Shown here: piece by piece, positions 1-31,327 of the stretch
How positions within the stretch are numbered: the first letter of the stretch is position 1
How the letters are laid out: every line of letters begins with the position of its first letter
Origin: a virus
IMG/VR virus record: IMGVR_UViG_3300025889_000577
Coordinates: 1-31,327 of that record
Length of the DNA: 31,327 bases
Strand: one strand, 5' to 3'
Made by a program: the position numbers and the translations under genes
Notes under the pieces: model-generated
The model's input: only the letters and a program-made list of their open reading frames with translations
Told to the model about the DNA's origin: nothing
The model's database searches: none

Positions 1-10
1 AATTATTAGG

Positions 11-409
11 ATGAAAAAATTATTATTATTTATTGCAGCGTTAGTATTAACACTAACTAGTTTTACTCAAAATAACTTTGAGTCAATTTCTTTCTATTCA
101 GTAAATAGAATAGATATCGGCAAAGGTATAGAGTTTGAAGAAGTTAACACTTTTAACATATCAATACCAGATAGAATATTAGTACACAATAGATTTGTAG
201 AGGGAGAAAAAGGATACTCTCAAATTTATAAGCTAACAGGATTTGAAGAAAAGAAAGATGATAATGGTTACATTATCCTACACTTCAATATAAAGTCTGA
301 TATAGACACATACGAATTATTCTTATCAGAGGATGACGAAGGAGAATTTGTTTTACTTAACGAGAACCTATTCTTCGGAGATGTTTACACTTTAAAAATA
401 GATAGATAA
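11..409 (+). CDS. Secreted/periplasmic protein of unknown function
   Basis: I do not recognise the family. The first 20 residues (MKKLLLFIAALVLTLTSFTQ) form a clear signal peptide: two lysines, a long Leu/Ala/Ile core and a polar TSFTQ end where cleavage is likely. The rest (about 112 residues) is acidic and rich in beta-forming residues with no Cys, so a small soluble beta domain in the periplasm or outside the cell is plausible. It ends one base before the GroES-like gene, so the two are probably co-transcribed. The start is the first ATG after a short AT-rich leader; what lies upstream is outside the window. An exported phage protein could act on the host envelope, but that is inference. 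Confidence 0.8.
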   Translation: MKKLLLFIAALVLTLTSFTQNNFESISFYSVNRIDIGKGIEFEEVNTFNISIPDRILVHNRFVEGEKGYSQIYKLTGFEEKKDDNGYIILHFNIKSDIDTYELFLSEDDEGEFVLLNENLFFGDVYTLKIDR

Positions 410-410
410 A

Positions 411-662
411 ATGAATTTATTAGGAGACAGAGTTTTATTAAAATTAGTTGACGAGACAATTACTGAATCAGGAATCATCTTAAAGGATGTAGACCAAAAG
501 CCAAACAAAGGCCGAATAGTTAAGGTAGGCGAGAAAGTTGGTTATGATCTTAAAGAGGGAGACTTAGTTATGTTCGATGAGAACGCAGGAAAATCATTTA
601 ATCATGAGGGCGAAGACCTCTGGCTAATTATACAAGATAGTATTTACGGAATAATAGAATAA
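411..662 (+). CDS. groES: GroES-like co-chaperonin (Cpn10)
   Basis: This is a phage version of the GroES/Cpn10 cap that closes the GroEL folding chamber. The protein has 83 residues, shorter than the usual 95 or so. The family pattern is visible in order: GDRVLLK near the N-terminus, a mobile loop ending in SGIIL (20-24) that would bind GroEL, GRIVKVG (34-40), then the GDLVMFDENAGKSF block (50-63) and a final beta strand. No GroEL gene is seen here, so it would work with host GroEL, as T4 gp31 does for capsid folding. Whether it replaces host GroES for a capsid protein is inference. It sits one base after the secreted protein and six before the next gene. Confidence 0.85.
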   Translation: MNLLGDRVLLKLVDETITESGIILKDVDQKPNKGRIVKVGEKVGYDLKEGDLVMFDENAGKSFNHEGEDLWLIIQDSIYGIIE

Positions 663-667
663 GAATT

Positions 668-937
668 ATGGAAAAAGTTTTGTGCATAAATGCATCCGAT
701 AGAGGAGATTTAGACATCTTCCCTAATTGGATAGAAGAAGGAAAAGAATATACAATTCGAAGAATTGAAAATGGAATGTACGGTAGAAAAAGAGTTCTAC
801 TAGAAGAAGTAAGAAACCCATCTGTATACTTTGAAGAACTGATGGGTAATGCAGAACCAGGATTTAACCTGAACAGGTTTGTTACCTTATCCAAAATTGA
901 AGCTGAAGAAACCGCAGAAGAATTTATGGAATATTAA
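668..937 (+). CDS. Conserved small phage protein, unknown function
   Basis: An 89-residue acidic protein that I cannot assign. Its layout (short beta strand VLCINASD, a central basic segment RRIENGMYGRKRVLLEE, then FNLNRFVTLSKIEAEE) resembles small SH3-like phage proteins, but that is only an impression. It follows the GroES-like gene by five bases and is the last gene before a strong terminator, so it closes this transcription unit. Confidence 0.7.
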   Translation: MEKVLCINASDRGDLDIFPNWIEEGKEYTIRRIENGMYGRKRVLLEEVRNPSVYFEELMGNAEPGFNLNRFVTLSKIEAEETAEEFMEY

Positions 938-941
938 CACT

Positions 942-962
942 AAGCCCCTCTTGGGGCTTTTT
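942..962 (+). terminator. Rho-independent terminator
   Basis: A perfect 7-bp stem (AAGCCCC / GGGGCTT) with a TCTT loop is followed by a T run. It lies five bases after the stop at 937 and ends the transcript carrying the GroES-like gene. Confidence 0.9.
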
Positions 963-973
963 AACTTTATAAA

Positions 974-1273
974 ATGGAATTAAAATTTAAAGACATAAAA
1001 GAAATGCAAGAATACTTTTTTGAAAGCGATAAAAACAGAGATGAGATATTCACTAGCTTGTTTCTATGTCTACAAAAAGGAATATTAAACAAAGAAGATT
1101 CAGTACCCTTTGCAAATATAGAATTTGAAACGGGAAGTAGCATGCAACTAAACTGTGAAAAAGAAGATTTCAACTTAATCCTCAATAACTGTTTAAGTTA
1201 CTTTGAGGATGCAGAAAAGTACGAAAGATGTGCTGAGGTACTTAAACTTATAGAGCGAGCAAAGCTATATTGA
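974..1273 (+). CDS. Hypothetical protein, 99 aa
   Basis: An acidic, mostly helical protein of unknown function. The C-terminal half contains YFEDAEKYERCAEVLKLIE (75-93). A very similar element, YFEEIEDYEKCIKI, occurs in the 63-residue protein at 20676-20867, so the two may share a small helical module with a conserved Cys. It lies 12 bases after the terminator at 942-962 and converges with the minus-strand gene at 1371-1589. No clear promoter is seen in the short gap, so expression may depend on read-through. Confidence 0.7.
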   Translation: MELKFKDIKEMQEYFFESDKNRDEIFTSLFLCLQKGILNKEDSVPFANIEFETGSSMQLNCEKEDFNLILNNCLSYFEDAEKYERCAEVLKLIERAKLY

Positions 1274-1341
1274 TATATAATACCTATACAAAGGAATCCA
1301 AATCCAGAATAACCTAATCTGAACCTCTTTAGTAACAATAG

Positions 1342-1359
1342 TATACTTATCCAAGTATA
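1342..1359. other. Inverted repeat between convergent genes
   Basis: TATACTT and AAGTATA form a perfect 7-bp inverted repeat around a 4-base loop (ATCC), in the gap between convergent genes ending at 1273 and 1371. Neither side has a good T run, so it may be a weak bidirectional terminator or a 3'-end stabiliser. The rest of 1274-1370 holds nothing I can name. Confidence 0.4.
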
Positions 1360-1370
1360 ACTCCTCCCAC

Positions 1371-1589
1371 CTATACCTTAGCATTTGTCAATATATTTAC
1401 TAACACACTAAGTGTATCTCTTTGTCTAATTATAAAATCATCTTTGAACTCTACCCACCAATCCCCATTATCAACTTGATCACTTGCACAAGATATCAAA
1501 TCAAGTTCACAACAATAATAAAAATAGTAATCCTCATCCAAAGAATACTGCATCTCAAATCCTAATTCAAGTAAATCGCTTTCTTTCAT
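1371..1589 (-). CDS. Small acidic protein with tyrosine/cysteine-rich core, minus strand
   Basis: A 72-residue protein on the minus strand. The open frame extends further upstream to 1706, but the start at 1589 is chosen because a consensus Bacteroidota promoter (TATATTTG) lies four bases before this ATG. The extended N-terminus would have to be read across that promoter. The pattern ELGFEMQYSLDEDYYFYYC, then LDLISC and a WWVEF strand, resembles small hypothetical proteins common on Bacteroidota phages and mobile elements; function unknown. It is one of the very few minus-strand genes, faces away from the promoter-rich region, and could be an early or regulatory gene. Confidence 0.7.
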   Translation of the reverse strand: MKESDLLELGFEMQYSLDEDYYFYYCCELDLISCASDQVDNGDWWVEFKDDFIIRQRDTLSVLVNILTNAKV

Positions 1590-1593
1590 AATG

Positions 1594-1624
1594 CAAATAT
1601 ACAAATAAAAAACTAGACTACCAA
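1594..1624 (-). promoter_or_regulatory. Bacteroidota-type promoter for the minus-strand gene
   Basis: On the minus strand, TTG (1624-1622), 20 bases, then TATATTTG (1601-1594) matches the TTG-N19/20-TAnnTTTG consensus. The ATG begins four bases after the -7 box, so the mRNA would be leaderless or nearly so. Confidence 0.75.
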
Positions 1625-1731
1625 ATAGAATCGCGGCTAAAGTTGAAGTTGGAGTTGGAGGGGGCCTTATCAAAAGTATAGCCCATGATACTGCATGTAC
1701 TACCACATACCCTCTAGCCTCCCCCCCTAAC

Positions 1732-1762
1732 TTGAATTTTTTTGGTGCACCCCCTATATTTG
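1732..1762 (+). promoter_or_regulatory. Bacteroidota-type promoter
   Basis: TTG (1732-1734), 20 bases, TATATTTG (1755-1762): a full consensus match. A short 20-codon frame starts at 1768, five bases after the box, but I do not call it a gene. A second -7-like box, TACCTTTG, lies at 1788-1795 without a well-placed TTG. Confidence 0.6.
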
Positions 1763-1888
1763 CAACAATGTTGCATCTTTTTACATATACCTTTGAAAGT
1801 TATATTTTTAACAGAATGTTATATTTTTAACATTTCCAGGCTTCTGAGTGAATATCTTAACTTTTGCTAATTTTTTTTACTTTTTTGC

Positions 1889-1918
1889 TTGCTATTCTAG
1901 TTTTTATAGTTACCTTTA
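1889..1918 (+). promoter_or_regulatory. Promoter in repeat copy 1
   Basis: TTG (1889-1891), 19 bases, TACCTTTA (1911-1918), a near-consensus Bacteroidota promoter. An inverted repeat GTTCA-AACG-TGAAC (1923-1936) follows at once, at the expected transcription start, where a repressor would block initiation. Confidence 0.5.
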
Positions 1919-1936
1919 TAACGTTCAAACGTGAAC
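1901..1936 (+). repeat. Promoter/operator module, copy 1
   Basis: TTTTTATAGTTACCTTT (1901-1917) plus TTCAAACGTGAA (1924-1935) recurs at 2111-2127 and 2140-2151 with one mismatch in the first block and a spacer of 12 instead of 6. The second block is the core of an inverted repeat and could be a regulator site. Confidence 0.6.
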
Positions 1937-2110
1937 AAAAAAGAAATTGAAATATTGAGTAACATTAATTAATTCTATTTCGATAGGCAAAATTAGTTAA
2001 TCGTGGCTAGTAGTTTTATTTAAACTTTGTAGGTGTTACGTTAATTCAGTATATTACAAAGGGAACGAAAACAAATCGTAAAAAAGTTACTTAAAATTAG
2101 GAAATTCAAT

Positions 2111-2152
2111 TTTTTATAGTTAACTTTGAATATGCAAGTTTCAAACGTGAAA
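2111..2152 (+). repeat. Promoter/operator module, copy 2
   Basis: Second copy of the module at 1901-1936: TTTTTATAGTTAACTTT (2111-2127) and TTCAAACGTGAA (2140-2151), here as TTTCA-AACG-TGAAA. The -7 box TAACTTTG (2121-2128) is perfect but its upstream TTG is missing (TTA at 2097-2099), which suggests an activator-dependent or weak promoter. Confidence 0.6.
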
Positions 2153-2245
2153 TTAGCACAAATAAAAAAAGTTAGTAAAAATTTGGAAATTAAAAAAATT
2201 GTAACTAACTTTGGTTTAAATAAGGTTTTAAAGTGTGAACCTTAA
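2132..2245 (+). CDS. Possible leaderless microprotein, 37 aa
   Basis: An ATG at 2132 lies three bases after the TAACTTTG box at 2121-2128, the same geometry as the better genes at 1589, 12078 and 23853. The frame encodes a lysine-rich helical peptide (starts MQVSNVKLAQ, ends KVLKCEP) of unknown function. Against it: it is short, A-rich, and overlaps another promoter at 2183-2213. It may be a chance frame. Confidence 0.3.
   Translation: MQVSNVKLAQIKKVSKNLEIKKIVTNFGLNKVLKCEP
2183..2213 (+). promoter_or_regulatory. Bacteroidota-type promoter
   Basis: TTG (2183-2185), 20 bases, TAACTTTG (2206-2213), full consensus. Just downstream, AAGGTT / AACCTT (about 2222-2243) can form a 6-bp hairpin. It would drive the long leader towards 2858. 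Confidence 0.6.
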
Positions 2246-2269
2246 AAACAAAAAAAGTTTGCAAATAAT

Positions 2270-2300
2270 TTGCATAATTGGAATTTAATTTGTAACTTTA
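2270..2300 (+). promoter_or_regulatory. Bacteroidota-type promoter before the structured leader
   Basis: TTG (2270-2272), 20 bases, TAACTTTA (2293-2300). Transcription would begin near 2306, inside or just before the boxA-like element, and run through the hairpin-rich region to the gene at 2858. Confidence 0.55.
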
Positions 2301-2302
2301 AT

Positions 2303-2316
2303 TGTTCTTTGACATA
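2303..2316 (+). promoter_or_regulatory. boxA-like antitermination element
   Basis: TGTTCTTTGACATA resembles bacterial rRNA-leader boxA sequences (E. coli TGCTCTTTAACA). In rRNA leaders boxA loads NusB/S10 so RNA polymerase reads through structured, untranslated RNA. Its place at the head of about 500 hairpin-rich bases fits that role. The match is by eye and the function is inferred. Confidence 0.4.
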
Positions 2317-2832
2317 TTAGATAGTAACTTTTACACAAAGTCGGACTTTTGGCACAAAGTAAACAACTATTAAAAAAATCATTTTGTTCAATACAAAATT
2401 TTTAATAGAGTGTACCTCATGGGTTACCTATGTTTAAATTTGTCGGTGGTGTAGTGTGCTACCTTAAATCATGGAATTGATGTAAAATTATTGGAATATA
2501 CCCTAAAAAGTATAGGGGTAAATTTTTTACCCTTACAATAATAGTTAATTTTGGTTGACTATCTAAGCTTGAAATAGACGCATTAAATTATTTAATTCGA
2601 GAAATTAAATTTGCTAATAAATTAGAACCTATAAAAATAGTAGGGGGCAACTATGTCACGTCGCATAAGGCTATCTTTAAAAAGATAGGGTGTGCTATAC
2701 CTATAGTGTGGGGTGTAGTATATCAAGACCAATTCTGAGAATTAGGTTAAATTAATAACACGCCTTATGGACTAAGGTCGCGATAAGGAGGACTTTATAA
2801 CCTTGCGAGAGCTTGATTGCCTCTCGTGAGGT
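2303..2832 (+). ncRNA. Candidate structured non-coding RNA or long structured 5' leader
   Basis: At least ten hairpins fit within about 500 bases. The best are CTATTAAAA/TTTTAATAG plus ATTTTGT/ACAAAAT (2367-2408, 16 bp with one bulge), GGTGGTGT/GTGCTACC (2445-2463, several G-U pairs), GGGTAAA/TTTACCC (2516-2532), ATAGTTAA/TTGACTAT (2541-2562), TTTAATT/AATTAAA (2591-2609), CTATCTT/AAGATAG (2671-2688), ACCAATTC/GAATTAGGT (2728-2747), CCTTA/TAAGG (2763-2777) and a 12-bp stem at 2800-2832. A TACCCT at 2499-2504 competes with the 2516-2532 stem, a switch-like arrangement. I recognise no known RNA class. Boundaries are uncertain; it could end in, or be the leader of, the gene at 2858. Confidence 0.5.
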
Positions 2833-2841
2833 CTAACTTTA
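2813..2841 (+). promoter_or_regulatory. Possible promoter overlapping a long inverted repeat
   Basis: TTG (2813-2815), 18 bases, TAACTTTA (2834-2841) lies just before the gene at 2858. The TTG sits in the loop of the 12-bp inverted repeat at 2800-2832, so the repeat could be an operator in DNA instead of, or as well as, an RNA hairpin. Confidence 0.35.
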
Positions 2842-2857
2842 AATAAATAAATAAGCT

Positions 2858-3319
2858 ATGAAAAAAGCAACAAAAGTAGTGGAGGCGAAGAATGTAGTAA
2901 CTAAAGCTAAATTAAGCAAACGTATCGAGAAAAATCTTGAGAAAATTGAAAATTTTGACCACAAAAATAGTGGCTCATGGGACAAATTACAAAACTTATC
3001 GAGGGTAATTGAAACCGAAACATTTAGTTTATCACAAATTGTGAAAGTGTACACTGAAAGGGCACAAAAGAGTGACATAGGTTTAACGCCTAATCAACGT
3101 AAAGTATTGACTTTTAAAAACGTGCTTGACTTCGTAAGAAATTCGGCTAAATATAGCGACCTTAAATACTTCTCGTTTCATCAAGCAAAATTAATTTGCA
3201 ATGGCGTTATCAAGCAACATGATGTAGCTACAAAACGTGCCTCAAAAGTCGCAAAACAGGGGGGTGTTGTCGGTAAAAAAGCTGACAAAATTGTAAGTGT
3301 TTCATCACTTGCAAAGTAA
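2858..3319 (+). CDS. Basic, probably nucleic-acid-binding protein downstream of structured leader
   Basis: A 153-residue, lysine-rich protein that I do not recognise. It has basic N- and C-terminal tails (many K in 1-30 and 125-153) around a mostly helical middle (DKLQNLSRVIETETFSLSQI, then LTPNQRKVLTFKNVLDFVRN). That shape is typical of small DNA- or RNA-binding proteins, but no named fold is evident. It follows the long structured leader directly, and an RNA-binding role on that leader, for example autoregulation, is a guess worth testing. Its codon and base use is less A-rich than most neighbours (it uses acg, cgt, tcg more often), which may mean a different origin or high expression. Confidence 0.7.
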   Translation: MKKATKVVEAKNVVTKAKLSKRIEKNLEKIENFDHKNSGSWDKLQNLSRVIETETFSLSQIVKVYTERAQKSDIGLTPNQRKVLTFKNVLDFVRNSAKYSDLKYFSFHQAKLICNGVIKQHDVATKRASKVAKQGGVVGKKADKIVSVSSLAK

Positions 3320-3336
3320 AAAATAAAATGTTAAAT

Positions 3337-3369
3337 TTGTGGGGGGTATGTTGGTTCATCCCCTCACAA
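3337..3369 (+). other. Intergenic hairpin
   Basis: TTGTGGGGGG (3337-3346) pairs with CCCCTCACAA (3360-3369) in a 10-bp stem with one G-U pair and a 13-base loop. An A-rich stretch follows, not a T run, so this is not a normal terminator; it may protect or regulate the mRNA between the genes at 2858 and 3391. Confidence 0.45.
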
Positions 3370-3390
3370 CTAAAAATAAAATAAAAGCAA

Positions 3391-3720
3391 ATGAAAAAAA
3401 TGAATATTGGCGATACGCCTTTGGATTGGTATATCCATAAATTTGGTAGCAATGGTAATGATTATTATTTAGATAGTTTTGACAATGTTAAAAATTGTCT
3501 TAAATTTTCAAAATCGGCTAAAAAGAAAAAGAAACCTAAAAAGAAACCTAGTAAGGCAATTACTATGTATAAGTATACTACATTGTTTTTGTCTGAAAGT
3601 GGATGGATTGATATATCTAGATACATACCTTTATCGAGGATTAAAAAATTATATCCTACATGTAGAGAAGTTATGTACTCTAATGATTTAGATACCTTTC
3701 ACAATTTCTCTATATTATAG
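3391..3720 (+). CDS. Small basic protein with lysine-rich linker, unknown function
   Basis: A 109-residue protein of unknown family. An N-terminal segment with Tyr/Asp (DTPLDWYIHKFGSNGND) is joined by a highly basic KKKKKPKKKP stretch (45-54) to a C-terminal part with two short hydrophobic helices. The lysine tract suggests nucleic-acid or membrane-phosphate binding. It is the last gene before the terminator at 3745-3777 and is probably co-transcribed with 2858-3319. Confidence 0.6.
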   Translation: MKKMNIGDTPLDWYIHKFGSNGNDYYLDSFDNVKNCLKFSKSAKKKKKPKKKPSKAITMYKYTTLFLSESGWIDISRYIPLSRIKKLYPTCREVMYSNDLDTFHNFSIL

Positions 3721-3744
3721 AGGGGATACTATATCCTGGATAGT

Positions 3745-3777
3745 GGGCATGGATCAAAATATCTATGCCCTTTTTTT
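3745..3777 (+). terminator. Rho-independent terminator
   Basis: GGGCATGGAT / ATCTATGCCC forms a 10-bp stem with one G-U pair around a 6-base loop, followed by seven T. It ends the unit that begins in the structured leader. Confidence 0.9.
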
Positions 3778-3818
3778 GTTAAGTAGTAAATTAAATTGGT
3801 AGGGGGTAAACTATGCCC

Positions 3819-3831
3819 TTTACTATCATCA
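3819..3831 (+). repeat. Intergenic 13-mer TTTACTATCATCA, copy 1
   Basis: The exact 13-mer TTTACTATCATCA occurs here, at 11953-11965 and at 19766-19778, always between genes. Here it lies after a terminator and before the GTG-start gene at 3857. A phage-specific regulatory site is possible. Confidence 0.45.
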
Positions 3832-3856
3832 ATTATCAATTTTTAAAACTAAAAAA

Positions 3857-4057
3857 GTGAAAGAAATAAAATTAACTTACGAGGAAATAGAATTTTTACA
3901 ATATTTAGTAAAGAAGAAAAAGGAGAATTTAATAACTGATAGAAAGGGGATGAATACAAGTACTATAAACACATTAGAAAAATTAGGTCTTAAACTTATA
4001 GGAATGAGAGGACAGTTAGAATATCCAAAAAGTAAAGAAAGGAGAATAAAACTATGA
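3857..4057 (+). CDS. Helical microprotein, paralogue 1 (GTG start)
   Basis: A 66-residue protein starting with GTG. It is a clear paralogue of the next gene: both begin (M)KEIKLTY.EIE.LQY and share STIN.L..L.LKLIGMR.QLEY. The pattern predicts two helices forming a hairpin. Function unknown. The stop and the next start overlap as ATGA, so the two are translationally coupled. The GTG start is chosen because the aligned paralogue begins at the same residue and no ATG lies nearby. Confidence 0.7.
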   Translation: MKEIKLTYEEIEFLQYLVKKKKENLITDRKGMNTSTINTLEKLGLKLIGMRGQLEYPKSKERRIKL

Positions 4058-4218
4058 AAGAAATAAAATTAACGTATTCGGAAATCGAAAGTTTACAATA
4101 CATAATAAAGGAAAAATTAGAAATTGAGAGAAATCTAAGTACTATAAACAAATTAGGACAATTAAGCCTTAAACTTATAGGAATGAGGGCTCAATTAGAA
4201 TACCTAAAAAGTAAATAA
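4054..4218 (+). CDS. Helical microprotein, paralogue 2
   Basis: A 54-residue tandem duplicate of the preceding gene, starting in its stop codon (ATGA). The sequence begins MKEIKLTYSEIESLQYIIKE and ends QLEYLKSK. The more distant protein at 6087-6245 shares the LT..EI..L and LEIE...QLE spacing, so this is a small family in the genome. Two predicted amphipathic helices suggest a protein-binding or oligomerising role; nothing more can be said. Confidence 0.7.
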   Translation: MKEIKLTYSEIESLQYIIKEKLEIERNLSTINKLGQLSLKLIGMRAQLEYLKSK

Positions 4219-4227
4219 AAAGAATAT

Positions 4228-4307
4228 GGCAATACCACATAGAGATGATAGCCTTTATGATGGGTATGGAACTCTTATGAGTGTAGGTTCAAATCCTACT
4301 ATTGCCA
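4228..4307 (+). tRNA. tRNA-like element, non-canonical (acceptor stem and T arm only)
   Basis: GGCAATA (4228-4234) pairs perfectly with TATTGCC (4300-4306), followed by A as discriminator. A perfect T arm GTAGG-TTCAAAT-CCTAC (4283-4299) has the conserved TTC and A positions and abuts the acceptor strand correctly. The rest does not fit a standard tRNA: the only hairpin before the T arm is ACTC-TTAT-GAGT (4271-4282), with a four-base loop, and 4237-4259 can form a 7-bp hairpin (CATAGAG/CTTTATG) where the D arm should be. No CCA is encoded, which is usual in this phylum. It may be a degraded tRNA, a highly divergent one, or a tRNA mimic. No anticodon is proposed. Confidence 0.5.
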
Positions 4308-4331
4308 CTAATAATAAAAAAGTAAAAAAGT

Positions 4332-4502
4332 ATGAAAAATGCTCTAAATTGGGATGTAGTAATCCTACTAGTATTAAATTTAATCGCCTTTGTAGGTGTT
4401 TGCACAATTTTTATGAATGAATTGTTAGGTTTTTTAATTTTTATGCCCTCAATAACGTTGTTGGGGTTGTTTTTTAAGCAAAAAAGTCGACAAAGTTTGT
4501 AA
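4332..4502 (+). CDS. Small membrane protein, 56 aa
   Basis: A 56-residue hydrophobic protein with two predicted membrane helices: about 8-27 (DVVILLVLNLIAFVGVCTIF) and 31-48 (LLGFLIFMPSITLLGLFF), then a basic tail KQKSRQSL. By the positive-inside rule both ends would probably face the cytoplasm. Family unknown. It lies between the tRNA-like element and a strong terminator. A TerC-family membrane protein follows after the terminator, but separate transcription is likely. Confidence 0.65.
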   Translation: MKNALNWDVVILLVLNLIAFVGVCTIFMNELLGFLIFMPSITLLGLFFKQKSRQSL

Positions 4503-4533
4503 AAAATCACAAAAAAGTTGCGAAATACGCAAA

Positions 4534-4572
4534 AGCATAAGAGTTTGGTAGTATACTCTTGTGCTTTTTTTG
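4534..4572 (+). terminator. Rho-independent terminator
   Basis: AGCATAAGAGT (4534-4544) and ACTCTTGTGCT (4555-4565) form an 11-bp stem with one G-U pair and a 10-base loop, followed by a run of T. It separates the small membrane protein from terC. Confidence 0.9.
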
Positions 4573-4595
4573 TGTCAAATTGTGGAATAAAGTGG

Positions 4596-4603
4596 TATAT
4601 TTA
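4596..4603 (+). promoter_or_regulatory. Possible -7 box upstream of terC
   Basis: TATATTTA matches TAnnTTTA and lies between a terminator and the TerC start at 4636, where a promoter is needed. No TTG is at the preferred 19-20 base spacing (candidates are at 13 and 23), so the call is weak. Confidence 0.35.
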
Positions 4604-4635
4604 TACTCGTATTATCATATAGTTAAATTGTAATC

Positions 4636-5292
4636 ATGATTTCAGGACTTATAATTATTTTAAATTTAGTGCTATTAGAGATAGTGCTAAGTATAGACAA
4701 TGCAGCTGTTTTGTCTACTATGGTTAATGATTTACCAAAAAATCAACATAAGAAGGCACTAACATATGGTATAGTGGGTGCATATGTATTTAGAGGTCTA
4801 GCACTTTTATTTGCTGTGTATCTAATCCAATTAGAGTGGCTTAAGATATTAGGTGGATTGTATCTAGTTTATCTTTGTATTAGTTCGTTTAGAAATTCAG
4901 ATAATCCACAAGCAAAGAAATTCAAGATACCATTTCTAAATAAGTTTTGGAGTACAGTAGTTATGATTGAATTTGTGGATATTGTATTCAGTATAGATAA
5001 TATATTCAGTGCGGTTGCATTTACTGATAACTACATATTGATTTGTTTAGGTGTATTCATTGGTATATTGGCAATAAGATTTGCAACAATAAAACTAATC
5101 AAGTTACTAAACACAATACCAAATTTAGAGAGGATTGCATTCTTAGTTATAGGTTTATTGGGTATCAAGTTATGTTTGTCAGCATTCATTGTAGAATTGA
5201 GTAGTGAGTTTGTTGATATCATATTCTCAGCAATAACATTGATAGCATTTATAATACCCTTTATAACTTCAAGACGAAAGAGTAAAGAATAA
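4636..5292 (+). CDS. terC: TerC-family integral membrane protein
   Basis: A 218-residue protein with about seven membrane helices, near the usual size of compact TerC/Alx proteins. The family signature is present twice: LEIVLSIDNAAVL (14-26) and EFVDIVFSIDNI (112-123), with the acidic residues E15, D21, E112, D115 and D121 inside helices, as expected for ion-coordinating positions. Cellular members are linked to tellurite resistance, manganese export and loading of exported metalloproteins. In a phage it is unusual; a role in metal homeostasis or membrane insertion during infection is inference. It ends in a basic RRKSKE tail and is followed by a repetitive A/G-rich spacer. It lies alone between a terminator and a series of small genes. 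Confidence 0.85.
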   Translation: MISGLIIILNLVLLEIVLSIDNAAVLSTMVNDLPKNQHKKALTYGIVGAYVFRGLALLFAVYLIQLEWLKILGGLYLVYLCISSFRNSDNPQAKKFKIPFLNKFWSTVVMIEFVDIVFSIDNIFSAVAFTDNYILICLGVFIGILAIRFATIKLIKLLNTIPNLERIAFLVIGLLGIKLCLSAFIVELSSEFVDIIFSAITLIAFIIPFITSRRKSKE

Positions 5293-5335
5293 AGAGTAAA
5301 GGGTAAAGACGAAAGAATAAAAAGTAAAGAATAAA
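5277..5335 (+). repeat. Purine-rich degenerate tandem repeat
   Basis: Units like AGAGTAAAG and AGTAAAGAATAAA recur four times from the end of terC to just before 5347. The stretch is almost free of C. It could be slippage-expanded leader sequence; no coding function is seen. Confidence 0.6.
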
Positions 5336-5346
5336 TAATAAACATC

Positions 5347-5628
5347 ATGGAAGTACTAACAGCAATTGAATTTTTTAAAGAGACATCCTTAAAAAGAAGA
5401 AAAAAAGAGAATGAATACATTAGAGACATTATTATAAGTCAGTCAGAGTTTTATTTAACTGAAGATGATTTTCAATTAGGTTATCTAGAAGAGACTGATA
5501 TTATGATTAATATAGATGAAAAATATTTTCAAATAGATGATATGAATTTTACTGATTGGTGTAAGAGACATTTTATAGTTTTAAGTGAAAGTGATAAGAC
5601 AATAAGAATAGATGGTTTTAAATTTTAA
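5347..5628 (+). CDS. Hypothetical protein, 93 aa
   Basis: An unrecognised protein with a basic patch near the N-terminus (SLKRRKKEN, 14-22) and an otherwise acidic body. It ends in short beta-forming segments (HFIVLSES, IRIDGFKF). It starts a run of small genes spaced by A-rich gaps with no Shine-Dalgarno sequences. Confidence 0.6.
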   Translation: MEVLTAIEFFKETSLKRRKKENEYIRDIIISQSEFYLTEDDFQLGYLEETDIMINIDEKYFQIDDMNFTDWCKRHFIVLSESDKTIRIDGFKF

Positions 5629-5640
5629 AAAAGCAAACAA

Positions 5641-5814
5641 ATGAAAACAAAAGTTAGAATGTTACAATGTGTAACTATTGTTAATAACAATCATGGTGAA
5701 TCTGTTGTTGTTACATGGGATAAAAATGATAAGAGAATTGTTGGTCTTACTGATGTTATTCAGTTATGGGGAGATGATGGACAAAGGGAAGTTATTAAGG
5801 CAATATTAAATTAA
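5641..5814 (+). CDS. Small hypothetical protein, 57 aa
   Basis: Starts MKTKVRMLQCVTIV and ends REVIKAILN. The alternation of short strands (VTIVNNN, SVVVTWD, KRIVGL) followed by a helix suggests a compact beta-beta-alpha fold. Unknown family; 12 bases after the previous stop, consistent with an operon. Confidence 0.55.
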   Translation: MKTKVRMLQCVTIVNNNHGESVVVTWDKNDKRIVGLTDVIQLWGDDGQREVIKAILN

Positions 5815-5821
5815 ATTAGAT

Positions 5822-5914
5822 ATGAGTAGAATAGATAGGTTTATTGAGTCATTGGTATATGTTGTTATATCAATTACTATTTTTAGAGTGGTATTAGAGT
5901 TTTTATTACTTTAA
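5822..5914 (+). CDS. Single-pass membrane microprotein, 30 aa
   Basis: MSRIDRFIESLVYV followed by a hydrophobic run to the C-terminus gives one membrane helix (about 9-30) with a positively charged N-terminus. It lies seven bases after the preceding gene. Similar membrane microproteins occur at 20860, 21593, 22093 and 23245. Confidence 0.45.
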   Translation: MSRIDRFIESLVYVVISITIFRVVLEFLLL

Positions 5915-5947
5915 GCCGATTTTTTAATTACATAAAATAATAAGAAT

Positions 5948-6070
5948 ATGTTTGAAGAAGATGAAGAAGAAACATACACATGTAGAGAATGTGGTAAGGA
6001 ATTAGATGATGATGATAAATATTGCTCACAAGAATGTTACAATGAGTATTGGGCAGATTTAGAAGATTAA
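5948..6070 (+). CDS. Zinc-binding microprotein, 40 aa
   Basis: A very acidic 40-residue protein with two Cys pairs, CRECGKEL and CSQECYNEYW, spaced like a treble-clef or zinc-ribbon domain (C-x2-C-x10-C-x3-C). One zinc ion is expected. It is probably a protein-protein adaptor; function unknown. Confidence 0.6.
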   Translation: MFEEDEEETYTCRECGKELDDDDKYCSQECYNEYWADLED

Positions 6071-6086
6071 AAATAAATTAAAAGTT

Positions 6087-6245
6087 ATGGAAGATAAAGA
6101 GTTAACACGTCAAGAGATTACAACATTATATCACTTAGCAAAATCACAGCTAGAAATTGAAATAAGGTGGCGATCAGTAAAACAATTAGAGAGCATAAAG
6201 GCTAAACTAAGAAAAATGTTTAATCAGTTAGAGGAAAGTAAATAA
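6087..6245 (+). CDS. Helical microprotein, distant paralogue of 3857/4054
   Basis: A 52-residue protein, MEDKELTRQEITTLYHLAKS at the start and RKMFNQLEESK at the end. The spacing of LT..EI..L, LEIE, K.KL..M and QLE matches the tandem pair at 3857-4218, so it is likely a third, diverged family member. It is predicted to be all helical. Function unknown. Confidence 0.6.
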   Translation: MEDKELTRQEITTLYHLAKSQLEIEIRWRSVKQLESIKAKLRKMFNQLEESK

Positions 6246-6266
6246 CAATTATTAAAATTAAAAGTT

Positions 6267-6548
6267 ATGAAAATAGAAACAATTACAAGAGCAAGTGCTG
6301 TTGAGGTTATCAATCGCACTAGAGGTAAATTTTTTACCGTAAAGTTTATGAAGAAAGATGGTAGTGTTCGTGTTATGAATGCTAGAGTAGGAATTAAGAA
6401 AGGTGTAAATGGTAAAGGTTTATCATATAATCCAGCACCTAGAGGTCTTAAGCCTATTTATGATGTAAAAGAAAGGGGGTGGAGAATGATTAATTTAGAT
6501 ACTATATTTGAATTAAAGTGTAGTGGAAATGTTTATTTAGTTTATTAA
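6267..6548 (+). CDS. WYL_2-like SH3-fold phage protein
   Basis: A 93-residue basic protein with the pattern GKFFTVKFMKKDGSVRVMNAR, then GVKKG-type turns and a closing RGWRMINLDTIFEL. This matches the WYL_2 (Sm-like/SH3 beta-barrel) family common in phages of Bacteroidota and others, as I recall it. Family members are small, of unknown role, and suspected to bind nucleic acid. The protein appears full length. Confidence 0.65.
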   Translation: MKIETITRASAVEVINRTRGKFFTVKFMKKDGSVRVMNARVGIKKGVNGKGLSYNPAPRGLKPIYDVKERGWRMINLDTIFELKCSGNVYLVY

Positions 6549-6586
6549 TTATTGAGTAATGTATTAAATTTTAAAACAAAATAAAG

Positions 6587-6814
6587 ATGAAAGTTGAAGA
6601 TATAATAATTCAGTATTGGATAACTGAAAGAGATAGAGATAGTGGTGAATCTAGCATTCACATTCCTAGTGGAGAAACTGAAGACGATGTAGTTGAAGAG
6701 GCAAAACAAATGTTTCTTAATTATAACTATGCGGCAGTAGAGGTAATTTACGAAGAAGAGGAAGATGTAATTTATCACATTTCAAATACTATTCCTAAAG
6801 GAGAGAGATATTAA
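6587..6814 (+). CDS. Hypothetical acidic protein, 75 aa
   Basis: A strongly acidic small protein with a central helix (EDDVVEEAKQMFLNY) flanked by strands (IIIQYWITER and AVEVIYEEEEDVIYHI), suggesting a beta-alpha-beta-beta fold. Family unknown. It lies in the run of small accessory genes. Confidence 0.6.
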   Translation: MKVEDIIIQYWITERDRDSGESSIHIPSGETEDDVVEEAKQMFLNYNYAAVEVIYEEEEDVIYHISNTIPKGERY

Positions 6815-6842
6815 TAGTAGTGAGTAATTAAATAACAAAATC

Positions 6843-7145
6843 ATGAATATTTGGATGCAAGTAAAAAAGGTAGAGTCTCATAAAGAACAATTTAGTGTTT
6901 TAATTGAAGATTTACATGATGATATCGAGGGTTGGCTAGATGTATGGGTAGATCCAGTTTATAAAGATGTTAGTGTTGAATGGAACCAATATATATTCTT
7001 CCTCGATAACGGAAATGATGTAGAAAAAAGAAAATGGCAAGATGACTTAGGAGTATTTGACTATGCTAGTGGTCTTGCTGTATCTGTATTACAAAATGAA
7101 GGTTTAATATACCAAAATGATAAAGGTAAATGGTTTAGGAAATAA
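6843..7145 (+). CDS. Hypothetical protein, 100 aa
   Basis: An acidic, tryptophan-rich protein (five or more Trp) whose beginning, MNIWMQVKKVESHKEQFSVL, suggests beta strands, and whose end, LAVSVLQNEGLIYQNDKGKW, suggests a helix followed by a beta wing. Family unknown. It precedes the large acidic protein by 11 bases. Confidence 0.6.
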   Translation: MNIWMQVKKVESHKEQFSVLIEDLHDDIEGWLDVWVDPVYKDVSVEWNQYIFFLDNGNDVEKRKWQDDLGVFDYASGLAVSVLQNEGLIYQNDKGKWFRK

Positions 7146-7156
7146 AAATAAAAGCT

Positions 7157-8038
7157 ATGAAAAAGTTAAGTTTGAGTACCAACTTAATAGGTTTGGATGG
7201 AACGTTCTGTACCTATTGGGGACGTGGTAAGACTGAGGACACTATTCATGAAGATAGTATTGAACAAGATTTCTATAATGGGGATACTGATGTACATCCA
7301 GATTATTATTTTATGAACTTTGATAATAATAAGTACATGGAAGATTGGAATGATTCTGTACAAGATTTTGTTGAAGAATACTTGTGTGATATCTTTAAGG
7401 ATGTATTGGGTATAGATATTAAGTATAGTAATGAGGGTTATGAATCTCCTAGAGAGTATAATTTTTCTCATGATGTATCTTATTTTGATATCTCAGCCGA
7501 TTCTTTTGATAAGTTGGTGGAGTATTGTCTGAATCATAAGGACTTTGCCGATTTTTTAAGAAACAATTATACAAGCTATGATGGTTTCTTTTCTCTTACA
7601 TCAAATAACATAAAAGATTTTGAAGAGGATATTAAACAAGATGATATGAGAGCTTGGGGTGCAGCTGTTAGGTTCTTAATATTTGAAAATGGAATGGGGG
7701 ATGAATTAGAATATTGCTATGAGATATTTACAGATATGTTCTATACTGAATATGTTGACTATAAAGAGTTAGATGATTGGAAAGAAAATCTAGAGCTAGG
7801 TATACATGATCTTGATAGAGAGTGGAAAATAGAATTGTTTAAAAGAGACATATCAAAGAGTGGAAAACTAAAAGAGATAGTAGAGTATAACTACAAAGAT
7901 ATGACCATAAAACAAAATGTTGAGGATGTATTAAATAAATTTGAACTTGATAAGGATACATATGAAGACGTTATAACCGAAATGGTTAGAGATATTTATA
8001 AAGAAATTGAAAATTATAATTTAAAATTAAACCTATGA
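7157..8038 (+). CDS. Large acidic protein of unknown function, 293 aa
   Basis: The largest protein of this accessory stretch and very acidic throughout (dense D/E in 30-130 and 170-290), with many aromatic residues. No catalytic motif, signal peptide or membrane helix is visible. The C-terminal third looks helical (LKEIVEYNYKDMTIKQNV, then a final MVRDIYKEIENY helix). Highly acidic phage proteins of this kind include DNA mimics and inhibitors of host nucleic-acid enzymes, but nothing here proves that role. The next gene begins in its stop codon (ATGA). Confidence 0.7.
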   Translation: MKKLSLSTNLIGLDGTFCTYWGRGKTEDTIHEDSIEQDFYNGDTDVHPDYYFMNFDNNKYMEDWNDSVQDFVEEYLCDIFKDVLGIDIKYSNEGYESPREYNFSHDVSYFDISADSFDKLVEYCLNHKDFADFLRNNYTSYDGFFSLTSNNIKDFEEDIKQDDMRAWGAAVRFLIFENGMGDELEYCYEIFTDMFYTEYVDYKELDDWKENLELGIHDLDREWKIELFKRDISKSGKLKEIVEYNYKDMTIKQNVEDVLNKFELDKDTYEDVITEMVRDIYKEIENYNLKLNL

Positions 8039-8250
8039 AATTAAAAGATTATTTAAAAAATATTAATGAATTAGTAAAAGAAAATAAAGAACTACTAGAA
8101 TTAGATGTTGTTTATGCAAGTGATGATGAGGGTAATTACTTTGATAAAGTTAAGTTTACACCATGTATAGGTACATATGAAAGTGGTAGTTTTATAACAT
8201 TTAAGGAAGATTCTCATAAAGGAGATTTAAACGCAATATGTATAAATTAA
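8035..8250 (+). CDS. Conserved small phage protein, 71 aa
   Basis: Starts MKLKDYLKNINELVKENKEL, continues with VVYASDDEGNYFDKV and ends LNAICIN. I recall this layout from small conserved phage proteins without known function. It overlaps the acidic 293-residue gene by four bases, so translation is probably coupled. Confidence 0.65.
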   Translation: MKLKDYLKNINELVKENKELLELDVVYASDDEGNYFDKVKFTPCIGTYESGSFITFKEDSHKGDLNAICIN

Positions 8251-8260
8251 ATAAATAATT

Positions 8261-8668
8261 ATGGCAAATCCATTAATACATTCAAAGAGTAGTGTTAAGC
8301 GTTGGGGTGGAAAGGTTGAAGATTACATTGAAATACATGAGTTAATTGACAGTCCTAAAGCTACAATGAATAATAATACAAGTAGAAGTTTAACTCATAA
8401 TACTTGGTTCTGTTACCATATCATACCGAAGATATTCGGATACAACATTACTAATTCAGATGGTAAATCAGTAGACACAGTAGATATAGCTATGCTTCAT
8501 GTGGCTGAGGACTTTAGGATGAAGTTTGTTCCAACACCACAGGACTACCTTAAACATATGGAAGTCCAGGCTTGGATGTGTAATGGGGTTAAAGATGTGG
8601 ATAATCCTGAGGCTACACAAGTAGCAAATGATTTAAAGCAAAAATTAAGTTTATCAATAAAAAAGTAA
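8261..8668 (+). CDS. DUF6915-like phage protein
   Basis: A 135-residue protein with the conserved blocks PLIHSKSSVKRWGGKVEDYI, IHELIDSPKA, SLTHNTWFCYHIIPKIFG and DIAMLHVAEDF. These match a family widespread in phages and some bacteria that I recall as DUF6915. Conserved His and Asp residues suggest metal binding, but no activity is established. It appears full length, with start and stop placed as in relatives. Confidence 0.65.
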   Translation: MANPLIHSKSSVKRWGGKVEDYIEIHELIDSPKATMNNNTSRSLTHNTWFCYHIIPKIFGYNITNSDGKSVDTVDIAMLHVAEDFRMKFVPTPQDYLKHMEVQAWMCNGVKDVDNPEATQVANDLKQKLSLSIKK

Positions 8669-8671
8669 ATT

Positions 8672-8881
8672 ATGGAAAAAGAAAAAAAGTACGTGGTGAT
8701 ATCACCCGATGGGTTTACTATACACCCAACTGATGAGTATATTAATGACTCCCAAGTTTTACAGGCCTTCAGAGATTGGAGTTCACAGTATGAATCACAG
8801 GGATATTATTCTTCAGTAACATTTGGTAGAATACCTTTATATGAATTACAAGATTATTGTGAAGTAAAAGAAGTAATATGA
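8672..8881 (+). CDS. Conserved small phage protein, 69 aa
   Basis: The pattern KKYVVISPDGFTI, QAFRDWSSQYESQGYYSS and GRIPLYELQDYCEV resembles a family of short phage proteins of unknown role. It lies three bases after the DUF6915-like gene and its stop overlaps the next start (ATATGA). Confidence 0.6.
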   Translation: MEKEKKYVVISPDGFTIHPTDEYINDSQVLQAFRDWSSQYESQGYYSSVTFGRIPLYELQDYCEVKEVI

Positions 8882-9030
8882 GAGAAAAGTTAGTGCATGC
8901 AATTATTGAATATGCAGGAGATGAGTTAGATTATTCTGACATAAAAAGTTTAGCAATAGAGTCAGAAGAAGAATTAGTAGATAGATTAATTAATATTTTA
9001 GAGTATTACAAAGATGGAAGAGATAATTAA
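8878..9030 (+). CDS. Helical microprotein, 50 aa
   Basis: Starts MREKLVHAIIEYAGDELDYS and ends ILEYYKDGRDN; acidic and helical. It overlaps the gene before by four bases and the gene after by 17, so its frame is held between two real genes. Family unknown. Confidence 0.5.
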   Translation: MREKLVHAIIEYAGDELDYSDIKSLAIESEEELVDRLINILEYYKDGRDN

Positions 9031-9628
9031 AATTTGGAAAGAGAAAAATGTAGATAGAGCAGAGTTTGAATTCAGTTGTGGTGGAGACTCAATGAATGAC
9101 ACAGCCCTATATATCTATGATAAAAATGATAACTTAGTAAACGATTCAGAGTTAGAGGAGTTTTTTGAAGATCAGGTGTATTCTAATGTTGAATTTTATG
9201 AAGCATCTGATGGACATTACATAGGTGAGTCTGGTACTGTATATATTGAGTTGGATGAAGATACATTCGTCTATGGTAAATCTTCAGAGTCTCAGTGGTG
9301 TGAATCTCACTCAAGTACAATAGAAATAGAATTGACAGAAGATCAATCCGATTTTATCTTAAAACATGTTGAAAACATTAATGGTGCTTACGATGAGAGT
9401 TGTAATATAAACTTTAAAAATGATTTTATTATCACAGATGATTTATCAAAGTTAATAAAATCAATTGAAGAAAAAGTTGATGATGTAACATCCTCATTCG
9501 TACCAAGTGATTTAAATGAAGATATTACTGATTGGTATAGATTTGATAGTGATGAACCAATTATAGATAGTTCAGGCAAACTAATAATTGAAATATTAAA
9601 CGAGTATTATACATATAGAGAAGATTAA
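9014..9628 (+). CDS. Acidic protein with CGGDSMND motif (DUF6878-like)
   Basis: A 204-residue, very acidic protein. The N-terminal block AEFEFSCGGDSMNDTALYIY (16-35) matches the conserved FxCGGDSMND start that I associate with DUF6878-type phage proteins. A second region (WCESHSSTIEIELTEDQ) is beta-rich; the C-terminus is helical and acidic. Function unknown. It overlaps the 50-residue gene upstream by 17 bases and is followed after one base by the next gene. Confidence 0.65.
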   Translation: MEEIIKIWKEKNVDRAEFEFSCGGDSMNDTALYIYDKNDNLVNDSELEEFFEDQVYSNVEFYEASDGHYIGESGTVYIELDEDTFVYGKSSESQWCESHSSTIEIELTEDQSDFILKHVENINGAYDESCNINFKNDFIITDDLSKLIKSIEEKVDDVTSSFVPSDLNEDITDWYRFDSDEPIIDSSGKLIIEILNEYYTYRED

Positions 9629-9629
9629 G

Positions 9630-10295
9630 ATGGAAATAGTAATTAACAACGTGATATTCCCTTTTAACGAGGGTTGTAGAGTTCTTAAATTAAAAGGTGA
9701 TGAATGCCCATTTGATGAACTAAAAGATTTTTGGAATGATATAGAACCAATGACATTTGTAGACATTGCAAAGATGATTAACTTAGAACAAAGAAGGATA
9801 GCAATTGGCTATCTTGGAATAGATGAAGTTATCAGGCAAGTAAATCCAATAGAGGTAGATAGGCAAGCCATTGTTAAAAAAACAACTTGGATAAATGAGA
9901 ATGGTGTAAGGGAAGAGATTGATTTCAAAGATGTATATGAGTTATTCAAAGTAAGTAATAATGATCTTATTCAAGAGAATAATAGATATAGAGAAACCTT
10001 CTCTCACTTTGTAAAGTGCAAAGATACATCAACAGATAGAGAGTATCTAATATGGGTTGATTTAGATTCTGTTTATAGTACAAACGATAAAAGTCCTTGG
10101 AGCAATGAGAATAAAGTAACAGCTATTGACTCAATTGCCTGGACTATTACAACTAATGTACCTGAGGGTAACATAGAGAAAATTGTAAGACAAGGTGATT
10201 GTATATTGGTTAAGCCGATTAATAAAGATAATCTATGCCAGCCAAGACACTTAACTGGTAAAGAATATTTAGAATTGTTAGAGTTAGAAAGTTAA
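9630..10295 (+). CDS. Hypothetical conserved phage protein, 221 aa
   Basis: No recognisable catalytic motif. Residues 1-65 form a small alpha/beta region (VIFPFNEGCRVLKLKGDECP), and 85-180 include FSHFVKCKDTSTDREYLIWVDLDSV, a run of beta strands. The ending, QGDCILVKP...LTGKEYLELL, resembles a short C-terminal tail found in phage proteins of unknown role. It follows the acidic 204-residue gene after a single base. Confidence 0.6.
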   Translation: MEIVINNVIFPFNEGCRVLKLKGDECPFDELKDFWNDIEPMTFVDIAKMINLEQRRIAIGYLGIDEVIRQVNPIEVDRQAIVKKTTWINENGVREEIDFKDVYELFKVSNNDLIQENNRYRETFSHFVKCKDTSTDREYLIWVDLDSVYSTNDKSPWSNENKVTAIDSIAWTITTNVPEGNIEKIVRQGDCILVKPINKDNLCQPRHLTGKEYLELLELES

Positions 10296-10306
10296 AATAA
10301 ATAATC

Positions 10307-10567
10307 ATGAAAAGAAAAAAGAAAGAAGTCCTACTATTAGGCGAAGGTGTTCATCAACACACATTGTACGGAGATTTTTTAATTGATGAGGTTAGGGAAG
10401 ATTATTCTAACCTTAAAGTTAGAAAAGATAGTTTATTAAAACATGAACATCCAAGTGGTAAGTTTGGTGAGCACAAGACGTTAGAGATTGAGAGTGGTGA
10501 TTGGATAATGGGTAAGCAAGTAGAGTATAATCCATTCACACAAAAAGTAACAAGAGTATGGGATTAA
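10307..10567 (+). CDS. Conserved small phage protein, 86 aa
   Basis: Contains GEGVHQHTLYGDF (12-24), LLKHEHPSGKFGEHKTLEI and WIMGKQVEYNPFTQKVTRVWD. The His-rich blocks (HQH, HEH, EH) and the QVEYNPF ending are highly distinctive of a family seen in several phage groups; I know no function. Metal binding by the His residues is possible. It is the last gene before the three-way-junction RNA at 10584-10662. Confidence 0.6.
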   Translation: MKRKKKEVLLLGEGVHQHTLYGDFLIDEVREDYSNLKVRKDSLLKHEHPSGKFGEHKTLEIESGDWIMGKQVEYNPFTQKVTRVWD

Positions 10568-10583
10568 AAAAACAAAGATGAGT

Positions 10584-10662
10584 AAAGGCTTAACTAGATT
10601 ATGTATGCAATTAGCTCCGTAATCTCTTGCACCTGCAGACAGTGAGGTGGTTAAGCCTTTTT
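10584..10662 (+). ncRNA. Compact three-way-junction RNA candidate with terminator-like end
   Basis: An 11-bp perfect outer stem (AAAGGCTTAAC 10584-10594 with GTTAAGCCTTT 10650-10660) encloses two hairpins: AGATTA/TAATCT (10596-10601 with 10620-10625) and CACCT/AGGTG (10630-10634 with 10645-10649). TGCAA in the first loop (10606-10610) can pair with TTGCA (10627-10631), a possible pseudoknot. Five T follow the outer stem. It is about 79 nt, flanked by two nearly identical start contexts (AACAAAGATGAGTAAA), and an ATG at 10578 opens a 14-codon frame into it. It could be a small RNA, a regulatory leader for 10677 or an elaborate terminator. I recognise no known class. Confidence 0.6.
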
Positions 10663-10676
10663 AAACCAAAACAAAG

Positions 10677-10817
10677 ATGAGTAAAAAAGAAAAATTAAAA
10701 ACATTTGAATGTATAGAGCATGGGGAAATATTCCTAATAGATGCTAAAGATATTAATGAAGCAAAAGAGTTCGCCCAAATGTATGGTGGCAGTGTAATAA
10801 GAGAAATTAAAAAATAA
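10677..10817 (+). CDS. Small protein, 46 aa
   Basis: Starts MSKKEKLKTFECIEHGEIFL and ends GGSVIREIKK. A short beta hairpin followed by the helix DAKDINEAKEFAQMYGG suggests a compact domain. It follows the structured RNA by 14 bases, so the RNA may regulate it. Family unknown. Confidence 0.5.
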   Translation: MSKKEKLKTFECIEHGEIFLIDAKDINEAKEFAQMYGGSVIREIKK

Positions 10818-10822
10818 AAGCT

Positions 10823-11359
10823 ATGGGACAATATTATAAACCAATTTGTTTAGATAACGAATTAAAAGAACAGTGGGTATATTCACACGATTATGATAAT
10901 GGATTAAAGTTAATGGAGCATTCATATATTAGTAATAACTTTGTAGGTATTGTTGAGAGACTTTTATCAGTTGGTAATCTATGGTACATGAAACCTTTAG
11001 TATGGGCAGGTGATTATGCTGATATTGATAAGTTTCAGTTACATAACTTGTATGAACAATGTGATGAATATAACAAATTCAAAAACGAAAAAGGATTAAA
11101 AGTATTCAATCCTAGATATATAATTAACCATACAAATAAAGAGTTTGTTGACAAGTACAAAACACCAAAAGATAATGATGGATGGAGAGTTCATCCCCTA
11201 CCACTTCTTACTTGTGAAGGTAATGGTAGAGGTGGAGGAGATTATAGATTAGATAATCCCAACATTGGAAGATGGGCTAGAGATGTTATATCTGTATCCA
11301 AAACAAAACCAAAAGAAAAAGATTTAGTTGAATTAGTACCTAACTTTTTAATGGATTAG
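10823..11359 (+). CDS. Conserved phage protein (MGQYYKPI family), unknown function
   Basis: A 178-residue protein with highly conserved blocks: MGQYYKPICLDNE at the start, WVYSHDYDNGLKLMEHSYI (18-36), PLVWAGDYAD (58-67) and HPLPLLTCEGNGRGGGDYR (124-142). I recognise this set from proteins spread over many phages and some bacteria, with no known activity. The invariant His/Asp/Glu and the Gly-rich loop suggest an enzyme or nucleotide-binding site. It appears full length and lies three bases before the next conserved gene. Confidence 0.7.
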   Translation: MGQYYKPICLDNELKEQWVYSHDYDNGLKLMEHSYISNNFVGIVERLLSVGNLWYMKPLVWAGDYADIDKFQLHNLYEQCDEYNKFKNEKGLKVFNPRYIINHTNKEFVDKYKTPKDNDGWRVHPLPLLTCEGNGRGGGDYRLDNPNIGRWARDVISVSKTKPKEKDLVELVPNFLMD

Positions 11360-11361
11360 TT

Positions 11362-11952
11362 ATGAAAACAAAAAGATTAAAAATATATCAAGACTCAGAT
11401 ATTGATGGGCCTAGAGAGTGGGATAACTTGGGAGAGATTGTTGGCTCATGTAGAAGTTATAGATTATATGATGTAAAGAATCCATATAGTGGTGAGGGTG
11501 GTAGTCATATAGAAGATTTTAAACTGTACCTTAAGGATAAAAATCTTAAGTTAGATGATGTTGTTTACTTACCTGTTTATGCATACATTCATAGTGGTGT
11601 AACAATTAATACAGAAGGATACTCTTGTCCTTGGGATAGTGGTCAAGTTGGGTATATTTGGGTGTCAAAGGAAAAAATAAGAAATGAATACTCAATATCT
11701 AGAGTAACTAGTAAGTGGGTAGATAAGATAGAAGAGTACCTGAATAATGAGATTGAAATATTTGCTCAGTATATAGAGGGTGATGTATATTCTTTTAGCG
11801 TTGAAGAGTGGGATCCGACACCTGGGGTTGGTTGGGTTGTGGTGGATTCCTGTGGTGGGTTCTATGGTACAGATTGGGATACCAATGGTATTAAAGATTA
11901 TATCCCTGATGATTTAGTTGGGGAATTAGAAGATATAGAGGTTAGTTGGTAG
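11362..11952 (+). CDS. Conserved phage protein (PREWDNLG family), unknown function
   Basis: A 196-residue protein with the blocks DIDGPREWDNLGEIV (14-28), DVVYLPVYAYIHSGVTI (65-81) and SCPWDSGQVGYIWVS (88-102), then a C-terminal part GVGWVVVDSCGGFYGT. This combination is shared by proteins in many unrelated phages; I know of no assigned function. It is the last gene of a long + strand run, closed by the terminator at 11982-12033. Confidence 0.7.
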   Translation: MKTKRLKIYQDSDIDGPREWDNLGEIVGSCRSYRLYDVKNPYSGEGGSHIEDFKLYLKDKNLKLDDVVYLPVYAYIHSGVTINTEGYSCPWDSGQVGYIWVSKEKIRNEYSISRVTSKWVDKIEEYLNNEIEIFAQYIEGDVYSFSVEEWDPTPGVGWVVVDSCGGFYGTDWDTNGIKDYIPDDLVGELEDIEVSW

Positions 11953-11965
11953 TTTACTATCATCA
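11953..11965 (+). repeat. Intergenic 13-mer TTTACTATCATCA, copy 2
   Basis: Second exact copy of the 13-mer seen at 3819 and 19766. Here it begins directly after the stop codon at 11952 and precedes a strong terminator, so a simple promoter role is unlikely at this site. Confidence 0.45.
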
Positions 11966-11981
11966 TTTTTTTCATAGCTAA

Positions 11982-12033
11982 AAGTCCCACAATCAACCTT
12001 TTTTTGCTTTTTGGTTGTGCGTGGGGCTTTTTT
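11982..12033 (+). terminator. Large rho-independent terminator
   Basis: AAGTCCCAC (11982-11990) pairs with GTGGGGCTT (12021-12029) in 9 bp with one G-U pair. Above an internal loop, CAACC pairs with GGTTG. A T run follows. This closes the long operon of accessory genes. Confidence 0.9.
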
Positions 12034-12042
12034 ACAAAAAAT

Positions 12043-12073
12043 TTGCTAAATAAAAAATAAATAACTAAATTTA
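12043..12073 (+). promoter_or_regulatory. Bacteroidota-type promoter, leaderless arrangement
   Basis: TTG (12043-12045), 20 bases, TAAATTTA (12066-12073). The ATG of the next gene is at 12078, four bases after the box, so the mRNA should start at or next to the start codon. It begins a new unit right after the terminator. Confidence 0.65.
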
Positions 12074-12077
12074 CATT

Positions 12078-12782
12078 ATGAGAAAAGTTTTTAGAAAAGA
12101 TAACGAGGTTCATATATTTAGACTTGGTACTACTACCAATAAAAAGATATGTTCTTCTAGTAAAGAAAAGATTATACAGACATATGTATTCTCTAAAAGT
12201 CAATATGATTATGTTTCAAGTGGTGGTGGTTCTCTTAAAGATTTCTTCGCTGTAGCTGATAGCAATTGTCTTGATTGTCCTATGCGATCTTATGGTAAGT
12301 GTTATACTCATAAGTTTACTCAAGCTAGAGGTTTCTTGTCAATGCTTAGGTCTATATCCAATGATTATAAGTCTTTTGCCGATTTACCAATACTTAATGA
12401 TTCAGTCAAACGTGAGATATTAGACATATCTAGAGGTAAGTATGTTAGATTTGGTACATATGGCGAACCAGTTTTACATGGTATAGACATAGTTACAGAT
12501 ATTGTTAGTAATGCTAAAACATGGACAGGTTATACACATCAATGGATAAAAAACAGAGATTTCAACAAGTACTTTATGGCATCCGTTCATACAGATATAA
12601 TGGAGAAAAAAGCTAGAGGTCAGGGTTGGAAGTCATTTATCACAATAAAAGAAAAGCCTAGTGGTTATGTTAACTGCCCTGCCTCTAAAGAGGGTGGGTT
12701 CAAGGCATCATGTGATAAATGTGGACTATGTAGTGGTATGACAGGTAAAGGTAAGAAGAGTGTGTTTATATTGGAACATTAA
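12078..12782 (+). CDS. Cys-rich conserved phage protein, possible metal or Fe-S site
   Basis: A 234-residue protein with two Cys clusters: C64/C67/C75 (CLDCPMRSYGKCYTHKFTQ) and C200, C212, C215, C218 (NCPASKEGG, SCDKCGLCSG). Between them are YVRFGTYGEPVLH (122-134) and WTGYTHQW (149-156). I recall this as a widespread phage family without established function. The Cys spacing suggests one or two zinc ions or iron-sulfur clusters, and the GTYGEP and TGYTHQW strands recall TIM-barrel enzymes related to radical-SAM proteins, though the usual CxxxCxxC is absent. It has its own promoter directly at the start codon. Confidence 0.7.
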   Translation: MRKVFRKDNEVHIFRLGTTTNKKICSSSKEKIIQTYVFSKSQYDYVSSGGGSLKDFFAVADSNCLDCPMRSYGKCYTHKFTQARGFLSMLRSISNDYKSFADLPILNDSVKREILDISRGKYVRFGTYGEPVLHGIDIVTDIVSNAKTWTGYTHQWIKNRDFNKYFMASVHTDIMEKKARGQGWKSFITIKEKPSGYVNCPASKEGGFKASCDKCGLCSGMTGKGKKSVFILEH

Positions 12783-12794
12783 AAAATAGAAATT

Positions 12795-13022
12795 ATGAAA
12801 AAAATTAAAACAACAGAAGATGGATGGGACTGCGTTCCTGAGTTAATGGATGCAGTCAGAATGATTGAAGAAATAGGTCATGACATCTATGAAATAAAGC
12901 ATTGCAAAAGGGTTAATGATTTAGAAGGAATGGTTAGTAACATGAAAGATTATTTGCAAGATGCAATTAACATATTAGACGATATCGATACGGATGTAGA
13001 GTATATAACGATTAATGATTAA
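12795..13022 (+). CDS. Helical hypothetical protein, 75 aa
   Basis: An acidic helical protein: ELMDAVRMIEEIGHDIYEIKH, LEGMVSNMKDYLQDAINIL. The pattern of two or three amphipathic helices suggests a small bundle. Unknown family; 12 bases after the Cys-rich gene and probably in its operon. Confidence 0.6.
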   Translation: MKKIKTTEDGWDCVPELMDAVRMIEEIGHDIYEIKHCKRVNDLEGMVSNMKDYLQDAINILDDIDTDVEYITIND

Positions 13023-13026
13023 TATT

Positions 13027-13227
13027 ATGATTTTTATTGAATTAAGTACAAAAGAGGGAAAATTCATTGGTAATGTAAATGAATTAAAACGAGTATTCAC
13101 AAATAAAGAAGGTCAAGTTTGTGTAGTAGGCTGGAATAATAATGGTTACTTTGAAATAGAAGAAACGTATGAAGAAGTTATTAAAAAAATAGATGCAAGA
13201 TTGGCTAAAGTTAATAGATTAAAATAA
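13027..13227 (+). CDS. Hypothetical protein, 66 aa
   Basis: The frame is open from 13015, but the ATG at 13027 is preferred because it follows the stop of the gene before it (13022) with a typical ATATT spacer. The product, MIFIELSTKEGKFIGNVNEL onward, has beta strands then a C-terminal helix (YEEVIKKIDARLAKV). Family unknown. Confidence 0.6.
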   Translation: MIFIELSTKEGKFIGNVNELKRVFTNKEGQVCVVGWNNNGYFEIEETYEEVIKKIDARLAKVNRLK

Positions 13228-13233
13228 AAAAAG

Positions 13234-13497
13234 ATGAAAGAAAAAATGGAAGGTAAATTAGGGTTTGAATGATGTGCAGAAAGAATTTTGAAAGATTCTC
13301 AATTTGGAAGAAAGCACGATGCACCACACAATGAATTAGAACATAATAGGCTCAATAAGAAAGCAGTAATTGGTAAGAAATCAGTTACTATTTCATCATA
13401 CACTCCAAATACAAAAAGACATTTAGATAGCCAAACTTTTAATAGTTTGAAAGAACTTGATGATTATTTGAATAAAAATCAGATTAAAATAAAATAA
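13234..13497 (+). pseudogene. Small gene interrupted by an in-frame TGA
   Basis: ATG at 13234 sits in the usual AAAAAGATGAAAG start context and reads MKEKMEGKLGFE, then meets TGA at 13270-13272 and continues in the same frame for 74 codons (CAERILKDSQFGRKHDAP to NKNQIKIK) to a stop at 13495-13497. If the TGA were TGG the protein would be 87 residues with a Trp at position 13. No ATG lies near the later part; it could start only at a TTG (13288). Either a recent nonsense change or read-through. TGA is a normal stop elsewhere (ATGA overlaps), so the genetic code is not altered overall. The downstream part is basic and would form a small alpha/beta domain of unknown function. Confidence 0.55.
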
Positions 13498-13499
13498 AA

Positions 13500-13790
13500 A
13501 TGAAAGTAAGAATTGAATATTGGAACCCAAAGAATAAAACTGTAGTAACAGAGACAGGTTTTAGATATTTAGATACTAATTCTGATATCACTAAAATAGA
13601 GGTTTGGGAAGGAACTAAAGAGGAAATCTTCAAAAAGTTTAATAAAAAAAATAATAGTTTGCGATATTGCAATGGTAGTTACTATAAGTTTGAGGATGAA
13701 ACATTACATACAGAATACCAAAAATGGTACAAAGGATTGAGTGAATCCGAAAAATTTAATATGTTCTATGGTAATGGGGTAGTAGATTAA
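13500..13790 (+). CDS. Hypothetical protein, 96 aa
   Basis: Unknown family. A beta-rich N-terminal half (MKVRIEYWNPKNKTVVTETG, ITKIEVWEG) is followed by a helix with lysines and a Tyr-rich end (RYCNGSYYKF, EKFNMFYGNGVVD). It starts two bases after the interrupted gene. Confidence 0.6.
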   Translation: MKVRIEYWNPKNKTVVTETGFRYLDTNSDITKIEVWEGTKEEIFKKFNKKNNSLRYCNGSYYKFEDETLHTEYQKWYKGLSESEKFNMFYGNGVVD

Positions 13791-13802
13791 AATAAAATAA
13801 AA

Positions 13803-13904
13803 ATGAAAGAAAAAATATTATTTGAAATTGAAGAATTTGAAAATGGAACTATAAGTCCATATGAATTAGTTAAAAGAATATTAGAGATTATTAATGAAAA
13901 ATAA
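13803..13904 (+). CDS. Microprotein, 33 aa
   Basis: MKEKILFEIEEFENGTISPY and then ELVKRILEIINEK: two short acidic helices. It has the common AAATAAAAATGAAAG start context and sits neatly between neighbours (12 and 6 bases), which supports translation. Family unknown. Confidence 0.45.
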   Translation: MKEKILFEIEEFENGTISPYELVKRILEIINEK

Positions 13905-13910
13905 TAAATT

Positions 13911-14204
13911 ATGGCTGGGCATTTACCTATACCAACAACTAGTGAACATTCCTCATTAGTTATTGAACTTAACAAGATTAAAAGAATACAAGATTTACCA
14001 CACTTTTTTAAAGTTAAAGGTAGTAAAGGTACATTCATGAGATTGCCAACTGAAGATTATAATATGGATGATGAATCTGGTTTTGTAGATGAGTATGTTA
14101 TATCTCATACAAAATATAATAATCAATCAGGTAACATGGATGAGTTATTAGAGATTCATTTAGATAAAGAGGGTAGAATAAATATAGTTTATTTAGTAAT
14201 GTAA
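13911..14204 (+). CDS. Hypothetical protein, 97 aa
   Basis: Starts MAGHLPIPTTSEHSSLVIEL; the middle (FFKVKGSKGTFMRLPTED) is basic and loop-rich, and the end is acidic. No recognisable motif. It lies in the run of small genes, with its start six bases after the previous stop. Confidence 0.6.
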   Translation: MAGHLPIPTTSEHSSLVIELNKIKRIQDLPHFFKVKGSKGTFMRLPTEDYNMDDESGFVDEYVISHTKYNNQSGNMDELLEIHLDKEGRINIVYLVM

Positions 14205-14214
14205 ATCGTAAAAA

Positions 14215-14388
14215 ATGAAAGAGGTAATAAAAATAATTAGTTTTTTAATGGCTGGGGTGGTTAGCTTTTTCTCTCCTCTAACAATTGCACATGGTGACAC
14301 TGGATGTTGCGCTGAATGTGTATTAAAAAAAGAAGAAGAAATTGAGGTAGTTGATGAACAAGAAAATAAAATAAATAATTATGATTGA
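14215..14388 (+). CDS. Small exported or membrane-anchored Cys-containing protein, 57 aa
   Basis: MKEVIKIISFLMAGVVSFFS is an N-terminal hydrophobic segment, followed by PLTIAHGDTGCCAECVLKKEE and an acidic tail. It could be a cleaved signal peptide (after about residue 27) leaving a 30-residue Cys-rich peptide, or a membrane anchor. The CCAEC cluster could bind metal or form disulfides outside the cytoplasm. Its stop overlaps the next start by eight bases. Confidence 0.5.
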   Translation: MKEVIKIISFLMAGVVSFFSPLTIAHGDTGCCAECVLKKEEEIEVVDEQENKINNYD

Positions 14389-14653
14389 TAAATGGCTTAA
14401 AAAATTAGGGTTGGAAAAATGGACTATTAAAACAGTAGAGATAAATCCAGAATCTGTAACATACCCAGAAGATATATCTAAAGAAGATAAGTTCTTTATA
14501 GGTATTATTGGTAAACAAGAAGAATTAAATGGAACTATCTATCATGATAGACCACTTACCGAAGAGGATGTAGTACATGAGTTATTACATATAAAGTATC
14601 CTAATTGGTCAGAAGATCAAGTTAACATAGAAACAGAAAAATTATTAAGATGA
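14381..14653 (+). CDS. HExxH metallopeptidase-like small protein
   Basis: A 90-residue protein with HELLH at 66-70 in a helix (EDVVHELLHIKYPNW), the zinc-binding pattern of gluzincin/SprT-like and ImmA-like peptidases, followed by DQVNIETEKLL in the place of a third ligand helix. The N-terminal half has strands and a GTIYHDRPLT lead-in, as in minimal metalloprotease domains. It is short for an active protease, so it may be a remnant or a non-catalytic zinc protein. It overlaps both neighbours (8 bases upstream, 4 downstream). Confidence 0.55.
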   Translation: MIDKWLKKLGLEKWTIKTVEINPESVTYPEDISKEDKFFIGIIGKQEELNGTIYHDRPLTEEDVVHELLHIKYPNWSEDQVNIETEKLLR

Positions 14654-14838
14654 GTAAAGTAAAACAGTTTTTTGATGTGGCTAAAAAAGTTGGCTTAGTT
14701 AAAGATAACAAATATATTAGTGGGATACCTAAAGGGGAAAGTGAAGATGTTAACTTATTTTATAAACTAGAAGATAGTTTAGGATATCCACAACCTAATG
14801 ATGTAAACAATTATTTAAACCAAAACAAAGATGAGTAA
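14650..14838 (+). CDS. Hypothetical protein ending NQNKDE, 62 aa
   Basis: Starts MSKVKQFFDVAKKVGLVKDN; unknown family. Its last codons (AACCAAAACAAAGATGAGTAA) are also the start context of the next gene, so the NQNKDE tail is dictated by the downstream initiation sequence. The same tail appears at 20677-20683 and, as KQNKDE, at 20864. Confidence 0.6.
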   Translation: MSKVKQFFDVAKKVGLVKDNKYISGIPKGESEDVNLFYKLEDSLGYPQPNDVNNYLNQNKDE

Positions 14839-15109
14839 AATAGATAGATTTAAACAAAAAGCTGAAAATATTTTAAGTAAGCTAGAAAATTTAGTAGGCA
14901 CTATGCCAGAAAAAGGGAATACATCAACAGATTGTCAAAGAACATATCTTCAGCAACAGATTAATGAAGTTTACTACGCTATTAATGGAGTTGTGGAAAG
15001 AGATTTAATAGAAACACCATATTGCTGTGATAACTGTGGTGGTGGATTTACAAAAAAAGAAATGAATTTTGGTATAGAAGACCAGGATTTATGTAAAAGT
15101 TGTAGTTAA
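14831..15109 (+). CDS. Small protein with C-terminal zinc-binding domain
   Basis: A 92-residue protein. The N-terminal two thirds are helical (RFKQKAENILSKLENLVG, YLQQQINEVYYAINGVVE). The C-terminus has YCCDNCGGGF and LCKSCS, two CxxC pairs about 19 residues apart, which fit a zinc ribbon of DksA/TraR-like appearance. DksA-like proteins bind the RNA polymerase secondary channel; whether this is one is uncertain, since the acidic tip motif is not obvious. It overlaps the previous gene by eight bases. Confidence 0.6.
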   Translation: MSKIDRFKQKAENILSKLENLVGTMPEKGNTSTDCQRTYLQQQINEVYYAINGVVERDLIETPYCCDNCGGGFTKKEMNFGIEDQDLCKSCS

Positions 15110-15132
15110 TTAATAATTTAAAAATAAAAGTT

Positions 15133-15540
15133 ATGGGATTTTTTAGTTGGAAAACATGTGACACAAATGAGTCAATTTACAACACCTATTCTGATAGGGA
15201 GACAATAAGTGTTGCAATGATAGACGATAAGGGCAACGTCTATATTGAAAAAGATTATGAAGGATATGGTGTATTCGGTGGTAAGGATTATTATCAATTA
15301 GTTGCTGAAATGAATGTGCCAGACAAATGTAATGGAGATGTTGAACATGATAGAATGTTAGGTATAGATATAGTTTTTGATTATGATGGTTCTGGAGATA
15401 TAAATCATATGGATAAATTAAAAGTTAAGGTTCCTATTTTAGTAACAAAAAGACTTTTAGATTACACAAAAGATTATAAACAATTATGGTTAAATACTCA
15501 ACCACCAGTAACATGTGAGTATCAGGGATATTTTGAATAA
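15133..15540 (+). CDS. Conserved phage protein (MGFFSWKTCDT family)
   Basis: A 135-residue protein with MGFFSWKTCDTNESI at the start and YIEKDYEGYGVFGGKDYYQL (47-66), AEMN, and RMLGIDIVFDYDG blocks. These are conserved in many phages and some bacteria. The GYGVFGGKDYY loop looks like an active or binding site, but I know no established function. Full length as judged by these blocks. Confidence 0.65.
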   Translation: MGFFSWKTCDTNESIYNTYSDRETISVAMIDDKGNVYIEKDYEGYGVFGGKDYYQLVAEMNVPDKCNGDVEHDRMLGIDIVFDYDGSGDINHMDKLKVKVPILVTKRLLDYTKDYKQLWLNTQPPVTCEYQGYFE

Positions 15541-15551
15541 AATTATATAGT

Positions 15552-16094
15552 ATGGGAGCAATAAATATAATGGTTTACGAAAAAGGCGATTCAATGGCTG
15601 AAGCGTTTAGAATTGCAAGAGAGGTTTCTGAGATAGAGTTAGGAACAGATTATTACAATGGCGGTATAAATAATTGTAGCTTAGTAAATGATTGGACTAA
15701 TAGATACAATGGTAAAAATCTAAATAAGTTAGAGAGCGATGCACTAGATTATTGTGGTAAGACAGAAGTAATAGGTATATGTATAGACAAACCTATACCC
15801 AATAAAAATAAAACAAAATCACAGGTCGAAAATATAGCACAAAAAGGAACTAGAAAGTGGGAAACAGTTTATCAAGGTGTAAGTGGTAGTCGTGTGGTAT
15901 GTGAAGGTAAAACACAATCTGATTGTATTAAAAAGTCTAGGGAATACGTTGAAAAAAATAAAGATGATGTTGTAAGGATTATGATTGCTAAGCGGTTGTC
16001 TTCAGGAAATGAGATATGTGCTAAGGTTTCTTATAAGAAATCTAATAAGGAAAGAAGAGGTAAATATGTATTTATTGGATTGGCTCCTTATTAA
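15552..16094 (+). CDS. Hypothetical protein, 180 aa
   Basis: Unknown family. The N-terminal half is acidic and helical (DSMAEAFRIAREVSEIELG), with a Cys-containing middle (NNCSLVNDW, LDYCGKTEVIGICID). From about residue 85 the protein is basic (KNKTKSQVENIAQKGTRKWE) with a helix QSDCIKKSREYVEKN, which could bind nucleic acid. It is the last gene before the methyltransferase cluster, which starts 60 bases later after an AT-rich spacer holding a weak TATAATTG box. Confidence 0.6.
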   Translation: MGAINIMVYEKGDSMAEAFRIAREVSEIELGTDYYNGGINNCSLVNDWTNRYNGKNLNKLESDALDYCGKTEVIGICIDKPIPNKNKTKSQVENIAQKGTRKWETVYQGVSGSRVVCEGKTQSDCIKKSREYVEKNKDDVVRIMIAKRLSSGNEICAKVSYKKSNKERRGKYVFIGLAPY

Positions 16095-16154
16095 AAAATG
16101 TATTTTTATTAGGATATATTACAAAAAATTTGTATAATTGTAAAAAATTAAATC

Positions 16155-17078
16155 ATGAATGTATTAAGTTTATTTGATGGGATTAGCTGTGGTAGAATGG
16201 CTTTAGATCGGTTGAATATTAATGTAACAAATTACTTTGCTAGTGAAATTAATGAATCAGCAATTAGGGGTGCAAAAGCATTGTATCCAGATACAAAACA
16301 CATTGGTAGTGTTTTAGATGTAAAGGCTAAAGATTTACCAAAAATTGATTTGCTGATTGGTGGTAGTCCTTGTCAATCTTTTAGTCGGAGTGGAGATGGT
16401 AGTGGATTTGATGGTAGTTCAAGATTGTTTTGGGAATGGGTTAGATTACTTAGAGAGATACAATCTTATAATCCAAACGTAAAATTTCTATTAGAGAATG
16501 TTGTAATGAAAAAAGAATGGGAAGATATAATTACAAATGAGTTAGGTGTTAAACCTCATCTAATAGATAGTACGCTTGTATCTGCACAAAAAAGACAAAG
16601 ATTGTATTGGACTAACATAGATGGTTTTATTGAGCCAATAGATAAAAAAATAACAACATTAGATATAATCGATGAGGAAGATTCATTTGTTGATATGCCT
16701 GATGGCTTTCTATGGTTTGAAGATGACGAATGGAGAGTTAAAAATGCAACAAAAAAAGGTTACTTAGTAGTTAATAATTTTGATACTATAAACCTAGATT
16801 TCCCAAATTCTAATACAAGGAGGGGTAGAGTTGCTAAACAAAAAACAAATACCTTAAACACAGGTTGTAATCAAGGTATATTTATTAGTGGTAAAATAAA
16901 AAAACTAACAGCTAGGGAATGTGGAAGGTTGCAAACATTAAGCGATCAACAAATAGACATGCTTAAGTTAGTTATGACAGATAACCAAATGAAACATGCT
17001 TTTGGTAATGGTTGGACTATAGATGTAATATCATCTATATTATGTTCTTTAAAAATGTATTTAAATAAAGTTGCTTAA
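16155..17078 (+). CDS. DNA cytosine-5 methyltransferase (copy 1)
   Basis: Transfers a methyl group from S-adenosylmethionine to carbon 5 of cytosine in DNA. The 307-residue protein has the C5 motif order: I, LFDGISCGR (6-14); IV, GGSPCQSF with catalytic C73 (69-76); VI, LLENV (112-116); VIII, QKRQRLYWTN (145-154); a target-recognition region (about 160-255); IX, LTARECGRLQTL; X, FGNGWTIDV. The LFDGISCG form of motif I is typical of compact phage enzymes. No cognate endonuclease is nearby, so protection of phage DNA against host restriction is the likely purpose. It is the first of three paralogues; target sites differ if the recognition regions differ, as they appear to. Confidence 0.9.
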   Translation: MNVLSLFDGISCGRMALDRLNINVTNYFASEINESAIRGAKALYPDTKHIGSVLDVKAKDLPKIDLLIGGSPCQSFSRSGDGSGFDGSSRLFWEWVRLLREIQSYNPNVKFLLENVVMKKEWEDIITNELGVKPHLIDSTLVSAQKRQRLYWTNIDGFIEPIDKKITTLDIIDEEDSFVDMPDGFLWFEDDEWRVKNATKKGYLVVNNFDTINLDFPNSNTRRGRVAKQKTNTLNTGCNQGIFISGKIKKLTARECGRLQTLSDQQIDMLKLVMTDNQMKHAFGNGWTIDVISSILCSLKMYLNKVA

Positions 17079-17080
17079 TT

Positions 17081-17326
17081 ATGGAAGAAAAAGTTATTTT
17101 AAGAGTCAAAAAAGAAAACCTTATTGAATGGTATTTTGACAATTGGGACAGGTATGAAACTCATATGTTTGTTAAACAGATAAAAGAAGATATTCTTATG
17201 TCAGGGGAATATATACTTAGGATTGAAGAGATAGTAGATAGAGTAGGTTATTTGCCATCTCGTATACTTGAGGGAAAACATGATAAAGAGGAGTATTATG
17301 TATGGGACGAAATTGTATTAATTTAA
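17081..17326 (+). CDS. Hypothetical acidic protein, 81 aa
   Basis: Lies two bases after methyltransferase 1. Beta strand VILRVKKENL, then helices (IEWYFDNWDRYETHMFVKQI, LRIEEIVDRVGYLPSRILEG). Unknown family. Being between methyltransferase genes could mean a partner role, but the cluster also carries unrelated small genes. Confidence 0.6.
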   Translation: MEEKVILRVKKENLIEWYFDNWDRYETHMFVKQIKEDILMSGEYILRIEEIVDRVGYLPSRILEGKHDKEEYYVWDEIVLI

Positions 17327-17338
17327 AAAAAAATAATT

Positions 17339-17572
17339 ATGGAAAGAAAAATTTATGAAATTGCTAATGAGATAAAAAAAGATTGGGGAAATAAGGTAAA
17401 CTTTGGTGCTGTACCATACCTTTCCGCAATGAGGTCTATAGATAGTATTGATGATAATTATGGTATGGATAACGCAAAAACTATAGTTAGATACTTTTTA
17501 TCTAATGCAACAACCTGGAGGGGTGAGAATGCTAGAAGAATAAAGAAGGAATTAAACAATTTATTAAAATAA
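17339..17572 (+). CDS. Conserved phage protein (NATTWRG family), 77 aa
   Basis: A helical, basic protein with the blocks IANEIKKDWGNKVNFGAVPY (7-26), LSAMRSID and VRYFLSNATTWRGENARRIKKEL (52-74). I recognise the FLSNATTWRGE...RIKxEL ending from small proteins of many phages and some integrated elements. No function is known; the basic helix suggests DNA binding. It sits between methyltransferases 1 and 2. Confidence 0.65.
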   Translation: MERKIYEIANEIKKDWGNKVNFGAVPYLSAMRSIDSIDDNYGMDNAKTIVRYFLSNATTWRGENARRIKKELNNLLK

Positions 17573-17577
17573 AAATT

Positions 17578-18396
17578 ATGAATGTATTAAGTTTGTTTGA
17601 TGGAATGAGTTGTGGGCAAATTGCCCTAGAAAGGGCTGGTATTGAGTATGATACCTATTACGCTTCTGAAATAGATAAATATGCTATACAAGTAGCAAAA
17701 AATAATTATCCAAATACATTACATATAGGGTCAGTTACTGATATAAGTGTCGATGATTTTGGTGATGAAAAAATTGATTTATTAATTGGTGGGTCACCAT
17801 GCCAATCGTTTAGTAGGGCCGGGGATGGTAGCGGATTTGATGGTAGTAGTAAACTATTTTGGGAATTTGTAAGAGTCTTAAAAGAGGTTAATCCTACATA
17901 TTTTCTACTAGAAAACGTAATAATGAAAAAGGAGTGGGAGGACGTTATTACGGAAGCATTGGGGGTAAAACCTATAGAAATCAAAAGTTCTAAATTTGTT
18001 CCACAAGCAAGAAGGAGATTATATTGGACTAATATTCCAAATGTTGAACAGCCAGAACAAGTAGAGTATGATGTAAATGATTTCTTCGAGGGTGATGGTT
18101 TTCCATCAGCTTGTGATACTAAAAGAATATTTAAAAAGAAAAATATATTTAATACATTAACAGCTACATATTGGAAAGGTATTAGGGGTAGTGGTAGACC
18201 CTCTGTAAGTATAGAGGAGGGTTTCTTAGATGATAATAGGGATGCACATAGGATGCTGACACCAAACGAGTGTGAGGCATTACAAACTGTACCTAAAGAT
18301 TATACTGATGGGGTAAGCAAAACTCAAAGATATAAAATGTTGGGTAACGGTTGGACAGTAGATGTAATAGCACATATATTTAAAAATATAAAATAA
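17578..18396 (+). CDS. DNA cytosine-5 methyltransferase (copy 2)
   Basis: A 272-residue C5 methyltransferase, close paralogue of its neighbours. Motif I is LFDGMSCGQIALERAG (6-21), motif IV GGSPCQSF with catalytic C75, motif VI LLENV (110-114), motif VIII QARRRLYWTN (143-152), motif IX LTPNECEALQTV and motif X LGNGWTVDVI. All key residues are intact, so it should be active. The target-recognition region (about 155-220) is short and differs from copy 1. It is separated from copy 1 by two small genes and from copy 3 by five bases, and all three begin with nearly the same codons (MNVLSLFDG), pointing to tandem duplication and divergence. Confidence 0.9.
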   Translation: MNVLSLFDGMSCGQIALERAGIEYDTYYASEIDKYAIQVAKNNYPNTLHIGSVTDISVDDFGDEKIDLLIGGSPCQSFSRAGDGSGFDGSSKLFWEFVRVLKEVNPTYFLLENVIMKKEWEDVITEALGVKPIEIKSSKFVPQARRRLYWTNIPNVEQPEQVEYDVNDFFEGDGFPSACDTKRIFKKKNIFNTLTATYWKGIRGSGRPSVSIEEGFLDDNRDAHRMLTPNECEALQTVPKDYTDGVSKTQRYKMLGNGWTVDVIAHIFKNIK

Positions 18397-18401
18397 AAAT
18401 C

Positions 18402-19292
18402 ATGAATGTATTAAGCTTATTTGACGGAATGTCTTGTGGTCAAATTGCACTAGAAAGAGCAGGTATTAAAGTGAATAAATACTATGCATGTGAGATAAAA
18501 GAACATGCAATAAAAGTTACACAAAGTAATTATCCTAACACAATTCAGTTAGGAGATGTGACTAAAATAAAAGCTAGTGATTTACCAAAGATTGATTTGT
18601 TAATTGGTGGTAGTCCTTGTCAAGATTTTAGTCGAGCTAATAAAGAGACGAAAGGCCTTGATGGTGAAAAAAGTGGATTATTCTGGGAGTATGTTAGACT
18701 ATTAAAAGAAGTAAAACCAACTTATTTTCTTTTGGAAAATGTTAGAATGAAGAAAGAGTGGCAAGATATTATCTCAGAAGAACTAGGGGTACAACCTGTT
18801 AGAATTAACTCTTCATTAGTTAGTGGGGTATTGAGAGACCGTTTTTATTGGACTAATATACCATTCAATACTAATATCAAAGATAGGGAAATTAAATTAT
18901 CTGACATTATTGACGATGGGTATGTTGATAGAGAAAAGGGTTTATGTCTGCTTGAGAGTTATTCTAGACCATTAAAAAATCCAGTTAAAATCGCTAGAAG
19001 GTATTTTCTATATGGATTTTGGCAAGTTATATTCAAAGACGAAGAAACTTATAATAAACTAAAAGAAGATTATAGTTTAGCTCAAGAAGGTGATGTTAGG
19101 TATATGACAAACAAAGAGATGGAAAGAGCACAAAGTGTACCACCTGGATACACATCAGAGTTAACAAGAAATGAATCAGCATGTCTCTTAGGGGATGGAT
19201 GGACAGTTGATGTTATAGTTGAAATATTTAAAGGTATAAAAGATGAAGGTAATAACAGATTGCAGTATTTGCAAAAAAGACTTTATGTATGA
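18402..19292 (+). CDS. DNA cytosine-5 methyltransferase (copy 3, divergent motifs)
   Basis: A 296-residue paralogue with intact motif I (LFDGMSCGQIALERAG), motif IV (GGSPCQDF, catalytic C73) and motif VI (LLENV). Two motifs differ from copies 1 and 2: motif VIII reads VLRDRFYWTN (143-152) with Val where Gln is usual, though both Arg are kept, and motif X reads LGDGWTVDVI with Asp for Asn. It probably still folds and binds SAM; activity is less certain. The insert KETKGLDG after motif IV is also distinct. The last 17 residues run past the point where copy 2 ends (FKNIK) and overlap the next gene by 50 bases, suggesting that the original stop was lost. Confidence 0.85.
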   Translation: MNVLSLFDGMSCGQIALERAGIKVNKYYACEIKEHAIKVTQSNYPNTIQLGDVTKIKASDLPKIDLLIGGSPCQDFSRANKETKGLDGEKSGLFWEYVRLLKEVKPTYFLLENVRMKKEWQDIISEELGVQPVRINSSLVSGVLRDRFYWTNIPFNTNIKDREIKLSDIIDDGYVDREKGLCLLESYSRPLKNPVKIARRYFLYGFWQVIFKDEETYNKLKEDYSLAQEGDVRYMTNKEMERAQSVPPGYTSELTRNESACLLGDGWTVDVIVEIFKGIKDEGNNRLQYLQKRLYV

Positions 19293-19419
19293 TCCAAATT
19301 TGGACCAGGAATTATATAGAGAAGTGGCATGGGATTTCTATACGGGAGAATGTTGTTCGTATGAAGTTGTTTGTCAAGAGTGTAACGAAAAAGAAAAAAA
19401 AGAAAATGACAAGAATTAA
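19243..19419 (+). CDS. Zinc-binding microprotein overlapping its neighbours, 58 aa
   Basis: ATG at 19243 begins MKVITDCSICKKDFMYDPNL; the middle has GECCSYEVVCQECNEKEKKE. The two CxxC pairs (CSIC and CQEC), with an extra CC, fit a small zinc finger. It overlaps the end of methyltransferase 3 by 50 bases and the start of the DenV-like gene by 14, in different frames. The Cys pattern in one frame and the DenV motifs in the other are the evidence that this gene is real and that the longer frame open from 19289 is not a fusion. Confidence 0.65.
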   Translation: MKVITDCSICKKDFMYDPNLDQELYREVAWDFYTGECCSYEVVCQECNEKEKKENDKN

Positions 19420-19759
19420 TGTTGGAATTCCCCCCGCCAATTTATCAACGAAACATTTGATAGCTGAGCATAGGGAAATAAAAAGAATACCTAATGTTGT
19501 TAGGTCAGGTAGATTTAGTATGGATGGTCAACCAAAAGAATTTAAACTAGGCACAGGTCATGTTAAGTTCTTTTATGATAAGTTGGGTTATCTTAAACAT
19601 AGATATATAAGTTTGTATGAAGAATGTATTAATAGAGGTTTTAAAGTTACTAATTATATTAATGCTTGGGATGATATTCCTATTTGCTATATGGGTGAGT
19701 ATAAGCCTACGGATAGAGATATATCAATTATTCTTCAACGTATAAAAGAAAGGTCTTAG
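19406..19759 (+). CDS. denV: Pyrimidine-dimer DNA glycosylase (T4 endonuclease V-like)
   Basis: A 117-residue homologue of T4 DenV, which cuts the glycosyl bond of UV-induced cyclobutane pyrimidine dimers and nicks the abasic site. Features seen: N-terminal TRIN, so Thr2 is the nucleophile once Met is removed; HLIAEHREIKR (17-27) with catalytic Glu24 (T4 E23) and substrate-contacting Arg; then FKLGTGHVKFFYDKLGYL and EECINRGF, all matching T4. The start is set here because Met must be directly before the Thr; the frame is open from 19289 but that extension would bury the nucleophile. It is shorter than T4's 138 residues, lacking the C-terminal WYKYYGKAIYA tail used in T4 to contact the lesion. 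Confidence 0.9.
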   Translation: MTRINVGIPPANLSTKHLIAEHREIKRIPNVVRSGRFSMDGQPKEFKLGTGHVKFFYDKLGYLKHRYISLYEECINRGFKVTNYINAWDDIPICYMGEYKPTDRDISIILQRIKERS

Positions 19760-19765
19760 CACATT

Positions 19766-19778
19766 TTTACTATCATCA
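19766..19778 (+). repeat. Intergenic 13-mer TTTACTATCATCA, copy 3
   Basis: Third exact copy of the 13-mer at 3819 and 11953. It lies six bases after the DenV-like stop and ten before the start of the next gene. Confidence 0.45.
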
Positions 19779-19787
19779 AAAAATATT

Positions 19788-19985
19788 ATGGAAAAATTAA
19801 CAATAAATGTATTAGAGTTAGCAAGCGAACTAGCACATATAGAATTACTGAAAGATTGGTCAGAATCTATAAAAATATATGAAGATGAAGAAGCTTCTAA
19901 ACTGACATATACAGAGGAGGCACAGGATTTATTTAATGAATACTATGATAAATACACAGATTTAATATTAACATGTAAATATTAG
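19788..19985 (+). CDS. Hypothetical acidic protein, 65 aa
   Basis: All-helical by appearance (LTINVLELASELAHIELLKD, EEASKLTYTEEAQDLFNEYY). No known family. First gene after the methyltransferase/DenV cluster, with the 13-mer repeat just upstream. Confidence 0.6.
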   Translation: MEKLTINVLELASELAHIELLKDWSESIKIYEDEEASKLTYTEEAQDLFNEYYDKYTDLILTCKY

Positions 19986-19994
19986 AAGTAATAT

Positions 19995-20246
19995 ATGAAA
20001 AGCATACAACATATAAATAAAAAATGCCCAAAATGTAATGGAGGCTTTAATGATTATCACTGTAATAATGGTGAAGAATATTTTAATTGCTACAACAAAA
20101 ATTGCTCATTTTCATATAAAATAGAGTTTAAAAAAAATAAGGATGGAGATATATCAAAAAAATATGATAAACTTAGTAATAGTATTAATTCAATAAAAAT
20201 TGAGACTGTTTGGGAAAATAATAAAAAAATTGTTAGAGAATTATGA
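19995..20246 (+). CDS. Zinc-ribbon small protein, 83 aa
   Basis: The N-terminal half has CPKCNGGFNDYHC then YFNCYNKNC, two CxxC-like pairs of a zinc ribbon as in nucleic-acid-binding phage proteins. The C-terminal half is basic and helical (KKYDKLSNSINSIKI). Probably binds DNA or RNA; function unknown. Its stop overlaps the next start (TTATGA). Confidence 0.6.
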   Translation: MKSIQHINKKCPKCNGGFNDYHCNNGEEYFNCYNKNCSFSYKIEFKKNKDGDISKKYDKLSNSINSIKIETVWENNKKIVREL

Positions 20247-20338
20247 GAAATGCAACTAATTTAGCTGATTGGTCAAACCATTGGGACCATTTTAATATTG
20301 AAATATATTTTAGAATATTATCAATGAAACAAAGATAG
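20243..20338 (+). CDS. Microprotein, 31 aa
   Basis: MRNATNLADWSNHWDHFNIE and IYFRILSMKQR. Overlaps the preceding stop by four bases, the usual coupling in this genome, which is the main support. Otherwise unremarkable; it could be a chance frame. Confidence 0.35.
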   Translation: MRNATNLADWSNHWDHFNIEIYFRILSMKQR

Positions 20339-20359
20339 AAACATATAAAATTATAGTAG

Positions 20360-20464
20360 ATGAAAAAAATATTTAAAAAATTAAAATCTATTCATGAATA
20401 TTTAAAATGGATAGATGAAGAAAGAATTAAAGCAATGATAAATTGTGGTAGAGGATTTAATTAA
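20360..20464 (+). CDS. Basic microprotein, 34 aa
   Basis: MKKIFKKLKSIHEYLKWIDE then ERIKAMINCGRGFN: an amphipathic basic helix. Spacing to the next gene is typical (12 bases). Family unknown. Confidence 0.4.
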   Translation: MKKIFKKLKSIHEYLKWIDEERIKAMINCGRGFN

Positions 20465-20476
20465 AATAAAATAAAA

Positions 20477-20683
20477 ATGAGTACAACATTCGGAGTAAAA
20501 GTAAAAGATAATATAGTTGAAGTAGCATTTCGTAGAAATGGAATGAGATTCATAAATGAATTAGCAGAATTACTGCCAGATGATACGCCTGTAATTCCTT
20601 TAGATAACACAGCGCAAGGGGTTTACACAATAGGTGATGTTAAAAGAGAAATTGAACAAATAAACCAAAACAAAGATGAATGA
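20477..20683 (+). CDS. Conserved small phage protein, 68 aa
   Basis: MSTTFGVKVKDNIVEVAFRR, then LPDDTPVIPLDNTAQGVYTI and GDVKREIEQINQNKDE. The VIPLDNTAQGVYTIGD block is strongly conserved in small proteins of several phages, as I recall; function unknown. The NQNKDE end is encoded by the next gene's initiation region, and the two genes overlap by eight bases. Confidence 0.6.
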   Translation: MSTTFGVKVKDNIVEVAFRRNGMRFINELAELLPDDTPVIPLDNTAQGVYTIGDVKREIEQINQNKDE

Positions 20684-20867
20684 AGCTTATGAAAACTCCT
20701 ACAAGTTATTGATGGGAGAAACAACCTATGATAAGTTAGCTGAAGATGGTATGTTCTTATTGCCAGTCAATCATGAAGATCCTTCAGTTACATTAAAGTA
20801 TTTTGAAGAGATTGAAGATTATGAAAAATGTATAAAAATTAGAGATAAGCAAAACAAAGATGAATAG
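20676..20867 (+). CDS. Small protein with EDYEKC motif, 63 aa
   Basis: Contains MFLLPVNHEDPSVTLKYFEE and IEDYEKCIKIRDKQNKDE. The combination LPVNHEDP followed by YFE..EDYEKC resembles short conserved phage proteins of unknown role. Overlaps both neighbours by eight bases. Confidence 0.6.
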   Translation: MNEAYENSYKLLMGETTYDKLAEDGMFLLPVNHEDPSVTLKYFEEIEDYEKCIKIRDKQNKDE

Positions 20868-20949
20868 ATTTGTAAAACCAATAACATGGTTTACTATATT
20901 TGTGGTATCTTGCTATATATGGGTAAATATTATTAAAATAATAATTTAA
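20860..20949 (+). CDS. Single-pass membrane microprotein, 29 aa
   Basis: MNRFVKPITWFTIFVVSCYI then WVNIIKIII: one membrane helix with a positive N-terminus. It starts inside the end of the preceding gene with the recurrent AAAACAAAGATGA context. Confidence 0.45.
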   Translation: MNRFVKPITWFTIFVVSCYIWVNIIKIII

Positions 20950-20954
20950 AAATT

Positions 20955-21170
20955 ATGGGGATATTTTGCGAGAATAAAACAATATATAAATCAGGATGGT
21001 GGATTCAAGTTAGTCCACTAGCTAAAATAAATCCAGAAGAATGGATAGTTGCTATATATAAAAAAGGTAAGGCATCTTGGATTACTGAAGAATGTAAGGA
21101 TGGATTTGCCGATCCTATATCAGCAAAAGAATGGGGAATTAGTTATATAAACTCTAAAAATAAAGTATGA
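20955..21170 (+). CDS. Hypothetical protein, 71 aa
   Basis: Unknown family, rich in Trp (GWWIQVSPLA, EEWIVAIYK, ASWITEEC, KEWGISYI), suggesting a small beta sheet with a final helix. Five bases after the membrane microprotein, and overlaps the next gene by four (ATGA). Confidence 0.6.
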   Translation: MGIFCENKTIYKSGWWIQVSPLAKINPEEWIVAIYKKGKASWITEECKDGFADPISAKEWGISYINSKNKV

Positions 21171-21373
21171 ATGATGAAATAGTGACAGATAAAGGAACTT
21201 TTGAGTGTAAGTTAGAGACAGGCTCAGAGAAGTTTTACTTAAATCGTAATCAATGTATGGCTTACGAAATGTGTATTGTAACAGATTTAAATGGTAATAA
21301 GATATCTAATGGTATGAAAGCATTAGATTCGTATTTTAAAAAATTAAGAAAATTAGCAAATGGAGGAGAATAG
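21167..21373 (+). CDS. Hypothetical protein, 68 aa
   Basis: MNDEIVTDKGTFECKLETGS, NQCMAYEMCIVTDLNG and a basic C-terminal helix (ALDSYFKKLRKLANGG). Two Cys in the centre; family unknown. Overlaps both neighbours (4 and 14 bases). Confidence 0.6.
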   Translation: MNDEIVTDKGTFECKLETGSEKFYLNRNQCMAYEMCIVTDLNGNKISNGMKALDSYFKKLRKLANGGE

Positions 21374-21590
21374 AAGGCTATATGATAGAATGAAAAGTAG
21401 AAATATAAGTACATTACAGTTGCATAGAGTTCTAAATGAAATAGATATACATATACCTAAAAGAACTCTTCAATACTATTTAGATAGTGATATGCTTAAG
21501 TGTAAAGATGATAGAGTGCAAAAGGTTGCCGACTTTCTAATAAAATCTTTTGATGAAACAATTTTAAATTTAAAAACAGTAATAGATTAA
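21360..21590 (+). CDS. Possible HTH DNA-binding protein, 76 aa
   Basis: The sequence SRNISTLQLHRVLNEI-DIHIPKRTLQYYLDSD (13-45) fits two helices with a turn, and VQKVADFLIKSFDETI (54-69) a third, as in Cro/C1-type helix-turn-helix proteins (recognition-helix candidate KRTLQYYLDSD). It may regulate phage or host transcription. The fold is judged by eye. Overlaps the previous gene by 14 bases. Confidence 0.5.
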   Translation: MEENRRLYDRMKSRNISTLQLHRVLNEIDIHIPKRTLQYYLDSDMLKCKDDRVQKVADFLIKSFDETILNLKTVID

Positions 21591-21592
21591 GT

Positions 21593-21688
21593 ATGGTAGT
21601 ATTTTGGATTTATGTAGTAATTATGTCTTACATTTCTATAGCGGTTATTGTCGCTGATTATGAAGAACAAAGTAAAAAACATAATTAA
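21593..21688 (+). CDS. Single-pass membrane microprotein, 31 aa
   Basis: MVVFWIYVVIMSYISIAVIV forms one membrane helix, followed by a polar tail ADYEEQSKKHN. It is directly joined to the next gene: its TAA is followed at once by the ATG of the thioesterase. Confidence 0.5.
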   Translation: MVVFWIYVVIMSYISIAVIVADYEEQSKKHN

Positions 21689-22093
21689 ATGGAATTAATA
21701 AATAGTTATCCTATAAAAAAATCAGATTTAGGATTTCATGGTAATTTATTTGGTGGTAAACTTTTGGCCTGGATTGATGCTTCAGCTGCTGCTTATGCAA
21801 TGCAACTATGTGATACACCTAGAATGGTAACAGTAAGTATTGATCAATGTAATTTTGAAAAACCTGCAAGAGAGAGTCAATTAATAAAGATATATGGCTT
21901 ACCTACTTACATAGGTAACACATCTATAGCTTTACATATGGAGGCTAGAGCACACAGTGTTTATACTGGAAAACAGGTTTTAATTTTAAAAACAGAGATA
22001 AAGTTTGTACACATTGATGAAGATGGGAATCCTATCCCCATAAATGATAGGGCTAAAAATAAAGTGAGTAATAAAATTTTAAAAAAAGAGTAA
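21689..22093 (+). CDS. Hotdog-fold acyl-CoA thioesterase
   Basis: A 134-residue single-domain hotdog thioesterase, similar in plan to YciA/acyl-CoA hydrolases that release free fatty acid from CoA. The diagnostic block is GFHGNLFGGKLLAWIDASAA (15-34), with the conserved FGG before the helix and Asp30 as the usual catalytic acid. It is followed by VTVSIDQCNFEKPAR (47-61) and the strand TEIKFVHIDEDGNP (102-115). The function in a phage is not known; altering host lipid or CoA pools during infection is inference. The neighbours are membrane microproteins, a secreted protein and a metalloprotease-like protein, so this may be an envelope-directed cluster. Confidence 0.85.
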   Translation: MELINSYPIKKSDLGFHGNLFGGKLLAWIDASAAAYAMQLCDTPRMVTVSIDQCNFEKPARESQLIKIYGLPTYIGNTSIALHMEARAHSVYTGKQVLILKTEIKFVHIDEDGNPIPINDRAKNKVSNKILKKE

Positions 22094-22212
22094 TGGATTT
22101 AATAGATAAAGACTTCGTTATAGAAGTATTAATGAGAGAAAATAGAATGCTAAAAACAATTTTAATAATAGAAACAATATGTAGTATTGCTTTACTAATT
22201 TTTATACTATGA
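22093..22212 (+). CDS. Membrane microprotein, 39 aa
   Basis: MDLIDKDFVIEVLMRENRML is a helical cytoplasmic part, then KTILIIETICSIALLIFIL a C-terminal membrane helix, a tail-anchored layout. It starts at the last base of the thioesterase stop and overlaps the next gene by four bases. Confidence 0.5.
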   Translation: MDLIDKDFVIEVLMRENRMLKTILIIETICSIALLIFIL

Positions 22213-22544
22213 AAAAACTAATTTTTTTGTTTACAACATTTATTTCATTAAATTTGTATTCCCAATTGGAATTACCTCTTCCACAGAGTCATTATGAACA
22301 AGTTGGTCCATATTGTGATACCAATAAATGTGGTAGGTGGATAACCTATTATAAAGATGGTAATATAGCAATGGTTGAAACATTTGATGAAGAAGGAAGA
22401 TTAAAAGGGGAAAGATTCACATTTAGAACAGATGGTACAGTTAAACACTACACTGAATGGGAATATGGTATTAAAGTAGGAAAAGAGATTTTCTTTGATG
22501 AGAATGGTTATCCTATAGAAGTTATTTATATTAAAAAAAAATGA
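22209..22544 (+). CDS. Secreted MORN/YwqK-like repeat protein
   Basis: A 111-residue protein with a signal peptide (MKKLIFLFTTFISLNLYS, 1-18, cleavage near YSQ) and a beta-hairpin repeat domain. The units RWITYYKDGNIAMVETFDEE, GRLKGERFTFRTDGTVKHYT and GIKVGKEIFFDENGYP have the Y.dGn....ey..G...G....y..nG rhythm of MORN_2/YwqK repeats. Bacteroidota have many such exported proteins of unclear role. Acting in the host periplasm or outside the cell is inferred from the signal. Overlaps the preceding and following genes by four bases each. Confidence 0.7.
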   Translation: MKKLIFLFTTFISLNLYSQLELPLPQSHYEQVGPYCDTNKCGRWITYYKDGNIAMVETFDEEGRLKGERFTFRTDGTVKHYTEWEYGIKVGKEIFFDENGYPIEVIYIKKK

Positions 22545-22924
22545 TAGTCATAAAAAAAGATAATTACGATTTAATACTTAGCTATGATCCTAGTGATTTG
22601 TTTAGACACTACAATGTTGAGGAGATGCATGGTTTATCCTTAAAGGAATCTATGAATCATCCTAATACAAAGGATAGTGCTTACATTTGTGGATTGTGTA
22701 ATTATGTACCCAAAGATGATGGTATGTATGAAGTTGGAGATAGGATGTTTGTATTTATAAATTTAACTAGATGTAATAATCCTATTGAAACATTTGGGCA
22801 TATTATGCATGAGATGATGCACTTATCATTTGAATTACATGATTATGATATATACAAAGAAGAAGAAATGATAACATGGGCAGAGAAAGAGTCTCATGAA
22901 GTTTATAAATACATTGAAAAGTAG
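22541..22924 (+). CDS. HExxH metalloprotease-like protein, 127 aa
   Basis: The motif HIMHEMMHLSFELH (87-100) has H90-E91-x-x-H94, with His100 (HEMMHLSFELH) as a possible third ligand, the pattern of zincin-type peptidases. The upstream part has a strand RMFVFINLTRC, as seen before the helix in small zincins. There is no signal peptide, so it acts in the cytoplasm if expressed alone. A second, smaller HExxH protein is at 14381. Substrate unknown; the family cannot be set by eye. Confidence 0.6.
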   Translation: MIVIKKDNYDLILSYDPSDLFRHYNVEEMHGLSLKESMNHPNTKDSAYICGLCNYVPKDDGMYEVGDRMFVFINLTRCNNPIETFGHIMHEMMHLSFELHDYDIYKEEEMITWAEKESHEVYKYIEK

Positions 22925-22925
22925 T

Positions 22926-23228
22926 ATGGCTGAAAATAGAAAAGAGATATCTTTTAAAATTAAATTATTGATAATATTTATATCAGCCATATTGTTAGAA
23001 GCTAATAGTATAGCTGGAATGAGATTCCTTATAGATAATAATTATGTAGGAATGGCTATATCTGTTTTTATAACTCCCTTTGTTTGTTTACCAATGAACC
23101 ACTTTACAATAGAGGTAAAAACATTAAGAGAGAGAATATGGATTGCGTGTGCTTTTTCTACAGGATTTACATTAGGAGTAATATTAATTAGACCATTCTT
23201 TGAATTAGAAGGTGGGGGGTTTTTTTAA
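22926..23228 (+). CDS. Membrane protein with three predicted helices, 100 aa
   Basis: The start is set at the ATG at 22926, two bases after the previous stop; the frame is open from 22896 but that lies within the previous gene. Helices are about 10-28 (FKIKLLIIFISAILLEANS), 36-53 (NNYVGMAISVFITPFVC) and 70-87 (IWIACAFSTGFTLGVILI). Ends in GGGFF. I recognise no family. Confidence 0.65.
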   Translation: MAENRKEISFKIKLLIIFISAILLEANSIAGMRFLIDNNYVGMAISVFITPFVCLPMNHFTIEVKTLRERIWIACAFSTGFTLGVILIRPFFELEGGGFF

Positions 23229-23244
23229 AAATATCAAGGTAGCA

Positions 23245-23319
23245 ATGCTAGTAATATACATATTGATAATAGGTATATCATATTTTATTTATAAAAAAAT
23301 TAAAAAACTAATAAAATGA
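23245..23319 (+). CDS. Membrane microprotein, 24 aa
   Basis: MLVIYILIIGISYFIYKKIK then KLIK: one membrane helix with a basic C-terminal tail. Overlaps the next gene by four bases (ATGA), which supports translation. Confidence 0.4.
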   Translation: MLVIYILIIGISYFIYKKIKKLIK

Positions 23320-23444
23320 AAGATTTTAATAAGAGAGTTGATGATTTAATTAAGATAGCAATAGAAGTTAAAAAATTAGTGTCTACCAAACCCAATGATG
23401 CTGATTTAGGTTATGAAATAAGAAAATTAATTTTAAAGAAATGA
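23316..23444 (+). CDS. Microprotein, 42 aa
   Basis: MKDFNKRVDDLIKIAIEVKK and LGYEIRKLILKK are two amphipathic helices joined by a short loop. Overlaps both neighbours by four bases. Family unknown. Confidence 0.5.
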   Translation: MKDFNKRVDDLIKIAIEVKKLVSTKPNDADLGYEIRKLILKK

Positions 23445-23833
23445 GAGAAGAATTAAAAAAAGTAAAGGAATTCCATGAGGCATTTGGTTTAAAAGATAAA
23501 TTGTCTGAATCCCCCTCACAAATTAGTAAATCAGATTCAGAATTAAGACATTCTTTAATGCAAGAAGAAAATACAGAGTATCTAGATGCTTGTAATAATA
23601 ACGATATTGAGGAAATAGCTGATGCTCTAGGTGATCAACTATATATTTTATGTGGTACTATACTAGCACATGGTATGGGGGATATCATTGTTAACATATT
23701 TAATGAGATACATAGATCTAATATGAGTAAACTTGATAAGAATGGTAAACCTATATATAGGGAAGATGGTAAAATCTTAAAGGGAGAAAATTATTTTAAG
23801 CCGAATTTTAAAAATATCTTGGATATTAAGTAA
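23441..23833 (+). CDS. MazG-like nucleotide pyrophosphohydrolase
   Basis: An all-alpha NTP pyrophosphohydrolase that would remove pyrophosphate from (d)NTPs. Key residues: EExxE (E42, E43, E46) in the first helix of the domain and EEIADALGD (57-65) giving E58, D61 and D65, together coordinating Mg2+. The tail EIHRSNMSKLDKNGKPIYRE continuing to GKILKGENYFKP is typical of the phage/HisE-like subgroup that binds the base. The protein has 130 residues, the size of a single-domain enzyme. Role: adjust nucleotide pools or counter (p)ppGpp signalling, as proposed for phage MazG in general. It precedes the promoter at 23819 and the nuclease gene. Confidence 0.85.
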   Translation: MREELKKVKEFHEAFGLKDKLSESPSQISKSDSELRHSLMQEENTEYLDACNNNDIEEIADALGDQLYILCGTILAHGMGDIIVNIFNEIHRSNMSKLDKNGKPIYREDGKILKGENYFKPNFKNILDIK

Positions 23834-23849
23834 AATTTTACTATTTTTG
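23819..23849 (+). promoter_or_regulatory. Bacteroidota-type promoter, leaderless arrangement
   Basis: TTG (23819-23821), 20 bases, TATTTTTG (23842-23849), a full consensus match. The ATG at 23853 lies three bases after the box. It starts the unit of the nucleases. Confidence 0.7.
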
Positions 23850-23852
23850 CAT

Positions 23853-24602
23853 ATGGAAAAAATAATATTACCAAGACAAGCAGAGGATGGAAACTATTAT
23901 ATATCTTATTCTCAATACAATTCGTTTAAAAGTCTTAAAAGTTTTAATTTAGGAATAGAAGGCAAGCATGAATACATTAGAACATACTTCTTAAATGAAA
24001 CTCATCCTGATCAGGGGTGGGCAGAATTTGGACAAGATGTAGAAGATTATATATGCTATGGGACTCTAAATAAAACTAAGTTAAAAAAACTTGACAAGGA
24101 GAGAAGTAATAATAATCAAAAATTAGTTTCTGAAGTAATTAGTGGTTTCAATGAAGATGAAAAGAATACACTAAGTAAAATAGAACCATTAGGTAATTTT
24201 CAAGTAGAAGTGAACTTAAAGATACTACCAAATGTTTTTATAAAAGGTTATATAGACGATGCTACAAAGGATTTAACTCATATAAGAGATTACAAAACTT
24301 GTAGTAAAAATAGCTCTAAAAAATACTATGGTGATGACTACTACCAATTAGATATTTATAGTGCTTGGGTAAAACAAGAAACAGGAGAGTTTCCAAAGAA
24401 AGCGGAAGTCTGTATGATAGAAAGGAAAGGTAATTGCTTTGGTCTTGTAGAAAGAAGGGACTTACTTACAGTTGGTAATGAAGTTTGGTATAATGATAGA
24501 GAAATCTATAAGGATAGAGTGGATTACGTTGTTGATGATATAAAGAAAGTGGTTTCTGAAATATCAGATTTGTATAAAGTTTTTTTAAAATCAAATAAAT
24601 AA
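23853..24602 (+). CDS. PD-(D/E)XK family nuclease
   Basis: A 249-residue protein of the RecB/lambda-exonuclease-like restriction fold. The catalytic core is GYID (D135), then IRDYKTCSK (D146-x-K148), followed by a helix YYQLDIYSAW with Q165 and Y169, the QxxxY pattern of RecB-type nucleases. The start is ATG 23853, after a consensus promoter; an in-frame TTG two codons earlier overlaps the promoter box and is rejected. Related phage proteins are thought to be exonucleases acting in recombination or host-DNA degradation. It is the first gene of the DNA-metabolism unit and is followed with a one-base overlap. Confidence 0.75.
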   Translation: MEKIILPRQAEDGNYYISYSQYNSFKSLKSFNLGIEGKHEYIRTYFLNETHPDQGWAEFGQDVEDYICYGTLNKTKLKKLDKERSNNNQKLVSEVISGFNEDEKNTLSKIEPLGNFQVEVNLKILPNVFIKGYIDDATKDLTHIRDYKTCSKNSSKKYYGDDYYQLDIYSAWVKQETGEFPKKAEVCMIERKGNCFGLVERRDLLTVGNEVWYNDREIYKDRVDYVVDDIKKVVSEISDLYKVFLKSNK

Positions 24603-24862
24603 TGAGATTAGTAGCAAAATCAGAATGGTTTATGTTTGGTAAAGGATTCGAAGATGAAGTTGAATCTTTCTTAGGATCTTTTATCATAGAAAGAAAAGAG
24701 GTAAATGGTAGGGTGTCTTGGTATGGAGAAAAAAGACACTACGTTAAAGAGCCTAATTCAAAACATTGGCAAGTTATAGAAGATGAAAAAATGTATCAAA
24801 CTGATGAGCCAAAGTTTGAGAAAGCCAGAAGAGAATTAGAGATGAGAATAATAGCAAATTAA
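24602..24862 (+). CDS. Hypothetical protein, 86 aa
   Basis: Unknown family. A basic-aromatic middle (NGRVSWYGEKRHYVKEPNSK) lies between two helices (KGFEDEVESFLGSFI and KFEKARRELEMRII). It overlaps the nuclease stop by one base, so it is probably translated with it and could be a partner. Confidence 0.6.
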   Translation: MRLVAKSEWFMFGKGFEDEVESFLGSFIIERKEVNGRVSWYGEKRHYVKEPNSKHWQVIEDEKMYQTDEPKFEKARRELEMRIIAN

Positions 24863-24878
24863 TTAAAATCCAAATAAA

Positions 24879-25283
24879 ATGAGTGAAGAAAAAGTAGATG
24901 CAAAAAAGTTACTAGAGGAATCTAGAAAGGAAAGAGAAGCTGTAAATAAAGTTTTTGATGAGCTTTTAGTTAAACTTAGTGAAGAAGGTTATTCTAATAG
25001 GGGTTACTCTTCAGAATCAAGTATAACTATGAAGGGCGAGTTGTTCGCAACATTCTTAAATACTTTAACTTACACTAAAAACACATTAGAGAATATTGAT
25101 AAGACACTAGAGGCTACTATTAGGTCTTCTGAGTTATTACAAAATAACTTTGCAAAAATGACTATCCAATTAATGGAACAACACATAAAGAATATTGAAG
25201 ATGGTAATACGTCAACAATGGATGAGTTGGATGCACAAGATTCTGAAAAGAAGATTAAGGAAGTAAAGAAAAATAAAAAATAA
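24879..25283 (+). CDS. Helical/coiled-coil phage protein, 134 aa
   Basis: Predicted almost entirely helical with heptad-like Leu/Ile spacing in 1-35 and 60-115 (TLTYTKNTLENIDKTLEATI, LQNNFAKMTIQLMEQHIKNI), and a lysine-rich tail. No known motif. It lies between the two nucleases and may scaffold or bind one of them; unproven. Confidence 0.6.
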   Translation: MSEEKVDAKKLLEESRKEREAVNKVFDELLVKLSEEGYSNRGYSSESSITMKGELFATFLNTLTYTKNTLENIDKTLEATIRSSELLQNNFAKMTIQLMEQHIKNIEDGNTSTMDELDAQDSEKKIKEVKKNKK

Positions 25284-25286
25284 CAT

Positions 25287-26204
25287 ATGAATAGAAGAGT
25301 AAGAACCAAGAACGTCGAAGATTTATTATTCTTTGACATAGAGACAGTATCTCGTAATCCAGAGCCTATAATTGATACAAAAGAGTATGACTTGTATGCT
25401 TGGTTTATTAGAGATAAAGAAACAAATAAAATACCTGAGCATGATGAAATTGTAAGAAGTTACAAAATGAATGCTGCTTTAAAACCGGAGTTTAACAAAA
25501 TCGTTTGTATAAGTGTTGGTTTTGTAAAAGGTGATACAATTTATTATAAAGCAATTACAGGTAATCAAAAAGATATAATAGAAGAATTTTATTCTATTGT
25601 AAATGAGACAGGAAAACTTTTAGCGGGCCATAATATAATTGGATTTGACTTACCTATAGTTAGACTTAAGGCTTTTGAATCAGGTGTTCAAATAGGTTTG
25701 CCAGAGACTTTAAATGATTCTGGAGCAAAACCATGGACTATAGCTGAGAATCTATTTGATACAATGGACATCACGAAGGGTACATATTTCAATAACATAT
25801 CTTTAGATTCAATGTGTATGCTAGCAAATATAGATACCCCAAAAGATGATATATCAGGTAGCCAGGTAACCGAAACCTTTTATAAAGGAGAGATTGAAAG
25901 AATTGCTAATTACTGTAACAAAGATGTTATAGCATCAATAGAATTATTTCTAGCTCTTCAAGGAAATAGTGGCACTATAAAATATTACATTGAGAGAGGT
26001 GGAAAAATTGAAAATAGTCCACTAATTACAGCGATTGGAATGACTAAGCAAGTTAATGATACACAAAAAGCTAGGTTGCTAGAGGTAGCTAAGGGTTTAA
26101 AAACTAAAGAAAAGGAGAGGTTAGTTGACATAGTTAAGGCTTGTTTAGCAAAGAATAAATTTGAAGAAAGTGAAGAAAAGTTATTTAAAACTTTGTTAAA
26201 GTAA
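25287..26204 (+). CDS. DEDDy-type 3'-5' exonuclease (DnaQ-like)
   Basis: A 305-residue protein with the RNase H-fold exonuclease motifs: Exo I FFDIET with D17 and E19; Exo II AGHNIIGFDLP with D121; Exo III YCNKD (Y209, D213), the YxxxD form. These define the DEDDy class of PolB-like proofreading exonucleases, here as a stand-alone protein. The C-terminal third (about 225-305) is helical and basic without a known domain. Expected to remove nucleotides from 3' ends in replication or recombination. It is followed by a strong terminator. Confidence 0.85.
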   Translation: MNRRVRTKNVEDLLFFDIETVSRNPEPIIDTKEYDLYAWFIRDKETNKIPEHDEIVRSYKMNAALKPEFNKIVCISVGFVKGDTIYYKAITGNQKDIIEEFYSIVNETGKLLAGHNIIGFDLPIVRLKAFESGVQIGLPETLNDSGAKPWTIAENLFDTMDITKGTYFNNISLDSMCMLANIDTPKDDISGSQVTETFYKGEIERIANYCNKDVIASIELFLALQGNSGTIKYYIERGGKIENSPLITAIGMTKQVNDTQKARLLEVAKGLKTKEKERLVDIVKACLAKNKFEESEEKLFKTLLK

Positions 26205-26244
26205 AAAAGTACACCATGCCAATGGAGTAAGTCCCATAACACAC

Positions 26245-26282
26245 ACCCCCTAGCAAGTTTAAAAATTTGTTGGGGGGTTTTT
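26245..26282 (+). terminator. Rho-independent terminator
   Basis: ACCCCCTAGCAAG (26245-26257) pairs with TTTGTTGGGGGGT (26266-26278) in a 13-bp stem with three G-U pairs, followed by T. It ends the nuclease transcript before 26301. Confidence 0.9.
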
Positions 26283-26300
26283 AAAAAAATATCTAATAAA

Positions 26301-26531
26301 ATGGTAAATGACGAAATTAAATTTGTTATATATAATAATAATATTACCTTAGATGGTGAAAGGTTAACTATAACAAGAAACAAAAAAGAAGTATACAATA
26401 ATACGTTTACGGAAGTTGATTACGATTATAGTAATTTCGTTTTTAGTTGTACAGGTGGAGATGTTGTAAAGATTCCTAAGCTTGCTTTAAAAAAGTGTTC
26501 AATAAAGATTGATAATGGGGAACAAGAATAG
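26301..26531 (+). CDS. Hypothetical protein, 76 aa
   Basis: A small, beta-rich protein (EIKFVIYNNNITLDGERLTI, VFSCTGGDVVKIPKLA) without a known family. It overlaps the PhoH gene by 17 bases. No good promoter is seen between the terminator at 26245 and its start. Confidence 0.6.
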   Translation: MVNDEIKFVIYNNNITLDGERLTITRNKKEVYNNTFTEVDYDYSNFVFSCTGGDVVKIPKLALKKCSIKIDNGEQE

Positions 26532-27270
26532 ACCTACAAAAAAATTAACAGATGAGGATATTGAGGGGTTAGACGAGTATGAAAGTTTATCCCAAAAATC
26601 TTCAAAGATAGACATACTTAATAGATTAGATAAGTTTTTTAAGCCTAATCAAAAACAAATTGATTTTATAAAAACTATAGATAAATCTATTATAACAATA
26701 TGTCATGGTTCGGCTGGTACAGGTAAATCTATAACAGCTTTGTATAGAGGTTTACATCAGTCTATAAAAGAGAATATGAGGCTTGTATTGATTAGGCCTA
26801 TTTTTGAATCAGCATCTCAAGGACTTGGTTTCTTACCTGGTGAATTGGAAGATAAAATAGAACCACATTTTAAAGCCTTTCAGTATACGCTTGATGAATT
26901 AATTGGTAGATCAAATACCAATGATTTAATTGAGTCTGGAAAAATAAAATTTGAACTATTAAATTATCTAAGAGGTGCAACATTAAATAATTCAATAATT
27001 ATATGTGATGAAGCACAGAATATGACAGTTGATGAAATGATATTAGCAACAACTAGATTAGGAAGAAGTTCTAAGATAATTTTTACAGGAGATTTTTATC
27101 AGTCAGATTTAAGAAAAGCTAAAGGTTCTATAATGGAATTTGGTGATATGATAAAAAGTATAGAAGGAGTTAATAAATTTACTTTTACTAATAAGGATGT
27201 AGTAAGAAATCCAATATTAGTAGAAGTTACAAAGGCGTGGGAAGAATACAAGGAAAAGAAGAACTTGTAA
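26515..27270 (+). CDS. phoH: PhoH-family P-loop ATPase
   Basis: A 251-residue PhoH-like protein. The Walker A motif GSAGTGKS is at 65-72 (preceded by IITICH) and Walker B is IIICDEAQNMT, the DEAQN form typical of PhoH; between them lies LIRPIFESASQGLGFLPGEL, the conserved PhoH block (V.RP......lGFLPGdleeK). TGDFYQSDL follows as sensor. The start is the ATG at 26515; a TTG two codons upstream is rejected. Many marine phages carry phoH; the function is not settled, with RNA helicase or nuclease activity reported for related proteins. Genes for ribonucleotide reductase follow. Confidence 0.9.
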   Translation: MGNKNRPTKKLTDEDIEGLDEYESLSQKSSKIDILNRLDKFFKPNQKQIDFIKTIDKSIITICHGSAGTGKSITALYRGLHQSIKENMRLVLIRPIFESASQGLGFLPGELEDKIEPHFKAFQYTLDELIGRSNTNDLIESGKIKFELLNYLRGATLNNSIIICDEAQNMTVDEMILATTRLGRSSKIIFTGDFYQSDLRKAKGSIMEFGDMIKSIEGVNKFTFTNKDVVRNPILVEVTKAWEEYKEKKNL

Positions 27271-27294
27271 TTTATTAAAAAATATTTGTATGAG

Positions 27295-27323
27295 CCCCTT
27301 ACAAATTTAGTGAGGGGTTTTTT
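27295..27323 (+). terminator. Rho-independent terminator or attenuator before nrdB
   Basis: CCCCTTAC (27295-27302) and GTGAGGGG (27310-27317) form an 8-bp stem with one G-U pair around AAATTTA, followed by six T. It lies only 22 bases before the nrdB start, with no promoter in between, so nrdB may depend on read-through. Confidence 0.85.
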
Positions 27324-27345
27324 AACCTCTAAAATTAAAAGAAAT

Positions 27346-28356
27346 ATGGGATTATTTGATGAAAGAGTGGAGTATAAACCATTTGAGTATCCAGAGTATT
27401 ATACTAAAGGTTGGTTACCTCAAGCACAGGCTTTTTGGTTACATACAGAAATATCTATGCAAGGTGATATAAAGGATTGGAACGAAAATCTAACTAAAGA
27501 AGAAAAGAATTTAGTAGGTAATATACTATTAGGATTTGCTCAAACTGAATGTGCTGTTAGTGATTATTGGACAGGTATGGTTACTAATTGGTTTCCAAAG
27601 CATGAGATAAAGCAAATGGCTATGATATTTGGATCACAAGAGACAATACATGCAACAGCTTACTCATACTTAAATGAAACACTTGGGTTAGAAGATTTTA
27701 AAGCATTTCTACATGAACCATCTATAGCTGATAAATTTGAATACTTAATGTCTACATCAAATAATTGGACTCATTCAGAATTATCTTCTGTACCAAAGGC
27801 TAGAAAAGAGGTTGCTAAATCTTTAGCTATTTTCTCAGCATTTGCAGAAGGTGTTTCTCTATATAGTTCTTTTGCTGTTTTATACTCATTTCAAATGAGA
27901 AACATGTTAAAAGGTATAGGTCAACAGATGAAGTGGTCAGTAAGAGATGAGTCACTACATTCAAGAATGGGTTGTCAGTTATTTAGACATATGTGCCAAG
28001 AGTACACAGATTTAAGTGAATTGGTTAAAGCTGATGTCATAAAAGCAGCAAAATTAATGGTTGAAATGGAAATCAAGTTTATTGATAAGATGTTTGAAAT
28101 GGGTGATTTAGAAAATCTTAAAGCTGAAGATTTAAAGAACTTTATAAAACAAAGGGCAAATGAAAAACTTGGAGAGCTAGGTTATAATGCTATTCCTGGT
28201 GGAGATTTTTATTTTGAATATGATGAAGAGTCAGCTAAGAATTTAGAGTGGTTTTATCATCTAACAGGTGGTACTACACATACTGATTTCTTCGCTATAA
28301 GACCTACAGATTATGCAAAAGCAGGAGAAGATGATGATTGGGATGATATATTTTAA
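27346..28356 (+). CDS. nrdB: Ribonucleotide reductase class I, small (beta) subunit
   Basis: Houses the metal centre and radical that start ribonucleotide reduction. The 336-residue protein has the ligand set in order: E68 (QTECAV), E99 and H102 with Y106 as the likely radical tyrosine (QETIHATAY), E168 (FAEGV), E202 and H205 (RDESLH). The start is ATG 27346 (MGLFDERVEY); the open frame continues upstream to 27286 through a terminator, and that extension is rejected. It is followed by nrdA after 12 bases, as a typical phage nrdBA pair. Supplies dNTPs for phage DNA synthesis. Confidence 0.95.
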   Translation: MGLFDERVEYKPFEYPEYYTKGWLPQAQAFWLHTEISMQGDIKDWNENLTKEEKNLVGNILLGFAQTECAVSDYWTGMVTNWFPKHEIKQMAMIFGSQETIHATAYSYLNETLGLEDFKAFLHEPSIADKFEYLMSTSNNWTHSELSSVPKARKEVAKSLAIFSAFAEGVSLYSSFAVLYSFQMRNMLKGIGQQMKWSVRDESLHSRMGCQLFRHMCQEYTDLSELVKADVIKAAKLMVEMEIKFIDKMFEMGDLENLKAEDLKNFIKQRANEKLGELGYNAIPGGDFYFEYDEESAKNLEWFYHLTGGTTHTDFFAIRPTDYAKAGEDDDWDDIF

Positions 28357-28368
28357 AAAAACTAAAAA

Positions 28369-30150
28369 ATGAATGAAGTAAATAAATTATTAGAAAAACT
28401 TAATTGGGAGAGAGGGGTTGATGTACCTGAGTGGGGTTGTACAGATGTTTACCTAAAAACAATATCTAGGGGATATTTATTAGAGGGTGAATCACCTAAG
28501 GATGCTTATTGGAGAGTTAGTACAACAGTAGCCAAAAGATTGGGTAAGCCAGAACTCGCTAGTAAATTCTTTGATTTTATATGGAAGGGTTGGTTGTGTT
28601 TAGCCTCTCCTGTTTTAGCTAACACAGGAACAGAAAGAGGTTTACCGATAAGTTGTTTTGGTATAGATGCAGCAGATAGCATACTAGATATTGGAAATAA
28701 AAATCTAGAGATGATGCTATTAGCAAAGCATGGTGGTGGTGTTGGAATAGGTGTAAATCAGATAAGACCAGCAGGCTCTCCTATAAAAAACAATGGAACA
28801 TCAGATGGTGTAATACCATTTATAAAAATGTATGATTCTACGATACTTGCAACAAATCAAGGTAACGTTAGAAGAGGGGCAGCATCTGTTAACTTAAATA
28901 TAGAGCATAACGATTTTTGGGATTGGTTAGAGATTAGAGAGCCTAAAGGAGATGTTAATAGGCAATGTTTAAATATGCATCAATGTGTTATTGTTTCTAA
29001 TAAGTTTATGCGTATGGTTGAACAGGGTGATGAAGAAGCTAGAAGGAAATGGGCGGCTGTCTTAAGGAAAAGAAGACAGACAGGTGAGCCATATATTATG
29101 TTTAAGGGCAATGTAAATAATCAGAATCCAGATGCGTATAAAAATAATGGTCTTAAAGTCTTTATGACAAACATATGTTCTGAAATTGTTTTACATACTG
29201 ATGAATCTCATTCATTTGTTTGTTGTCTAAGTTCTTTAAATTTAGCAAAATATGATGAGTGGGAAAACACAGATTTGGTATATACAGCAACTTTATTTTT
29301 AGATGGTGTACTTGATGAGTTTATACAAAGAGCTAAATTCATGAAGGGATTTGAAAATACAATAAGGTCAGCTGAGAAAGGTAGGGCGTTAGGTCTAGGT
29401 GTTCTTGGTTGGCACACATACTTACAAGAGAAAGGTATTCCATTTGAGGGTCTAATTGCACAACATCATACAAGAAAAGTATTCTCTCAAATGAAGATAG
29501 AATCTGAGAGAGCATCTAGAGATATGGCTGAAGAATATGGTGAGCCATTATGGTGTGTTGGAACAGGTATGAGGAATACACACTTAAGAGCAATAGCACC
29601 AACTGTTTCTAATTCAAAACTATCTGGTAATGTTTCAGCAGGAATAGAGCCATGGCCAGCTAATGTTTGGACTGAGCAATCAGCTAAGGGTACATTTATT
29701 AGAAAAAACCCAACGCTAGAGAAGTGCTTAAAGAAGATAAAAATAAATAGTAAGGAAATTTGGGATAAGATATTGGAAGATGGAGGTTCGATACTAGGTA
29801 TTGATGAATTAAATGATTGGGGATTTGTTGATGGTAAACTAATCAATAAAGAACAATTTGAAGGTTTTGAATCAGACTTTATTCCATTCAAAGATGTATT
29901 TAAAACATTTAAAGAATTGAACCAACTAGATTTAGTAAAACAAGCTGGTATAAGACAACAGTATATAGATCAATCTGTTTCATTAAACTTAGCATTCCCA
30001 AAAGAAGCTTCTCCAAAATGGATAAACCAAGTTCATATTGAGGCTTGGAAACAGGGTATAAAAACATTATACTACATGAGAACAGAGTCTGTTTTAAGAG
30101 GAGATATAGCCAAAGCAGCTATGGTAGATTGTATAGCCTGTGATGGTTAA
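28369..30150 (+). CDS. nrdA: Ribonucleotide reductase class I, large (alpha) subunit
   Basis: Carries the catalytic site that reduces ribonucleoside diphosphates. Of the active-site residues, C96 (LPISCFG), N268-C270-E272 (TNICSEIV), a Cys after FV (C285/C286) and Y568-Y569 (TLYYMRT) are visible, with a C-terminal redox pair C588/C591 (CIAC) for thioredoxin/glutaredoxin. The protein has 593 residues, shorter than the 760 of E. coli, and lacks the N-terminal ATP cone, so overall activity control by dATP is probably lost. Many phage enzymes share this. Expressed with nrdB. Confidence 0.95.
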   Translation: MNEVNKLLEKLNWERGVDVPEWGCTDVYLKTISRGYLLEGESPKDAYWRVSTTVAKRLGKPELASKFFDFIWKGWLCLASPVLANTGTERGLPISCFGIDAADSILDIGNKNLEMMLLAKHGGGVGIGVNQIRPAGSPIKNNGTSDGVIPFIKMYDSTILATNQGNVRRGAASVNLNIEHNDFWDWLEIREPKGDVNRQCLNMHQCVIVSNKFMRMVEQGDEEARRKWAAVLRKRRQTGEPYIMFKGNVNNQNPDAYKNNGLKVFMTNICSEIVLHTDESHSFVCCLSSLNLAKYDEWENTDLVYTATLFLDGVLDEFIQRAKFMKGFENTIRSAEKGRALGLGVLGWHTYLQEKGIPFEGLIAQHHTRKVFSQMKIESERASRDMAEEYGEPLWCVGTGMRNTHLRAIAPTVSNSKLSGNVSAGIEPWPANVWTEQSAKGTFIRKNPTLEKCLKKIKINSKEIWDKILEDGGSILGIDELNDWGFVDGKLINKEQFEGFESDFIPFKDVFKTFKELNQLDLVKQAGIRQQYIDQSVSLNLAFPKEASPKWINQVHIEAWKQGIKTLYYMRTESVLRGDIAKAAMVDCIACDG

Positions 30151-30174
30151 ATAAAAAAATAGTTTAAATTTTTA

Positions 30175-30207
30175 GGGAGGATTTTTTTGAAAAGTCCTCC
30201 TTTTTTT
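30175..30207 (+). terminator. Rho-independent terminator after nrdA
   Basis: GGAGGA (30176-30181) and TCCTCC (30195-30200) form the core stem, extended by T-A pairs, with seven T following. It ends the nrdBA transcript. Confidence 0.9.
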
Positions 30208-30216
30208 GTAATTTTG
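30187..30216 (+). promoter_or_regulatory. Bacteroidota-type promoter overlapping the terminator
   Basis: TTG (30187-30189, in the terminator loop), 19 bases, TAATTTTG (30209-30216). Transcription would start near 30222, giving a leader of about 14 bases for the gene at 30236. Confidence 0.55.
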
Positions 30217-30235
30217 TAACAAATAAATATATATT

Positions 30236-30418
30236 ATGATAACAACAGTTTTATTAAGATCAAAGGTAATTAATATAGCATTTTGTGCTTTAAAGAAAAG
30301 AGAAAGAGAGTTTACAGTAATACCGACTATTGAAATAGTTGTTCCAAATGACATTGAAGGTTTGTCTTTTGAAATTAGATTTTTAAAATTTTCAATGGGT
30401 ATATTTTTTATAAAATGA
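30236..30418 (+). CDS. Small hypothetical protein, 60 aa
   Basis: MITTVLLRSKVINIAFCALK and TVIPTIEIVVPNDIEGLSFE give alternating beta strands. Basic N-terminal half. Unknown family. Overlaps the next gene by four bases (ATGA). Confidence 0.55.
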   Translation: MITTVLLRSKVINIAFCALKKREREFTVIPTIEIVVPNDIEGLSFEIRFLKFSMGIFFIK

Positions 30419-30990
30419 TAAGAAAGTCTTACGAATGTGAAATGGATGGTTGTAACCAAAAAGTTAGTATAAGGAGTACCTTAAGAACTGGTTCAAATAG
30501 AGGATTAAAGGTTTGTCCATCTTGTAAAATGAGATATGATAAATCAAACCAAACTTATAAAGGCTTAGCTTTAGCTAAAAAGAAAAAAGAGGAAGATAAG
30601 GATTTGGATTGGTACTATAAACATCATATATCTAGATGTGATTCTAGTGAGCAAAGCGGTGTAAAAATATCTCATCCAACAAAGGCTAATATCTGCCATT
30701 TATTTGATAAGAGTAGGCATCCAGAGTTAAGGTATAATAGGTTAAACTTTTTGTATCTAACAATAGACGAACATGCACAATTTGATAATCTTTTATATAC
30801 ACACCAATTTAAGAAATTAGAAGAAGATTTTGAAACTAGTTGGAGAATAGCTATAGGAAGATTTGCTAAGATAATTCCAAATTGTTCATCAAAAACAACT
30901 TTTTACCATAAGATAAGAGATTATTTATATGGTGATGGTCACGATTTTGTACACGATAAGAGTAAATATAAAAAGTATGGCTTGGATTAA
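30415..30990 (+). CDS. Zinc-ribbon / HNH-like nuclease protein
   Basis: A 191-residue protein with an N-terminal zinc ribbon (C8, C13, C34, C37; CPSC) and a C-terminal HNH-like segment: ICHLFDKSRHPELRYNRLNFLYL followed by TIDEHAQFD. The pattern H-x3-K-S-x2-PELRYN-x2-N-x8-H (H95, K99, N111, H120) resembles HNH nucleases of Bacteroidota phages and lambda NinG-like recombination proteins, where the block is usually DHxxxKSxYPELRY. One canonical residue (His or Asp before the first block) is not obvious, so the catalytic state is open. A DNA-binding or junction-cutting role in recombination or replication is inferred. The last 14 bases overlap the next gene. Confidence 0.55.
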   Translation: MIRKSYECEMDGCNQKVSIRSTLRTGSNRGLKVCPSCKMRYDKSNQTYKGLALAKKKKEEDKDLDWYYKHHISRCDSSEQSGVKISHPTKANICHLFDKSRHPELRYNRLNFLYLTIDEHAQFDNLLYTHQFKKLEEDFETSWRIAIGRFAKIIPNCSSKTTFYHKIRDYLYGDGHDFVHDKSKYKKYGLD

Positions 30991-31327
30991 TTTTGAGTAT
31001 TTAGAACAAAAAAAGATGTCCGTATATGATTTTATTATATTACAGACTATAAAACAAAATAAATATGAAGATAGAGAGAAGGATATAGAAAAAATGTGTC
31101 AAAAAGTTGATATATTCTTTTTAGAACAAGAAGGTCTTGTTGATTATATAAAAGGTGATAAATCAGATTCTCAATATAAGAGAATGAGATTATCTAAAAA
31201 AGGAGATTCAATATTAGATGATATATCTACAGCTGGTGTTTTAGAAGAGGATGTAACTGTTTATAATTGGTTGGCTAAGGTTTATAAAAAAGAAGGTAAA
31301 GAGCTTGGCAATATGGCTAAGGGTAAA
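30977..31327 (+). CDS. Truncated gene at window edge, helical/winged-helix-like N-terminus
   Basis: ATG at 30977 opens a frame to the window end without a stop (117 codons visible). It begins MAWINFEYLEQKKMSVYDFI and continues ILQTIKQNKYEDREKDIEKM; later RMRLSKKGDSILDDISTAGV. The helix, helix, LSKKGDSIL arrangement looks like a winged-helix DNA-binding domain of the kind found in replication initiators, but this is only an impression. Start chosen for its overlap with the previous gene and the typical GTATGG context. The rest is outside the window. Confidence 0.7.
   Translation, partial: MAWINFEYLEQKKMSVYDFIILQTIKQNKYEDREKDIEKMCQKVDIFFLEQEGLVDYIKGDKSDSQYKRMRLSKKGDSILDDISTAGVLEEDVTVYNWLAKVYKKEGKELGNMAKGK

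Follow-up and report, generated by a model that had tools for sequence, protein, structure and literature searches.

A conserved three-way-junction RNA of phages, found within tRNA arrays and in stand-alone copies

Results

A compact structured RNA lies between small genes

The window, by which we mean the whole stretch of DNA analysed here, is an IMG/VR virus record of 31,327 bases. An 86-codon gene ends at position 10567, and directly 3′ of it, on the + strand, a structured RNA with a trailing T run occupies positions 10584–10662. The original prediction had described a compact three-way junction here from the sequence alone, and the MFE and centroid structures both reproduced that fold exactly. 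Its folding energy is −26.7 kcal/mol (z −3.5), a value equalled by 2 of 200 shuffles. The closing stem, P1, is 11 bp long in the window copy and 8 bp long in the part conserved across the family (5′ strand 10587–10594, extended here to 10584; 3′ strand 10650–10657, extended here to 10660), and it encloses two hairpins with junctions of 1, 4 and 0 nt. The first hairpin, P2, has 8 bp (10596–10603 with 10618–10625, the first six pairs being conserved) and carries the loop TATGCAATTAGCTC at 10604–10617. After the 4-nt junction J2/3 (10626–10629) comes P3, of 5+2 bp, in which CACCT (10630–10634) pairs with AGGTG (10645–10649) around the loop GCAGACAGTG (10635–10644), and whose 3′ strand abuts P1 directly. 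The element thus spans 10584–10660, or 77 bases, in the window, compared with about 71–77 nt, with a single junction, across the family; a terminator-like T run covers 10658–10662.

A 14-codon ORF, MSKGLTRLCMQLAP, overlaps the RNA at 10578–10622 (+). We rejected a coding gene, as this ORF is disrupted in G002 and has no counterpart in the tRNA-array copies, and changes of 1 nt in the lengths of loops 2 and 3 would shift any reading frame.

The element is preceded by a gene-start motif. The 16-mer AACAAAGATGAGTAAA occurs twice in the window, at 10571–10586, where it overlaps P1, and at 10670–10685, before the next gene, a 46-codon gene at 10677–10817 (+). Near-identical flanks had been predicted; the repeat is present and its copies are in fact identical, at positions 2 nt lower than those first given. 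The leader AACCAAAACAAAGATGA recurs before other small genes of the window phage (14818 and 20663), and it or a close variant precedes the element in the window and in G001–G004, where that sequence could be checked. At 10664, 14818, 20663 and 20847 the leader overlaps the ends of upstream ORFs, several of which read ...NKDE*, and it recurs exactly in other phages, before their small genes.

Comparison with a colinear phage, G006, whose flanks are 96% and 89% identical, showed that it lacks the segment at about 10572–10805 of the window, and with it both the element and the 46-codon gene. ATTAAAAAA stands at both edges of the missing segment, and other small genes come and go in the same region, relative to G006, at similar gene boundaries. 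Because G006 is without the element and the next gene, the two together form an accessory cassette. The repeated start motif stands before numerous small genes of these phages and is thus a general leader into which cassettes are set rather than an insertion footprint. Of the suggestion that the element was inserted or duplicated at a start codon, the accessory nature of the segment is therefore retained and the start motif as a trace of insertion is not. In G002 (L236, 5983, − strand), another leader copy lies downstream of the element and is followed by no more than a 9-codon ORF and sequence that seems to pair; this may be a further non-coding RNA set behind a start motif. Elsewhere in the window, three paralogous genes (16155–17078, 17578–18396 and 18402–19292) share one small region and look like C5 cytosine methyltransferases.

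Homologues occur in mostly unrelated phages

Copies of the element were found in at least 26 other IMG/VR phage records, one per record. An exact pattern of the core retrieved four other viral records, relaxing its 5′ half brought in the tRNA-array copies, and relaxing its 3′ half yielded further ones; one loose pattern gave mostly coding matches, and the homologue total is a lower bound. The alignment holds 20 distinct sequences, window included, with pairwise identities of 66–99%, and the other phages that carry the element are mostly unrelated. The contig of G004 (L004) begins at the element, which fits an assembly break at sequence shared between phages.

Scans of other collections returned no copy. 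The exact pattern gave chance matches only in contigs of 84,980 species (GTDB), model R1 with strict filters found no copy in 395 Bacteroidia genomes, and blastn with two variants against named phages produced matches at chance level. Two weak model matches were set aside as chance-like, one in G032 that is without P3 and one in Cellulophaga phage phi14:2 that falls inside a structural-protein gene. Flavobacterium phage immuto, the nearest cultured kin, has no credible copy. The array phages are related to it (the DNA polymerase of L499 is 74% identical and the baseplate protein of L495 45% identical to those of immuto), and their hosts are therefore probably Bacteroidota.

Compensatory changes preserve the fold

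We derived the structure from the window alone and scored it on 16 sequences outside the window group. All 304 of 304 cells for the 19 core pairs hold standard pairs (100%), a percentage that none of 500 shuffles reached, and the covariation score was likewise reached by 0 of 500; control structures slid out of register were 27–47% paired. Double compensatory changes occur in nine pairs, six of the eight in P1, two in P2 and one in P3, where a C-G pair becomes U-A in four sequences; as the sequences are related by descent, these counts are not of independent events. The two inner pairs of P2 and the inner pair of P3 are not general across the alignment. A covariance model built from the 16 outside sequences finds the window copy with the same ends, 10584–10660, at 95.5 bits (E 7e-25). 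From these alignments the three-way-junction fold is judged to be real and kept by compensatory mutation. The original prediction had allowed that homologues whose stems break without compensation, or a terminator enclosing nothing but random sequence, would speak against it, and the stems proved to be compensated.

Wobble pairs on the + strand comprise 22 G-U and no A-C. Since all are of the G-U kind, selection acts on the RNA of the + strand and not on the DNA or on the other strand. An integron attC site, for which the outer RYYYAAC/GTTRRRY can be fitted by eye, was rejected, as the inner arms do not pair in the manner of an attC site and the wobbles show an RNA strand.

Most copies stand in tRNA arrays

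Among the matches listed, the element belongs to a tRNA array in 20 of the 26 other records and has the same orientation as the tRNAs. The shortest spacings measured are 3–5 nt, to tRNA-Thr(UGU), tRNA-Ser(UGA) or tRNA-Asp(GUC), and the flanking tRNA lies on either side of the element, varying by copy. The space separating tRNA-Ser from tRNA-Thr in L244 is taken up exactly by the element. A position 5 nt before tRNA-Thr is common to many of the array copies, which partly reflects common descent. In the window, G001–G004, G071 and G072, the element is located outside recognised tRNA arrays. The T run follows P1 in the stand-alone copies of the window and G001–G004 (four lineages), and copies before tRNA-Thr are without it and continue with TAAAA or similar, so that the proposed terminator does not extend to the family as a whole.

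The element shares with tRNAs their operons and spacing, a closing stem of 7–8 bp and, stacked directly on the 3′ strand of that stem, a hairpin resembling a T-arm; the element's second hairpin stands where a tRNA has its D and anticodon arms, so that it resembles a reduced tRNA as well as the phage C4 RNA considered below. It differs in its 8-bp P1 and in having neither a T-loop motif nor an anticodon arm: the T-loop GGTTCRAATCC is not in the element, where P3 reads CACCTGCAGAYAGTGAGGTG in alignment A2. The element scores below the cut-off of the tRNA covariance model (RF00005) and receives no ARAGORN call. The tRNA cluster of phage T4 also yields non-tRNA RNAs, the stable species C and D of about 120–140 nt.

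The window phage has a second tRNA-like RNA, at 4228–4307 (+), which scores 27.3 bits against the Rfam tRNA cut-off of 29. It has a 7-bp acceptor, one hairpin, a canonical T-arm and no clear anticodon arm, and is thus similar in plan to the element, but with a true T-arm. A homologue in G001 (L525, 463–534, − strand) is 79% identical, and the ORF at 4226–4420 that lies over this RNA is probably spurious. Unannotated and apparently conserved inter-tRNA stretches are present in L242 (about 560–622), L247 and L405 (e.g. AGAGGGGGATACGTGAACCAATAAGCGTCC...ACTCCCC), with similar stretches upstream of the element in L378, L383, L409 and L427; these may be other array RNAs.

The conserved bases lie in the hairpin loops

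The P2 loop of 14 nt, UAUGCAAUUAGCUC, is invariant in 14 of 14 columns across the 20 sequences, which is partly a matter of ascertainment in that some pattern scans included the loop; it was also kept in matches from a pattern without it. The P3 loop has 4 invariant columns of 10 and a length change of 1 nt in five sequences, and the junction J2/3 is variable, with 0 of 4 columns invariant. The conserved bases therefore sit in hairpin loops. A predicted pseudoknot between TGCAA and TTGCA was not supported: both segments are present, they show no covariation, and the pairing breaks at column 45 in 10 of 20 sequences, at column 46 in two and at column 47 in one. All 20 could form a contact between UGC in loop 2 and GCA in loop 3, whose bases are nearly invariant and so uninformative for covariation.

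Sequences that could pair with the loops were sought in hosts and phages. In 299 Flavobacteriaceae genomes the complement of loop 2 is about as frequent as expected by chance (10 matches, all apparently coding). Within 1.5 kb in the element-bearing phage sequences, no complementary target site exceeded shuffles except in L429, where the score was 32 against a local shuffle maximum of 27 in one of 39 tests. In that phage, G071, two structures are complementary to the P3 region of the element, a tRNA-like RNA (5470–5537) some 60 nt downstream and a hairpin just upstream (5300–5340); both complementarities span 14–15 nt and are seen only in G071.

Comparison with known RNAs

None of 4227 Rfam models, hammerhead and purine riboswitch included, matched at the gathering level, and the window and three other loci gave no family match at relaxed E either. 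In open-access literature on non-coding RNAs of phage tRNA clusters we could find no description of the element. As far as these searches show, the RNA family is new with respect to Rfam 15 and the open-access literature searched. As a kind, RNAs other than tRNAs are already known from the tRNA arrays of phages (PMC10879173, PMC12286853). The phage non-coding RNAs GOLLD and ROOL are often near tRNA islands, and their function is unknown (PMC12286853); they are large and ornate, in contrast to an element of about 71–77 nt with one junction.

Discussion

We propose, with a probability of roughly 55%, that the element is a small trans-acting non-coding RNA gene, whose product, released either through tRNA processing or at a terminator of its own, would bind a partner through the P2 loop. 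Array copies would be transcribed together with the tRNAs and released upon maturation of the flanking tRNAs, as the tRNA-sized slot with its 3–5 nt spacers suggests; in the window group the RNA, sitting alone between genes, would end at its own P1-plus-T-run terminator. A stable body may arise by stacking of P1 and P3, much as acceptor and T-arm stack in one half of a tRNA, and from it the invariant P2 loop and the conserved P3 loop would bind a protein or an RNA of the host or the phage during infection. The variable neighbours and the copies outside arrays argue for action in trans.

The main rival is a cis role in tRNA processing, with the element as a processing or stability element that insulates or positions the cuts between tRNAs as a spacer, or caps the end of a stand-alone transcript and protects it. 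The distance to tRNA-Thr, constant at 5 nt in many records, with 3–5 nt to other tRNAs, and the T run after P1 in stand-alone copies are consistent with such a role. However, a mere spacer needs no invariant loop of 14 nt, and the element is also found outside arrays and beside different tRNAs; we regard a cis role as possible and on the whole unlikely. We would give a somewhat smaller chance to a tRNA-shaped decoy or inhibitor, which the host tRNA maturation machinery would release and whose invariant 14-nt loop would act on a host factor involved with tRNA or translation, such as a tRNA-targeting defence nuclease.

In architecture, the closest known RNA is the C4 antisense RNA of phages P1 and P7, without a match in sequence or target. 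C4 is about 77 nt long, with P1, P2 and P3 stem-loops and two antisense loops, and RNase P cuts at the 5′ end of its P1, freeing the RNA from a longer transcript (PMC5320573). The size and the plan of a closing stem P1 with two hairpins are alike, and the P2 and P3 loops of the element might similarly pair with a target mRNA. Against this, C4 (RF01695) was not listed by cmscan at E up to 10 for window positions 10400–10850, nor at the other copies checked; the host genomes hold the loop-2 complement at about chance level, the element-bearing phage sequences offer no notable complementary site except in L429, and C4 belongs to an immunity operon where the element belongs to tRNA arrays. A C4-like antisense RNA is thus doubtful.

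By analogy with the theta ribozymes, HDV-like and directly beside phage tRNA genes as small structured RNAs (PMC10879173), the element might be a self-cleaving ribozyme of a new type that releases the ends of tRNAs, to which its tight three-way junction and invariant loop could also point. Theta ribozymes, however, have a nested double pseudoknot and for the most part cut no more than 1 nt away from a tRNA 3′ end; the element has a three-way junction with no pseudoknot support and tRNA ends 3–5 nt away on either side. It matches no ribozyme family, has no known core, and keeps its conservation in the hairpin loops with a variable junction, and we consider self-cleavage improbable. Still less probable is a riboswitch or attenuator that acts on the gene after it and for which the 14-codon ORF might serve as leader peptide. 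In the window a T run does close the fold, and the fold shares sequence with a start codon and the short ORF, but T run and ORF are missing in array copies, the ORF of G002 is disrupted and the downstream gene differs between phages, so that the riboswitch first suggested has no constant gene to control. An ordinary intrinsic terminator with an interior of random sequence, to which P1 followed by TTTTT might point in the window group with its four stand-alone lineages, is hardly credible given the conserved P2, P3 and loop 2, the covariation in P2 and P3 that contradicts it, and the copies before tRNA-Thr that lack the T run.

The set of non-tRNA RNAs from phage tRNA arrays is small and functionally little characterised, and the element brings to it a well-supported family. 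As a short RNA with a clear consensus and an invariant loop, it lends itself to direct tests of whether RNase P releases it, whether it cleaves itself and what it binds. The gaps between phage tRNA genes, which usually go unannotated, can hold conserved RNA genes.
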